Source: Bauldia sp. (GTDB lineage Bacteria > Pseudomonadota > Alphaproteobacteria > Rhizobiales > Kaistiaceae). Taken from it: DNA of 64,000 nt. The position numbers and the translations under genes are program-made. Within the stretch, counting starts at the first letter, position 1; the number at the start of each line of letters is the position of its first letter. Below, one piece after another: positions 1 through 64,000 of the stretch. Under the pieces are notes generated by a model that made no database searches, was not told the DNA's origin, and worked only from the letters and a program-made list of their open reading frames with translations. Location of the stretch: assembly GCA_020849325.1 (NCBI GenBank), contig JADLGL010000009.1:17810-81809 (forward strand), written 5' to 3'.

Positions 1-412
1 CGGCGGAGGCGAGCGCGGCCTCGCCGAGACCTTTGCCGTAGGGCGGGTCGACGAAGACGACCGAAAACGGGCCGATCGTGCCGGCGTCGCCGAGACGGGT
101 CGCGTCGCGGCGGAAGATCTTGGCCCGGCCGGTGAGGCCGAGGGCCTCGACGTTGCGGCGGATCAGGCCGCGGGCTTCGACCGCCTCTTCCACCAGCAGC
201 GCCGACGCGGCGCCGCGCGACAGGGCTTCGAGCGCGAGGGCGCCGGTGCCGGCGAAGAGGTCGAGGACGCGCGCGCCGGTCACCGGGTCGCCGAGGCCGT
301 GGGCGAGGATGTCGAAGACCGTCTCGCGGAGGCGGTCGGAGGTCGGGCGGATCGCTGATGTCGTCGGCGTGGCGAGCGGCCGGCCGCGGAACTCACCGGC
401 GACGATCCGCAT
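1..412 (-). CDS. rsmD: 16S rRNA (guanine966-N2)-methyltransferase RsmD (truncated at window edge)
   Basis: Reverse-strand translation begins [16 protein letters not shown] and contains [20 protein letters not shown] and [18 protein letters not shown] (DPPY methylase motif); runs off the window start. Confidence 0.9.
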
Positions 413-1319
413 CGGTCTTTCCACCCGGTTGGGCCTTGCCCCGCGCCGCCTTCCGCCGCGCGCCCTCGCTGGCGCCCTTGAGGCTCAGCGTGCCGCGCGG
501 CTTCTCCTTTGGCGCCGGCGGCCGCACCACGCCGCGCTGGCCTTTCACCGGCACGGGGAAATCCGCTCCCGCCTCCTTCGCGAGCCGCTCGCCGAGCTGA
601 TCGCGAAGAATTTTTCGCGGCACCTCGCGTACCGTGCCGTCCGGCAGGTCGCCGAGCTGGAACGGGCCGAAGGAGACGCGGATGAGCCGGTTCACCGCGA
701 GGCCGAGGTGCTCCATGATCTTCTTGATCTCGCGGTTCTTGCCCTCCCTGAGGCCGACCACGAGCCAGGCGTTCGAGCCCTGCTTCCGCTCGAACTCGGC
801 CTCGACGGGGCCGTAGAGGACGCCGTCGAGCGCGAGGCCGTCCTCGAGCTCCGCGAGGCGCTTTTCGTCGACTTCACCGTGGACGCGGACGCGGTAGCGC
901 CTGAGCCAGCCGGTCGCCGGCAGCTCCAGCGTCCGCGCGAGGCCGCCGTCATTGGTGAGCAGCAGCAGCCCCTCGGTGTTGATGTCGAGGCGGCCGACGG
1001 TGACGACGCGCGGCATGTCCTCGGGCAGCGCCTCGAACACCGTCTTCCGCCCTTCGGGGTCGCGGGCCGTCGTGACCAGGCCTTTCGGCTTGTGATAGAG
1101 CCAGAGCCGCGTCGGCTCGCGCTGCGGCAGCGGCTCGCCGTCGACGACGATGCGGTCGTTCGGGCCGACGACGACGGCCGGCGTCGCGAGGACGCGGCCG
1201 TTGACGGAGACGCGGCCGGCCGCGATCCACGTCTCGGCTTCGCGGCGGGAACAGAGCCCGGCGCGCGCCATCACCTTCGCGATGCGGTCGCCGGCGGGCG
1301 AGGAAGTTTCGGATGTCAT
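393..1319 (-). CDS. RluB/RsuA-family rRNA pseudouridine synthase
   Basis: [41 protein letters not shown] (S4 domain) and [18 protein letters not shown] (RsuA family signature), [16 protein letters not shown]; overlaps the rsmD start. Confidence 0.9.
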
Positions 1320-1362
1320 CGGCCCCTCATAGCACGGCCTTCCGCTCCGCGAGGATGCAGCG

Positions 1363-1812
1363 TTGACGACGCCGGGCGACGGGATGGCGCGTGCGCTCGA
1401 CGAGGCCCGGCGCGCCGGAGCGCGCGGCGAGGTACCGATCGGGGCAGCGATCGTGCGGGACGGCGCGGTGATCGCGGCGGCAGGAAACCGGACGATCGAG
1501 CTGCGGGACCCGACAGCCCATGCCGAGATGCTGGCCATCCGCGAGGCGGCGGCGGCGATCGGGTCGGAGCGGCTGACGGACTGCGACCTCCACGTGACGC
1601 TGGAGCCCTGCACGATGTGCGCCGGGGCGATCTCGTTCGCGCGGCTCCGGCGGGTGTATTTCGGCGCGCGCGATCCGAAGGGCGGCGCGGTCGAAAGCGG
1701 CGTTCGGTTCTTCGCGGCGGAGACGTGCCTGCATCGGCCCGAGGTCTATGGGGGGATCGCCGAGGTGGAATCGGCGGAGATGCTGCGGCAGTTCTTTGCG
1801 GAGCGGCGGTAG
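1363..1812 (+). CDS. tadA: tRNA-specific adenosine deaminase / nucleoside deaminase
   Basis: Zinc deaminase motifs [11 protein letters not shown] and PCTMCAGAI. Confidence 0.88.
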
Positions 1813-1902
1813 CCTTCACTTCCTCCCCTACGTCGTCGTGGTCGGGCTTGTCCGGCTTGTCCCGAGCTTGACGGTTGTGGGAGTCAGAGCACGCCCGCCG
1901 GC

Positions 1903-2664
1903 TCAGTCGCGCTTCCGCGTCAGCTTCTTCGCCAGCGCCTCGAACCCGGCCGCTGCCTTCCCCGTCCCGATCTTCGCGGCGAAGGCGTCCAGCGCGGCGC
2001 GGGCCTCATCGCTCCACGGCGCGACGAGGCTGCCCACCAAATGCGCCTCGGATTTCAGGATCACGCCGTCGGCCAATACCTTGAGTCCATTGGCCTTCAG
2101 CGTCGAACCCGTGGTCGTGATGTCGACGATCAGGTCGGCGGCGCCGGAAGCCGGCGTGCCTTCGGTCGCGCCGAGGCTTTCGACGATGAGGTAATCCGCC
2201 ACCCCGTGGCCTGAGAAGAAGCGGCGGGTGAGGTTGAAGTACTTCGTCGCGACCTTGAGGCGCCGGCCGTGGCGGCGGCGGAAATCGGCGGCGACGTCGT
2301 CGAGGTCGGCCATCGTCTCGACGTCGACCCACGCTTCGGGGACGGCGACGACCACGTCGGCGAAGCCGAAGCCGAGGGGGGTGACGAGTTCGACGCGGGC
2401 GGCCCAGTCGTCGATCGTCTCCTCGACGAGGTCGCGGCCGGTGACGCCGAGATGGACGTTGCCCGCCGCGAGTTGGCCGGCGATCTCGCCCGCCGACAGG
2501 AACGCCACCTCCGCTTCGGGGAGGTCCGCGATCGTGCCGCGATAGGTGCGCTCGCCGCGGGGCTGGTGGATGGCAAAGCCGTGCCCGGCGAAGAAAGCGT
2601 TCGACTTCTCCTGCAGACGACCCTTCGACGGGATCGCCAGAACGAGCGCGTTCGAGCCGTTCAT
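1903..2664 (-). CDS. hisG: ATP phosphoribosyltransferase catalytic subunit
   Basis: [46 protein letters not shown]; next to hisZ. Confidence 0.93.
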
Positions 2665-3788
2665 CGCGCCAGAACTCCCATGCGGTCGAGCCACAGCGCG
2701 AAACCGACGGCCGGCACGTCGTCGGCGGTGCCGTTCCGCGCGCGGATGAGGGAGAGGAGGCGGTCGTATCGTCCTCCGCCGGCGAGCGGGCGGCCGTCGC
2801 CGCGCGACGGGTCGGACAGCTCGAAGATGAAGCCGGTGTAGTAGTCGAGGCGGCGGCCGAAATTGGCGGCGAAGTGGATGCCGTCGATGTCGATGCCCTG
2901 GCGGACGAAGCCGTGCGTCCGCTCTGCGAAGGCGCCGATCGCAGCGGCCATGGCCGGCGTCTCGCTCGCGGCGAGTTCGCCGAGCGCGAGCGCGGCGCGG
3001 TCGGGCGGACCGGAGATGGCGAGGAATCGCGTGAGGATGCGCGCGGCGTCGAGGCTTTCGGGCGAGCCGGCGGTGAGCGCCGTGTGCTCGAAATAGCGTT
3101 CGGCGATTTCCGCCACGGTGCGGCCGCCGACTTCTGGGATGCCGCCGGCGGCGAAGAGGCGGGCCACCTGTTCGCGGACGTCCGAGATCGTCGGCGGGAA
3201 CCCCCCGTGGCGCGCGGCGATCGGGCCGAGGCGCGGCCGGGCCGAGCGGCCGGCCATCTCCTCGATCAGCTCGTGCAGGCGCTGCGTATCGCCGAAGGCG
3301 CGCGCCAGGCGACGGCGCCACAGATCCGGAACCGGCAGCGCGTCGAGGAGCGCATCGAAGAGGGACTGGTCGCCGATCCGCACCGTCGGGCGGTCGATGC
3401 CGACGGAGCCGAGGGCGGCCATCGCGAGTGCGAGAACGTCGGCGTCCGCGTCGGCGCGGTCGGTGCGGCCGATCGATTCGACGCCCGCCTGCCAGAACTC
3501 GCCGGTCTCGCCGGGGCGCTGGCGGAAGACGGGGCCGCAATAGGCATAGGCCGCGACACGGCGGGGATCGCCGCCGGCGGTGAGGTGATGGAGCGCGACG
3601 GGGATCGTGTAGTCCGGCCGGAGGCAGAGTTCGAGCCCCTCGGCAGACGCGGTGAGGTACATGCGGCGGCGGAGGTCCTCGCCCGCGAGATCGAGGAAAA
3701 TGTCCGCGTCGTGGAGGACGGGCGGCTCGATGAAATCGTAGCCCGCCGCGGCGAGGACGCCTCTGAGGCGATCGATGGGGCTTTCCAC
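2661..3788 (-). CDS. hisZ: ATP phosphoribosyltransferase regulatory subunit HisZ
   Basis: GTG start [46 protein letters not shown]; HisRS-like fold; 4-bp overlap with hisG. Confidence 0.88.
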
Positions 3789-3796
3789 GTCCGCTC

Positions 3797-5350
3797 CTAA
3801 GCTGCCCCCGCCTTTTGCCGCTCCAGCAGCGCCTTCACCTCGGACACGAGGTTTTCCGCCGGCACTTCCACCTGCCCCGGCCGCGTGGCGGCGTAGGCGG
3901 CATGATCGCCGACCGCGCCGGCGAGTTCCCTGCCGAGGAGGAGGTCCTTCAGCTGGACCACGCCCTTCGCGCGCTCGTCGCCGCCCTGGATGACGACGCA
4001 CGGCGCGTTCCGCCTGTCGGCATACTTCATCTGGGCCTTCATTCCGGCGGAACCGAGATACATCTCGGCCGTGACGCCGGCGCGACGAAGATCGCCCACC
4101 ATGCGCTGCGCCTCGACGAGGCCGGGCTGGTCCATCACGAGGACGACGACCGGGCCGGTCGCCTGCGCTTCGGCGGGCGGGGCGAGCGCCTTCAGCGCCG
4201 AAGCGAGGCGGGAGACGCCGATCGAGAAGCCGGTGGCGGGCACGTCCTCGCCGCGGAAGCGGCCGACGAGGCCGTCATAGCGCCCTCCGCCGCCGACCGA
4301 GCCGAACACGACGTTTTCGCCCTTCTCATTCGGCACGTCGAAGAGGAGCTGCGCCTCGAAGACGGCGCCGGTGTAGTATTCGAGGCCGCGGACGACCGAC
4401 GGATCGATCTCGACGCGGTCGGCATAGCCGGCGGCGCGGACGAGGTCGGCGATTGTGCGGAGCTCGGCGATGCCTTTCGCCGCCGTCCCGTTCTTGCCGA
4501 AAACCATGTCGAGGAAGCCGACGATGTCCATGCCCTTGTGCGGCGCGGCGTCGCCGTTCGGCGCCGCGCGGCTCTCGGCGACCATCTGGGCGCCCTCGAC
4601 GAAGGCTTTTGCGTTCACGAAGCGGAAGATGGTGCCGATCTGATCGCCGACGAGGCCTGCGCCCTTGGTGAAATCGCCGCTCTCGTCCTTCCGCCCCTCG
4701 CCGAGGAGGAGCCGGACGCCCTCGACGCCGAGGCGGTCGAATTTGTCGATCGCCCGCAGAACCGTAAGGCGGCGCGAAGCGTTCTCGTCACCGGAGAGAC
4801 CCGCCAGTTCCATCACGCCGTCGAGGACGCGACGGGAGTTCACCTTGATGGCGTACTGGCCGCGCCTGAGGCCTACGGCCTCGATGGCGTCGGCCATCAT
4901 CATGCACATCTCGGCATCGGCCGCCGGGGACGCGGCGCCGACCGTGTCGGCGTCGAACTGCATGAACTGGCGGAAGCGGCCAGGGCCCGGCTTCTCGTTC
5001 CGGAACACCCAGCCGGCCCGGTAGGAGCGGTACGGTTTTGGCAGGCGATCGAAATTCTCAGCGACGTAGCGGGCGAGCGGTGCCGTCAGGTCGTAGCGCA
5101 GCGAGAGCCAAGTCTCGTCATCATCCTTGAAGGAAAAGACACCCTCGTTCGGGCGATCGAGGTCCGGCAGGAATTTCCCGAGCGCGTCGGTGAATTCGAT
5201 CAGCGGCGTTTCGACCGGCTCGAAACCGTAGCGCTCGTAGACGGCGCGGATGCGCTGGAGCATCGCATCGACGGCGCGGATGTCGGCCGCGGTGCGGTCG
5301 GCGAAGCCGCGCGGCAGGCGGGCCTTCGGACGGTTTGGGGTGTCGGCCAT
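3797..5350 (-). CDS. hisS: Histidyl-tRNA synthetase
   Basis: [82 protein letters not shown]. Confidence 0.93.
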
Positions 5351-5448
5351 GGCCTGAATCCGGAAACGCCCGGCCGGAAAGCCGGGCGGGTACGAAGGCC
5401 GGCTTGGTATCCGATGGCGCCGGGGCCAGCAAGGTTTTGGGCCGCGGC

Positions 5449-5739
5449 TCAGCTTTCGCGCGAGCGCCCGGCCGGTGCGACGAAGCCGACGAGGAGGCAG
5501 GCGAGCGCCGCCCACAGGACGAAGGGCTTGTAGGCGGTGAAGCCGAACACCGTCGCGAGCACCACGATCCCCGAGCACCACTCGGTCGTATAGACGGTGC
5601 ACGGCGCGGCGTTGGCGAGATAGTCGGAAACCGGCTGGTTCAGGTAATCGGCCGCGCGTCCGTAGAAGACGCCCCACCACACGAGGCCGACCAGCAGCAG
5701 CACGAACCCGACGAGGATGATCAGGCGCTTCGCTTGCAT
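5449..5739 (-). CDS. Small membrane protein of unknown function
   Basis: 96 aa [36 protein letters not shown]... with two hydrophobic segments. Confidence 0.6.
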
Positions 5740-5800
5740 CGCGAATCCCTCCGCTCGGGGGATGGTAGCGGAAAGTACGACGCGTCTGGGGCAAACAAAG

Positions 5801-5825
5801 AAAGGCCGCCTTGCGGCGGCCTTTC
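5801..5825. terminator. Strong hairpin AAAGGCCGCC-TTGC-GGCGGCCTTT, terminator-like
   Basis: Perfect inverted repeat with A/T-rich edges; same stem as 6178-6203. Confidence 0.55.
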
Positions 5826-5988
5826 ACGGGCTCGTCGCGGCGAGGCCGGACGCCCAGGGCGCGCCCGGCAAGCGGGTCGCGCTGAAGGAAAGTGAACTCC
5901 CGATCGGCGACGGAGTCCAGTGCTTTCACCGTCACGCCTTCGTTGGCGGGATACGATCGCCTGCTCCTCCGGATCAGAATCCAATTCC

Positions 5989-6115
5989 GATCATTCCCGC
6001 GGAGGCGGGAACCCATCCCTCTTCGCAACAAAAGCCAGCGCAAAGCGCTGACGGCCCGACCTTCGGTCGGACCTTTTCGTCACCGCGATGGGTCCCCGCC
6101 TCCGCGGGGACGATC
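5989..6115. repeat. Palindromic intergenic repeat (family A, copy 1)
   Basis: gatcattcccgcggaggcgggaacccatcc ... gcgatgggtccccgcctccgcggggacgatc; internal gccagcgcaaagcgctg and gaccttcggtcgga match the copy at 49489-49613. Confidence 0.85.
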
Positions 6116-6177
6116 GGGGGTGGGCACACGCCGCCGGAAGGACGAAGTCCCGGAAGGCGAAATGGTCTGCCAAACAG

Positions 6178-6203
6178 AAAGGCCGCCCGAAGGCGGCCTT
6201 TCC
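6178..6203. terminator. Hairpin AAAGGCCGCC-CGAA-GGCGGCCTTT, terminator-like
   Basis: Perfect inverted repeat with the same arms as 5801-5825 but a different loop. Confidence 0.5.
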
Positions 6204-6232
6204 AAACGTGAGCCAGAGGCTGAACGCGAGGA

Positions 6233-6492
6233 CTAGAAGTCCATGCCGCCACAGGAAGTCGGCTGTTGCCGACTTCCCAAGCAAGAAGCATGGGCGGCCC
6301 GGGGGCCGGCCATCTGAACCTAGAAGTCCATCCCGCCACAGGAAGTCGGCTGTTGCCGACTTCCCAAGCAAGAAAGCATGGGCGGCCCGGGGGCCGGCCA
6401 TCTGAACCTAGAAGTCCATCCCGCCACAGGAAGTCGGCTGCTGCCGACTTCCCAAGCAAGAAAGCATGGGCGCCCCGAACCTTGCAGTTGGA
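6233..6492 (-). repeat. Three tandem ~85-88 bp units (6233-6319, 6320-6407, 6408-6492) each including the groEL stop-codon end
   Basis: Each unit starts ctagaagtccat[g/c]ccgcc (reverse complement of GGCGGGATGGACTTCTAG, i.e. G-G-M-D-F-stop) and carries aagtcggctg(t/c)tgccgactt. Confidence 0.92.
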
Positions 6493-8498
<2,006 letters not shown>

Positions 8499-8546
8499 GG
8501 GGCTCTTCCCTTTGTTGCGCGACCGGCCTCGGCCGCGCGGGTGGCT

Positions 8547-8573
8547 TTGGCACTCTCTGGGAGTGAGTGCTAA
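8547..8573 (-). promoter_or_regulatory. CIRCE (HrcA operator) upstream of groES
   Basis: TTGGCACTC-N9-GAGTGCTAA; one mismatch to the consensus TTAGCACTC-N9-GAGTGCTAA. Confidence 0.88.
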
Positions 8574-8745
8574 CAGGACGCCGCGGATTTAGGAGCGCGC
8601 CCTGGGGGTGTCAAGGCGGCGTGGCCGGATAATCCGGGAGGCGGAAGTGCGGGAAGGGGCGAATAGGGAGTAGCGAATAGGGAAGCGGTGAGTGGTGAGT
8701 GGGTGAAGAGCCGGCGGCGACCCGAGCCTCGGGCCCCGTTCCCCG

Positions 8746-8794
8746 CTATTCGCTATTCGCTATTCGCCATTCGCTATTCGCTATTCGCTATTCA
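8746..8794. repeat. Seven tandem 7-bp units (CTATTCG)n with related inverted sequence at ~8658-8706
   Basis: CTATTCG x3, CCATTCG, CTATTCG x2, CTATTCA; upstream gcgaatagggagtagcgaatagggaagcggtgagtggtgagtgggtga is partly its reverse complement. Confidence 0.9.
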
Positions 8795-8930
8795 CCCCTC
8801 ACCACCCACCCCCAATCCGTAAAACTCTAATCAAATTCGAGCGTTCGGCTTAAGCCGGGCGCAATTCGCGGCCGCTAAAATTTTCGGCAAAGGAACTCCT
8901 TTGTTCCGTTCCCTTTGCCAGGCCACGCGC

Positions 8931-10688
8931 ATGCTCAGCCGCTTCCTGCACGACAAACGGGGCAACATCGCAATGATGTTCGGCCTCCTGTCCATCCCGC
9001 TCATCGCCGCCACCGGCGCCGCCGTCGACTACTCGCGCGCCTACAACCAGCGCATGGTCGTCCAGGACGCGCTCGATGCCGCGGCACTCGCGGCGAACCG
9101 GCTGATCGGCAGCGGCACGGTGGAGCAGATCACGGCGGAGGCGGAGGCGTTCTTCCAGGCCAACGTCCAGGGCCGGCTCGACCTCGATCTCGTTTTCTCG
9201 ACCGTGGTCGACGGGGGCACCGTCACGCTGACCACCGAGCTTGCGGTGCCGACCCAGTTCCTCGGGCTCGTCGGCATCAACGACATCAAGTTCGATCTCG
9301 TCTCGAGGACGATCGCGGGCGCGGCGACCTACGAGGTCGTCCTCGTCCTCGACAACTCGACCTCGATGTCGGGAACGAAGATCGCGACGCTGCGCACGGC
9401 CGCGACGAACCTCGTCACGACCCTCTTCGACCTCAACGTCTCCAATCCGCGGCCGGACCCCGTGCGCATCGGGCTCGTCCCGTTCGCCGCCTCGGTCAAT
9501 GTCGGCGCAAACAGCACGACCCCGCCGAGCTGGATGGATACCACTGGCATCTCGCCGCGGAGCGCGATCAACTTCACCACCGACGCCGCCCAGCTGACTG
9601 CCGGGATCGCCGCCTATGGCAACACCTACACGCAGGCGACCAACACCTTCGGGACGTTCACGAACCGGTTTGCGCTCTGGAACACGCTCCGCAGCGTGAC
9701 CTATCGCGGCTGCGTCGAGGCGCGGCCCTACCCCTATGACGTGACCGATGCCGAGCCGACCACGACCGTTCCGGCCACGCTCTTCGTGCCGATGTTCGCG
9801 CCCGACGAGCCCGGGACGGCCGGCAATCCGAACAACAACTACGTCAACAGCTGGCTGAGCGACACCGGCGGCGTCTGCAGCTCGACCGTGCCGAGCTACA
9901 CCACCACCGAATGGGTGCAGCACACCTACCCCAATCCCTGTGCGGGCATGAGCGGGCGGAACCTGCGCAACTGCCAGCGCGACAACCCCAATGCCGGGCA
10001 GACCTATTCGGTGCAGGAGACGGTCACCCACACGGTGCCGCTGACGGCGACGCAGCTCCAGGAGCGCGTCTGCAAGTACCAGAACGTGACCGTGGGCACG
10101 TCCTATCGCGGCGCCGGCCAGGGGCCGAACTACAACTGCACGACCACGCAGGTCCGCGCGCTGACGACCAGCGAAGACGACATCACCGGCTGGATCACCG
10201 CGATGCAGGCCAACGGCTACACCAACATCGAGGAGGGCGTGATGTGGGGCTGGCGGCTGCTGTCGCCGGGCATTCCGTTCACCGAGGGCCGCGCCTATGA
10301 CGACACGGACAACCAGAAGATCCTCATCATCATGACGGACGGCGCCAACACCTACAACACGAACTCGAGCCCCAACCGGTCGTTCTACAGCGCGTTCGGC
10401 TTCGTCAAGGCGAACTTCCTCAACACCACCTCGAACGTCGAATCGACGGTTGTGTCGCAGATGAACGCGCGCACCCTCGAAGCCTGCCAGAACATTGCCG
10501 ACGACACCGACATCATCGTCTATACGATCGCCTTCCAGATCCCGGCGGACCAGCTCAGCGCCAAGCAGATCATGGCCGACTGCGCGAGCGATTCCTCCAA
10601 GGCCTTCGATGCCGCCAACAATGCCGACCTCCTCGAGGCCTTCGCCCTGATCGGCCAGGACATCGCGACGCTGCGCCTCGCCCAATAG
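8931..10688 (+). CDS. TadE/TadG-like pilus-assembly protein with von Willebrand factor A domain
   Basis: N-terminal MLSRFLHDKRGNIAMMFGLLSIPLIAATGAAVDYSRAY (TadG-like prepilin segment) and MIDAS-like VVLVLDNSTSMSGTKI ... IIMTDGANT. Confidence 0.8.
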   Translation: MLSRFLHDKRGNIAMMFGLLSIPLIAATGAAVDYSRAYNQRMVVQDALDAAALAANRLIGSGTVEQITAEAEAFFQANVQGRLDLDLVFSTVVDGGTVTLTTELAVPTQFLGLVGINDIKFDLVSRTIAGAATYEVVLVLDNSTSMSGTKIATLRTAATNLVTTLFDLNVSNPRPDPVRIGLVPFAASVNVGANSTTPPSWMDTTGISPRSAINFTTDAAQLTAGIAAYGNTYTQATNTFGTFTNRFALWNTLRSVTYRGCVEARPYPYDVTDAEPTTTVPATLFVPMFAPDEPGTAGNPNNNYVNSWLSDTGGVCSSTVPSYTTTEWVQHTYPNPCAGMSGRNLRNCQRDNPNAGQTYSVQETVTHTVPLTATQLQERVCKYQNVTVGTSYRGAGQGPNYNCTTTQVRALTTSEDDITGWITAMQANGYTNIEEGVMWGWRLLSPGIPFTEGRAYDDTDNQKILIIMTDGANTYNTNSSPNRSFYSAFGFVKANFLNTTSNVESTVVSQMNARTLEACQNIADDTDIIVYTIAFQIPADQLSAKQIMADCASDSSKAFDAANNADLLEAFALIGQDIATLRLAQ

Positions 10689-10693
10689 CGGGA

Positions 10694-11251
10694 CTACCCC
10701 GCCCGGAAGGGCAGCACGACGGCGGTGGTCTTGCCGGTGGCGGCGTCGCGGAGGACGAGGCGGAGTTCGTAATCGTCGGGCCGGAGTTCCGGCAGGGTCA
10801 CGGTGAGGACGGCGGAAAACTCCCGCGTCCGGTCCGCGCCCGTGTGTTCCAGCGTCGCGAAATCCCCGACGTCGGCAAGAACGACGCCAGCCCGCGTCGC
10901 GAGTTCGACATCCACCACGATGCGGATGCGGAACGCATCGGCAATGGGCGTCCAGCCGTAACCGACGGGCGCAAGAAGGATGCGAAGGGCGTCGCCGCCG
11001 GCGTAAACGGCGGGTGGCGCGCCGCCGTCATTGCCGACGAAGGCCGCCGTCCGGACGGCGAGCGGCGCCTCGGCCCAGAACAGCTCGACACCGCGATCGA
11101 ATGCCGTCCACGCGGCGCCGGCATCACCCGCCGCTGCCGCGGCTTCCGCCCCGGCAAGCGCATCGGCGGCCTCGCCTGCGGCGGCCGGGCCGGCCGAGAG
11201 TGCCACGAGCGCCGCGAGAATTCCGGCGGGGATGCGGGTACTGGAGCGCAT
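10694..11251 (-). CDS. Secreted protein of unknown function
   Basis: 185 aa ORF with signal peptide MRSSTRIPAGILAALVALSAGPAAAGEAAD; convergent with 8931..10688. Confidence 0.6.
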   Translation of the reverse strand: MRSSTRIPAGILAALVALSAGPAAAGEAADALAGAEAAAAAGDAGAAWTAFDRGVELFWAEAPLAVRTAAFVGNDGGAPPAVYAGGDALRILLAPVGYGWTPIADAFRIRIVVDVELATRAGVVLADVGDFATLEHTGADRTREFSAVLTVTLPELRPDDYELRLVLRDAATGKTTAVVLPFRAG

Positions 11252-11310
11252 GGCGGTCGATCCCGTTGCGGCCGTGCCGACATTCGGCGCGGGCGGTCAC
11301 GGCCGCAAGG

Positions 11311-12684
11311 TCAGACGGCGCCGGCCTTCCAGGCGGAGCGTTTCCGGTAGATCGTCGAGGCGTCGATCGCGAGCGATGCCGCGGCCCGGGCGATGCTGCC
11401 GCCGCAGAGTGCGATGGCGCGCTCGATGATGCGGCGCTCCTCGACCTCGAACGGCAGGATGCCTTCCTCGCTCGCCGCCGCCGGAGCGGCCGTGCCGGCC
11501 CCGCCGGTCGAGGCGACGGCCATGGCGGCATCGACCGGGGCGCCCGGCGCCTCGACCACGAGGCGCCGCATGGCGTTTTCGAGCTCGCGGACATTCCCCG
11601 GCCAGGCGAGGGATTCGAGCGCCGCCACGGCGCCGGCGGCGAGGCGGGGCGGCGCCACGCCGTCGGCTGACGCGTGTTTCGACGCAAAATGCGCGGCGAG
11701 GATTCCGACGTCGCCGCCGCGGGCACGGAGCGGCGGCAGTTCGAGGCGGAGGACGTCGAGGCGGTGGAAGAGGTCGGCGCGGAAGCGGCCGGCCGCGACT
11801 TCCGCGGCGAGGTCGCGGTTGGTCGCGAAGACGAGGCGGATGTCGACGGGGCGCGTCATGGCGTCGCCGAGGCGCTGGACGCGGCCCGACTGGAGGAACC
11901 GCAGCAGCTTGGCCTGAAGCTGCGGTTCGAGTTCGCCGACCTCATCTAGGAAGAGCGTGCCGCCATGGGCGAGCTCGGCAGCACCGGCGCGGTCGTCATG
12001 CGCGCCGGTGAAGGCGCCGCGGACGTGGCCGAAAATCTCGCTCTCGGCGAGCGCGGTGGGGATCGCGGCGCAGTTCACGGCGACGAAGGGCCTCCCCTCC
12101 CCGCCCTCGGCGTGGAGGGCCTCGGCGGCGATCTCCTTGCCGGTGCCGGTTTCGCCGGTGACGAGCACCGGCGCGCGCGAACGGCCGAGCCGGGCGATGC
12201 GCTCATAGACGATGCGCATCGCCGGCGACCGGCCGACGAAGCCGGCGAAGTCGGTGCCGCCCGCCACTGCCATGGGCGGCGGCGATGCGGCGGGGCGCTC
12301 GGCGGGGGCGGCGCGGGTCGCGGCCATGACCGCTTCGAGGCGCTCGATCAGCATCTTGGCGCCGACCGGCTTCGGCAGGAAGTCGGCGGCGCCGGCACGC
12401 ATCGCCTCGACGGCGGCGGTGACGGAGCCGCGGGCGCTCATCGCAATCACGCGCCGGCCGGCCATGCGCCGGACGAGCGCCGCGGCGCCCCCGGCGCCGT
12501 CGACATCGGCCACCACGATCGCGCCGCGGCCGACCGCGAGCGTCTCGGCTTCGGAAGGGTCTCCGCAGGCCACGGCCGTGAACCGATGGCCTGCGGAGCG
12601 GCCGATCTGGTCTGCGAGCGCACGGCGCTGCACCGGATCGGCATCGACGATGAACACCGGCACGGAGGCGGCGGCGGACGGCAT
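11311..12684 (-). CDS. Sigma-54-dependent (NtrC-family) response regulator
   Basis: Receiver domain [10 protein letters not shown]...[15 protein letters not shown]+ [24 protein letters not shown]-terminal Fis-type [27 protein letters not shown]. Confidence 0.9.
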
Positions 12685-12815
12685 AATGGCGCTTGCGGCC
12701 CCGGTTACGAGCGTTAATCCACTGTCACCGATCACGGTAAAGAAAGGGTCACCTCGCCAGCCCGGCCAAGCGGTCGCCTTGACCGGCGGGTGCGGTGCCT
12801 CTAGCTGACCGGCCG

Positions 12816-13676
12816 ATGGATCGCCCTCTCCTCCCCGAATTCGTCAGCGGCCTTTCGGAGCTCGCGCCGCGCTACCGCGCGATCCTGAGCGACGTATGGG
12901 GCGTGGTGCACAACGGCCACGCCGCGTTTCCGCCGGCCGTAGAGGCGCTCGCGGCCTATCGCGAGCGTGGCGGGGTGGTCGTCCTCATCACCAACGGGCC
13001 GCGGCCGTCGTGGTCGATCAAGCTGCAGCTCGACAGGCTGGGCGTCGTCCCGGCGGCGTATGACGCCGTCGTTTCTTCAGGCGATCTCGCCGTCGCGATG
13101 CTCGCCACGATGCCGGGCGCGAAAGTGCATCACATCGGGCCGGAGCGCGACTTCGTCGTCTACCGCGACCTCGACGTCCGCCTGACCGGGGCGGACGAAG
13201 CCGATATCGTCTGCTGCACCGGCCTCGACAACGAATACACGGAGATGCCGGCCGACTACGACCAGCGGCTCCAGGCGATGCGGGCACGCGATCTGCCGTT
13301 CCTCTGCGCCAACCCGGACATCTGGGTGGAGATGGGCGACAGGATGATCCCCTGCGCCGGTGCGCTCGCGGAGCGCTACAGCGGCATGGGCGGGCGGACG
13401 ACCATCCTCGGCAAGCCACACCCCGAGATCTATGCGCTGGCGCTGGCGCGGATCGACGAGGCCGCCGGCGAAGCCGTTCCGCGCGGCGACATCCTCGCGA
13501 TCGGCGACGGCGCCCACACGGACGTGCGTGGCGCCAACCGGACCGGGATGCCGGTGCTCTTCATCACCGGCGGCGTCCATGCCGGCGAATATGACGACGA
13601 CCCCGAGCGCATCCGCGGCTTCCTCGCGCGGAGCGAGGTGCGGGCCGACGCCATGATGCCCCGCCTCCTGTGGTGA
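12816..13676 (+). CDS. HAD-superfamily hydrolase (NagD-like)
   Basis: YRAILSDVWGVVHNGHAAFPPAVEAL, ITNGPRPSW, ILAIGDGAHTDVRGANRTGMPVLFITGGVHAGEY. Confidence 0.85.
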   Translation: MDRPLLPEFVSGLSELAPRYRAILSDVWGVVHNGHAAFPPAVEALAAYRERGGVVVLITNGPRPSWSIKLQLDRLGVVPAAYDAVVSSGDLAVAMLATMPGAKVHHIGPERDFVVYRDLDVRLTGADEADIVCCTGLDNEYTEMPADYDQRLQAMRARDLPFLCANPDIWVEMGDRMIPCAGALAERYSGMGGRTTILGKPHPEIYALALARIDEAAGEAVPRGDILAIGDGAHTDVRGANRTGMPVLFITGGVHAGEYDDDPERIRGFLARSEVRADAMMPRLLW

Positions 13677-14674
13677 CGACCGCGGTGCAGCTCGTCCGCA
13701 TCGCCGCGTCCGACGGAGCCGCCGTTCCGGCGGCGCATCGCGGGCTGGTGCTCGCGATGGGCAATTTCGACGGGGTCCACAGGGGCCATCAGGCGCTGAT
13801 CGCGGCCGCCGCCACGGAAGCCGCGGCCATCGGCCGGCGCGCCGGCGTCCTCACCTTCGAGCCGCATCCGCGCACCGTCCTCCGGCCCGAGGCGCCGACG
13901 TTCCGCCTCGCGACCTCGGACGCACGGTGCGCGATTGTCGCTTCGCTCGGCATCGATGCGGTGATCGAGCTCCGGTTCGACGCGACCCTTGCCGGGCTCC
14001 CGCCGGAGACGTTCGTCCGCGACATCCTCGCCGGCCGCCTCGGCATTGCGGGGATCGTGGTGGGCGAGGATTTCCGCTTCGGCCACAGGCGCGCCGGCGA
14101 CGTCGCCCTCCTCCGCCGGCTCGGCGCCGAGCTCGGCTTCTTCGTGCGCGGCCTCCCCGCCGTCCTCCGGCCGGATGGCGAGCCGTTTTCGTCCGGGCGC
14201 ATCCGGACGGCCCTTGCCGCGGGCGACATCGATGCCGTCAACGGCATGCTCGGCTATCGCTGGCGCACGTCCGGCCGGGTGATCCACGGCGACAAGCGCG
14301 GCCGGACGATCGGCTACCCCACCGCCAATATCCGCCTCGAAGCCGCTTCGGCGTTGCGGCATGGCATCTATTCGGTGCTCGCGGCCTGGCCGGGCCAGAA
14401 ACCGCGGTCGGCGGTCGCAAGTTTTGGCGTGCGGCCCACCTTCGGCTCGGCCCTGATGCCGCTCCTCGAAGTCCACGTCTTCGATTTCGACGGAGACCTC
14501 TACGATCGCGAGCTGACGGCGATCTTCCTCGCCTGGCTCCGCCCGGAGGAGCGTTTCGACGGGATCGAATCGCTCGTGCGGCAGATCGACCGCGATGCCG
14601 CGAGCGCGCGCGCGATCAATGCCGCGGCGGGGCCGGGATCGGCCATCGACCGGGCGCTCGACGACGCGCTCTAG
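13670..14674 (+). CDS. ribF: Bifunctional riboflavin kinase / FAD synthetase
   Basis: LAMGNFDGVHRGHQALI, VGEDFRFGHRRAGDV, HGDKRGRTIGYPTANI; short overlap with the upstream CDS. Confidence 0.92.
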   Translation: MVTTAVQLVRIAASDGAAVPAAHRGLVLAMGNFDGVHRGHQALIAAAATEAAAIGRRAGVLTFEPHPRTVLRPEAPTFRLATSDARCAIVASLGIDAVIELRFDATLAGLPPETFVRDILAGRLGIAGIVVGEDFRFGHRRAGDVALLRRLGAELGFFVRGLPAVLRPDGEPFSSGRIRTALAAGDIDAVNGMLGYRWRTSGRVIHGDKRGRTIGYPTANIRLEAASALRHGIYSVLAAWPGQKPRSAVASFGVRPTFGSALMPLLEVHVFDFDGDLYDRELTAIFLAWLRPEERFDGIESLVRQIDRDAASARAINAAAGPGSAIDRALDDAL

Positions 14675-14793
14675 GTCAGCGCAAGCGGTTGCCGCAAAAC
14701 GCGCCATTGCCTAAAATCAGCCGCGGTGATGCGGCAACAGCATCGCGACGGTCGCCGCTTCGAAGCAGCGGCGGCAAACGAGGGAAAGCCCGG

Positions 14794-15054
14794 ATGATCT
14801 TCGAGCGCGCGCTGAGGAACACGCTCATTCGTGGCGGCCTCGTGGTCGTCCTCGCAGCGGGCCTTGCCGGATGCGGCACGACCTACGGCACCGGCGTCGG
14901 CACCACCGCGCAGACGCTCAAGGACATGACGAACCTCCTGAACCTCCGGGGCGGCGAGCCGATCAGCTACCAGCCGCTGCCGGGCGTCGTGGTGCCCCCC
15001 TGCGTCAACGACCCGGTCCCCTGCCCCCTGCCGCCGCCCCAGCCTGCGCCGTAG
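14794..15054 (+). CDS. Small lipoprotein of unknown function
   Basis: MIFERALRNTLIRGGLVVVLAAGLAGCGTTYGTG (lipobox LAGC). Confidence 0.6.
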   Translation: MIFERALRNTLIRGGLVVVLAAGLAGCGTTYGTGVGTTAQTLKDMTNLLNLRGGEPISYQPLPGVVVPPCVNDPVPCPLPPPQPAP

Positions 15055-15183
15055 GCAGGCAACTCAATCGGACAACTCCCAGATACGCTCCGACTGCCTC
15101 TCCCCGTGCGGGGCGAGGGAGCAGGTGCAGGGTCGGCTACGGCGGCAGGAAACCGTCGGAGGATGCTACCCTGCCGGCGGCAG

Positions 15184-15819
15184 TCACGGCCGGGCGAAGG
15201 CCCTTCGCTCGGCCTCGCATTCGGGCCGGCACCAGCAGCCTTCGATGTGATCGTCGACGATCCCGACGGCCTGCATGAAGGCGTAGACCGTGGTCGGTCC
15301 GACGAAGGACCATCCCCGTTTCCGGAGCGCTTTCGAGAGGGCGGTCGATTCCGCCGTCTTCGGCATCGCCATCAGCGTGCCGAAGTCGAGGCGTTCCGGG
15401 CGGTCGGCGGGCTTCGGCTCAAAGCTCCAGACGAAGGCGGCGAGGGAGCCCGCTTCGGCACGGAGTGCCTGCAGCCGCTTCGCGTTGTTGATCACCGATT
15501 CGATCTTGCCGCGGTGGCGGACGATGCCGGCATCACCGAGAAGGCGCTCGACGTCGGCCGGGCCGAACGCCGCCACGCGGTCCGCGTCGAAGCCCGCGAA
15601 GGCGCGCCGGAACGCCTCGCGCTTCCGGAGGATGGTCAGCCACGACAGGCCGGACTGAAACCCTTCGAGGCAGATCTTCTCGAAGAGGCGCGTGTCGTCC
15701 GCGGTCGGGCGGCCCCATTCGGCGTGATGGTAGGCCTGGTACTCCGGGATGGCGCCGTGCCAGCGGCACGAACAGCGGCCATCCGTCTCGCGCAGGAGGC
15801 CGTCCGCGAGGACCGCCAC
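15184..15819 (-). CDS. tag: DNA-3-methyladenine glycosylase I
   Basis: CSCRWHGAIPEYQAYHHAEWGRPTADDTRLFEKICLEGFQSGLSWLTILRKREAFRRAFAGFD; SFVGPTTVYAFMQAVGIVDDHIEGCW. Confidence 0.92.
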   Translation of the reverse strand: MAVLADGLLRETDGRCSCRWHGAIPEYQAYHHAEWGRPTADDTRLFEKICLEGFQSGLSWLTILRKREAFRRAFAGFDADRVAAFGPADVERLLGDAGIVRHRGKIESVINNAKRLQALRAEAGSLAAFVWSFEPKPADRPERLDFGTLMAMPKTAESTALSKALRKRGWSFVGPTTVYAFMQAVGIVDDHIEGCWCRPECEAERRAFARP

Positions 15820-15826
15820 GACCGCC

Positions 15827-17434
15827 TCAGGCGATCATGCGGTAGGCGGCGAGCGTCATGAACGGCTCCAGCGTCTCCGCGACGCTGAGCGAGCGGAACA
15901 GCGCCACCGCCTCCGGGAAGCGGCCGGCCCTGTAGGCATCGGCGCCGATCTCCTCCTCGACCTTGGTCATCTCTTCCTTGAGGCACTGGTCGAGGAATTG
16001 CGGCGTCGCCCGGCGGCCGTCGGCAAGGCTCGCGCGGAAGCGGAGCTGCTGCCAGACCTGGGCGCGGCTGATCTCGGCGAGCGAGGCGTCCTCGACGATG
16101 TGGTCGATCGGCACCGCGCCGCGGCCGCTGAGCCAGCCTTCGAGATATGTCACGGACGTGCGGACGTTGTCGCGGAAGCCGCCGGGCGTCCGGATGCCGT
16201 CGTGCACTTCGAGGAGGTCGTCCTGCGTGGGCGCGACGTCGTCGCGGCGGACGCCGAGCTGGTTCGGGCCGGGCATGAAGCGGTCGAACGCCTCGCGCGC
16301 GACGGGGATCAGGGCGGGGTGGATCACCCAGGTGCCGTCATGCCCCGCCTTCGCCTCGCGTTCCTTGTCGGCCTTGATCTCGGCCATAGCGCGGTCCTTC
16401 AGCACCGGGTCGGCGCCGTCGGGAATGAAGGCCGACATGCCGCCGATGGCGAACGTGCCGCGGCGGTGGCAGGTCTTGATGAGGAGGTCGGAATAGGCCT
16501 TGAGGAATGCGTCGCCCATGTCGACCTGGGAACGATCTGGCAGGAGGTAGGCCGGCGTGCTCCGGAACGTCTTCAGGAGCGAGAAGATGTAGTCCCAGCG
16601 GCCGCAGTTGAGGCCGGCCATGTGATCGCGGAGCTCGTAGATGATCTCGTCCATCTCGAACGCCGCCGGCAGCGTCTCGATGTGGACGGTGGCGCGGATG
16701 GTGCCGCGCGGCAGAGCGAGCGCATCCTCGGCGAAGGTGAACACCTGGTTCCACCACCGCGCCTCGAGATGGCTCTCGAGCTTCGGCAGGTAGAAATAGG
16801 GCCGCGACCCGGCCGCCACGGCGCGGGCGGCGCCGTGGAACACGGCAAGGCCGAAATCGACGAGCGCGCCCGACATCTCCTCGCCGTCGACGACGATGTG
16901 CGCCTCCGGCAGGTGCAGTCCGCGCGGGCGCGTCATCAGGACGGCCGGGGTGGCGGAAAGGGCGATCGCCGTCCCGGTGGCCGGGTCCGTCGCGGTCAGC
17001 GTGCCGAGCCAGCGGTCGCGGAGGTTGAGCTGGCCTTCGATCAGGTTGGCGAAGGTGGGGGCGAGGCTGTCCTCGAAGTCCGCCATGAAGGTGCGGGCGC
17101 CCGAATTGAGGCCGCGGACGAGCGTCAGCCGGTCGACCGGGCCGGCGAGCTCGACCCGGCGATCGGCGATCTCGGCGGGCATTTCGGCGACGACCCAGTC
17201 AGCTTGGCGGATGGCCTTGGTCTCGGGCCGGAAATCGGGGAGTTCGCCGCGGTCGAAGCGCGCCTGGCGGGCGAAGCGCTCGGACAGGAGGTCGAGCCGC
17301 TGGACGTCGAACTGGCGATGGAGCGCGGCGAGGAATTCGAGGGCCGGGGTGGTGAGGACCTCGTCGTAGCGCGGGCCTTCCGGACCGGTGACGACAAGGC
17401 CGCGAACCGGTGCTGCGTTCTCAGCGATGGTCAT
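15827..17434 (-). CDS. aceB: Malate synthase A
   Basis: TFMADFEDSLAPTFANLIEGQLNLRD, RPRGLHLPEAHI, YFYLPKLESHLEARWWNQVFTFAED, GLNCGRWDYIFSLLKTF. Confidence 0.93.
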   Translation of the reverse strand: MTIAENAAPVRGLVVTGPEGPRYDEVLTTPALEFLAALHRQFDVQRLDLLSERFARQARFDRGELPDFRPETKAIRQADWVVAEMPAEIADRRVELAGPVDRLTLVRGLNSGARTFMADFEDSLAPTFANLIEGQLNLRDRWLGTLTATDPATGTAIALSATPAVLMTRPRGLHLPEAHIVVDGEEMSGALVDFGLAVFHGAARAVAAGSRPYFYLPKLESHLEARWWNQVFTFAEDALALPRGTIRATVHIETLPAAFEMDEIIYELRDHMAGLNCGRWDYIFSLLKTFRSTPAYLLPDRSQVDMGDAFLKAYSDLLIKTCHRRGTFAIGGMSAFIPDGADPVLKDRAMAEIKADKEREAKAGHDGTWVIHPALIPVAREAFDRFMPGPNQLGVRRDDVAPTQDDLLEVHDGIRTPGGFRDNVRTSVTYLEGWLSGRGAVPIDHIVEDASLAEISRAQVWQQLRFRASLADGRRATPQFLDQCLKEEMTKVEEEIGADAYRAGRFPEAVALFRSLSVAETLEPFMTLAAYRMIA

Positions 17435-17505
17435 CAGAGTTCCCGCACGGCGCCCGTCACAGGCGCGTTCTGCCGGGATGCTTGGTATCGCATGGGCAGA
17501 ATGCG

Positions 17506-18837
17506 TCAATGCCTGCCGGACTCGTCCTCGTCGTCATGCCCGCCATGGCGGGCCCTGAGACGGCGGACGAACCACCAGATGCCGAGGACGACGGGCGGCA
17601 CGGCGATGGCGGTGACGAGATAACGATCGACCCAGCCGGCCGATTCGGCGCCGGCGGCGAGGTAGGAAACGAGGCCGACGACGTAGTAGCTGACCGCTGC
17701 GACCGAAAGTCCTTCCACCCATTGCTGGAGCCGGAACTGCATCCTGGCGCGCCGGTTCAGCGAGGAGAGCAGCTCCCGGTTCTGCTGTTCGAGCTCGACC
17801 TCGATGCGGGTTCGCAGGAGATTCGCCGCGCGGCCGATGCGGATCGATAGTTCCTGCTGCCGCGCCTCGACGTTCTGGCAGGTGCGCATCGCCGGCGCCA
17901 TGCGGCGCTCGAGGAAGGAGCTCCACCGCGTGTAGCCGTCGAGCGCGCTTTCGCGGATCGACCGCAGGCGCAGCTTCACGATCTCGTCGTAGGCGCGGCT
18001 GGCGCCGAAGCGGAACGAGGAGAGCGCCACCTCCATCTCGACCTCGGCGGCGAGCTCGGTGACCCTGCCGAGGAGCATGCGGTTGGCGTTGAGGTCCGGC
18101 GTGGTGCTCATCTTCTGGATCGTGTCCTGGAGCGCCATCTCGATCCGGGCGATGGCCGGCTGCAGGCGCCGCGCCTCGGGGAGGCCGAGGAGCGCGAGCG
18201 TCCGGTAGGTTTCGAGCTCGATGAGCCGCTGCACCAGGGCGCCGACCTCGTGCGGGTAGAGGCCGCGGTCGACGACGAGGATGCGCGTGAGCCCGTCGGC
18301 GCGGAGCTTGAAATCCGTCGCGCCGATGGCGCGGCCGTCGCGCATCGTCGACACCGCGGTGGAGCCGGGGTCGAGGCCGTGGAGGAGCGCCTCGGCCGGG
18401 GCGTCGTCCTTCACGAGGTCGAGGCGCAGGGCGACGAGCAGCGGCCCCGGCTGGCGGAACGGCATGCCGAGAAGGTCGTCGAGCGTCAGGGGGTTGCCGG
18501 GGTCGTTGCCGGGGCAGTCCCAGGTGTAGGTCGTGATCTCGGAATGCGTCTCCCAGCGGAGGCGGACCGCGCCGATCCAGACGATGTGCTGATTGGCGTG
18601 CTCGTCCGGCGCCCGGAGGCCGAGCGCCGCGCAGCGCCGGAAGAGGTCCTCGCGTGCGAGCCCGGTGCTCACGGCGTCGGTCGAGAAGGCGTAGTGGAGC
18701 ACCAGGCGCGGCGTCGTCATCACCTGGAACGGCCGGGCATGGATCTCGCGCAGCACGAGGTCGCGCATCGGGTGCTGGACGAGCGACTGGCGCGCCGTCC
18801 CCGAAACCATGCCGCCCGTGCGGCTGTCGCCGTCCAT
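17506..18837 (-). CDS. DUF3422-family membrane protein
   Basis: HPMRDLVLREIHARPFQ...TPRLVLHYAFSTD; C-terminal transmembrane segments; family assigned from memory. Confidence 0.7.
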   Translation of the reverse strand: MDGDSRTGGMVSGTARQSLVQHPMRDLVLREIHARPFQVMTTPRLVLHYAFSTDAVSTGLAREDLFRRCAALGLRAPDEHANQHIVWIGAVRLRWETHSEITTYTWDCPGNDPGNPLTLDDLLGMPFRQPGPLLVALRLDLVKDDAPAEALLHGLDPGSTAVSTMRDGRAIGATDFKLRADGLTRILVVDRGLYPHEVGALVQRLIELETYRTLALLGLPEARRLQPAIARIEMALQDTIQKMSTTPDLNANRMLLGRVTELAAEVEMEVALSSFRFGASRAYDEIVKLRLRSIRESALDGYTRWSSFLERRMAPAMRTCQNVEARQQELSIRIGRAANLLRTRIEVELEQQNRELLSSLNRRARMQFRLQQWVEGLSVAAVSYYVVGLVSYLAAGAESAGWVDRYLVTAIAVPPVVLGIWWFVRRLRARHGGHDDEDESGRH

Positions 18838-18941
18838 CACGCATCTCTCCGCCAACCGGCGCGATTTGTGCGCCGGGGCGGCGCGGGAATCCAGCGCAGC
18901 CGGGCAAAAAATGCTGGCCCCGCCGGGCGCGGACCGCAGTT

Positions 18942-18977
18942 ATTTACACCCGTGTAAATTTACACTATAGTGTAAAT
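18942..18977. promoter_or_regulatory. Twin palindromic operator-like sites abutting the tetR start
   Basis: ATTTACAC-CC-GTGTAAAT (18942-18959) and perfect 20-bp palindrome ATTTACACTATAGTGTAAAT (18958-18977), immediately followed by ATG at 18978. Confidence 0.85.
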
Positions 18978-19550
18978 ATGAGCCCGAGCCGAACCGAACG
19001 ATCCCGTTCGCTGATCCTCGACGCCGCGGACGCGCTGTTCCGGGCGCGAGGCATCACGGCCGTCTCGGTCGAGGAGATCGCCCAGGCCGCGGGGCTGACG
19101 CGGAAGACGGTGTACAATCTCTTCGCCGCCAAGGAGGCGATCGCGCTTGCGCTGGTGGCGCGGGTGGAGGCCGGCGACGCCGGCTACCGCGCCCGGATGG
19201 CGGCCGGCGACGACGCCCGCACCCTCCTCGAAACCGTGTTTCTCGACAGCGCCGGCTGGTGCCTCGCCAATCCGGCGCTGGCGCGCATCGCGCTTGCGCC
19301 GCCGACCCCGCCGTCACTCGAGCCGCCGGAAGGGCGGCCGTCCTTTCAGCGGCTCGTGACGGACATACTCCGCCTCGGCCAGGCGGAGGGCACCATCCGG
19401 CGGGACGAGGACGCAGCCTTCATGGCGCTCGTCCTTCTCGGCGCCTACGCGCAGGCAATGCTCGCCATGCTCGGCGGCGGCCGTTTCGGTGCCGCCGACA
19501 TCAGCCACCTCCTCCGCCTCGTCGTCGAGGGCATCGGCGAACGACCGTGA
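18978..19550 (+). CDS. TetR/AcrR-family transcriptional regulator
   Basis: RSLILDAADALFRARGITAVSVEEIAQAAGLTRKTVYNLFAAKEAIALAL HTH. Confidence 0.9.
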   Translation: MSPSRTERSRSLILDAADALFRARGITAVSVEEIAQAAGLTRKTVYNLFAAKEAIALALVARVEAGDAGYRARMAAGDDARTLLETVFLDSAGWCLANPALARIALAPPTPPSLEPPEGRPSFQRLVTDILRLGQAEGTIRRDEDAAFMALVLLGAYAQAMLAMLGGGRFGAADISHLLRLVVEGIGERP

Positions 19551-20287
19551 GCACGCTTTCGGAGCCATCGCACATGCCATCACACGATGCCCCTGCAGGG
19601 CTGCCGGTGCCGTTCGGGCCGGAGATATGGACCGTCGCCGGCCCTCCGATCACCGGCATGCTGCGGTTCGTCTACCCGACCCGGATGATCGTCATCCGTC
19701 TTGGCGATGGCGGGCTTCTGCTGTGGTCGCCGGTTGCGCTGACCGAGGCCGGTGCCGCCGGCGTCGCCACGCTCGGCCCCGTCCGGCATCTCGTCGCGCC
19801 GAACACGCTGCACTACAGCTTCATCGCCGATTGGCATCGCCGCTATCCGGCGGCGCTGGTCCACGCCCTGCCGCGGCTTCGCGCGGACCGTCCCGAAGTG
19901 CCGCAGGGCCCCACGCTCGACGAGGCGTCACAGCCGTGGGCCGGAGAGATCGACCAGGTGCTGATGCGCACCCGGATCGCCGACGAAATGGTCTTCTTCC
20001 ACCGCACGAGCGGGACGGCGATCTTCACCGACCTCCTGCAGAACTTTCCAACCGACTGGTTCCCGGGCTGGCGCCGGATCGTTGCGCGGTTCGACCTGAT
20101 GCTCGGCGACGAGCCCCGCGTGCCCCGGAAATTCCGTTTGGCCATCACCGATCGCGGCGCGGCGCGAACCGCGATCGGCCGAGTGCTTTCATGGCCGGTC
20201 GAGCGCGTGCTGATGGCGCACGGAGAACCGGTCACGACGGGCGCGGCAGAGTATCTCCGCCGCGCCTTCGCATGGCTCAATGGCTAG
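19547..20287 (+). CDS. DUF4336-family protein
   Basis: IWTVAGPPITGMLRFVYPTRMIVIRLGDGGLLLWSPVALT...VRHLVAPNTLHYSFIADW; GTG start overlaps the tetR stop (GTGA). Confidence 0.7.
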   Translation: MSTLSEPSHMPSHDAPAGLPVPFGPEIWTVAGPPITGMLRFVYPTRMIVIRLGDGGLLLWSPVALTEAGAAGVATLGPVRHLVAPNTLHYSFIADWHRRYPAALVHALPRLRADRPEVPQGPTLDEASQPWAGEIDQVLMRTRIADEMVFFHRTSGTAIFTDLLQNFPTDWFPGWRRIVARFDLMLGDEPRVPRKFRLAITDRGAARTAIGRVLSWPVERVLMAHGEPVTTGAAEYLRRAFAWLNG

Positions 20288-20455
20288 GGGATTGACCGCA
20301 TTCGGAAGACTCCGTGTTGGCGTCGCAAGACCTTTGCGCTCGTGGCTGTTCCCCTCGCCCGTTCGGGGAGGAGGCGAATGAGCGGCCGCTCCGGGAACGA
20401 GCCCGAAAGCGTCCAACTGCTACGGGCCGGGACTCGTCCGACGCGTGAACCTTTC

Positions 20456-20478
20456 CCCCTTGCGGGACCCGCAAGGGG
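20456..20478. terminator. Hairpin CCCCTTGCGGG-A-CCCGCAAGGGG, possible terminator of the peroxiredoxin gene
   Basis: 11-bp inverted repeat in the intergenic region; no T-run. Confidence 0.4.
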
Positions 20479-20522
20479 ACGGCCACGATGACGGACTGCC
20501 CGCCACGGAATTGCGAACCGCC

Positions 20523-21185
20523 CTACCCTTTCGGCTGCGGGACGTAGCGGAGGTACGGTTTCGGGGCGCGCCAGCCGTCGGGGTAGATCGACTTCGCGGC
20601 CTCGTCGGTGACAGAGCCGGCGATGATGACCTCGTCGCCCACCTTCCAGTTCGCCGGCGTCGCGACCTTGAACTTCGCGGTCAGCTGCATGGAATCGATG
20701 ACGCGCAGGATCTCGTCGAAGTTCCGGCCCGTGGACATCGGGTAGGCGAGCGCCAGCTTGATCTTCTTGTCCGGGCCGATGACGTAGACGGTGCGGACGG
20801 TCTGATTGTCGGCGGCGGTGCGCCCTTCCGACGTGTCGCCGGCATCGTTCGGCAGCATGTCGTAGAGCTTGGCGACCTTCAGCTGCGGGTCGCCGATCAT
20901 CGGGTAATTGGGCGCAACGCCCATCGTGTCGGCGATGTCCTTCGACCAGCCCTGGTGACGGTCGACGGGGTCGACGCTGATCGCCAGAATCTTGACGTTC
21001 CGCGATCTGAAGTCCGGCTCGAGCCGCGCCATCGTCCCGAGTTCGGTGGTGCAGACGGGCGTGAAGTCCTTGGGGTGGGAGAAGAGGATGCCCCAGGAGT
21101 CGCCCAGCCACTCGTGGAACCGAATCTTGCCGGCGGTGGTGTCGGCTTCGAAGTCGGGTGCGGTATCGCCCAGTCGGAGTGTCAT
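20523..21185 (-). CDS. 1-Cys (Prx6-type) peroxiredoxin
   Basis: MTLRLGDTAPDFEADTTAGKIRFHEWLGDSWGILFSHPKDFTPVCTTELG; C-terminal WRAPKPYLRYVPQP. Confidence 0.9.
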   Translation of the reverse strand: MTLRLGDTAPDFEADTTAGKIRFHEWLGDSWGILFSHPKDFTPVCTTELGTMARLEPDFRSRNVKILAISVDPVDRHQGWSKDIADTMGVAPNYPMIGDPQLKVAKLYDMLPNDAGDTSEGRTAADNQTVRTVYVIGPDKKIKLALAYPMSTGRNFDEILRVIDSMQLTAKFKVATPANWKVGDEVIIAGSVTDEAAKSIYPDGWRAPKPYLRYVPQPKG

Positions 21186-21324
21186 GGCCGTTCTCCAGTG
21201 ATTGCCTTTGCAGGGCTCGGAATATCGGGACCGGCGGGGTGCGCGACAAGGATTTCGCTTCCCCGGATGAGGCCGCAGACGCGGTGGCATTCCATCAAAC
21301 GGGCAGAAACGCGAGCGATGTTGC

Positions 21325-22695
21325 TCAGTAGGCGTAGCGGCGGAAGAGCTGGCGAACATCGCCGCCCCACGCGTCGCGGTAGCGGCGCAGCATCCGCTCG
21401 GCCGGGGTGACGCCGGTGATGACGGTTTCCTCCACCGCGGCGAGGTAGATCGTCTCGTCCGTGCCCATCGGCGAGCGATGGTTGCGGCGGCGGAGGCCCT
21501 CGCGGGCGAGATCGACGATCTGCCGCGCCACTTCGAGCGCGGTGCGGCCAGCGACCGGCGCCCCGAGCGCCTGCCGCGGCACCGCGGCGCGCAGCGCGGC
21601 GATGTCGGCGAGCGACCATTCCTTCACGAGGTCGTCGGCCGCGGTCAGGACGTCCGCGTCGTAGAGGAGACCGACCCACAGCGCCGGAAGGGCGCAGAGC
21701 CAGGACCACGGTCCGCCGTCCGCGCCGCGCATTTCGAGGTATTTCTTGAGCCGCACCTCGGGGAAGAGCGTCGAGAGGTGATTGTGCCAGTCGGCGATCG
21801 TGGCGTGCTCGCCCGGCAGCTGGGCGAGCTTTCCCGCCATCAGGTCGCGGAACGAGGCGCCGGCGACGTCGTGATAGGTCGCGCCGCGCTTCACGAAGTA
21901 CATCGGCACGTCGAGCGCCCAGTCGACGTAGCGCTCGAAGCCGAACCCCTCCTCGAAGACGAAGGGGAGGATGCCGGTCCGCGCCGCGTCGGTATCGCGC
22001 CAGATCTCGGCGCGGTAGGAGAGGAAGCCGTTGGGCCTCCCCTCGCTGAACGGCGAGTTCGCGAACAGCGCGGTCGCGATCGGCTGCAGCGCCATCGCCA
22101 CACGCATCTTCCGGCGCATGTCGGCTTCGTCGGAGAAGTCGAGGTTGGCCTGCACCGTGCAGGTCCGGAACATCATGTCGAGGCCGAGCGAGCCGACCTT
22201 CGGCATGTACCGCGCCATGATGCCGTAGCGCGATTTCGGCATCACCGGGACCTCGTCGCGCGACCAGAGCGGCGAGAAGCCGTGGCCGAGGAAACCGATG
22301 CCGAGCGGGTCGGCGGCCTCACGGAGCTGCGCGAGATGGGCGTTCAGTTCGCGGGCGGTCTGGTGGATCGTCTCGAGCGGCGCGCCGGAGAGTTCGAACT
22401 GGCCGCCCGGCTCGAGCGAGATCGCAGCCGAGCCGATCGGATCGACGAGGCCGATCGGGCGGCCGGCATCCATGATCGGCGCCCAGCCGAGGAGGCCCTC
22501 CATCGTTTCGAGGAGCTGGCGGATGCCGCGCGGCCCCTCATACGCAACGGGCGAATAGTCCTCGACGTGGAAGCCGAACTTCTCGTGCTCGGTGCCGACC
22601 CGCCATTCGGCGCGCGGCTTCGACCCCGATTCGAGGGCGGCGACGAGTTCGTCACGCGTCGTGATCGGCGTCGGGTCGGTTACGTCACGCGCCAT
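21325..22695 (-). CDS. gshA: Glutamate-cysteine ligase
   Basis: EWRVGTEHEKFGF, ISLEPGGQFELSGAPLETIHQT, MFRTCTVQANLDFSDEADM (plant/alphaproteobacterial-type GCL). Confidence 0.9.
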   Translation of the reverse strand: MARDVTDPTPITTRDELVAALESGSKPRAEWRVGTEHEKFGFHVEDYSPVAYEGPRGIRQLLETMEGLLGWAPIMDAGRPIGLVDPIGSAAISLEPGGQFELSGAPLETIHQTARELNAHLAQLREAADPLGIGFLGHGFSPLWSRDEVPVMPKSRYGIMARYMPKVGSLGLDMMFRTCTVQANLDFSDEADMRRKMRVAMALQPIATALFANSPFSEGRPNGFLSYRAEIWRDTDAARTGILPFVFEEGFGFERYVDWALDVPMYFVKRGATYHDVAGASFRDLMAGKLAQLPGEHATIADWHNHLSTLFPEVRLKKYLEMRGADGGPWSWLCALPALWVGLLYDADVLTAADDLVKEWSLADIAALRAAVPRQALGAPVAGRTALEVARQIVDLAREGLRRRNHRSPMGTDETIYLAAVEETVITGVTPAERMLRRYRDAWGGDVRQLFRRYAY

Positions 22696-22762
22696 GAAGG
22701 CTCCGCTGGGCGAACCCGACCGGCGGGCACGTGCCCCGGCCGAAGGTCGGCAACGAGGGCGG

Positions 22763-23527
22763 TCAAATAGTCTGGTTCCGGCTTTCGCGCCAGTCGCCCA
22801 GCACCGCCTGGACCAGCGCCAGCGCCGCCACGGCAGCCGTATCGGCCCGGAGAATCCGCGGTCCGATGCGGATCGGCGTGACGAATGGCAGCGCCCGGAG
22901 GCGCGTGCGCTCGTCGGCCGAAAAACCGCCCTCGGGGCCGATGAGGACGGCGACCTTGTGCCCGGTCACCGCCTTCAGCGCCGCCACCGGATCGGCCATC
23001 GGCGCCCCCTCGTCGCAATAGACGATCCGCCGCTCGGGCTCGACCTGTGGCCACGCGTCGAGGAGCTGACCGAGCGGGATCGCCTCGTCGATCTGCGGGA
23101 TCGACAGGAGTCCGCACTGCTCCGCGGCCTCGATGGCGTTGGCCTCCATCCGCTCGGTGTTGAGGCGGCTCACCTGCGTGTGCTGAGTCAGCACCGGCGT
23201 CATCAGGCCGGCGCCCATCTCCACCGCCTTCTGGATCATGTAGTCGAGCCGGCCCTGCTTCAGCGGCGCGAAGAGGTAGTAGAGGTCCGGGCGCGCCGTC
23301 TGCTGCCGGTCCTGCCGGTCGACGGTGAGGGCGAAGCTCCGCCGGCGCCGCTCGACGAGGGACGCCTTCCACTCGCCGTCGCGGCCGTTGAAGACGGCGA
23401 CCGATTCGCCCGGCGCCATGCGCAGCACGTTGACGAGGTAGTTCGTCTGCGCCGGATCGAGGTCCACCGTCGCGCCGGCCGAAAGGCTCGTCCGCACGAA
23501 CAGGCGCTGCCGCGTCCCCTCCGTCAT
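22763..23527 (-). CDS. rsmE: 16S rRNA (uracil1498-N3)-methyltransferase
   Basis: QTNYLVNVLRMAPGESVAVFNGRDGEW, IQKAVEMGAGLMTPVLTQHTQ, LIGPEGGFSADE, LGPRILRADTAAVAAL-like C-terminus. Confidence 0.92.
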   Translation of the reverse strand: MTEGTRQRLFVRTSLSAGATVDLDPAQTNYLVNVLRMAPGESVAVFNGRDGEWKASLVERRRRSFALTVDRQDRQQTARPDLYYLFAPLKQGRLDYMIQKAVEMGAGLMTPVLTQHTQVSRLNTERMEANAIEAAEQCGLLSIPQIDEAIPLGQLLDAWPQVEPERRIVYCDEGAPMADPVAALKAVTGHKVAVLIGPEGGFSADERTRLRALPFVTPIRIGPRILRADTAAVAALALVQAVLGDWRESRNQTI

Positions 23528-23576
23528 GCTCCCCTCCCGCTTGACGGGCCGGCGGCCGGCCGTCACCAACTGGCGC

Positions 23577-25151
23577 ATGGCAGCGCCGGTACCGAACGTC
23601 CCAGAATACACCGTCTCCGGCATTTCCGCGGCGCTGAAGCGCACGGTCGAGGATGCCTATGGCTGGGTGCGCGTCCGCGGCGAAATCTCCGGCTACAAGG
23701 GCGTCCACAGCTCCGGCCACGCCTATTTCACGCTGAAGGACGACAAGGCCCGGCTCGACGCCGTCGTGTGGCGGACGAGCATGCTCCGGATCAAGTTCAA
23801 GCCGGAGGAAGGGCTCGAAGTCATCGCCACCGGGAAGCTCTCGACCTTCCCCGGCAAATCCAACTACCAGATGATCATCGAGACGCTGGAGCCGGCCGGC
23901 GTCGGCGCGCTGATGGCGCTTCTCGAAGAGCGGCGGAAGCGGCTGGCGGCGCTCGGCCTCTTCGAGGGGGCGCGGAAGAAGAAGCTCCCCTTCCTGCCGC
24001 GGATCATCGGCGTGGTGACCTCGCCGTCGGGCGCCGTCATCCGCGACATCCTCCACCGCCTCGCCGACCGCTGTCCGACGAACGTGATCCTGTGGCCGGT
24101 GCGGGTGCAGGGCGAAACCGCGGCCGCGGAGGTGGCGGCGGCGATCCAGGGCTTCAACGCTCTCGAAACGGGCGGCCCCGTGCCGCGGCCGGACCTCCTG
24201 ATCGTCGCCCGCGGCGGCGGCAGCCTCGAGGATCTCTGGCCGTTCAACGAGGAAATCGTGGTCAACGCCGCCGCCCGGTCGGCGATCCCGCTGATCTCGG
24301 CGATCGGCCACGAGACCGACACGACGCTCCTCGACCTCGTCGCCGACATGCGGGCGCCGACGCCGACGGGCGCTGCCGAGCTCGCGGTGCCGGTGCGGGT
24401 CGAACTGGCAACGCGGCTCGACCGGGCGGCGACGCGCGGGCGCGTCGGCATCGGCCGGGTGATCGAGCTCGGGCGGCGCGAGGTGACGACGACGGCGCGC
24501 GCCCTCCCCGGCCCGGCCGACATCCTCGCGATCCCGCGCCGGACGCTGGACGAACTCTCCGCGCGCCTCGGCCGCTCGCTCGGGGCGAACGCGCTGGCGC
24601 ATCGCGCCCGGCTCGACCGGGCGGTGGCCGGCCTCGCACCGGGCGGGCTGACGCGACTCGTCGAGCAGGCACGGCAGCGGCTCGCGGTCGCCGCCGGGCG
24701 GAAGCAGCGGGCGCTCGAGGTCCACGCCGAGCGGAAGCGGGCGGCGTTCGTGCAGTCGTCACGCCGGCTCCGCGCCGACCCGCTGCTGGAGCGCCTCGCG
24801 CAGGCGAAGCGGCGCGTGGCGGAACTGCAGAGCCGGCAGTACCGCGCGCTGGCGCAGGGGCTTGCGATCGCGTGGCAGCGGCTCGAGGGGCTCGACAAGC
24901 TCCTCGACGCGTTCGCGCTGTCGAAGGAGAGCATTCTCGCGCGCGGCTACGTGCTCGTACACCGGGCGGACGATTCGATCGTCGCGCGCGCTGGCGAGAT
25001 TCCGTCGGGTGGGATGGTCGATCTCGAATTCGCGGATGGCCGCGTGGCGGCGATCGCGACGACCGGTGCAGTCAGGCCGAAAAAGCAGCGACGGCGCATG
25101 GGTGCGCCGTCGCCTGATCAGGGCAGCCTGTTCGGGTCCGGCGAAGGCTAG
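23577..25151 (+). CDS. xseA: Exodeoxyribonuclease VII large subunit
   Basis: EYTVSGISAALKRTVEDAYGWVRVRGEISGYKGVHSSGHAYFTLKDDKARLDAVVWR; IGVVTSPSGAVIRDILHRLADR; RGGGSLEDLWPFNEE. Confidence 0.95.
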   Translation: MAAPVPNVPEYTVSGISAALKRTVEDAYGWVRVRGEISGYKGVHSSGHAYFTLKDDKARLDAVVWRTSMLRIKFKPEEGLEVIATGKLSTFPGKSNYQMIIETLEPAGVGALMALLEERRKRLAALGLFEGARKKKLPFLPRIIGVVTSPSGAVIRDILHRLADRCPTNVILWPVRVQGETAAAEVAAAIQGFNALETGGPVPRPDLLIVARGGGSLEDLWPFNEEIVVNAAARSAIPLISAIGHETDTTLLDLVADMRAPTPTGAAELAVPVRVELATRLDRAATRGRVGIGRVIELGRREVTTTARALPGPADILAIPRRTLDELSARLGRSLGANALAHRARLDRAVAGLAPGGLTRLVEQARQRLAVAAGRKQRALEVHAERKRAAFVQSSRRLRADPLLERLAQAKRRVAELQSRQYRALAQGLAIAWQRLEGLDKLLDAFALSKESILARGYVLVHRADDSIVARAGEIPSGGMVDLEFADGRVAAIATTGAVRPKKQRRRMGAPSPDQGSLFGSGEG

Positions 25152-25250
25152 AGCGTGATCCGTTGAAACCGGATCACGCTCGTCGCCTTTTTCCTTGGTG
25201 GAGCATTCTTCGAAGAACCGGCAGCCGTTTCTTCGGATCATGCTCTAGAG
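25150..25250. repeat. RIME-like palindromic intergenic element (copy 1)
   Basis: agagcgtgatccgttgaaaccggatcacgctc ... cttcgaagaaccggcagccgtttcttcggatcatgctctagag; diverged match at 55337-55437. Confidence 0.65.
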
Positions 25251-26216
25251 CGCGAAGCCGGTCGGCAGGCCTTCGAACAGGAGACCGTTGAAGCCGGAGA
25301 CGCGACCGTCGCCGAACTTCAGCCCGATGCCGATCTGCCACTCGATGCCGCCGCCCGAACCGGTCCCGATCGTGCCGTTGATGGAAAGCGGACCGTCCCC
25401 GGCGCCGAGCGAGTATTCGAACCCCGCGTTGGCAGACCACAGGAACCCGCCGAGGTTGTTGAAGGCCAGTTGCGCGTTCGATGTGAGCGTCAGGCGCTCG
25501 CCGATCTCCTTCTCGACGTCGACGCCGACGGCGACGAGACCGCCGAGCGTCGGTCCGGGGGTGAGCCCGCCAAAAACCAGGGCGTAGGGAGTGATCGGCC
25601 CGATTTCGTAGCCGACCTTGACGCCGCCGAGCGCCACGAACGGAGGACCACCGACGGCCGAGATGGCGTCGATATGGAAGTTGCCGCGCTCGATCGTGGC
25701 CACAAGGATCGACTGGATGCCCTGGAAGCCACCGTCGAAGGCGGCGCCCAAGGCGTAATAAACGTCGACCGTCTCGGTGTGGTAGTCGGCATCGATGCCG
25801 AACGTGAAGCCGTCGAACGTCGAACCGACGCCGAAGGCGTACAACATGCTCGCATCGGCGAAGACGCCTACCGTCGCGTCACCGAACGCGCGATAGACCC
25901 GTCCGCCGACCGTCAGATAGCCCCCGAGGGGGGGCGGCGGGGCGAGTGTGAGGCTGTTGCCAGCGGTCAGCTGGAAGCCCCAGCCCGAAGCGGTGCGAAC
26001 GTCGACGGCGGCCAGCGTATAGAGGTACGGCCCGGACAGTGGATAGCCCGACACGGACGTATCGATCTGAATGACCTTCACCGGGCCCGGCGGCGGAACG
26101 ACCGCTGGGGTCACCACGGGAACTACGATCGGCATCACGTCGGCCGCCTGCGCCGCGCCCGACACCGCCACGAGAGCGGCGGCCGCAGCCGAGCCCATCA
26201 ACCAGGTCTTCTTCAT
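25245..26216 (-). CDS. Secreted, possibly outer-membrane protein, paralogue A
   Basis: MKKTWLMGSAAAAALVAVSGAAQAADVMPIVVPVVTPAVVP signal/leader; paralogous to 26702..27664 (shared AVDVRTASGWGFQ, GGRVYRA.GDATVGVFA, QIGIGLKFG.GRV). Confidence 0.75.
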   Translation of the reverse strand: MKKTWLMGSAAAAALVAVSGAAQAADVMPIVVPVVTPAVVPPPGPVKVIQIDTSVSGYPLSGPYLYTLAAVDVRTASGWGFQLTAGNSLTLAPPPPLGGYLTVGGRVYRAFGDATVGVFADASMLYAFGVGSTFDGFTFGIDADYHTETVDVYYALGAAFDGGFQGIQSILVATIERGNFHIDAISAVGGPPFVALGGVKVGYEIGPITPYALVFGGLTPGPTLGGLVAVGVDVEKEIGERLTLTSNAQLAFNNLGGFLWSANAGFEYSLGAGDGPLSINGTIGTGSGGGIEWQIGIGLKFGDGRVSGFNGLLFEGLPTGFAL

Positions 26217-26338
26217 CACGTCCCCCTTGCGCGCGAGAATCGCCTCGCCGCCGCCAAAAAGTGCCGACGGTACATAACCGCACATCCCGTTGCCCGCACC
26301 ATGCCGAGGCGGTTGCCGGACGCAATCCCGCCGCGAGT

Positions 26339-26354
26339 GTTGCCAATGGGCAAC
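26339..26354. promoter_or_regulatory. Inverted repeat GTTGCCAATGGGCAAC upstream of paralogue A
   Basis: Same 16-bp sequence at 27790-27805 at similar distance from the paralogue B start. Confidence 0.65.
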
Positions 26355-26511
26355 AAAGCCGTGTGCGAACGGCCCCGGAAGGGATGGTCCCGGAGGTAGC
26401 GCCGCACCTTCGGCCCGTCGCGTAACGGTTCCCGCGGGATCACGGGCGCGGCGCGGTCGCGGGAAAACGGCCGGAGGGCCTTCCGCCGTCTTGCAGATCC
26501 AATCTGCGTTT

Positions 26512-26671
26512 GAACCTCCCCCTTGCGGCCCTGCGGGGAGGTCGAACCGGCCCTTTGCCGGTTCGAAGGGGGCACGACGCCGACGGGGTGCCCGATTCTC
26601 GAGGCGGCGACACCCTCCGAAGGCCGCGGCGCTCCGCTTGCAGCCTTCCGCCTCCCCGCCGGGGGAGGCTC
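26512..26671. repeat. Palindromic intergenic repeat (family B, copy 1)
   Basis: gaacctcccccttgcgg...ggggaggtcgaaccgg...ccggttcgaaggggg...ccttccgcctccccgccgggggaggctc; related to the inverted copy at 33265-33410. Confidence 0.7.
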
Positions 26672-26701
26672 ATTCTCATGACTGTTTCAGAGCTTCGACA
26701 G

Positions 26702-27664
26702 CTAGAGGAACCAGCCCGGGAGGTTGTCGGACATCAGCAGGCCCCCGGCGCCGGTGACGCGGCCACCGCCGAACTTCAGGCCGATGCCGATTTGCGCGGC
26801 GATGCCACCACCCGTGCCGGTCATCACCGACCCGCGGATCGAGAGCGGACCGTCTCCGCCCGCAGCGCCGAGCGTGTACTCGACGCCGGCTTCGGCCTGC
26901 CACTGCAGGCCGGGCAGACCACCGAACGTCCTCAACACCATGGCTTCAGCGGTGAGCGTCAGCCGCTCGCCGACCTGGTGCTCGAATTCGAGCCCCGCGC
27001 CCACCCCGAAGCTCGCCGGCGCGCCGCCGACGCTTCCGACCAGAATCGCGTAAGGGGTGACCGGCCCGAGCCGGTAGCCGACCTGCACGCCGCCGGACAT
27101 CGAGAGGGGCCCGCTGACGGCAACGGCCGCGACGTCGATCACGAAATTGCCGCGCTCGATGTTGGCATAGACGACCGACTGGAGACTCTGGAAGCCTCCG
27201 TCGAAGAAGGCAGTGACGGAGGCGTAGAGCTCGACCGCGTCGGTGTAGTAGTCCAGATCGACGCCGACCCCCAAGCCTTCATAGGTAAGGCCGCCAACGT
27301 ATTCGAAGGCTGCATTCGCGAATACGCCGACGGTAGCGTCGCCCATGGCGCGGTACACGCGACCGCCGAGCGTGAAGTACCCGTCAGTGCCCTGGATGTA
27401 GCTGTTGGCCGTCAGGAACTGGAAGCCCCAGCCCGATGCGGTGCGCACATCCACGGCGCCGATGGTTTCGAGGACGAACGGACCACCCAGGAATTTGGTC
27501 AGGCTGGTGTCGATCTGCACCACCTTCACCGGGCCGGGCACCGGCACCACGGCGGGCGTCACCACCGGCACGACGATCGGCATCACGTCGGCCGCCTGCG
27601 CCGCGCCCGACACCGCCACGAGAGCGGCGGCCGCAGCCGAGCCCATCAACCAGGTCTTCTTCAT
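26702..27664 (-). CDS. Secreted, possibly outer-membrane protein, paralogue B
   Basis: Leader MKKTWLMGSAAAAALVAVSGAAQAADVMPIVVPVVTPAVVP identical to paralogue A; diverged mature region. Confidence 0.75.
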   Translation of the reverse strand: MKKTWLMGSAAAAALVAVSGAAQAADVMPIVVPVVTPAVVPVPGPVKVVQIDTSLTKFLGGPFVLETIGAVDVRTASGWGFQFLTANSYIQGTDGYFTLGGRVYRAMGDATVGVFANAAFEYVGGLTYEGLGVGVDLDYYTDAVELYASVTAFFDGGFQSLQSVVYANIERGNFVIDVAAVAVSGPLSMSGGVQVGYRLGPVTPYAILVGSVGGAPASFGVGAGLEFEHQVGERLTLTAEAMVLRTFGGLPGLQWQAEAGVEYTLGAAGGDGPLSIRGSVMTGTGGGIAAQIGIGLKFGGGRVTGAGGLLMSDNLPGWFL

Positions 27665-27789
27665 CACGTCCCCCTTGCGCGCGATGGAATCGCGTCACGG
27701 CCGCCAGAATGCACTCGACCGTACATAACCGCACATCCCGCCGCCGACGCCATGCCCAGGCCGCGGCGCGACGCAATCCCTCCGCGAGT

Positions 27790-27805
27790 GTTGCCAATGG
27801 GCAAC
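27790..27805. promoter_or_regulatory. Inverted repeat GTTGCCAATGGGCAAC upstream of paralogue B
   Basis: Identical to 26339-26354. Confidence 0.65.
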
Positions 27806-27833
27806 ATCCGCGCACAGCGGGCCGGGAGGTCGC

Positions 27834-28502
27834 CTAGCCGCCGAAGCGGAAGCTGAAGCCGGTGCGGATGGTCTGGCCCGAGGCGGCCACGAAGTGCGCC
27901 GTACCGGGATTGGTCGGGCCGAGATCGACCAGTTCGTCGCCCAGGAAGACGAAGCGGTACTCGACGAAGGCCGACAGCGCCCCGCCGAAGGCGTGCTCCA
28001 TGCCCACGCCGAAATGGCGACCGTAGCCGCGGCGGAAGCCGGAGTGGAAGGTGATCGTGTCGGTATCCTGCGAGCCCGTCGGGCCGCCCGAGAGCGTGAC
28101 ACGGGAGAAGTTGAAGCCTGTCTGCACGTAGAAGAGGTTCGCGCCCATGCCGATGCCGGCGCGGAACAGCACCGTGCTCGTGCGGTCGAGATGGAACGCA
28201 CCCGAATTCGGGGTCCCGACATACGAGCCGGCGACGCTGCTGTAGGTCCAGTCGATGCCGAGGCCGGCGACGAAGCGGCCGAAATCGTAGTCGAAGCGGG
28301 CGATCGCCCCGAGCATGCCGCCGGCGATGCCGAAGGTCGCGGTCGGCGCGCCGTCCGGAATGTCGGTCACGTGACCGATGAGCCCTGCCCCGGTGATGCC
28401 GAGCCGGAAGCCCGTCCATTCGTGGCCAGCATCATCCGCCACCGCCGACGACGCGGAGATGGCCATGACCGCCGCAACGGCAGCACGCAGCGCGCTCTTC
28501 AT
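27834..28502 (-). CDS. Outer-membrane beta-barrel protein (porin-like)
   Basis: Signal peptide MKSALRAAVAAVMAISASSAVADD; alternating amphipathic barrel pattern ending IRTGFSFRFGG. Confidence 0.7.
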   Translation of the reverse strand: MKSALRAAVAAVMAISASSAVADDAGHEWTGFRLGITGAGLIGHVTDIPDGAPTATFGIAGGMLGAIARFDYDFGRFVAGLGIDWTYSSVAGSYVGTPNSGAFHLDRTSTVLFRAGIGMGANLFYVQTGFNFSRVTLSGGPTGSQDTDTITFHSGFRRGYGRHFGVGMEHAFGGALSAFVEYRFVFLGDELVDLGPTNPGTAHFVAASGQTIRTGFSFRFGG

Positions 28503-28759
28503 TCCCGACCCCCACGCTTTCGCGTGGTCGCAGTCTAGGAGGATTCCCGGCGGATGCGCGTGGCGTTCCCGCCACAGGGCGGAGGAATTCAGCCGGTTCC
28601 GTCGTTCCGACGAGAGCCCAATTCCTCTCCCCGCCGGCGCCCGCGGGGAGAGGGAACAACGAGGCGGCTTTTTTCCTTATAAGCCAGCGGGTTACCGCAT
28701 CGGAGAAGAGACGCCGGCTTGGGTCCGGGCCGCGCGGGCGGCCCGGAAGGGAGCATGCC

Positions 28760-29965
28760 TTACGGCGTCGCGATCGGACGGTAGAAGACGAATTCGTGGT
28801 CCGGGACGAGCGCGGGGTGGAACATTTTCAGCATGTCGAGGAGGATCAGGTCGGGCCGCAGCACGCCGAGCTCCCAGTAGCCGAGCGCGCCGGACGGGGT
28901 GGCGAGGCGGTCGTACACCCACACCTGTCCCGACCGGGACGCGGGCAGAGCCGCGAGGCGCGGTTCGTCGGCGGCGATGTCCGCGAGCGTCACATAGGTC
29001 GTGGCGGCGTTGATCCAGAACGGCGCGTCGCTTGCGCGATCGAGGAGCTGTTCGAGGTCGGCGAAGGCAATCGAGCCGGCATCGCGGTTGTCGGCGAAGA
29101 CATAGGTCGCGCCTGCAGCGGCGATCGCCTGCGCGACGTAGGAAGCGCCGCCGGAGGCGTAGAACGTGCCCTGGAAGGCCGAGCCGGAGAACACGAGCGG
29201 CCGATCGGCCGCCGGCACCGAAGCGCCGATCGCTGCCGCGGCGGCGTAGGCGGCGTCGATCTCGCCGAAGACGGTTTCGGCCTCGGCCTCGGCGTTGAAG
29301 AAGAGCGCGATGTACTTGATCCACTCCGCCCGGCCGAGGATGTCGGCTTCGAGCCATTCGGCGTTGGCGACCACGGGGATGCCGGCCTCGCGGAGGGTCC
29401 GGTAGGCCGGGTCGTCGGCGCCGGCGGTCATGAGGATGTCCGGCGCGGCATCGAGGATGATCTCGAGGTTGGTCGTGAAGGTCGGCGCGAACTCGACGAT
29501 CGTTCCCGCGGCGCCGGCGTCGATCACCGCCTGCGTGGCGGTGTAGGCGAGCGAGGAGACGCCGGTGAGGCGGTCGAGGACGCCGAGGGCTTCCAGCATC
29601 GGGTTGTGGGTGGCGCTGGCCGAGAAGATCGTCTCGACCGGAACCGGGACGACCGTCGCGCCCGCGAGATCGCCGGTCAGCTCCGGCGCCGGGGCGCCGC
29701 ACTGGAGGAGGACGTAGGTCTCCGGGGCGCCGCCCTGGAAGGGCTCGGCGACGGTGACGACCTTGTAGGAATTGAAGTAGGCGACGCTGAAATTCGCCGC
29801 GTACTCGACCGTGGTCTTGTCGGGGAAGTAGTCGACGGCGGGATCGAAGACGGTGACGCAGCCGTCGACGAGATTGTCGGCGGCGAGCGCCTGCGCGCCC
29901 GCGGGGGCGGCGAGGAGGACGGCTCCGGCAAAGAGTCCGGACGCCAGCGTAAGTCGCTGCAGCAT
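28760..29965 (-). CDS. ABC transporter substrate-binding protein, predicted corrinoid (BtuF/FepB-like)
   Basis: Signal peptide; class III binding-protein pattern (VVPVPVETIFSASATHNPMLEALGVLDRLTGVSS, IVEFAPTFTTNLEIILDAAPDILMT); operon with ATPase, permease and upstream riboswitch. Confidence 0.82.
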   Translation of the reverse strand: MLQRLTLASGLFAGAVLLAAPAGAQALAADNLVDGCVTVFDPAVDYFPDKTTVEYAANFSVAYFNSYKVVTVAEPFQGGAPETYVLLQCGAPAPELTGDLAGATVVPVPVETIFSASATHNPMLEALGVLDRLTGVSSLAYTATQAVIDAGAAGTIVEFAPTFTTNLEIILDAAPDILMTAGADDPAYRTLREAGIPVVANAEWLEADILGRAEWIKYIALFFNAEAEAETVFGEIDAAYAAAAAIGASVPAADRPLVFSGSAFQGTFYASGGASYVAQAIAAAGATYVFADNRDAGSIAFADLEQLLDRASDAPFWINAATTYVTLADIAADEPRLAALPASRSGQVWVYDRLATPSGALGYWELGVLRPDLILLDMLKMFHPALVPDHEFVFYRPIATP

Positions 29966-29984
29966 ATTGGCTTTCCTGTGCTTC

Positions 29985-31010
29985 TCAGATGTTGGATGAG
30001 CTGTGGTCGGGGAGGTCGCGGGCGAGCGTGGCGAGTTCGGCATAGGTCGAGCCGTGGGCGACGGTGCCGCCGAGTTCGGCGCGCCATTCGCCGTTGGCCG
30101 GGCCGGCCGTGACCACCAGCGTTCCGGCGGACGGCTCGGCGACCATGGCCCAGCCCTCGCGTTCGAGGACGGCGCCGGCGAGGATCGCGCTGAGGCCATC
30201 GCCGCGGACGATCGCCGGCCGGCCGGAGCCGGTGCGGAGGCGAAACGTCCGTTCGTCGGTGCGGAAGGCGATGCGCTCGCTGCCGAAGGCCGCCTCGAAC
30301 TCGCCGCTGTGGACGAGGTCCTCCGGCGCCCCGGCTTCGAACCGGCCGAGGCTCGTGAGCCAGACGGTGTCGGCGGAGCGGAGGGCGAGGTCGAGGTCGT
30401 GCGTCGACGCGACGACCGCAAGGCCGTTCTCGCGGGCGAGGCGGCGGAGAAGGCCCATCAGCTCGACGCGCGAGCCGACGTCGAGGAAGGCCGTGGGCTC
30501 GTCGAGGACGAGGATCGCCGGCTCCTGCGCGAGGGCGCGGGCGATGTTGATCCGCTGGCGCTCGCCGTCGGAGAGTTCGCCGATGTCGCGCTCCGCCAGA
30601 TGGTACGCGCCGACGGCATCGAGGGCGCGCCAGATGGCGGCGTGGTCGGCCTCGCCGAGGCGGCCGCCCCAGCTGACATGGGGATAGCGGCCGAGGCCCA
30701 CGACGGCGAAGGCGGTGAGCGCCCCGACGTCGAGCCGCTCGGTCTGGACGAGGCCGATGCTCCTGCCGATGTCGACCTGGCGGAGGGTTTTCGCGTCGGC
30801 GCCGCCGATCCGGAGGGTGCCGGCGAGCGGGCGCTGCACGGTGGCGAGCGTCCGGAGGAGGGTCGATTTCCCCGCGCCGTTCGGGCCGAGGAGGCAGACG
30901 AACTCCCCTCCCCGCACGGCCAGATCGAGCGCCGGCAGGACGGGCCGCTTCTGCCGCCGGAAGCGGTAGCCGACGACGAGCTTCTCGGCCGAAAGGGCGG
31001 GCGTGCTCAT
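29985..31010 (-). CDS. ABC transporter ATP-binding protein (FecE/BtuD-like) with C-terminal extension
   Basis: LLGPNGAGKSTLLRTLA (Walker A), ELSDGERQRINIARAL signature, AILVLDEPTAFLD (Walker B). Confidence 0.92.
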   Translation of the reverse strand: MSTPALSAEKLVVGYRFRRQKRPVLPALDLAVRGGEFVCLLGPNGAGKSTLLRTLATVQRPLAGTLRIGGADAKTLRQVDIGRSIGLVQTERLDVGALTAFAVVGLGRYPHVSWGGRLGEADHAAIWRALDAVGAYHLAERDIGELSDGERQRINIARALAQEPAILVLDEPTAFLDVGSRVELMGLLRRLARENGLAVVASTHDLDLALRSADTVWLTSLGRFEAGAPEDLVHSGEFEAAFGSERIAFRTDERTFRLRTGSGRPAIVRGDGLSAILAGAVLEREGWAMVAEPSAGTLVVTAGPANGEWRAELGGTVAHGSTYAELATLARDLPDHSSSNI

Positions 31011-32152
31011 GCGACGAACGCCCCCTTCCGCGACCGGAGGATGACGAACACCACCACCGGCGCGCCGATGAGCGAGGTGACGGCGTTGAGCGGCAGAAGG
31101 CCGTCGCCGTTGGCAACGAGCGCCGCGAGCTGGGCAAGGAGCGCCAGCACCGCGCCGAGGAGGATCACCGCAGGGACGAGGACGCGATGATCGGAGGTGC
31201 CGACGAGGCCGCGGGCGAGGTGCGGGATCGCGACGCCGAGGAAGACGATCGGCCCGCAGAACGCGGTGACGACGCCGGCGAGGGTCGAAGCGCCGGCGAG
31301 CGTTGCGATCCGCATCGCGCGGACGTTGAGGCCCATCGATTTCGCGTAGGCCTCGCCGAGAAGGAGGGCGTTGAGCTGCTTGGTGGTGGCGGCGGCGATG
31401 CCGATGCCGACGACGAGGAGCGGGACGTAGATCGCGAGCTGGTTCGACGTGACGCCGCCGAACGAGCCGTAGCCCCAGGCGATCCACCGCTGCAGCTGCT
31501 CGAACGAGGTGCCGACGACGAGGATCGTCACGACCGACTGCACGGCGTAGCCGAACATGAGGCCGATGATGAGGATGGTCGCGGCGTTCCGGACGCGGCT
31601 GGCGAGGACGAGCACCGGCACCAGCACCACGAAGGCGCCGAGGATCGCGGCGGCGGCGACTGCGAGATCGCCGGCAAGGCCGAACGCGCCGCCGAGGAGC
31701 GCCCCCGCGGCGCTGCCGGCGCCGAGGACGGCGATCGCGACGCCGAGGCTCGCGCCGGACGTGATGCCGAGCGCGAAGGGGTCGGCGAGCGGATTGCGGA
31801 GGAGGGTCTGCATCTGCAGGCCGGCGATCCCCAGCGCGGCGCCCGAGAGGGCCGCGGTGACGGCGCGCGGCAGGCGGACGTCGTGGACGATCACCGCCCA
31901 GCTCGCGCGCTCCGGCGTTTCGCCGAGGAGGATCGACACGACCGTCCCGAGCGGGATGGTGACCGAGCCGACGACGATGGCGAGGAGGAAGGCGAGGACG
32001 ACCGCGCCGGCAAGCACCGACAGGACGACGACCGGCCGCGAGCGGCGGCGGACGAGCCGCCCGTCTCGCAACGCCGCGATGGGCGGGGCGGCGGACGATC
32101 GTGATGGCGGGTCGGTGGCCGCCTCGCCGGCGGCCCCTGACAGGACGGACAT
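31007..32152 (-). CDS. ABC transporter permease (FecCD/BtuC family)
   Basis: VRLPRAVTAALSGAALGIAGLQMQTLLRNPLADPFALGITSGASLG; FCGPIVFLGVAIPHLAR. Confidence 0.93.
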   Translation of the reverse strand: MSVLSGAAGEAATDPPSRSSAAPPIAALRDGRLVRRRSRPVVVLSVLAGAVVLAFLLAIVVGSVTIPLGTVVSILLGETPERASWAVIVHDVRLPRAVTAALSGAALGIAGLQMQTLLRNPLADPFALGITSGASLGVAIAVLGAGSAAGALLGGAFGLAGDLAVAAAAILGAFVVLVPVLVLASRVRNAATILIIGLMFGYAVQSVVTILVVGTSFEQLQRWIAWGYGSFGGVTSNQLAIYVPLLVVGIGIAAATTKQLNALLLGEAYAKSMGLNVRAMRIATLAGASTLAGVVTAFCGPIVFLGVAIPHLARGLVGTSDHRVLVPAVILLGAVLALLAQLAALVANGDGLLPLNAVTSLIGAPVVVFVILRSRKGAFVA

Positions 32153-32264
32153 GGTCACCTCAATGCCGAGGGGCCAAAGTCCGATCCGGCGCTTCCTTGG
32201 ACGGCGGACGGCCGTCCAGGCAGCGACTGACCGGGACACCCCGCCCCGAGCAAAGCAACGTTCG

Positions 32265-32425
32265 TCGAGGCAGGTCTCCTGGCTCGCGGGTCAGCACCGT
32301 CCCGACCGCCTTCCCGGCGCCCTTCGGCGCCAGTGGTTCGATCGTCGGGCGGCTCGCCGCTCACAGTTGCGGGGGCAGCTCCGGCATAAGCCCTTGCGGG
32401 CGTTACCGGATTCCCTCTTAGCTCA
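32265..32425 (-). promoter_or_regulatory. Cobalamin (adenosylcobalamin-type) riboswitch
   Basis: Minus strand: TAAGAGGGAATCCGGT...CCGGAGCTGCCCCCGCAACTGT...CCACTGG...GGGAAGGCGG...CCCGCGAGCCAGGAGACCTGCC. Confidence 0.93.
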
Positions 32426-32636
32426 CCGGACCGCGAACGGCGCCGGTGAGAACCACGACGCCGCCATGTCGGCCCGGCGCGGGGCCGGTGTCAAGCGCGG
32501 CACGCTTTTCCACAGGCGACGCGGAACGGCGCCGCGCGCCGGGGCGTTGGCAGCCCGTGGCGGTGCGCTTGCCGAACCGGGGCCGACCGCACACATGATG
32601 GGGAGCCGCGCCAGCGGCAGCACGACGGAGGATGCG

Positions 32637-33191
32637 ATGGACCAGAATGACCGCCAGGCGATCGACCAGCTGTTCCGGAAGCTCGGCGAGGTCGAGCGCA
32701 CGGCAGCGCCACGCGACGCCGAGGCCGAGGCGCTGATCCGGCAGCGCGTCGCGCAGCAGCCGGGCGCGCCCTACTACATGGCGCAGACCATCGTCGTGCA
32801 GGAACAGGCGCTCGAAGCCGCCCAGCAGCGCATCATGCAGCTCGAGCAGCAGAGCCGGCCCAGCCTCTTCGGCGGTCTCTTCGGCGGCGGCTCGCGCCAG
32901 CCGGTGCCGCAGCAGCACTACCCGCAGCGCGGCCAGCAGTACGGCTACGGCCAGCAGCAGGGCTACGGCCAGCAGGGTTACGGCCAGCAGCGCGGTGGCG
33001 GCTTCCTCGCGGGTGCGGCGCAGACGGCGCTCGGCGTCGCCGGCGGCGTCCTCGTCGCCAATGCGGTGATGGGACTCTTCGACGGCGGCGCTGAAGGCGC
33101 CGGCGCGGACGCGGGTGGCGACACCGGCGGAGATTTCGGCGGCGGCGACGGCGGCGATTTCGGCGGCGGGGATTTCGGCGGCGATTTTTAG
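32637..33191 (+). CDS. DUF2076-type protein with low-complexity Q/G/Y region
   Basis: MDQNDRQAIDQLFRKLGEVERTAAPRDAEAEALIRQRVAQQPGAPYYMAQTIVVQEQALEAA; QQYGYGQQQGYGQQGYGQQRGGG; C-terminal GGDFGGGDGGDFGGGDFGGDF. Confidence 0.8.
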   Translation: MDQNDRQAIDQLFRKLGEVERTAAPRDAEAEALIRQRVAQQPGAPYYMAQTIVVQEQALEAAQQRIMQLEQQSRPSLFGGLFGGGSRQPVPQQHYPQRGQQYGYGQQQGYGQQGYGQQRGGGFLAGAAQTALGVAGGVLVANAVMGLFDGGAEGAGADAGGDTGGDFGGGDGGDFGGGDFGGDF

Positions 33192-33264
33192 GGCCACTTC
33201 CCTCGGGACGGCGGAAGCGAACTGGGCTCTGTGCCCACCTGCGGTAGCAGAATACTGCGGTTCT

Positions 33265-33410
33265 GAGCCTCCCCTTGCGGGGAGGCGGAAGGCCGGAGCG
33301 TCGCCGGCTTCGGAGGGGGGCGCGGTCTCGCGCTCGACACCTGCGAGCGGGCTTACCCCTCCCGAACCGGCGAAGCACCGGTTCCACCTCCCCGCGAGGG
33401 GAGGTTCAAC
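33265..33410. repeat. Palindromic intergenic repeat (family B, copy 2, inverted)
   Basis: gagcctccccttgcggggaggcggaagg...ttcggaggggg...cccgaaccggcgaagcaccggttccacctccccgcgaggggaggttc. Confidence 0.7.
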
Positions 33411-33480
33411 CGCAAGCTGTGGCTTCAACCCTGCACGGGAGCAGGCCGGCGATTTTATGGAACCCGCCAGGCGGGGAGAT

Positions 33481-33556
33481 TGGTACAGCTGGCTGGGCTC
33501 GAACCAGCGACACCCGGATCCACAATCCGGTGCTCTACCAACTGAGCTACAGCTGC
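33481..33556 (-). tRNA. tRNA-His (anticodon GTG)
   Basis: GCAGCTGTAGCTCAGTTGGTAGAGCACCGGATTGTGGATCCGGGTGTCGCTGGTTCGAGCCCAGCCAGCTGTACCA; full cloverleaf, encoded CCA. Confidence 0.96.
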
Positions 33557-33796
33557 ATCTCCAATCGGCGCGGAACCTAGTGGGTCGGCCTCCGCCTTTC
33601 AAGCAAGCAGATACCGCGAAGTGTCGCGGCAGGGCAGCCCTGATCGAGTCCTTCGCCCGGCCTTAACCCCGTTCGGCGATCGCCGTGGAGAAGGCGCGCC
33701 ATCCGCGTGGACGGTCGCGGACTTTGCGCCTATTCACAATTCGTTAGCCATGAGGGGCGACCACGGGACCATGTCCCGTCCGCAGACAGACGCCGG

Positions 33797-36700
33797 ATGA
33801 TTCGACAGGGTCACGCCTATCTGGACCTGACGGCGCTGCCGGAAACGGGAGCCGTGCTCCTCGATCCGCGCCCGGCGTTCCTGTGGGCGGAGGACGGCAG
33901 CCGCATCCTGTGGGCGAATGCGGCCGGGGTGCATTTCCTCGGCGCACCCAACGTCCATGCCCTTCTGCAGCGCCAGTTCGGCGATGGCAACCCCGTCGGC
34001 CTCCAGGTCGCGGCGGCAGCATCGGCGACCGCCGCCGGCGAGCCGCAGATGACGGTCATCCGGTTCGCCACCGCAGGCGGCACCGAGCCGGTGCTGTGCC
34101 TCGGGACGCGCGTCCCCCTCGACGAGGACGGCGACGCGCTCCTCCTCTCGTCGATGCAGCCGCCGGCGCGGGTCGAGCCGCTCCTCGGGCGCGCCTTCGG
34201 CCTTGCCGCGGCGGTGGCGGAGGACGAGGTCGCCGCGGTCGTGCTGCGGCCCGACGGCCGGGTGATCGGGGCCTCCGACGGTTTTCGCGAGGTGTCCGAC
34301 GGGCCGGCCGCACTCGGCGCCCTTGCGGCGAGCACGGCGGCGAGCGGGCGGCGGATGCTCAAGCGGCGCATCGTGTTCGGCGGTGCAAGGCGGCTCGTCG
34401 GCATGGCGGCGGTGACCACGCCCGAGGGACCGTTCGTGCTGGCGCTGGTCGGGCCGGCGGAAGCGGCGGTCGGTGCTGCTGCGGCGGCGTCCGCGCCGCC
34501 AGCTACCGCGACGGTCGAGGCAAGCCGCGAACCGCAGAGGCCGGCCGTGCCGGTGCCGGATTCCACCCCGGTACCCGTGCTGCCCGAGGAGGCAGCGATC
34601 GCGGAAGCTCCGGCTCCGGAGGCGGTAGCGCCGGCGCCCGCCGTACCGGCGCTGACCTTGCCTCCCGAAACCCGGCCGGCCGAAACAGCGGCCGCCGACC
34701 TGGTCGCATCCGTCGAAACGGCGCCGATTCTCCTTCCCGTCGAAGCGACCTTCGACGCCGGCGATACGGCGCCGGGTGGCGAGGCGCCGTCCGCTGCCGA
34801 CGCTGCCGTCGCCACCCCGGCCGAAGCGGCGCCGGTGCCGCCCGCTCCGGCGCCCAATCCGCCCGCGCCGGCCGCGTTCGCCTTCTTCCCGAGGCCCGCG
34901 CCGGTGCGGTTCGTGTTCCAGATCGATCCCGACCGCCGCTTCACCCAGGTGTCGCCGGAATTCGCGACCGTCGTCGGGCCGAAGCCCGCGGCGATCGTCG
35001 GCCGCACATGGCTCGAGATCGCGAAGGATTTCGGACTCGGCGCCGCCGATCTCGTCGATCGCGCGCTGTCGCGGCGCGATACGTGGAGCGGGATCACGGT
35101 CTACTGGCCGATCCAGGATTCGACCGACGCCGTCGCCGTCGATCTCGCCGCTCTCCCCGCCTTCAACCGGAGCGGCACGTTCGAGGGTTTCCGCGGGTTC
35201 GGCGTCTGCCGCACATCGGACATCCGCCGCGAACTGCCGGACGAGCCCGAACTGCCGCTCGCGGATGCCGCGCCGCCGGCCACACCGGCAGCCGACGGCC
35301 CCGCCGCGGCGACGACCGTGCCGCCAGCGCAGGCGGCCGCCGGTCCCGTCGTGGCGGACGACAGCGAAGGATCGAACATCGTCCGCCTGCCGTCGGCGGG
35401 GAAAGGCCGGGCGCTGACCGGCAACGAGCAGGACGCGTTCCGCCGGATCGCGGACGCGCTGCGCTCGATCGCGCCGCGCCGTGGCGCGGACGCCGCCCCG
35501 CTTGCGCCCCAGGCGGAGGGTGCGCCGGCGAACGACACGTCCGTGCCGGCGCCGGTTGCCGCGCCCGAGCCTTCGTTCACGGCCGCGCCGGCAACGGCCG
35601 CTCCGGCACCGGACGCGGTCCCCCTCCGCTTCCTCGACCGCCTCCCGGTCGGCTTCGCGGTGTTCCGCGACCGCACCATCCTCTTCGCCAACCGCGTCCT
35701 CCTCGACCGCCTCGGCTTTGCCGACACGGCGGCGCTCGCGGCGGCGGGGGGCATCGACGGGCTGTTCGCCGCCAACACCGGCGAGCAGGAGCGGCGGCGC
35801 ATTCTCCTCCGCGCCAGCGACGGCAGCGACGTCACCGCCGAGGTCCGCCTCCATGTCGTGCCGTGGACCGACGGGCCGGCGACGATGCTCTCCGTGCGCG
35901 CCGAGGCCGAACGCTCGGCGGAGCGGCGGGTCGCCGACGACCAGCAGGCGGCGCTGACGCGGATCGACGAACTGGAAGCGGTGCTCGACACGGCGACGGA
36001 CGGCGTCGTGGTGATCGACGCCGAGGCGCGGGTGATGAACCTCAACCGGAGCGCCGAAGCGCTGTTCGACGTCGAGACGACGGACGTCCTCGGCCGCTCG
36101 TTCACCGAACTCCTCGCGCCGGAGAGCCGGAAGGCGGCGCTCGATTACGTCGAGGGGCTGACGAAGAACGGCGTCGCGAGCGTCCTCAATGACGGCCGCG
36201 AGATGATCGGGCGGACGCCCGCGGGCGGGCTGATCCCGCTGTTCGTGACGATGGGCCGGCTCGGCGAGAGCGGAAAACTCTGCGCGGTGCTGCGCGACAT
36301 CACGCAGTGGAAGAATGCCGAGGACGAGCTCATCGCGGCGCGCCGCGCGGCCGAGGTCGCGAGCCAGCAGAAGTCGGAGTTCCTGGCGAAAATCAGCCAC
36401 GAGATCAGGACGCCGCTCAACGCGGTGATCGGCTTCTCCGAGGTGATGCTGGAGGAGCGCTTCGGGCCGATCGGCAACGACCGCTACCGCGAGTATCTGA
36501 AGGACATCCGCCTTTCCGGCTCGCACCTGATGAGCCTCATCAACGACCTTCTGGACCTCTCGAAGATCGAGGCGGGGAAGGCCGATCTCGCCTTCGCCGC
36601 CGTCCCGGTCAACGAGATCATGCAGGAGTGCGTGGCGCTGATGCAGCCGGAGGCGAACCGGCGGCGCATCATCATCCGGACGAGCCTTTCGGCCGCCGTG

Positions 36701-37066
36701 CCGAAGGTGGTCGCCGACGCGCGCTCGCTGCGGCAGATCGTGCTCAACCTCCTCTCCAATGCGGTGAAGTTCACGCCGGCCGGCGGCCAGGTGATCGTCT
36801 CGACCGCGCTCGAGGACAATGGCGAGGTCGTCGTCCGCATCCGCGACACCGGCGTGGGCATGTCGGAAAAAGACCTCGAAACGGCGCTGAAGCCGTTCCG
36901 CCAGCTCAACACGTCGAGCAACCGCGCCGAGGGGACCGGCCTCGGTCTGCCCCTCACCAAGGCTCTCGTCGAAGCGAACCGCGCCGTTTTCGCGATCGAC
37001 AGCAAGCCGAACCACGGGACGATGGCGCGGATCACCTTCCCGACGTCGCGCGTCCTGTCGACCTGA
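33797..37066 (+). CDS. PAS-domain sensor histidine kinase with long Ala/Pro-rich linker
   Basis: H-box EFLAKISHEIRTPLNAVIGFSEVMLEERFGPIG; NLLSNAVKFTPAGGQVIVST; RDTGVGMSEKDLETALKPF; GTGLGLPLTKALVEAN. Confidence 0.92.
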   Translation: MIRQGHAYLDLTALPETGAVLLDPRPAFLWAEDGSRILWANAAGVHFLGAPNVHALLQRQFGDGNPVGLQVAAAASATAAGEPQMTVIRFATAGGTEPVLCLGTRVPLDEDGDALLLSSMQPPARVEPLLGRAFGLAAAVAEDEVAAVVLRPDGRVIGASDGFREVSDGPAALGALAASTAASGRRMLKRRIVFGGARRLVGMAAVTTPEGPFVLALVGPAEAAVGAAAAASAPPATATVEASREPQRPAVPVPDSTPVPVLPEEAAIAEAPAPEAVAPAPAVPALTLPPETRPAETAAADLVASVETAPILLPVEATFDAGDTAPGGEAPSAADAAVATPAEAAPVPPAPAPNPPAPAAFAFFPRPAPVRFVFQIDPDRRFTQVSPEFATVVGPKPAAIVGRTWLEIAKDFGLGAADLVDRALSRRDTWSGITVYWPIQDSTDAVAVDLAALPAFNRSGTFEGFRGFGVCRTSDIRRELPDEPELPLADAAPPATPAADGPAAATTVPPAQAAAGPVVADDSEGSNIVRLPSAGKGRALTGNEQDAFRRIADALRSIAPRRGADAAPLAPQAEGAPANDTSVPAPVAAPEPSFTAAPATAAPAPDAVPLRFLDRLPVGFAVFRDRTILFANRVLLDRLGFADTAALAAAGGIDGLFAANTGEQERRRILLRASDGSDVTAEVRLHVVPWTDGPATMLSVRAEAERSAERRVADDQQAALTRIDELEAVLDTATDGVVVIDAEARVMNLNRSAEALFDVETTDVLGRSFTELLAPESRKAALDYVEGLTKNGVASVLNDGREMIGRTPAGGLIPLFVTMGRLGESGKLCAVLRDITQWKNAEDELIAARRAAEVASQQKSEFLAKISHEIRTPLNAVIGFSEVMLEERFGPIGNDRYREYLKDIRLSGSHLMSLINDLLDLSKIEAGKADLAFAAVPVNEIMQECVALMQPEANRRRIIIRTSLSAAVPKVVADARSLRQIVLNLLSNAVKFTPAGGQVIVSTALEDNGEVVVRIRDTGVGMSEKDLETALKPFRQLNTSSNRAEGTGLGLPLTKALVEANRAVFAIDSKPNHGTMARITFPTSRVLST

Positions 37067-37193
37067 CCCGGCCGCGCCGCCCCGAAGGCCGAGAACGAAC
37101 ACGCCCCCGTGAAGCCGCGCCAGTCTGTCGCAGCGCGATCCGTAGCGTCCCGTGGCGACTGCGAAAATGACCTCGAGGCTGGAAGGGCTCCAG

Positions 37194-37210
37194 ATTGGAC
37201 TTCTTCCAAG
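37194..37210. promoter_or_regulatory. Irr-box-like palindrome upstream of fbpA-like gene
   Basis: ATTGGAC-TTC-TTCCAAG; 13/17 identity to the reverse complement of the bfr box at 45049-45065; TATAAT at 37226-37231. Confidence 0.5.
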
Positions 37211-37313
37211 CTATTGATTTTGCACTATAATCCTTGACTTGCCTCCGTGCGGTCCGGCAACAATCTGGCCCGAATGTCAGCCAGCGGGCCTTGAACCCGG
37301 ACCGGAGGAATTC

Positions 37314-38354
37314 ATGACCATCAGGAATAGAGGCCGGAGCGCCGTCGTCGCGCTCGCTCTCGCTACCGCAAGCCTCCTCGGCGGCGCGTCGATCGCCGCG
37401 GCGCAGGAGGTGAACGTCTATACGAGCCGCGAGCCCGGGCTTGCCCAGCCGCTGTTCGACGCCTTCACCGCCGAGACCGGCATCCGCGTGAACACGGTCT
37501 TCATCCAGCAGGGTCTCGCCGAACGGGTCGAGGCCGAGGGTGCGGCATCGCCGGCCGACCTCCTGATGGTCGTCGACTATGGCGCGCTGATCGATCTCGT
37601 CGACCGCGGCCTGACGCAGGGGATCACCTCGCCGGTGCTCGACGAGGCGGTCCCGGCGAACCTCCGCGACCCCGACGGGCACTGGTTCGGCCTCTCGATG
37701 CGCGCCCGCGTCGCCTATGTGTCGCCCGATCTCGACATCACGGCCATCACCTACGAGGAGCTCGCCAACCCCGAGTGGGAAGGCCGCGTCTGCATCCGTT
37801 CGGGCCAGCACCCCTACAACACCTCCCTCTTCGCCGCCTTCATCGCCAAGCACGGCGAGGAGGCGACACGCGAATACCTCACCGGTCTTCACGCCAATCT
37901 CGCCCGCCCGGCCGCCGGCGGCGACCGTGACGGCGCGCGCGACATCATGGCGGGGATCTGCGATATCGCGATCGCCAATTCCTACTATGTCGGTCTGATG
38001 CGCTCGGGGGCGGGCGGCGCCGAGCAGCAGGCATGGGGCAACGCGATCCGCGTGATCTTCCCGACCTTCGCCGACGGCCTCGGCACGCACGTCAACATCT
38101 CGGGCGCGGCGCTCGCCGCGCATGCGCCGAACCTCGACAATGCGCGTCTCCTTCTCGAATTCCTGGTGTCCGAGGAAGCGCAGGAGATCTACGCGAAAGC
38201 CAATTTCGAGTATCCGGTGCGCCCGGGCGTCCCGGCCGATCCGATCATCGCCGCGCTCGGTACTCTCGTCATCGACCCGACCCCGCTCGTCGAACTCTCG
38301 ACCTTCCGCCAGGCGGCCAGCCGTCTCGTCGATGCGGTCGGGTTCGACAACTGA
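37314..38354 (+). CDS. Fe(III) ABC transporter substrate-binding protein (FbpA-like)
   Basis: Signal peptide then EVNVYTSREPGLAQPLFDAFTAETGIRVNTVF; IANSYYVGLM tyrosine pair typical of FbpA-type proteins. Confidence 0.88.
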   Translation: MTIRNRGRSAVVALALATASLLGGASIAAAQEVNVYTSREPGLAQPLFDAFTAETGIRVNTVFIQQGLAERVEAEGAASPADLLMVVDYGALIDLVDRGLTQGITSPVLDEAVPANLRDPDGHWFGLSMRARVAYVSPDLDITAITYEELANPEWEGRVCIRSGQHPYNTSLFAAFIAKHGEEATREYLTGLHANLARPAAGGDRDGARDIMAGICDIAIANSYYVGLMRSGAGGAEQQAWGNAIRVIFPTFADGLGTHVNISGAALAAHAPNLDNARLLLEFLVSEEAQEIYAKANFEYPVRPGVPADPIIAALGTLVIDPTPLVELSTFRQAASRLVDAVGFDN

Positions 38355-38414
38355 GGCGAAACTGACCATGAAGGCGGCGCGGGCCAGCGGGTCCGCGCCG
38401 TTTTCCCGTTCCTG

Positions 38415-40100
38415 ATGGCGCTCGCCGACGCACCGCCCCTCTCGGAAGACCAGCGCCGCGGGCCGCTCGGCCAGCGCGTGCCGCGCCGCTGGCTCGTGCC
38501 GGTGCTGATCATCGCCGTGCTCGTGCTGGCGCCGGTCGGCGGGCTCCTCTACTTCGCGGCAAGGGGTTCGGGTGACCTCTGGCCGCACCTTCTCGAAAAC
38601 GTCCTGCCGCGCTCGGTGCGGACGACGGCGATCCTTCTCCTCGGCGTCGGCCTCGTCGTCACCGCGATCGGCGTCGGCACGGCGTGGCTCGTGGCGATGT
38701 ACCGCTTTCCCGGCCGGCGCATCCTCGAATGGGCGCTGCTCCTTCCGCTGGCGGTGCCGACCTACATCGTCGCCTACGCCTATCTCGACGTGATGCACCC
38801 GATCGGGCCGGTGCAGACGCTCCTACGCGACCTCCTCGGGATCACGCGCGTCCGCGACCTCTGGTTCCCTGAAATCCGGTCGATGGGCGGATGCATCATC
38901 CTCCTCGGCCTCGTCCTCTACCCCTATGTCTATCTGCCGGTGCGGGCGCTCTTCGCCATGCAGTCGTCGTCCTATCTCGAAGCGGGGCGAACGCTGGGGC
39001 ACGGGCCGCGCGCGGTCTTCTTCCGCATCGCCATTCCCCTCGCCCGGCCGGCGATCGTCATCGGGGTGACCCTCGCGCTCCTCGAGACGATGAACGACAT
39101 CGGCGCGTCCGAATTCCTCGGCGTCCGGACGATGACGGTGTCGATCTACACCACGTGGACGACGCTCGGCAGCATCGGCGGCGCGGCGCAGATCGCGCTC
39201 CTGATGCTGGCGCTGATCCTCTGCCTTCTGTTCGTCGAGCGCTGGGCGAGGCGGCGCCAGCGCTATGTCGGCGGCGGGCAGAAGACGCTGCCGGCAGCGC
39301 CCATCCGCCTCCGCGGCTGGCGCGCCGGGCTCGCCATGACCGCCTGCGGGGCGCCGGTGCTGTTCGGCTTCGCCGTGCCGGCGGCGTATCTCGTCTATGC
39401 GGCGTGGACGCGCCTCGCCGAGTTCGGCTGGCCGCCGGACCTTCTCCTCTGGGTCTGGAACACGGTGAAGCTTGCGGCGATCGCGACGGTGATCGTCACC
39501 GCGCTCGGCCTCTTCCTCGGCTATGCCGCCCGCGTCCTCCGCCGCCGCGCCGGAACGATCACCCTTCGCCTCGCCACGATCGGCTACGCCCTTCCCGGCA
39601 CGGTGCTCGCGGTCGGGCTCCTGGTGCCGATCGCCTCACTCGACAATCAGATCGCGCGGGCAATGCAGTCGCTGTTCGGGGTGTCGGTGGGCCTCGTTCT
39701 CCTCGGCTCGGGCGCGGCCCTCGTCTTCGCCTATGTGCTCCGCTTCCTCCCCATTGCCGCCGGCAATGCCGAGGCGGGGCTCGCCAAGGTGAGCCCGTCG
39801 CTCGACATGGCGGCGCGGAGCCTCGGCGCCGGCCCGGCGGAGACGGCGCGGCGCATCCACATGCCGATCCTCCGGCCGGCGCTCGCGGCCGGGGCGCTCA
39901 TCGTCTTCGTCGACTGCATGAAGGAGCTTCCTGCGACGCTCCTCCTCCGCCCGTTCAACTTCGAGACGCTGTCGACGCAGCTCTACGGCGAGGCGGTCCG
40001 CGGCACCTACGAGGTCGCGGCGGTGTCGGCGCTCGCGATCGTGCTGGTCGGGCTTGTCCCCGTGATCCTTCTCGCCCGCACGCTCGAGCGGCGACGCTGA
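38415..40100 (+). CDS. Fe(III) ABC transporter permease (FbpB-like, fused)
   Basis: Two permease halves: LEAGRTLGHGPRAVFFRIAIPLARPAIV and DMAARSLGAGPAETARRIHMPILRPALAAGALIVFVDCMKELPATLLLRPF. Confidence 0.9.
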   Translation: MALADAPPLSEDQRRGPLGQRVPRRWLVPVLIIAVLVLAPVGGLLYFAARGSGDLWPHLLENVLPRSVRTTAILLLGVGLVVTAIGVGTAWLVAMYRFPGRRILEWALLLPLAVPTYIVAYAYLDVMHPIGPVQTLLRDLLGITRVRDLWFPEIRSMGGCIILLGLVLYPYVYLPVRALFAMQSSSYLEAGRTLGHGPRAVFFRIAIPLARPAIVIGVTLALLETMNDIGASEFLGVRTMTVSIYTTWTTLGSIGGAAQIALLMLALILCLLFVERWARRRQRYVGGGQKTLPAAPIRLRGWRAGLAMTACGAPVLFGFAVPAAYLVYAAWTRLAEFGWPPDLLLWVWNTVKLAAIATVIVTALGLFLGYAARVLRRRAGTITLRLATIGYALPGTVLAVGLLVPIASLDNQIARAMQSLFGVSVGLVLLGSGAALVFAYVLRFLPIAAGNAEAGLAKVSPSLDMAARSLGAGPAETARRIHMPILRPALAAGALIVFVDCMKELPATLLLRPFNFETLSTQLYGEAVRGTYEVAAVSALAIVLVGLVPVILLARTLERRR

Positions 40101-40147
40101 TGGCGGTCCGGCTTGCCCTTCCGCGGATTCGCACCTAAGCGGGAAAG

Positions 40148-42016
40148 ATGACGTCCGCCAGCGCGACCGCGCCCGTCCGCCGGCCGGTCCTCCGGCGCGT
40201 CGTCCTCATGCTGCTCGGGGTCGTCCTCGTCGCGGCAGGAGCCATGGCGATCGCGCCCGCGCTGGTCCCGACGGAGACCGTAAGTACGCGGATTGCCGAG
40301 CAGATCGAGCAGTGGCTCGGCCGGCCGGTCACCTTCGCCGGCGACCCCGTCATCTCCCTCTATCCGCGGCCGACGGTGACGATCGAGAACGTCGTCATCG
40401 GCGATGCGCTCGGCGGCGAGGCGCTCATCACGGTCGAACGCGTGACGGGTACGGTTGCGCTCTTTCCGCTCCTCATCGGCCGCGTCGAGATCAGCGCATT
40501 CGCGCTGCTGCGGCCGGTGATCAATCTCCGGATGGCCGACGACGGCCGGTCGAACTGGGTGGTGCGCGACGGGACGATCGGCGCCCGGCTCGCCCAGGCG
40601 GCAGACGACGACCCCACCGACGACGCGGCCGCCGACGTGACGCTCGGGCGGTTCCTGATCGAGGACGGCACCGTCACCTATCAGCGCGGCGACGGCCCGT
40701 TGTCCGAGATCACCAACGTCTCGCTCGACATCTCGTGGCCTTCGACGGCCGGCGGGATGAGCGCGAGCGGCCGGCTCACCTGGCGCGGCGAGGCGGTGGC
40801 GATCACCGGCTATCTCGGCCGTCCGCTCGACCTCATCGGCGGCCGCGCCTCGCCGGTGCGGTTCACCGCCGAGGCCGGCCCCGCGGCGCTGTTCTTCGAC
40901 GGCACGGTCGACCGGACCGAACTCGACTTCTCTCTCGCCGGCACGACGTCCCTGACGACGCCGTCGCTCCGGCGCCTCCTCAACTGGGCGGGGGCGCACA
41001 TTCCGATCGAAGGCGAGACGCCGGGACCAGCCGCCATCACCGGCGACGCGACCTGGAGCTGGCCGGTACTGGCATTCGCGAACGGCACGATGTCGCTCGA
41101 CGGCAGCGCGGCGACCGGCTCGTTCTCGGCCGATTTCTCCGCGATGCGGCCGTTCCTCAGGGGCACGCTCGCGGCGAGCGTGCTCGACCTGTCGCCCTAT
41201 GCGGTGTCGCTCCGCACTGGCGTCGAGCCGGACGGAACGTGGATCGGCGCGCCGATCGACGTTCCCGCCTTCTCCGTCGTCGACACCGACCTTCGTCTTT
41301 CCGCCGAGGAGATCCGGATGGGCCCCGCCCGTATGACGGGTGTCGCCGCGTCGGCCACCGTGACGTCCGGGCGCATCCTCCTCAGCCTCGAGGAGGCGAC
41401 CTTCTACGGCGGCCGTCTCCGGGCGTCGGTCAGCGGCGAGGCTGGACCGGGGACGCTGTCGCTCCACGCCGCGGCGTCGCTTTCCGGCATGGAAGCGCTT
41501 CCCGCGCTCGAGGCGGTGGCGGGCGTCTCGGTCCTCGCCGGCACCGTCGAGGGGACGCTCGACGCCGGCGGCACCGGCTCGACGTGGAGCGAGCTCGTCG
41601 CCAGCCTCACCGGAACGATCACCGCCACGATCGTGGACGGCGCGCTCCGGGGCATCGGCCTCGATGGCGCCGTGGCCCTTCCCGCGCCCGCGGTGGCGGA
41701 TCTCGCGCTCGGCACCGGCGCCACGGCCTTCAGCCGTTTCGAGGGTGCATTCGCGCTGGAGCACGGCTTCGTCGTGACGCGGAGTTTTGCCGCCGAGGGG
41801 GCGCTCTACACCCTCGCCTTCGCCGGACGGGCGTCGCTGCTGCGGCCCGAGGTCGGTGGCGCCGGTGCGTTCACCTTCCGGCCGACGGCCGAGCGCCCCG
41901 CCGCCCTCCCCTTTACGCTTGCCGGAACATGGGTCATGCCCGTGCTGGCGGACGCGGCGCTGCCCGAGCCCCCGTCGGCAGCCGCCTCCCCTTCCTCGCC
42001 CTCGGGAGTACCATGA
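40148..42016 (+). CDS. AsmA-family protein
   Basis: N-terminal transmembrane segment then IEQWLGRPVTFAGDPVISLYPRPTVTIENVVIGD; AsmA-like C-terminal region. Confidence 0.85.
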   Translation: MTSASATAPVRRPVLRRVVLMLLGVVLVAAGAMAIAPALVPTETVSTRIAEQIEQWLGRPVTFAGDPVISLYPRPTVTIENVVIGDALGGEALITVERVTGTVALFPLLIGRVEISAFALLRPVINLRMADDGRSNWVVRDGTIGARLAQAADDDPTDDAAADVTLGRFLIEDGTVTYQRGDGPLSEITNVSLDISWPSTAGGMSASGRLTWRGEAVAITGYLGRPLDLIGGRASPVRFTAEAGPAALFFDGTVDRTELDFSLAGTTSLTTPSLRRLLNWAGAHIPIEGETPGPAAITGDATWSWPVLAFANGTMSLDGSAATGSFSADFSAMRPFLRGTLAASVLDLSPYAVSLRTGVEPDGTWIGAPIDVPAFSVVDTDLRLSAEEIRMGPARMTGVAASATVTSGRILLSLEEATFYGGRLRASVSGEAGPGTLSLHAAASLSGMEALPALEAVAGVSVLAGTVEGTLDAGGTGSTWSELVASLTGTITATIVDGALRGIGLDGAVALPAPAVADLALGTGATAFSRFEGAFALEHGFVVTRSFAAEGALYTLAFAGRASLLRPEVGGAGAFTFRPTAERPAALPFTLAGTWVMPVLADAALPEPPSAAASPSSPSGVP

Positions 42017-43029
42017 CCGCCCCGGCCCGCGACGTCCTCGTTCCGCTGCCTGCCATCGTGGTGGATGCCGGCGGCACCAATGCCCGTTTCGCGATCGTCG
42101 ACGAGGCGGGGAGGCTGGGGCCCGCGGTCGACGTTCGCGTGCGCCAGTTTCCCGACGCGGTCGCGGCGATGGAAGCGGCGATCGGCCGGCTCGGCGTCCG
42201 CCCGCGCTCGGCGGTCCTCGCGGTCGCGGGCGTCATCATGGGCGACAGCGTTGCCCTCACCAACGCCCACTGGGTGTTCGAGCCCTACGCCCTGATGACG
42301 GCGCTCGGCATGACGGACGTCGTCATCCTCAACGATTTCGAGGCGATCGCCTTGGGTCTCCCGGCCCTCACCGATGCCGATACCGTGCCGATCGGCGGCG
42401 GGACGTCCGTTCCCGGCGCGACGCGCGTCGTCGTCGGCCCCGGGACCGGGCTGGGCGCCGCGGCGCTCCTCGGTACCGGACGGGGCTGGACGCCGACGCA
42501 CGGCGAAGGCGGCCATACCGACATCGGCCCGCGCACCGAGCGCGAATACGAGATCTGGCCGCATCTCGAGCGGATCGACGGCCGGACGAGCGCGGAGTGG
42601 CTGATCTCCGGCGGCGGCCTGCTCCGGCTGCACCGGGGGGTCGCTGCCGCGAGCGGCTTTGCGCCGGCGTTCGACGACAGCGCCGCGCTGTCGAAGGCGG
42701 CGCTCGCGGGCGACCCGAAGGCGGAGGAGACGCTCCGCCTCTTCGTCACGCTCCTCGGCCGCTACGCCGGCGACGTCGCGCTGATGTTCCTGCCCCATGG
42801 CGGCGTGTTCATCGCCGGCGGCATCGCGCCGAAGATCGCGCCGTTCTTCCACACCGGCGCGTTCCGCGAGGCCTTCGTCGACAAGGCGCCGCACCGCGCG
42901 GTGATGGAGACGATCCCGACGCGGATGGTGGTCCGCCCCGACCCCGGCCTTCTCGGCCTCGGCGCGTTCGTCGCCGCGCCGCAGGACTACGCGCTCAACC
43001 TCGCCGGACGCCACTGGCAGCGCGGATGA
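42013..43029 (+). CDS. glk: Glucokinase
   Basis: VVDAGGTNARFAIVDE, VILNDFEAIALGLPAL, VVVGPGTGLGAAAL, THGEGGHTDIGPRTEREYEIW; ATGA overlap with the upstream CDS. Confidence 0.92.
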   Translation: MTAPARDVLVPLPAIVVDAGGTNARFAIVDEAGRLGPAVDVRVRQFPDAVAAMEAAIGRLGVRPRSAVLAVAGVIMGDSVALTNAHWVFEPYALMTALGMTDVVILNDFEAIALGLPALTDADTVPIGGGTSVPGATRVVVGPGTGLGAAALLGTGRGWTPTHGEGGHTDIGPRTEREYEIWPHLERIDGRTSAEWLISGGGLLRLHRGVAAASGFAPAFDDSAALSKAALAGDPKAEETLRLFVTLLGRYAGDVALMFLPHGGVFIAGGIAPKIAPFFHTGAFREAFVDKAPHRAVMETIPTRMVVRPDPGLLGLGAFVAAPQDYALNLAGRHWQRG

Positions 43030-44518
43030 CGCGCCGGCCGGTCGTCGGCGCGAAGACGCGGCCGATGGTCTGCCGCCAGGCGGCGTAGCGTTCGTCACGG
43101 GCCCGCGGGTCGGTCTCGGGAGCAAAACTCCGCTCCGGCTGCCAGGCGGCGGCGATCGTGCCGAGGTCCGGCCAGAGATTGGCGGCAAGGCCGGCGAGCC
43201 GGGCCGCGCCGAGCGCGGCGCGGTCGGTGTCCTCGCCGCGCTCGACGGTGCGGCCGGTGATGTCGGCGAGGAACTGCAGCAGCCGGTCGGAATGCGCGGC
43301 GCGGCCGTCGACCCGGAGCGTCGACCCGCCGCCGTCGCCGGCCTCGATGAGGTCGCGGGCGACGAAACCGACGCTCTCGAGCGCCGCGACCGCGAGGTCG
43401 CCGCGGCTCGTCGCGGCGGTCACGCCGTCGATGAAGCCATCGTGATCGCCCGACCAGTAGGGCGCCTGCCGTCCGAGGCTGGCCGGCACGAATCTGAGGC
43501 GGCGTTCGTCGCCGGCGGTGCCGGCGAGGCGGTCGAATTCGGCCGGCGTCGGTGCAAGGTCGAGGCCGCCGTCGAGCCAGTCGATGCCGTCCGCCGCGGC
43601 GTCGTTGGTGCCCTCGAAGGCATAGGCGGGCGTCCCCTCGCGGCGGAAGAGGAGCGTCGTCAGCATCCCCTCCGCGGCGGCCGGCTTCGCGCCGATGTTG
43701 ACGAAGGCGCCCACCCCGCGATCGAGGATCAGCGCCGCCGAACCAGCCTGGAGGCAGCCGAGCCCGACGAAGCGGGCGGTGGCGTCCGTCACCATCGCGT
43801 GTACCGAGACGACGCCGGAGCCGCCGAGGAGAGAGGCGTTGGCGGCGCCGAAATAGGTGGCGCTGTCGAAGACGCGCGGGAGCATCCGGTCGGGCACGTC
43901 GAAGATGCGGAGGAGTGCCTGGTCCCACTCCTGCCGCCTGATGTCGAACAGCATCGTCCGGGCGGCGTTCGAGGCGTCGGTCGCGTGCACCCGGCCGGCG
44001 GTGAAGCGCGAGAGGAGGAACGTGTCGATGGTGCCGAAGGCAATCTCGCCGGCCTCGGCGCGGGTGCGGAGGCCGGGCACATTGTCGAGGGCCCAGGCGA
44101 GTTTCGGCGCCGGGAACCGGGCATCCACCCGGAGCCCCGTATGCTCCGGCACGACGGCGCTGACGCCGGCAGCGACGAGCGCCTCCGTCCGCGCCTCGGC
44201 GCGCCGGTCGTCGGCGGCGAGCGCCTCGTCGATCGGCTGGCCGGTGGCGCGGTCCCAGAGGACGAACGTGTCGCGCTGGCTGGCGATGCCGATGGCGGCG
44301 AGCGCGCCGGCGTCGGTGCGGGCGCGGACGAGCGCCATCCGCGCCGTCGCCAGCACGGAGGTCCAGATCTCCTCGGGATCGTAGGTGGAGAGGCCCGGCC
44401 CGCGGCTCAGCCGGCGGATTTCGTCACGCGCCGAGGCGAGCGGCCTTCCGTGGCGGCTGTAGACGACGGCTCGGGTGTGGCCGGCGGCCTGTTCGAGGGC
44501 GAGGACGGGGCCGTCCAT
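42995..44518 (-). CDS. FGGY-family carbohydrate kinase, divergent glycerol-kinase-like
   Basis: GlpK-like order: PVLALEQAAGHTRAVVYSRHG, IGIASQRDTFVLWDRATGQPI, FGTIDTFLLSRFTAGRVHATDASNAARTMLFDI, FVPASLGRQAPYW. Confidence 0.8.
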   Translation of the reverse strand: MDGPVLALEQAAGHTRAVVYSRHGRPLASARDEIRRLSRGPGLSTYDPEEIWTSVLATARMALVRARTDAGALAAIGIASQRDTFVLWDRATGQPIDEALAADDRRAEARTEALVAAGVSAVVPEHTGLRVDARFPAPKLAWALDNVPGLRTRAEAGEIAFGTIDTFLLSRFTAGRVHATDASNAARTMLFDIRRQEWDQALLRIFDVPDRMLPRVFDSATYFGAANASLLGGSGVVSVHAMVTDATARFVGLGCLQAGSAALILDRGVGAFVNIGAKPAAAEGMLTTLLFRREGTPAYAFEGTNDAAADGIDWLDGGLDLAPTPAEFDRLAGTAGDERRLRFVPASLGRQAPYWSGDHDGFIDGVTAATSRGDLAVAALESVGFVARDLIEAGDGGGSTLRVDGRAAHSDRLLQFLADITGRTVERGEDTDRAALGAARLAGLAANLWPDLGTIAAAWQPERSFAPETDPRARDERYAAWRQTIGRVFAPTTGRRVIRAASGVRRG

Positions 44519-44548
44519 GGCAACGTCCTCGCCGTCCCGGAATGCGTC

Positions 44549-45034
44549 CTACTTGGCTTCGTCGGCCGCTTCGGCCTGGAGCTGCGAGTAGAGCTGGTCG
44601 CCGATCTTGTCGAGGAGGCCGATCTGCGATTCGAGGAAGTTGATGTGGCCTTCCTCGTCCTCGAGGAGATCCTCGAACAGCTCCATCGAGACGTAGTCGC
44701 CGGCGTTCTTGCAGACGTCGCGCGACTCCCGGTAGTAGGTCCGCGCGTCGTACTCGCCGGCAAGGTCCGCCTCCAGCACCTCGCGCACGTTCTGCCCGAT
44801 CCGGATGGCACCGATCTGCTGCATGTTCGGCATGCCCTCGAGGAAGATGATGCGATCGACCAGCCGGTCGGCGTGGTGCATCTCCTCGATCGATTCCGCC
44901 CGCTCCTTCTTGGCGAGCTTGCCGAGGCCCCAATCCTCCACCAGCCGGTAGTGCAACCAGTACTGGTTCACCGCACCGAGCTCGAGCTTGAGCGCGCCGT
45001 TGAGGCGTTCGATCACCTTGGGTTCGCCTTTCAT
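44549..45034 (-). CDS. bfr: Bacterioferritin
   Basis: [59 protein letters not shown]. Confidence 0.96.
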
Positions 45035-45048
45035 GGGCGTGCTCCTCT

Positions 45049-45065
45049 TTAGAATAAGTCCAAAT
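45049..45065. promoter_or_regulatory. Irr-box-like palindrome upstream of bfr
   Basis: TTTAGAA-TAA-GTCCAAA, about 15 bp upstream of the bfr ATG in the bfd-bfr gap. Confidence 0.55.
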
Positions 45066-45088
45066 TGTATGGCCCGCCGCAGGGACCG

Positions 45089-45385
45089 TCAAACGATCTT
45101 GTTGAACTCGATGATGACGATCCGCTCCTCGACGATGACGGTCTCCTCGTCGTCATCGCCGAAATCGGTGTCGGGCGCCAGCGGTTCGGGGCAGGTCAGC
45201 GGCAGGCCGAAATCGCGCAGCATCGCCCGGATGAGATCGACGCACGAGCCGCAATTGGGCCGAACGCCGAGAACGCGGAACACGCGCCCCGGCGTCACCG
45301 GCCGCAGCGGGTCGGCGGCCACGAGGGCTTCCGCGGCGGCCAGAATGGCCTCCTTCGTCAACACATTGCAGGAACAGAGAATCAT
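45089..45385 (-). CDS. bfd: Bacterioferritin-associated ferredoxin (BFD-type 2Fe-2S protein)
   Basis: MILCSCNVLTKEAIL...RVLGVRPNCGSCVDLIRAML; four-Cys BFD pattern; upstream of bfr. Confidence 0.88.
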   Translation of the reverse strand: MILCSCNVLTKEAILAAAEALVAADPLRPVTPGRVFRVLGVRPNCGSCVDLIRAMLRDFGLPLTCPEPLAPDTDFGDDDEETVIVEERIVIIEFNKIV

Positions 45386-45460
45386 TCTGGTTCAGGACCG
45401 GAAACGCCGCCCGGACCTGAAATGGACCTCCCGCGGGTCCGATGCAACCGCCCCGTCGTC

Positions 45461-46147
45461 TCAGCGCGGAATGCTGAAGAGGAGGATGACGATCATGACG
45501 CCGACGGCGAGAAAGCCCCAGGTCATGGGGCCGCCGAGGGTGTTCTGCGCGGCGGCGACTTCGATGCGCTCCTCGACCTCCTCGATGACTTCGGCGGCCC
45601 GTTCGGCCGGATCTTCCACGACGCGCTCGGATGGTTCGTCCCCGAGAACGGGAACGCCGGCGGGGGCGTGATCGATCCAGTCGACGAAGCGCGGCTTCCC
45701 GGCGAGGTGGAAGCGGCCGGCAAGCGCGTGGAAGAACTGGTCGGACAGTTCGCGGGCGCGGCTCGCGACGACATCGGCGGCAACCGCGCCGAGCTTGCCG
45801 CCGACGGTCGCCTCACCGTTCCAGGCGAGCCGCGTTCCGGTGTCGTCCGGCGTCAGCGTCACGTCGGCCCAGCCGGAGGCCGAGCCGCCGGGCCGGCCGC
45901 GCCCTTCGCCGGTGAGTTTCGCCCGTCGTGGCGGGTCGGACTCCGTCCGCCGGATCTGGCCGGTGAACACCGCGGTGAGCGGGCCCACCACGACGTCGAT
46001 CTCGACCAGCATCTCCTTCGGGTCGGCCGGATTCGTCCGCACCGAGCGGGCGCCGGGCAGCATCTCCTGCAGCAGCACCGGATCGGACACCGCCGCCCAG
46101 ACCGATTCCGGCGGCGCGGCCAGATGTCGGCTCCCTTTCAGCTCCAT
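45461..46147 (-). CDS. CoxG/SRPBCC-family protein with C-terminal transmembrane anchor
   Basis: MELKGSRHLAAPPESVWAAVSDPVLLQEMLPGARSV; C-terminal TWGFLAVGVMIVILLFSIPR. Confidence 0.82.
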   Translation of the reverse strand: MELKGSRHLAAPPESVWAAVSDPVLLQEMLPGARSVRTNPADPKEMLVEIDVVVGPLTAVFTGQIRRTESDPPRRAKLTGEGRGRPGGSASGWADVTLTPDDTGTRLAWNGEATVGGKLGAVAADVVASRARELSDQFFHALAGRFHLAGKPRFVDWIDHAPAGVPVLGDEPSERVVEDPAERAAEVIEEVEERIEVAAAQNTLGGPMTWGFLAVGVMIVILLFSIPR

Positions 46148-46252
46148 GGGTACGCCCTCCCCTTTCCTCGGGTAGGACCCTTGGCCGGCTGCCCCGCTCT
46201 CGGTATCAACCCCTTTGCCGCGGGCGCCGTCGCAAGGGCCGATCCGATCACC

Positions 46253-47188
46253 ATGCCAGAACAGCGAGCCGATGTCCGCCCGGATGAGGCGCTCTCCCCG
46301 CTGATGCTCGAAACGTCCGGCTGGGCGGACTATGCGCTCCTCGATTCGGGTGCCGGCGAGAAGCTCGAACGCTATGGCCGCTACCGCGTCGTCCGCCCCG
46401 AGCCGCAGGCGATGTGGCAAAAGCGCCGGCCGGCCTCCGAATGGGAGACCGCCGATGCCGTCTTCACCGGGGCGAAGGACGAGGACGCCGACGGTCGCTG
46501 GCGGTTCCGGAAGCCGCTCCCCGAGACCTGGCCGATGGATGTCGGCGGCGTGAGATTCCTCGGGCGCTTCACCGCGTTCCGCCATGTCGGCGTGTTCCCC
46601 GAGCAGGAGCCGCACTGGAACTGGGTTTCGCGGCAGCTCGCCGGCGCGGACCGGCCGCTGAAAGTGCTGAACCTCTTCGGCTATACCGGCCTTGCCTCGC
46701 TCCTCGCCGCCAAGGCTGGCGCCGCGGTCACCCATGTCGATGCCTCGAAGAAGTCGATCGCCTGGGCGCGCGAGAACCAGTCGCTGTCGGGCATGGAGGC
46801 GGCGCCGATCCGCTGGATCTGCGACGATGCGATGAAGTTCGTGAAACGCGAGGAACGGCGCGGCAACCGCTATGACGGGATCATCCTCGACCCGCCGAAA
46901 TTCGGCCGCGGCCCCGAAGGCGAGACCTGGGACATCTTTGCGAACCTCGCCGAGATGATGCGGATCTGCCGGACGCTCCTCAGCGAGCAGCCGCGCTTCC
47001 TCATCCTCACCGCCTACTCCATCCGCGCCTCGTTCGTGTCGATGCACGAACTCGCCCGCGAGGCTCTCGCGGGGCTCGGCGGGCGGCTAGAATCGGGCGA
47101 ACTCCTGCTGCGCGAAGAAGGCAGGGGGCGCGAAGAAGGCGGGGGGCGGCTCCTCTCGACTTCGCTGTTCACGCGGTGGTCGCCATGA
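46253..47188 (+). CDS. Class I SAM-dependent (23S rRNA-type) methyltransferase
   Basis: VLNLFGYTGLASLLAAKAGAAVTHVDASKKSIAWARENQ; YDGIILDPPKFGRGPEGETWDI. Confidence 0.88.
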   Translation: MPEQRADVRPDEALSPLMLETSGWADYALLDSGAGEKLERYGRYRVVRPEPQAMWQKRRPASEWETADAVFTGAKDEDADGRWRFRKPLPETWPMDVGGVRFLGRFTAFRHVGVFPEQEPHWNWVSRQLAGADRPLKVLNLFGYTGLASLLAAKAGAAVTHVDASKKSIAWARENQSLSGMEAAPIRWICDDAMKFVKREERRGNRYDGIILDPPKFGRGPEGETWDIFANLAEMMRICRTLLSEQPRFLILTAYSIRASFVSMHELAREALAGLGGRLESGELLLREEGRGREEGGGRLLSTSLFTRWSP

Positions 47189-48042
47189 CGGGGCCGAAAT
47201 CGGACCGCCCGCGCGTCGGCCAGGTGCTGACGATCACGAGCTTCGCCAATCCGCGGATCAAGGACATCCGCGCGCTCGACATGCCGAAGCACCGGAAGGA
47301 GCGCGGCGTGTTCGTGGCCGAGGGGCTGAAGCTCGTGACGGACGCGCTCGCGGGCGGCTGGCCGATCGAGGCGTTCGTCCACGGCACGGAGGTCGGCGAC
47401 CAGCAGGCGGTGCAGAACGCGGCGGCGAAAGCCCGCGCCCGGGGCGCCGACGTCCTCTCGGTCTCGACGGCGATCCTGTCGAAGATGGTCCACCGCGACA
47501 ATCCGCAGATGGTGCTGGGGGTGATCGGCCAGAAGCTGGCGCCGGCGGCGGACGTGAAGCCGGGCAAGGGGGGGGTCTGGGTGGCGCTCGAAAGCCCGAA
47601 AGACCCCGGCAATCTCGGCACGATCGTCCGGACCGTCGACGCCGTCGGCGCGGACGGCGTCGTCCTCGTCGGCCCGTCGGTGGACCCGTTCTCGACCGAG
47701 GCCGTCCGCGCGACCATGGGCTCGCTCTTCCACGTGCCGATCGCGCGCGTCACCGAGGGCGAATTCCTCACGCTCCGCGCCGCGTGGCCGGGCACTGTGG
47801 TGGGCACGCATCTCTCGGGTGCGGTCGACTACCGCGAAGCGGATTATTCGAAGCCGGTGCTGCTGATGATGGGGAACGAGCAGTCCGGCCTCTCGCAGCG
47901 CCTCGCCGCGGCCGCGGACCAACTCGTCCGCATCCCGCAGGCCGGGCAGGCGGATTCGCTCAACCTCGCGGTCGCGACCGCGGTCACGCTCTACGAAATC
48001 AGGCGACCGGCGCTCCGCCTCGCGCCGGGAGAATCAGCATGA
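47185..48042 (+). CDS. TrmH/SpoU-family RNA methyltransferase
   Basis: ALESPKDPGNLGTIVRTVDAVGADGVVLVG; MGNEQSGLSQRL; SLNLAVATAVTLYE. Confidence 0.9.
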   Translation: MTGPKSDRPRVGQVLTITSFANPRIKDIRALDMPKHRKERGVFVAEGLKLVTDALAGGWPIEAFVHGTEVGDQQAVQNAAAKARARGADVLSVSTAILSKMVHRDNPQMVLGVIGQKLAPAADVKPGKGGVWVALESPKDPGNLGTIVRTVDAVGADGVVLVGPSVDPFSTEAVRATMGSLFHVPIARVTEGEFLTLRAAWPGTVVGTHLSGAVDYREADYSKPVLLMMGNEQSGLSQRLAAAADQLVRIPQAGQADSLNLAVATAVTLYEIRRPALRLAPGESA

Positions 48043-48548
48043 CCGACGCCTCCACTCCCGTCCGGTCGATCGTGCCGCCGGGCCCGGCGTCGCGCTTCGG
48101 CATCAGCGTGATGGCGGGCACGCTGATCGTCGACCAGGCGAGCAAGTGGATCGCGGTCGCCACGATCAAGGAGTCCGCGCCGCAGGCGATCCTGCCGATC
48201 CTCGATCTCTACTACACGGAGAATCCGGGGATCGCGTTCAGCTTTCTCCGCGGCTCCAGCCCGACGCTCCTTCTCCTCGCGGTCGTCGCCGTCACCATCG
48301 CGATACTCGTCTTCTGGGCGCGGTCGCGCGACGGCGGGAAGCTCGCCGCGCTCGGCTTCGGGCTGATCGTCGGCGGAGCGATCGGCAACATCGTCGACCG
48401 GCTGATCTACGGCCACGTCATCGATTTCCTGCACCTCCACATCGGCGACCGGACGCTGTTCGTCTTCAACCTTGCCGACGCCGCCCTGACGCTCGGGCCG
48501 ATCCTCCTCGTGATCGCCTTCCTGCTGCCGCAGCGGCGGGCGCGGTAG
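48039..48548 (+). CDS. lspA: Lipoprotein signal peptidase II
   Basis: VDQASKWIAVA, YYTENPGIAFSFLRG, GGAIGNIVDRLIYGHVIDFLHLHIGD, FNLADAALTLG. Confidence 0.95.
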   Translation: MTDASTPVRSIVPPGPASRFGISVMAGTLIVDQASKWIAVATIKESAPQAILPILDLYYTENPGIAFSFLRGSSPTLLLLAVVAVTIAILVFWARSRDGGKLAALGFGLIVGGAIGNIVDRLIYGHVIDFLHLHIGDRTLFVFNLADAALTLGPILLVIAFLLPQRRAR

Positions 48549-48558
48549 CGGGCCCGCG

Positions 48559-49449
48559 ATGCGCCGGGGCCGGTCAGCATCGATCGCACAACGGCTTGCG
48601 GCATTTCTCTGCCGGACCGATTCAAGCCGGCGCCGCGGCGCAATCGCCGGCATTCTCGCCCTCGCCGCCACCGGCGCGCTGGCGCAGGGCGCGGGGATGC
48701 CGACGCTGCAGAACCCCGACGCGCGGACGGCGCGGCCGGCGGCAGGTACCGTCACCGGCATCCGCTTCGTCACCTCCGACGATTTCCCGCCCTTCAACTT
48801 CACCGATGCGGGCGGGCGGCTGGCGGGGTTCAACGTCGACCTCGCGCGGGCTATCTGCAGCGAACTCGGCGTTCCCTGCACGATCCAGGCGCGCCCGTTC
48901 GACGACCTCGTGCCGAGCCTCGTCGAGCGGCGGGCGGATGCGGCGATCGCGGGGATCGCCGTCTCCGCCGCGGCGCGTGAGGTTCTCTCCTTCACCACGG
49001 CCTATCTGCCGCTGCCGGCCCGCTTCGTCGTACGGAAAGGCCTGCCGCTCGCGATCTCGGCCGAGGCGCTCGCCGGCCGGCGCGTCGCGGTCGCCGCCGA
49101 TTCGGCCCACCTCGCCTATCTCGAGGCGTATTTCCCCGCGGCGACGATCCGCACCTATCCCGGCGCCGACGCCGCGCGCTCCGCACTCCGCACCGGGCAG
49201 GCGGACGTCGCCTTCGGCGACGCGATGCAGCTCGCCTTCTGGCTCCACGGCACCACCGCGGGAGATTGCTGCGAGTTCGCCGGCGGCGCCTATTTCGACG
49301 AATTCTTCTTCGGCCGCGGCCTCACGGTCGCGGCAAGCTCCGCCGCGCCGGAGCTGGTGGCGGCGATGAACTGGGCCATCGAAGCCGCCTTCGCCGACGG
49401 GACGATCGCGGCGCTGTACCTGCGGTATTTCCCGGAGGGGTTTCTTTAG
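48559..49449 (+). CDS. Family 3 extracellular solute-binding protein (amino-acid type)
   Basis: IRFVTSDDFPPFNFTDAGGRLAGFNVDLARAICSELGVPCTIQARPFDDLVPSLVERRADAAIAGIA. Confidence 0.88.
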   Translation: MRRGRSASIAQRLAAFLCRTDSSRRRGAIAGILALAATGALAQGAGMPTLQNPDARTARPAAGTVTGIRFVTSDDFPPFNFTDAGGRLAGFNVDLARAICSELGVPCTIQARPFDDLVPSLVERRADAAIAGIAVSAAAREVLSFTTAYLPLPARFVVRKGLPLAISAEALAGRRVAVAADSAHLAYLEAYFPAATIRTYPGADAARSALRTGQADVAFGDAMQLAFWLHGTTAGDCCEFAGGAYFDEFFFGRGLTVAASSAAPELVAAMNWAIEAAFADGTIAALYLRYFPEGFL

Positions 49450-49488
49450 CCTCCAGACCGGGGCGCCGCTGCAGTACCTCGAATCCCG

Positions 49489-49613
49489 CTCATTCCCGCG
49501 GAGGCGGGAACCCACCTATGGTCGGAGGAAGGCCAGCGCAAAGCGCTGGGCAGACCGACCTTCGGTCGGACTTTCCTCGTAGCGGATGGGTCCCCGCCTT
49601 CGCGGGGATGAGC
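49489..49613. repeat. Palindromic intergenic repeat (family A, copy 2)
   Basis: ctcattcccgcggaggcgggaacccacc...ggccagcgcaaagcgctggg...gaccttcggtcgga...gcggatgggtccccgccttcgcggggatgag. Confidence 0.85.
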
Positions 49614-49627
49614 GGTTGAGGCGTGGC

Positions 49628-50050
49628 CTACGCCAGCCGGTAGCGGACGCGGGCGCTGCGTTCGATGGCGGCGACGGCGAGCTTGTCGATCTCGAGGTGG
49701 TCGCGGAGCATCTGGAGGAAGCGGAGTTCTTCCTGCTCGACGTGGAGGTCGGCGGCGGCGACTTCGATCGCGAGAGCGTAGGCGGTCTCGTAGAGGCGCT
49801 CGGGCAGCGTTTCCGCGACGAGGTCGAGGATGTCGTCGAGGCCGGTCGAGCGCTGGAGGCGGCGGCCGCAATCCTCGGCGACCATCACGAGCCGCTCGGG
49901 ATCGAAATCGGCGAAGATCGGCACCTGGTTGACGATGTCACCGATCTTCTTGAGCTCGCGATCCGTCATGGTGCGGTCGGCGGCCGAGCAGGTCACCATC
50001 ACGAAGATGAGCGCCTCGTGGTGGGTGACGGGCCTCGTGATCTGGTTCAT
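49628..50050 (-). CDS. TerB-family (tellurite-resistance-like) protein
   Basis: EALIFVMVTCSAADRTMTDRELKKIGDIVNQ...AYALAIEVAAADLHVEQEELRFLQMLRDHLEID. Confidence 0.8.
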   Translation of the reverse strand: MNQITRPVTHHEALIFVMVTCSAADRTMTDRELKKIGDIVNQVPIFADFDPERLVMVAEDCGRRLQRSTGLDDILDLVAETLPERLYETAYALAIEVAAADLHVEQEELRFLQMLRDHLEIDKLAVAAIERSARVRYRLA

Positions 50051-50201
50051 GCGCTCAGCGTCCTTGCCAAAACCCGCGTTCGACGGGCGGAGAGATATTG
50101 TCCTCGCAAGCCTTCGACAACCCGAAGGCGGCGATTTGATGTATCGCGTTGACCGCGGCCCGCCGCGTTTCTAGGGTCCCGCCCCTTTCCACGGCCTTGC
50201 C

Positions 50202-51896
50202 ATGACCGAACACCACCCGCCCCCGCTCGAAATCACCGATGCCCTCGTTGCCGCCGCCGGGCAGTCCTCGGCCTGGCCGTTCGAGGAGGCGCGGAAAATC
50301 GTGAAGCGGATCGAGGGGCGGCCGGCCGGCTCCACGGTGCTGTTCGAGACGGGCTACGGGCCGTCGGGCCTGCCGCATATCGGCACGTTCGGCGAGGTGG
50401 CGCGGACGACGATGGTGCGGACCGCGTTCCGCGTGCTGACCCGCGACGCCGTGCCGACCCGGCTCCTCTGCTTCTCCGACGACATGGACGGGCTCCGGAA
50501 GGTGCCGGACAACGTGCCGAACAAGGAGATGATGCGGGAGCACATCGGCCAGCCGCTGACGCGGATCCCCGACCCGTTCGGCACGCACCCCTCGTTCGGC
50601 GCCCACAACAATGCGCGGCTCCGGAGTTTCCTCGACCGATTCGGCTTCGAGTACGAGTTCGCGAGCGCGACGGACTACTACACCTCCGGCCGCCTCGACG
50701 GCGCGCTCCTGAAGATGCTGGCGGCCTATGACGAGGTGATGGCGATCATGCTGCCGACGCTCGGCGAGGAGCGGCAGGCGACCTATTCGCCGTTCCTGCC
50801 GATCTCGCCGGTCAATGGCGAGGTGCTGCAGGTGCCGATCCTCGAGCGGAAGCTCGATGCCGGCACGATCGTGTTCCGCGACCCCGCCAACGACCGCCTC
50901 ACCGAGGTGCGGGTGACCGGCGGCGCCGTGAAGTGCCAGTGGAAGGCCGACTGGGCGCTCCGCTGGGAGGCGCTCGGCGTCGATTACGAGATGGCCGGGA
51001 AGGACCTGATCGATTCGGTGAAGCTGTCGAGCCAGATCTGCCGTGTCCTCGGCGTCCAGCCGCCGGACGGCTTCAACTACGAGCTCTTCCTCGACGAGAA
51101 GGGCCAGAAGATCTCGAAGTCGAAGGGCAACGGCCTCACGATCGAGGAGTGGCTCGCCTACGCCTCGCCGGAGAGCCTGTCGCTCTTCATGTTCCAGAAG
51201 CCGCGGGCGGCGAAGCGCCTCACCTTCGACGCGATTCCGCGGGCAGTGGACGAGTATTTCCAGTTCGTGGCGGCGTACCACCGCGACGAGGCCGATCTGG
51301 CCAAGCGGCTCGGCAATCCGGCGTGGCACGTCCACTCCGGGGACGTGCCGACGCTCGACGTCCCGATCACGTTCACGATGCTCCTGAACCTTGCGTCGGC
51401 GTCGAACGCGCACACGAAGGACGTGCTGTGGGGCTTCATCCTCCGCCACGTCCCGGGCGTGACGCCGACGACGCACCAGAAGCTCGACGAGCTCGCCGGC
51501 TATGCCGTGCGCTACTATCAGGACTTCGTCGAGCCGACGAAGCGTTTCCGCGCGCCCGACGAGGTCGAGCGCGAGGCGCTGGCCAAGCTCGACACCGCCC
51601 TCGCCGCGCTCGAAACCCGCGGCCACGACGACCCGGACGCGGCGCAAAGCGCGATCTACGAAGTCGGCCGCTCGTTCCCGCGCTTCCAGGATGCCACGAA
51701 GGCTAGCCCGGACGGCCGCCCCGGCGTGTCGCTGACGTGGTTCTCGACGCTCTACCAGATCCTCCTCGGCCTCGAGAAAGGGCCGCGATTCGGCTCGTTC
51801 GTGGCGATCTACGGCGTCCCGGAGACGCGGGCACTGATCGCGAAGGCGCTTTCGGGGGAACCGGCGGCGGCTCGCTCACGCGAGACGCCGGCCTGA
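50202..51896 (+). CDS. lysS: Class I lysyl-tRNA synthetase
   Basis: HIGH-like [16 protein letters not shown]-like [19 protein letters not shown], class I Rossmann architecture. Confidence 0.92.
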
Positions 51897-51911
51897 GGGC
51901 GATCGGGAACG

Positions 51912-52086
51912 TCCCCTCGCCCCGTTCGGGGAGAGGGCTCCACCCCTTGGGAGCGCAGCGAGCTAGGGATGGAGGGTGAGGGGGCAACCTCTCGGCATTC
52001 GACGGGCGGAGCCCCCTCACCCTTCCTTGCTAGGTTCGCTCCGCTCACCAAGCGCGGAAGCCCTCTCCCCGAACGGGGCGAGGGGA
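51912..52086. repeat. 175-bp palindromic intergenic element
   Basis: Perfect 27-nt inverted arms TCCCCTCGCCCCGTTCGGGGAGAGGGC (51912-51938) and GCCCTCTCCCCGAACGGGGCGAGGGGA (52060-52086) with further inner pairing. Confidence 0.93.
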
Positions 52087-52270
52087 ATGCGGGTCTCAGG
52101 TCGCATCGCGCCCACTCCCTCGCAACCACGAACGCGTGGAGCTCGCGGTTGGGGAGCGTCAGTGGCCTTCAGGTCTTGTCAACCACCGCAAGCCATGCAG
52201 AAAGGGATGCCGACGCAATCGTGCCGGGCCTCTCTGCGGGGTCCGCCTTTGACGGCGGGGAAGGCGGGGC

Positions 52271-52804
52271 ATGGGTTTGCGGGCTGGGACTTTCCGGAAG
52301 GCGGCAAGCGCCGCCATCGCCATGGCCGTCGCGGCGCTTCTCGGCAGCGCGGCGGCGCAGGGGCAGCAGGTGGGGCAGACCACGGGGCTGCCTATCCCGC
52401 GCTTCGTGAGCCTTGCGGCCGGTGAGGTGAACGTCCGCAACGGGCCGGGGTCCGATTTCCCGATCGCCTGGGTGTTCGTGAAGGCGCGCTACCCGGTCGA
52501 AGTGATCAACGAATACGACAACTGGCGCCGCATCCGCGACATCAACGGCGAGATGGGCTGGGTGCTCGGCACGCTCCTGTCGGCGGAGCGGACGGCCGTG
52601 GTGCGCGGCGCCGCCGGCACGACGGTCAGTCTCTACGCCCAGCCGTCGACCGGCTCTTCGGTCACGTTCCTGCTGCAGGCGGGGGTGCAGGCGTCGATCG
52701 ACGAATGCGACAATGGCTGGTGCCGGCTCGTCGACCCGCGCTTCAACGGCTGGATCGAGCAGACCCTCCTGTGGGGCACCTACCCGAACGAGCGCGTGGA
52801 GTAG
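52271..52804 (+). CDS. Secreted bacterial SH3-domain protein
   Basis: Signal peptide; FVSLAAGEVNVRNGPGSDFPIAWVFVKARYPVEVINEYDNWRRIRDINGEMGWV. Confidence 0.88.
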   Translation: MGLRAGTFRKAASAAIAMAVAALLGSAAAQGQQVGQTTGLPIPRFVSLAAGEVNVRNGPGSDFPIAWVFVKARYPVEVINEYDNWRRIRDINGEMGWVLGTLLSAERTAVVRGAAGTTVSLYAQPSTGSSVTFLLQAGVQASIDECDNGWCRLVDPRFNGWIEQTLLWGTYPNERVE

Positions 52805-52808
52805 AGCT

Positions 52809-53255
52809 CTACGAGCCGCGGACGCGGCGAAGGCGGATCACCACGTCGACGCGGCTGATCTCCATCCCGGCCGGCGGCTCGGGCAGGCGATCGAGGCTCA
52901 GCGCCTCCTCGGGCACGTCGAACATGACGTTGTCGTCCTCGAGGAAGAAATGGTGGTGGTCGGTCATGTTGGTGTCGAAGTAGGTCTTCGACCCGTCGAG
53001 CACGACCTCGCGGAGCAGCCCCGCATCGGTGAACTGGTGGAGGGTGTTGTAGACGGTCGCGAGCGACACGGGGACGTTTGCCAGCATCGCCTCGTCGTGC
53101 AGGGCTTCGGCCGAAACGTGGCGATGGCCCTGCGCGAAGAGAAGATGCGCCAAAGCAACGCGCTGGCGCGTCGGCCGCAGCCCGGCGGAACGAAGGCGCG
53201 TGCGCGTCGTCGACGTCGTCCCCTCACCGGCGCGGAAAGTATTGGCGTGTCGCAT
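52809..53255 (-). CDS. irr: Iron response regulator Irr (Fur family)
   Basis: LRSAGLRPTRQRVALAHLLF; VSLATVYNTLHQFTDAGLLREVVLDGSKTYFDTNMTDHHHFFLED; located beside fabA-fabB-fabI. Confidence 0.88.
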   Translation of the reverse strand: MRHANTFRAGEGTTSTTRTRLRSAGLRPTRQRVALAHLLFAQGHRHVSAEALHDEAMLANVPVSLATVYNTLHQFTDAGLLREVVLDGSKTYFDTNMTDHHHFFLEDDNVMFDVPEEALSLDRLPEPPAGMEISRVDVVIRLRRVRGS

Positions 53256-53259
53256 GAAA

Positions 53260-53276
53260 CTTGGAAGCCTTCTATG
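53260..53276. promoter_or_regulatory. Irr-box-like palindrome upstream of irr
   Basis: CTTGGAA-GCC-TTCTATG, 5 bp upstream of the irr start codon. Confidence 0.45.
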
Positions 53277-53535
53277 TTACGGCATATTATAGGGTTCCGG
53301 GCTCCGACCGGCAACATCGGAACCCGTGTTCCCTTTGCATGCCAAGTCGTGCCGGTAAAGCTGAATTGGCGTCGCAGGGTTTGTACGGAGGTGCGACAGC
53401 GGCGACGCTTTCGACCCCTCGCGCGGGTTTCCCTCCCCTTCGGCGCCATGTTAGACAGCGCCCCACCTTCTTCACAGCAGCGTTCGATGCGGCATCTGCC
53501 GAGCGTCAAAGCGCAACCGGGAGAGTTCGTCGCGC

Positions 53536-54060
53536 ATGGGTGAACGCAGCAGTAGTTTCGACTACGAAGGCCTTCTGAGCTGCGCCCGCGGGGAGCTTTT
53601 CGGCCCCGGCAATCCGCAGTTGCCGCTGCCGCCGATGCTGATGTTCGATCGCATCACCGAAATCTTCGAGGACGGCGGCGAGCACGGCAAGGGCCGGGTC
53701 CGCGCCGAGCTCGATGTCCATGCCGACCTCTGGTTCTTCCAGTGCCACTTCAAGGGCGACCCGGTGATGCCGGGCTGCCTCGGCCTCGACGCGCTGTGGC
53801 AGATGCTCGGCTTCTTCCTCGGCTGGAGTGGCGGGCTCGGCCGCGGCCGGGCGCTTGGGGTCGGCGAGGTGAAGTTCACCGGCCAGGTCCTGCCGACGGT
53901 CAAGCGCATCGAGTACGGCGTCGACCTCAAGCGCGTATTCCGTTCCAAGCTGTTCCTCGGAATCGGCGACGGGTGGCTTAAAGCGGACGGCGACACCATC
54001 TACACTGCCAGGGATTTGCGGGTGGGCCTGTTCCAGGACCAGGCCCCGTCCGCGGCCTGA
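53536..54060 (+). CDS. fabA: 3-hydroxydecanoyl-ACP dehydratase
   Basis: [67 protein letters not shown]. Confidence 0.96.
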
Positions 54061-54118
54061 TCGACTGGAGTTCGCCCGCCGCGCGGCGGACGCGCGGGCC
54101 GGCAATGGGGAAGTCGTC

Positions 54119-55336
54119 ATGAAACGCGTTGTGGTCACGGGCATGGGCATCGTGTCCTCGATCGGCAACAACAGCCAGGAAGTGCTGGCGTCGCTGCGCG
54201 AGGCGCGCTCCGGCATCGTGAAGGCCGAAAAGTACGCGGAGATGGGTTTCCGCTGCCAGGTCCACGGCGCGCCCCAGCTCAATGTCGAGGACGTGCTCGA
54301 CCGCCGCACCACCCGCTTCATGGGCCTCGGCGCTGCCTGGAACTACATCGCGATGCGGCAGGCGATCCAGGACGCCGGCCTCGAGGACGGCGATGTCGTC
54401 AACGAGCGCACCGGCATCATCATGGGTTCGGGCGGCCCCTCGACCCATGCCATCGTCGAAGCGGCGGACGCGGCCCGCAACAAGGGTCCGAAGCGCGTCG
54501 GCCCGTTCGCGGTGCCGAAGGCGATGTCGTCCACCAATTCCGCGACGCTCGCGACGCCATTCGGCATCAAGGGCGTCAACTATTCCATCTCCTCCGCCTG
54601 CGCGACGTCGAACCACTGCATCGGCAACGCCTACGAAACGATCCAGGTCGGCAAGCAGGACATCATCTTCGCCGGCGGCGGCGAGGAACTCGACTGGACG
54701 CTCTCGGTGCTGTTCGACGGCATGGGCGCGATGTCGTCGGGCTACAATGATCGCCCCGCCGTCGCCTCCCGCGCCTATGACCGCGACCGCGACGGCTTCG
54801 TCATCGCCGGCGGCGCGGGGGTCCTCGTCCTCGAGGAGCTCGATCACGCCCGCGCCCGCGGCGCGAAGATCTATGCCGAGATCGTCGGCTATGGCGCGAC
54901 GTCGGACGGCTACGACATGGTGGCGCCGTCGGGCGAAGGCGCGGTGCGCTGCATGAAGATGGCGCTTTCGACCGTCGGCGGGAAGGTCGACTACATCAAC
55001 CCGCACGCCACCTCGACGCCGATCGGCGACAAGGTCGAGATCGAGGCGATCCGCACCGTCTTCGGCAAGGACTGCCCGCCGATCTCGGCGACGAAGTCGC
55101 TGACCGGCCACTCGCTCGGGGCGACCGGCGTCCAGGAGGCGATCTACTGCCTCCTGATGATGCAGAACGGCTTCATCGCCAAGAGCGCGAACATCGAGAA
55201 TCTCGACCCCGAATTCGCCGACATGCCGATCGTCCTCGAGCGGATCGACAATGCGAAGCTCGACACCGTTCTGTCGAACAGTTTCGGCTTCGGCGGCACC
55301 AACGCGTCGCTCGTCTTCCAGCGCTACGCAGCCTAG
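54119..55336 (+). CDS. fabB: 3-oxoacyl-ACP synthase I
   Basis: [63 protein letters not shown]. Confidence 0.96.
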
Positions 55337-55437
55337 GGCGCGATCCCGCGGGATCGCACTCCAGGCTGTCTCCCCGGTGGGGCCTGCTCTTCGTGAAGAA
55401 CCGGCATCCACGTCTTCGGATCGTGCTCCGATCCACC
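55337..55437. repeat. RIME-like palindromic intergenic element (copy 2, diverged)
   Basis: ggcgcgatcccgcgggatcgcac...cttcgtgaagaaccggcatccacgtcttcggatcgtgctccgatcca; resembles 25150-25250. Confidence 0.5.
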
Positions 55438-55457
55438 ACAACGCGGAGTTGTCTCTC

Positions 55458-56279
55458 ATGGCTTTGATGGCGGGGCGGCGCGGGCTGGTCATGGGCGTCG
55501 CCAACGACCACTCCATTGCCTGGGGAATCGCGCGCCAGCTGGCGGCGGCCGGCGCCGAACTCGCCCTCACCTACCATCCGCATCTGGAAAGCCGCGTCCG
55601 GAAGCTCGCGGGCGACGTCGGGTGCACCGCGCTGTTCCCGTGCGACGTCGCCCTCCCCGCGGATTCGGGCGACCCGTCGTCCCTCGATTCGATGTTCAGG
55701 GCGCTCGGCGAAAAGTTCGAGACGATCGACTTCGTCGTCCATGCCATCGCGTTCTCCGACCGCGCGGAGCTCGATGGGCGCTACGCCGATACGTCGCGCG
55801 CCAATTTCGTGAACACGATGGTCATCTCGTGCTTCTCGTTCACCGAGGTGGCGCAGCGCGCGGCAGCGTTGATGAAGAACGGCGGCGCGATGCTGACGCT
55901 GACCTATCTCGGCGCGACGCAGGTGATGCCGAACTACAACGTCATGGGCGTCGCCAAGGCGGCGCTCGAGGCGTCGGTGCGCTATCTCGCGGTCGATTTC
56001 GGCGGCGACAACATCCGCGTCAACGCGATCTCCGCCGGCCCGGTGCGGACCCTCGCCGCATCCGGCGTCGCCAACGCCCGCGCCATCTACAACTTCCAGA
56101 AGCGCGCCGCGCCGCTCGGCCGGACGGTGTCGATCGACGAGATCGGCGGCTCGGCGGTGTACCTCCTGTCGGACCTCTCGACCGGCGTGACCGGCGAGGT
56201 CCACTTCGTCGACACCGGGTTCAACGTGGTGGCGATGCCGACGGCGGTGCTGGAGATGGTTCCGGCGCCGAAGGTGTAG
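55458..56279 (+). CDS. fabI: Enoyl-ACP reductase (NADH)
   Basis: GRRGLVMGVANDHSIAWGIARQLAAAGAELALTYHPH; TYLGATQVMPNYNVMGVAKAALEASVRYLAVDFG. Confidence 0.95.
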   Translation: MALMAGRRGLVMGVANDHSIAWGIARQLAAAGAELALTYHPHLESRVRKLAGDVGCTALFPCDVALPADSGDPSSLDSMFRALGEKFETIDFVVHAIAFSDRAELDGRYADTSRANFVNTMVISCFSFTEVAQRAAALMKNGGAMLTLTYLGATQVMPNYNVMGVAKAALEASVRYLAVDFGGDNIRVNAISAGPVRTLAASGVANARAIYNFQKRAAPLGRTVSIDEIGGSAVYLLSDLSTGVTGEVHFVDTGFNVVAMPTAVLEMVPAPKV

Positions 56280-56320
56280 CGCCCCGCTTCCGCTCGGCGC
56301 TACTCCTGGCCCCCCAACTT

Positions 56321-56446
56321 CGTCATCCCCGGGCTCGACCCGGTGACCCATGATGGCTCGCCACGCGGCGTGACCCAAGTGGCCGAATGACGCTCTCACG
56401 CGGCGCGATGCATCATGGTTGCCGGGTCGAGCCCGGCAAAGACGAG
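56321..56446. repeat. Inverted-repeat intergenic element (family C)
   Basis: cgtcatccccgggctcgacccggtgacccatgatgg ... catcatggttgccgggtcgagcccggcaaagacg. Confidence 0.8.
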
Positions 56447-56467
56447 CAATTGGATGGACGCCGGACG

Positions 56468-56815
56468 CTACGACTTCGGTGCCGCGGCTTCAGGCGCGGG
56501 CAGTCCCGCCGCCGGCGCGGCAGGTTCCGCGGCCGGGGTTTCGGTCGGAGCCGGCGCTTCCGCCGGTGGGGTCTCCGGCGGTGCGGCGGGGGTCAGCACT
56601 TCGCGGAGGGCCCGCTCCTCGTCGGTGAACTGGCCGATGCGCTCGGCGACGTCGCCCCAGTTCGGCACCGCCTCGGGTTCCTGCTCGGCGCCGAAGGCGG
56701 TGGTGACGCGGTTCCACAGCTCGGCGCGGCCCTCGGGGTCGGCGTCGAGGAGGACGTAGGTGCCGACCGCGACGACGACGAGGCCGGTGACGACGAGCGC
56801 ACGGACCCGCATCAC
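56468..56815 (-). CDS. Membrane-anchored protein with Ala/Pro-rich tail, unknown function
   Basis: MMRVRALVVTGLVVVAVGTYVLLDADPEGRAELWNRV... ; start overlaps the preceding CDS stop. Confidence 0.6.
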   Translation of the reverse strand: MMRVRALVVTGLVVVAVGTYVLLDADPEGRAELWNRVTTAFGAEQEPEAVPNWGDVAERIGQFTDEERALREVLTPAAPPETPPAEAPAPTETPAAEPAAPAAGLPAPEAAAPKS

Positions 56816-57684
56816 ATGCCCGGCGCGAGGATGAGGCCGTCATTGACCTCGCCGACGATCCGCATCAGGTCGCTCCACGACTGCACCATCTGCGAGCGCA
56901 TGAGGTCGAGCGTCTCGATCCGCTCGAGGTCGGCGAGCGCGGCGCGGAGCGAATTGGCGAGGCTCAGGGTCTGCGCCGCGGCGGCGTAGACGCGGGCGTT
57001 CTCGCGGAGGGCGTGGAAGAAGACTTCGAGGTCTTCCGTCTGGTCGCCCATGCGGGCCATGACCTCGCCGTGGCGCTGGGAGAAAACGTCCCAGGCGGCC
57101 ATCGCGGCATTGAGGCTCTGGATCTCGGCGTTGTTGGCCTGCTGGGTCAGGCGGCGCATCTCGGTCTGCGCCTCGTTGATGCCGCCCGCGACGAGCTCCT
57201 GCTGGATGCGGGTATTGTCGGCTTCGAGCTCGGCAAGGCGCGATCGGGTCTCGCCGATGCGGAAGCCGACGGCATTGCCGATGGCGTCGAGCGTGCCGAT
57301 CTCGCCCATGCGGCGCGAGAAGACGTCGGGCGCGAGGTTGGCGATGTCCTGGAAGGATTGCGCGATCTCGGCGATCTCGCGGCCGATCTGCTGCATCTGC
57401 TCGTCGGTGAGGGTCGGCGTCGTCTCGGCGAGCTCGCGGATGCGCTGGGTCGCGGCGATGTTGCGGTCGATCGCCTCCAGAATGTCGGGGATGGTGGGGT
57501 CGGTCTGCGTCGCCTGGACGCTCCGGCCGAGCGCCTCGCCGAGGAGGCGGAGCGCCTCGTCATTGGGTGCGGTTTCCACGGTCTGGGGGTTGAACCCCGG
57601 CTGCTGCTGCGCGGCCGCGGGCACGACCAACAGGGCGCTCGCGACGATCGCCGCGGCGCTCGCCCGGGTGTTGAACCAAGCCAT
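56812..57684 (-). CDS. Secreted coiled-coil protein of unknown function
   Basis: Signal peptide MAWFNTRASAAAIVASALLVVPAAAQQQ; long helical heptad-rich region. Confidence 0.7.
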   Translation of the reverse strand: MAWFNTRASAAAIVASALLVVPAAAQQQPGFNPQTVETAPNDEALRLLGEALGRSVQATQTDPTIPDILEAIDRNIAATQRIRELAETTPTLTDEQMQQIGREIAEIAQSFQDIANLAPDVFSRRMGEIGTLDAIGNAVGFRIGETRSRLAELEADNTRIQQELVAGGINEAQTEMRRLTQQANNAEIQSLNAAMAAWDVFSQRHGEVMARMGDQTEDLEVFFHALRENARVYAAAAQTLSLANSLRAALADLERIETLDLMRSQMVQSWSDLMRIVGEVNDGLILAPGM

Positions 57685-57814
57685 TCCATTGCCTCGATGA
57701 ATGCGTGATCCGGACCCCAACCGGGTAGCGTGACCTTTCCCGGACATCGTGTCCCAATTGTGTCGCATTCGGGGACGGCCCGAAGGCCCGCGCCAGCGCG
57801 GCGCCGGAAAAGCG

Positions 57815-57844
57815 AAGGCCGCGCCGAGTGACCGGCGCGGCCTT
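57815..57844. terminator. Hairpin AAGGCCGCGCC-N8-GGCGCGGCCTT
   Basis: Perfect 11-bp stem in the intergenic region; no T-run, so the role is uncertain. Confidence 0.4.
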
Positions 57845-58037
57845 GCATGCCCCCCATCGCCGAACCCCCCGGCTCGGCAAAGCCGTTCTCCGATCTCGCG
57901 ATCGGCTAACCGAGGATGACGTTGAAGGTGCAGAGGAATTTGTGCAAGGGCGGAAGCCGGCCACAGCGACGCCGGGAGCGACATTGTCGCCGCTCTGTTG
58001 CACCGCTGCCACATGCACTCGTGACGGGCCCGCGGGC

Positions 58038-58223
58038 CTACGGTGCGGGGAACGGGAGGTCGGGGATGGTGCCGCCGTTGCTGAGGTAGATCGCACCGGC
58101 CGCGGCGGCGCCCCCGGCCGCGCAGACGACGAGGTGGTCGAGGCACGTCCGCACCGGCCGGAAACCGCAGCCGGCCAATGCGAGGCAGAGTCCGACGACG
58201 AGGGCGGCGCGGACCACGCGCAT
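58038..58223 (-). CDS. Small lipoprotein of unknown function
   Basis: [34 protein letters not shown] (lipobox LAGC). Confidence 0.55.
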
Positions 58224-58398
58224 GACGGAAACCCCACGGGCTCGATCGCCCGTCGCCGTTACGCTACCTCCGAATGCTGTCGAATTCGTTGCCGGTGTGG
58301 GCCGGCGTGGGGGGCGGGTTGGGACATCGAGGCGCGGCGAAGCGCAAAAACACGGCGCGTCCTTGCCGCGCCACGGGGCCGATGATACGGCCAGCCGC

Positions 58399-60204
58399 AT
58401 GACCTCCCACCCGATCGCGACGATCCGCAACTTTGCGATCATCGCCCATATCGATCACGGCAAGTCGACGCTCGCCGACCGGCTCATCCAGATGACCGGC
58501 GGGCTCTCGGAGCGCGAGATGCGCGACCAGGTGCTCGATTCGATGGACATCGAGCGCGAGCGCGGCATCACCATCAAGGCGCAGACCGTCCGCCTCTCTT
58601 ACAGGGCGAAGGACGGGCGGACCTACGTCCTCAACCTCATCGACACGCCCGGCCATGTCGACTTCGGCTACGAGGTCAGCCGGTCGCTCGCCGGCTGCGA
58701 AGGGTCCCTCCTCGTCGTCGACGCCTCGCAGGGCGTCGAGGCGCAGACGCTCGCCAATGTCTACCAGGCGCTCGACAACAGCCACGAGATCGTCCCGGTC
58801 CTCAACAAGGTCGACCTTCCCGCCGCGGAGCCGGAGCGGGTGAAGGAGCAGATCCAGGACGTCATCGGCCTCGACGCCTCGGACGCGGTGCTGATCTCGG
58901 CCAAGACCGGCGTCGGCGTGCCGGACGTCCTCGAAGCCATCGTCAAGCGCCTGCCGCCGCCGAAGGGCGACGAGGAAGCGCCGCTGAAAGCGCTCCTGAT
59001 GGACTCCTGGTACGACGCCTATCTCGGCGTCGTCGTCCTCGTCCGGATCATGGACGGCAAGCTCCGCAAGGGCATGAAGATCCGGATGATGCGGACGGGC
59101 GCCATCCACCAGGTCGACCGCGTCGGCGTGTTCACGCCAAAGCTCGTCGACGTGCCGGAGCTCGGGCCCGGCGAACTCGGCTTCATCACCGGCTCGATCA
59201 AGGAAGTGGCCGACACCGCGGTCGGCGACACCATCACCGAAGACCGCCGCCCCACCGCCGAGCCGCTGCAGGGTTTCCGGAAGGCCGTGCCGGTGGTGTT
59301 CTGCGGCCTCTTCCCGGTCGATGCGGACGCGTTCGAGGACCTCCGCGCCGCGATCGGGAAACTCCGGCTCAACGACGCGGCGTTCTCGTTCGAGATGGAG
59401 ACGTCGGCGGCGCTCGGTTTTGGCTTCCGCTGCGGCTTCCTCGGCCTCCTCCACCTCGAGATCGTGCAGGAGCGCCTTTCGCGCGAGTTCAACCTCGACC
59501 TCATCGCGACCGCGCCGTCGGTCGTCTACAAGATCAAGTTGACGGACGGCTCGGAGATCGAGCTCCACAACCCGGCCGACATGCCGGACCCGGTCCGCAT
59601 CGCCGACATCGCCGAGCCCTGGCTCCGCGCGACGATCCTCACCCCGGACGAGTATCTCGGCTCGATCCTGAAACTCTGCCAGGACCGGCGCGGCATCCAG
59701 GCCGACCTCAACTATGTCGGCAACCGCGCCATGGTCACCTACGACCTGCCGCTCAACGAGGTGGTGTTCGATTTCTACGACCGGCTGAAATCGGTCTCCA
59801 AGGGCTATGCCTCGTTCGACTACCACCTGACCGACTACCAGCCCGGCGACCTCGTCAAGATGCAGATACTGGTCAATGGCGAGCCGGTCGACGCTCTGTC
59901 GATGCTGGTCCACCGCAGCCAGGCCGAGAAGCGCGGCCGGGCGATGGTCGAGAAGCTCAAGGAGCTGATCCCGCCGCACATGTTCCAGATCCCGGTACAG
60001 GCGGCGATCGGCGGCCGGATCATCGCCCGCGAAACCATCCGCGCCCTCCGCAAGGACGTGCTCGCCAAATGCTATGGCGGCGACGTCACCCGGAAGCGGA
60101 AGCTTCTGGAGAAGCAGAAGGAGGGCAAGAAGAAGATGCGCCAGTTCGGCAAGGTCGAAATCCCGCAGGAGGCGTTCATCCAGGCGCTGAAGATGGAGAG
60201 CTGA
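58399..60204 (+). CDS. lepA: Elongation factor 4
   Basis: [59 protein letters not shown]-terminal [28 protein letters not shown]. Confidence 0.98.
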
Positions 60205-60208
60205 TCTT

Positions 60209-60237
60209 GATCCTCACCCGCCAAGCGGGTGAGGATC
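60209..60237. terminator. Bidirectional terminator-like hairpin between convergent lepA and rpoH
   Basis: GATCCTCACCCGC-CAA-GCGGGTGAGGATC, perfect 13-bp stem. Confidence 0.6.
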
Positions 60238-60255
60238 CGGGGCGGCCGCTGCCGG

Positions 60256-61164
60256 CTACCCCTCGATCGCCTCGAGCTCCCGCGAGCCTTCGAGCTCCCG
60301 CGCGCCCCTCTTCACCGCCTTCTGCACCTTCTCGAAAGCGCGGACCTCGATCTGGCGCACCCGTTCGCGGCTGACGCCGAACTCGCCGGACAGCTCTTCC
60401 AGCGTGATCGGCTCCTCGGAGAGACGGCGGGCCTCAAAGATGCGCCGTTCGCGGTCGTTGAGGACGCCCATCGCGTCGCGCAGCAGCTGGCGGCGGTTGT
60501 CGGCCTCCTCCTGCGCGGCGAGCACCGACTCCTGGGTTTCGGACTCGTCGACCAGCCAGTCCTGCCATTCGCCGGATTCGGCCTCGGCGGCGCGGATCGG
60601 CGCGTTGAGCGAGGTGTCGCCGCCGAGCCGGCGGTTCATCGACACCACGTCCTCCTTGCTGACACCGAGCTTGGTCGCAATCTGGTCGACATGCTCCGGA
60701 CGGAGATCGCCGTCCTCCAGCGCCTGGAGCTGGCCCTTCACCTTGCGGAGGTTGAAGAACAGCCGCTTCTGGCTGGCGGTCGTGCCCATCTTCACTAGGC
60801 TCCACGAACGCAGGATGTATTCCTGGATCGCCGCCTTGATCCACCACATCGCATAGGTCGCGAGGCGGAAGCCGCGCTCCGGCTCGAAGCGCTTCACCGC
60901 CTGCATCAGGCCGACATTGCCCTCCGAGATGACCTCGCCGATCGGCAGTCCGTAGCCGCGATAGCCCATGGCGATCTTCGCCACGAGCCGCAGATGGCTG
61001 GTGACCAGGCGATGGGCGGCATCGCGGTCCTCATGCTCGCGGTAGCGCTTGGCGAGCATGTACTCTTCCTGCGGCTGCAGCATCGGAAAGCGCCGGATCT
61101 CTTCGAGATAGCGCGTCAGTCCGGTTTCGCCGGCGGCAATTGCTGGAAGGTTGGTCTTGGCCAT
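60256..61164 (-). CDS. rpoH: RNA polymerase heat-shock sigma factor (sigma-32)
   Basis: LTRYLEEIRRFPMLQPQEEYMLAKRYREHEDRDAAHRLVTSHLRLVAKIAMGYRGYGLP; RFEPERGFRLATYAMWWIKAAIQEYILRSWSLVKMGTTASQKRLFFNLRK (RpoH-box region). Confidence 0.96.
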   Translation of the reverse strand: MAKTNLPAIAAGETGLTRYLEEIRRFPMLQPQEEYMLAKRYREHEDRDAAHRLVTSHLRLVAKIAMGYRGYGLPIGEVISEGNVGLMQAVKRFEPERGFRLATYAMWWIKAAIQEYILRSWSLVKMGTTASQKRLFFNLRKVKGQLQALEDGDLRPEHVDQIATKLGVSKEDVVSMNRRLGGDTSLNAPIRAAEAESGEWQDWLVDESETQESVLAAQEEADNRRQLLRDAMGVLNDRERRIFEARRLSEEPITLEELSGEFGVSRERVRQIEVRAFEKVQKAVKRGARELEGSRELEAIEG

Positions 61165-61405
61165 TTCGAAGGTAGCCTTTCTTCAAGTCCGTAACGCCCG
61201 CTGTGCGCGAGGGTTGCCGAACGCGAGGTAAACCTCGCACAGCATTCTGGCTGAAACGCGGTCCGTGGCGAGACCGCAGTTTCCAAAGGTTTGCGCTATG
61301 GCGGAAAAAGCAGAACGGAAGTTTCCCCGACCGTGGATATGGGGTCCCCGCAGCGCGATTCAAGTCCTTTGAACGTTTAGCCGTCTCCGGGAGCCGGGAC
61401 CCCCG

Positions 61406-62413
61406 TCATGGCGTCCGCAGCGCGGCGAGGATGGAAGCCATGTCCGCCGGCAACGGACTCTCGAAACGAAGCTTCTTCCTCGTGACCGGGTGCGAAAAGC
61501 CGAGCAGCCATGCATGCAGCGCCTGCCTGCCCAGCGTCTGGACGAGGCCCCTGGCCGGTTCCCGGAGGCGCGCGGCCCTCGTCGCGAAGCCGGCGCCGTA
61601 ATCGGGGTCGCCAATCACCGGATTGCCGATCGAGGCGAGATGGACGCGGATCTGGTGGGTTCGCCCGGTCTCGAGCCCGAGCGACAGGAGCGAGACCAGC
61701 GGTTCGGCCGCCGGACCGAAGGTTTCCTCGATCTCGTAGTGGGTCACCGCCTCGCGGCCGCCTTCCTTCGCCACCGCCATGCGCTGGCGGTTGCGGGTGG
61801 AACGGGCGATCGCCGCCTCGATCGTCCCCCACTTTCGCGACGGCGCCCCCCATGCGAGGGCCCGGTAGCCGCGGACCAGCGGGCCGGTGCGGCCATGATC
61901 GGCGAACTGGGCGGCGAGGCCGGCATGGGCACGGTCCGTCTTGGCGACCACCAGAAGGCCCGAGGTGTCCTTGTCGAGGCGATGGACGATGCCGGGACGG
62001 CGGACCCCGCCGATCCCGGAGAGGCTGTCGCCGCAATGGGCGATCAGCGCGTTGACCAGCGTTCCCGTCCAGTTGCCGGCGCCGGGATGGACGACGAGGC
62101 CCGCCGGCTTGTCGATGACAATCACATCGGCGTCCTCGTAGACCACCGAGAGCGGAATTGCCTCGGCCTCCGGAACCGCCGGCTCGGCCTCGGGAATGCC
62201 GACAGCGACCGCCTCGCCCGCGTTGACCGGGTGTTTGGGCTCCACTACCGTCGCGCCGCCGACCGTCACGTGGCCGCCGAGGATCAAAGCCTTGGCGCGG
62301 CTGCGGCTGAGGCCGTCGATCGCGGTCGCGAGGAAGGCGTCGAGGCGCGACCCGGCTGCCGTTTCCGTCACAGCGACCTCACGCACTTCCGCCGCCCGGT
62401 CCGGACCCGACAT
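61406..62413 (-). CDS. rluD: RluD-family 23S rRNA pseudouridine synthase
   Basis: SRLDAFLATAIDGLSRSRAKALILGGHVTVGG; VIDKPAGLVVHPGAGNWTGTLVNALIAH; GIVHRLDKDTSGLLVVAKTD. Confidence 0.93.
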   Translation of the reverse strand: MSGPDRAAEVREVAVTETAAGSRLDAFLATAIDGLSRSRAKALILGGHVTVGGATVVEPKHPVNAGEAVAVGIPEAEPAVPEAEAIPLSVVYEDADVIVIDKPAGLVVHPGAGNWTGTLVNALIAHCGDSLSGIGGVRRPGIVHRLDKDTSGLLVVAKTDRAHAGLAAQFADHGRTGPLVRGYRALAWGAPSRKWGTIEAAIARSTRNRQRMAVAKEGGREAVTHYEIEETFGPAAEPLVSLLSLGLETGRTHQIRVHLASIGNPVIGDPDYGAGFATRAARLREPARGLVQTLGRQALHAWLLGFSHPVTRKKLRFESPLPADMASILAALRTP

Positions 62414-62789
62414 GCGCAATTCCCCTTTTGACGACGAAGACGAGGCGCCGCTCGACCCGACCCTGCTCGCGGTCCAGACCCGGCTGCGGCGGCTGATGCT
62501 GATCGGCGGCCTGACCCTCGGCCTCGGCATCGCCGCCGTCCTCGCCGGCATGGTCTACCGGATCGTCAGCGATCGCGACAGCCCCGCCCCGGCGGCATCC
62601 GGCGAGCCGGCCGTGGGCGCTCTGAGCCTGGCCGGCGCCGGCCTGTCGCCGGAGGCGAGGCTGGTCTCGACCGCGCTCGACGGCAACCGCCTGGCGCTCT
62701 CCTTCGCCGATGGCGGCACCACCATCGGCATCGTCGTCGAGGCGTCCTCGATGCGGATGATCGGCCGCCTCGTGGTTGGCCCCGACTGA
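62412..62789 (+). CDS. Small single-pass membrane protein (DUF6476-like, assigned from memory)
   Basis: MRNSPFDDEDEAPLDPTLLAVQTRLRRLMLIGGLTLGLGIAAVLAGMVYRIV; divergent from rluD. Confidence 0.65.
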   Translation: MRNSPFDDEDEAPLDPTLLAVQTRLRRLMLIGGLTLGLGIAAVLAGMVYRIVSDRDSPAPAASGEPAVGALSLAGAGLSPEARLVSTALDGNRLALSFADGGTTIGIVVEASSMRMIGRLVVGPD

Positions 62790-62834
62790 GACCGCCTCGC
62801 CTGCTCCGCCCGCTCATGTTAGGGGCGGAACCCG

Positions 62835-64000
62835 ATGCGGGCACACAAGCGATTCGCTGACCTGATCCGCGCCGCGAAACGGCGATCTGCTGCCCTTTTG
62901 CCTGCGGCGCTGCTCTGCGCGGCGGCGCTCCCGTCGCTCGCCCAGGAGCGCCTGACCGGGTCCGACCTCGCCGGCGTCGACTTTCCGGAAGCCTCGCGCG
63001 CCTGGGATGAAGACCCCGAAGGCGCCAAGGCTGCGACCCTCGAGCTGGCCGCCGGCTTTGCCGCCAGCCAATGCGGCGCCACCGAGTTCCACGTCTGGCA
63101 GTCGGTCAACGAAACGCCGGACGACATCCGCCAGAAAACCGACGAGGCATTCGTCGCCGCCGGCTGGGCGCTCGAAACCATCAGCCGCACCGACGACGGC
63201 GGGCGCATCCATCTCGCCAGCCGGGGCGGCGACAGGCTGGTGATGAGCTGGGAGCCGACGGCCGGAGCGGTCGGCCTGCTGCTCTGCAAGGTCGCCGGCA
63301 TCGACACCGGCGACGTCTTTGCCGGCGCCGATCCGGAGGAGCCGGAAGCGGCGGGCGACGCCATGGTCGGCGAGGACGATTTCGCCGCCGCGGACGCCGG
63401 ACCCGGGATTGCAGGGGATATCGGCACCCCGCGGCCGCGCCCGGACGAAGAGGATCTGGCCCCGCCGATCGAGATCACGCCGGAGGTCGCGGCGCTGGCC
63501 CAGGGCGTCGCCGCCGCCGCGGAGGCGGCCGGGCCGGACCCTGCGGATGGCGATACGGCCGAGCCGGAGATCCCCGCCCTCGATGCCGGAGCGGTGCCGC
63601 TCGCTGCTCCGGCCGTCGCGGAGGCCGCTCATCCACCGAAGGCCGAGGATCGGCTGCCGGGCGCCGAGGCGGCGGCCGCGGCGCCTCAGGCGATCGACCG
63701 CGAATTCACCGCCGCGCTCACTCCGGCCGACGCGGCGGTGGTCACCCCGCCGGCGCAGGCCATCGAGCCGGCGCTGGCGGCGATCCCCGACGAAGCGGCC
63801 CAGCCGCCGGGCGAGGCGAGCGAGATCGGCGACATCATCGCCCAGAGCGAAGCCGACACGCTCACCGACGCTGCCTCCGGCAGCGCCACCGTTGTCGCCA
63901 GCGGCGCCGCCTGGCGCGCAGCGCTGCTCGTCCTCGCGCTCGGCTTCGTCACCTCCTCGATCTGGCTGTTCCGCCGCCGCCGGCCGGCCGGCGAGTTCGC
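62835..64000 (+). CDS. Secreted/anchored Ala-Pro-rich protein of unknown function (truncated by window end; absent from ORF track)
   Basis: Open frame from ATG to window end: MRAHKRFADLIRAAKRRSAALLPAALLCAAALPSLAQERL ... AAWRAALLVLALGFVTSSIWLFRRRRPAGEF. Confidence 0.65.
   Translation, partial: MRAHKRFADLIRAAKRRSAALLPAALLCAAALPSLAQERLTGSDLAGVDFPEASRAWDEDPEGAKAATLELAAGFAASQCGATEFHVWQSVNETPDDIRQKTDEAFVAAGWALETISRTDDGGRIHLASRGGDRLVMSWEPTAGAVGLLLCKVAGIDTGDVFAGADPEEPEAAGDAMVGEDDFAAADAGPGIAGDIGTPRPRPDEEDLAPPIEITPEVAALAQGVAAAAEAAGPDPADGDTAEPEIPALDAGAVPLAAPAVAEAAHPPKAEDRLPGAEAAAAAPQAIDREFTAALTPADAAVVTPPAQAIEPALAAIPDEAAQPPGEASEIGDIIAQSEADTLTDAASGSATVVASGAAWRAALLVLALGFVTSSIWLFRRRRPAGEF

Follow-up and report, generated by a model that had tools for sequence, protein, structure and literature searches.

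A hairpin cassette that repeats the end of its neighboring gene behind groEL and other genes in Bauldia and related bacteria

The 64,000-nucleotide stretch of Bauldia sp. DNA analyzed here (the window) carries groEL, and behind it a tandem array at 6233-6477 (period 88, 97% matches) whose Tandem Repeats Finder score of 462 is far above that of every other tandem repeat in the window. Each repeat follows the layout b-end-stop-b'-spacer-B-b-end-stop, in which b is a segment of the gene end, b' is its inverse complement, and B is a perfect hairpin. The features are as follows, with R2 denoting a model of the core alone.

6493..8130, minus strand: groEL, 545 aa, start MAAKDVRF (PF00118, 8.2e-82)
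6493..6510, minus strand: gene copy of the duplicated block, the final five codons plus stop, GGCGGGATGGACTTCTAG; b = GGCGGG
6408..6492, minus strand: unit 1 (85 bp), with the post-stop stretch, b' at 6464-6473, hairpin B at 6429-6452, and a gene-end copy at 6408-6425
6464..6473, minus strand: b' of unit 1, GCGCCCATGC, complementary to the coding-end GCATGGGCG
6429..6452, minus strand: hairpin B of unit 1, 10-bp stem with AGCA loop; R2 match of 39.8 bits
6320..6407, minus strand: unit 2 (88 bp), with a GC palindrome at 6381-6399, b' at 6376-6386, hairpin B at 6341-6364, and a gene-end copy at 6320-6337
6233..6319, minus strand: unit 3 (87 bp), with a GC palindrome at 6293-6311, b' at 6288-6298, hairpin B at 6254-6277, and the distal gene-end copy at 6233-6250
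6178..6201, minus strand: probable intrinsic terminator, AAAGGCCGCCTTCGGGCGGCCTTT followed by CTGTTT, as read from the sequence; also in the sister species

The initial annotation had described three extra gene-end units with hairpins, and these are real. The last 18 nt of groEL, GGCGGGATGGACTTCTAG, stand at 6493-6510 in the gene itself and again at 6408-6425 and 6320-6337, and a third extra copy, GGCGGCATGGACTTCTAG, lies at 6233-6250, so that the gene's own copy is joined by three extra ones, and the units measure 85, 88, and 87 bp. The duplicated block covers the coding end plus the 3' UTR, as had been stated. Hairpin B, GGAAGTCGGC-ARCA-GCCGACTTCC, with a 10-bp stem and a four-base loop, is found in all three units (6429-6452, 6341-6364, and 6254-6277). 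Also present in every unit is CGCCCATGC; it is the inverse complement of GCATGGGCG, the coding end, which can therefore pair with it across the stop. The GC-rich palindrome GGCCGGCCCCCGGGCCGCC, assigned by the annotation to the two distal units, was recovered there (6381-6399 and 6293-6311) and is missing from unit 1; units 2 and 3 are nearly identical and match R2 with 46.0 and 51.6 bits. The 341-nt array region, whose folding had been proposed as a check, has a predicted fold of -191 kcal/mol, far better than that of shuffled sequences (z = -7.3). The suggestion of an amplified terminator array was not supported. Hairpin B leads into TGTGGCGG rather than into a U tract. The probable terminator (6201-6178), which a consensus terminator scan did not pick up, sits outside the units, beyond the array. 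There is no second copy of the array in the same genome, which yielded only short partial matches elsewhere.

Several other features were noted in the window. A GGGTCCCCGCCTCCGCGG-type palindrome occurs in paired copies at 6000-6105, downstream of the groEL terminator. Upstream of groES lie a CIRCE-like operator, TTAGCACTC-N-GAGTGCCAA, at 8545-8575 and, ~250 bp upstream of that gene, seven copies of the 7-bp unit CGCTATT (8744-8793), with more TATTCGC pieces nearby; the number of CGCTATT units could differ between strains. A Whalefall-1 sRNA match (Rfam; 39.2 bits against a gathering cut-off of 37) adjoins a tRNA at 33354-33407, and a cobalamin riboswitch (108 bits) lies on the minus strand at 32252-32472.

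In two other genomes of the genus, whose GroEL is 89-92% identical, the stop codon leads directly to the terminator and there is no array. The distal copy in the window (GGCGGC, then TCCTCGCG...) resembles the gene end of these sister species, which places the extra material between the present end of the gene and the old 3' UTR. A single unit of this layout was found in a different genus of the same family (G008) and in a further genus (G011). The annotation had allowed that all related genomes might lack the array; this applies to the two sister species and not to the other genera. Unit number thus differs among close relatives, from zero in the sister species to three in the window, and ranges from 1 to 4 across loci. 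An assembly artefact, which had also been raised, is an unlikely source because independent assemblies, complete genomes among them, show the same build.

When two gene-end copies 42-72 nt apart were required, a pattern search of a collection of 84,980 species matched 47 contigs, every one bearing a Hyphomicrobiales-type name (Mesorhizobium, Aminobacter, Stappia, Pannonibacter, Microvirga, Methylobacterium, Devosia, Aurantimonas, and others). The pattern also matched 13 of 398 Hyphomicrobiales genomes and none in the control. With a covariance model, R1, about 76 of 398 Hyphomicrobiales genomes (roughly a fifth, from many families and usually with one unit) scored at least 42 bits, in a tally counted by hand that includes a few genomes, such as those of L171 and L176, without a cassette on reading; weak R1 matches near 29 bits were groEL coding ends alone. 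One genome outside the order (G540) carried the cassette in a class-wide sample of 240. Most genomes have no cassette, and the counts vary with sample and threshold. L117, L146, and L154 have an additional palindrome of greater length (e.g. CGAATAATCCCG...CGGACAAGATTATTCG) directly between the groEL stop and the cassette.

The cassette is typically about 55-65 nt long, and the inserted part measured about 50-115 nt in every locus read. At groEL loci, the duplicated block begins with b = GGCGGC and runs through ATGGACTTC plus the stop codon, which is often followed by GAAGTCCAT, the inverse complement of ATGGACTTC; next comes b' = GCCGCCCAT, which is inverse-complementary to ATGGGCGGC, and after a spacer and hairpin B the block is repeated. 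Variants of b are tracked by b', with GTCGCC accompanying GGCGAC in L144, L177, and L315 and GGCACC accompanying GGTGGC in L106. The sequence of hairpin B varies by lineage with its pairing kept: changes on both sides of the stem were found at 11 of 11 pairs in an alignment of 59 sequences and at 9 of 9 pairs in a smaller one of 32, the compensatory pattern looked for in an element maintained by base pairing. The downstream copy matches differing GroEL C-termini, namely GDMGF (L159 and L144), GMDMM (L150 and L151), GGMM (L165 and L172), and GGMGF (L139, L142, and L168). Since the loci were found partly through a search for intact copies, this conservation is no evidence of selection and was set aside as a proof of it. 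An in-frame coding role of the copies was rejected, as their spacings (68-88 nt) fall in all three phases.

The boundaries of the insertion are sharp. Gene end and copy in 74 single-unit loci share an identity of 0.92, which drops to 0.62 exactly past the stop codon, part of the copy being the selection window. In Mesorhizobium, an empty site reads TAA directly followed by TCCAGCC, and filled sites read TAA, then 58-60 bp, then GGCGGCATGGACTTCTAA, and past that junction TCCAGCC (in a site with 58 bp, the bases past the junction are given as TCCAAGCC); filled and empty forms differ by one cassette together with a direct repeat of 18 bp whose end coincides exactly with the stop. Further filled and empty pairs one unit apart are L176/L103 and L178/L117. 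The repeat is longer in other lineages, and in family f19 and in g113 and g131 of family f41 the duplicated block includes the terminator, so that the cassette lies between two terminators.

The cassette is not specific to groEL. Strong R2 matches occurred only there, and weak ones revealed the same layout at unrelated genes. A MarR-family gene ending in ERFWTDQILYRL has b = GCGCTTC and b' = GAAGCGCTCC, then a hairpin and its last 12 codons repeated (AAGCGC of b' again tracking GCGCTT of b); this cassette is carried by six genera of two families, with three units in G130. In the genome of the window itself, paralogues of a small glycine-rich gene (L208, L209, and L210 on contigs C4, C38, and C10; end CMQGYALPY, ..AAFGACMQGYALPY) stand at three contig ends with one or two units each, where b' = GGCGGC tracks b = GCCGCC and the hairpin is CCCAACCGGGGCAAGCCCCGGTTGGG. 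The unit repeats probably broke the assembly at these contig ends. A scan for hairpins with flanking direct repeats over ~1.9 Mb, part of which had been picked for holding such loci and which covered about a quarter of the window's own genome, returned only these gene-end loci, one collagen-like coding repeat, and one unit-register duplicate; a shuffled control of 670 kb returned 0. Separately, double palindromes whose stems resemble that of hairpin B (e.g. CCCAACTCGGGCAAGCCCGAGTTGGG) were seen dispersed in intergenic regions at L211-L214 and L217-L220 (G011 and G008) and at L225-L227 (G106), and are possibly the source of the cassette hairpin.

Pairing across the stop codon is widespread at groEL, also where the cassette is absent. 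Complementarity of at least 6 nt between the last 10 coding bases and the first 12 bases after the stop was found in 91 of 142 distinct groEL ends, against 0.9% of shuffles, and coding and non-coding sides change together (GGGCTTC/GAAGCCC in L139, L173, L175, and L179; GGATTTC/GAAATCC in L055 and L171), which is hard to ignore. Among predicted folds, the stop hairpin formed in 66 and an alternative structure in 33 of 91 free RNAs, the latter rising to 73 of 91 with the stop region blocked. These results, along with the covariation of hairpin B, speak for a selected 3'-UTR RNA element. The coding end would pair with b' around the stop codon until a ribosome sitting on the stop let b' pair with the downstream copy, enclosing hairpin B; switching between these states would signal termination or shield the 3' end of an mRNA that is abundant, and extra units would act as dosage. 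We regard this proposed role as a possible explanation, though a doubtful one. With the terminator lying inside the block that is duplicated, transcription would seldom reach the cassette; most genomes do without it; and a bistable fold follows automatically from two gene-end copies. The excess of G-U over A-C mismatches was non-significant, at 11:6 and 15:7; strand-specific wobble as a proof of RNA selection, first counted as 18:6 (two over-extended stems omitted), was dropped when the stricter recount lost significance. The included terminators and the non-significant wobble bias are the reasons that we do not prefer the RNA element.

We give roughly even chances to the explanation that we do prefer, in which the cassette originates and spreads as DNA, through a hairpin-dependent event that duplicates or regenerates the gene 3' end, a step we infer from several lines of evidence. 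Filled and empty sites lie one unit apart, and identity drops exactly after the stop. The terminator within the duplicated block of f19 and f41 is not predicted by a purely 3'-UTR role. The same build recurs in other sequence at the MarR gene and the small-gene paralogues, with b' following b; both sides of hairpin B change at all 11 pairs; units number 1 to 4; and the scans point to gene ends only. Candidate events are an insertion with a long target duplication, a single-stranded-DNA type of insertion guided by b':b pairing, and replication template switching at b and b'. Because the gene end stands on both sides, gain, loss, and tandem repetition would leave the protein intact. Later inheritance would be mostly vertical, with losses through recombination of the direct repeats and occasional amplification of the cassette, which would produce the patchy distribution and, by slippage or repeated insertion, the three units in the window; hairpin pairing could be kept by selection or by palindrome-correcting copying. 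Weighing against a DNA-level origin, the genome of the window has no match to a Y1 transposase or a reverse transcriptase, and the restriction of strong core-model matches to groEL means that the cassette is not dispersed like an ordinary mobile element. Empty sites are equally expected from deletion between direct repeats, and the stop-codon hairpin also occurs without the cassette. That the cassette recurs at groEL and at one and the same MarR gene in different families suggests that it is selected for a function at these genes.

Two further explanations share some of this evidence. The near identity of units 2 and 3 and the absence of the array from two sister species would fit a neutral, recent slippage repeat with no wider meaning, as the annotation had considered. 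Slippage may account for no more than the rise from one unit to three, that is, for copy number; the cassette itself, in single-unit form with a covarying hairpin in many families and at other genes, contradicts it, and as a full account we think it very improbable. Integration into gene ends is classically marked by a direct repeat of the 3' end of the gene that includes the stop, and the cassette shows such a repeat, as a scar would if larger site-specific integrative elements attached at the groEL 3' end and restored it. The inserts are only about 50-115 nt, with no kilobase-sized version in the loci read, and the build recurs at unrelated genes with a gene-matched b', making a scar very improbable, marginally more so than slippage. 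The DNA-level origin and an RNA role may both be true in part. More speculatively, and in our view rather unlikely, the cassettes could represent a class of tiny elements, not described before, that maintain themselves and home to the stop codons of genes by means of a hairpin and a gene-matched guide (b'), regenerate the gene end on insertion, pass between genes by acquiring a new b', form tandem arrays, and are driven by a host enzyme.

Behind one of the most abundant bacterial transcripts, then, lies a structured cassette that copies its neighbor's last codons and is found order-wide. It represents either a small mobile palindrome of a new kind or a new form of RNA control at the 3' end. 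As direct repeats ease loss, its persistence poses a testable question. Annotators should also be aware that the end of groEL, a gene that serves as a sequence marker, can occur in repeated form.

The cassette was finally compared with known systems. With Rfam 15, no family exceeded its gathering cut-off in the array region or in eight homologous loci, nothing relevant appeared in the array region at an E-value threshold, and full-text searches, which covered open-licence papers only, found no description of such an element, in agreement with the annotation's impression that none had been described. The right end of IS200/IS605-type elements comprises a guide, a hairpin, and a cleavage site, which the cassette order b'-hairpin-b resembles, and from general knowledge of these elements insertion after b would be expected to yield b[Y b' B b]Y and tandem arrays; the cassette differs in its gene-specific b' of 6-10 nt, in showing no dispersal, and in that no transposase was found. 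Site-specific integration likewise gives a direct repeat of the gene end up to the stop with the protein intact, and both the repeat and a matching empty site were found here, as deletion would also predict; the cassette insert, however, is about 60 bp long, has no genes, is too short to encode a recombinase, and has a b' complementary to the repeat. Diversity-generating retroelements share the gene 3' end, the downstream hairpin, and the gene-end copy, whereas cassette repeats span about 18-80 bp, reverse transcriptase (PF00078) is absent from the window's own genome and from 19 of 24 genomes, and differences between copies are not adenine-specific, their spectrum being mixed with T>C and G>T commonest. 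The dispersed double palindromes of G008 and G011, which we take to be rhizobial intergenic palindromic mosaic repeats (RIME-type), have similar stems but are dispersed and lack a gene-end copy.

REP/BIME palindromic repeats with RAYT transposases, known in GTAG- and CGTC-tagged families (PMC3733652) and surveyed with RepRanger (PMC12306157), are also short perfect hairpins beside stop codons, and REPs at most 15 nt from a stop reportedly stall ribosomes (PMC12306157). The cassette has a stem sequence that is free between lineages, a flank that is always a gene end with its stop, and a b' that matches the gene; no GTAG or CGTC tag occurs in the 59-sequence alignment. A Y1 (RAYT-type) transposase (PF01797) was matched in 2 of 34 genomes and not in the window's own, where strong core matches lie at groEL only rather than at many dispersed hairpins. 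REP clusters that repeat in tandem together with flanking DNA are nevertheless the nearest described behavior (PMC3733652). On the strength of that likeness, and given the outcome of the Rfam, REP/RAYT, diversity-generating retroelement, and terminator-array comparisons, we place the cassette among short palindromic gene-end elements, although the chance that it forms a class of its own is substantial.
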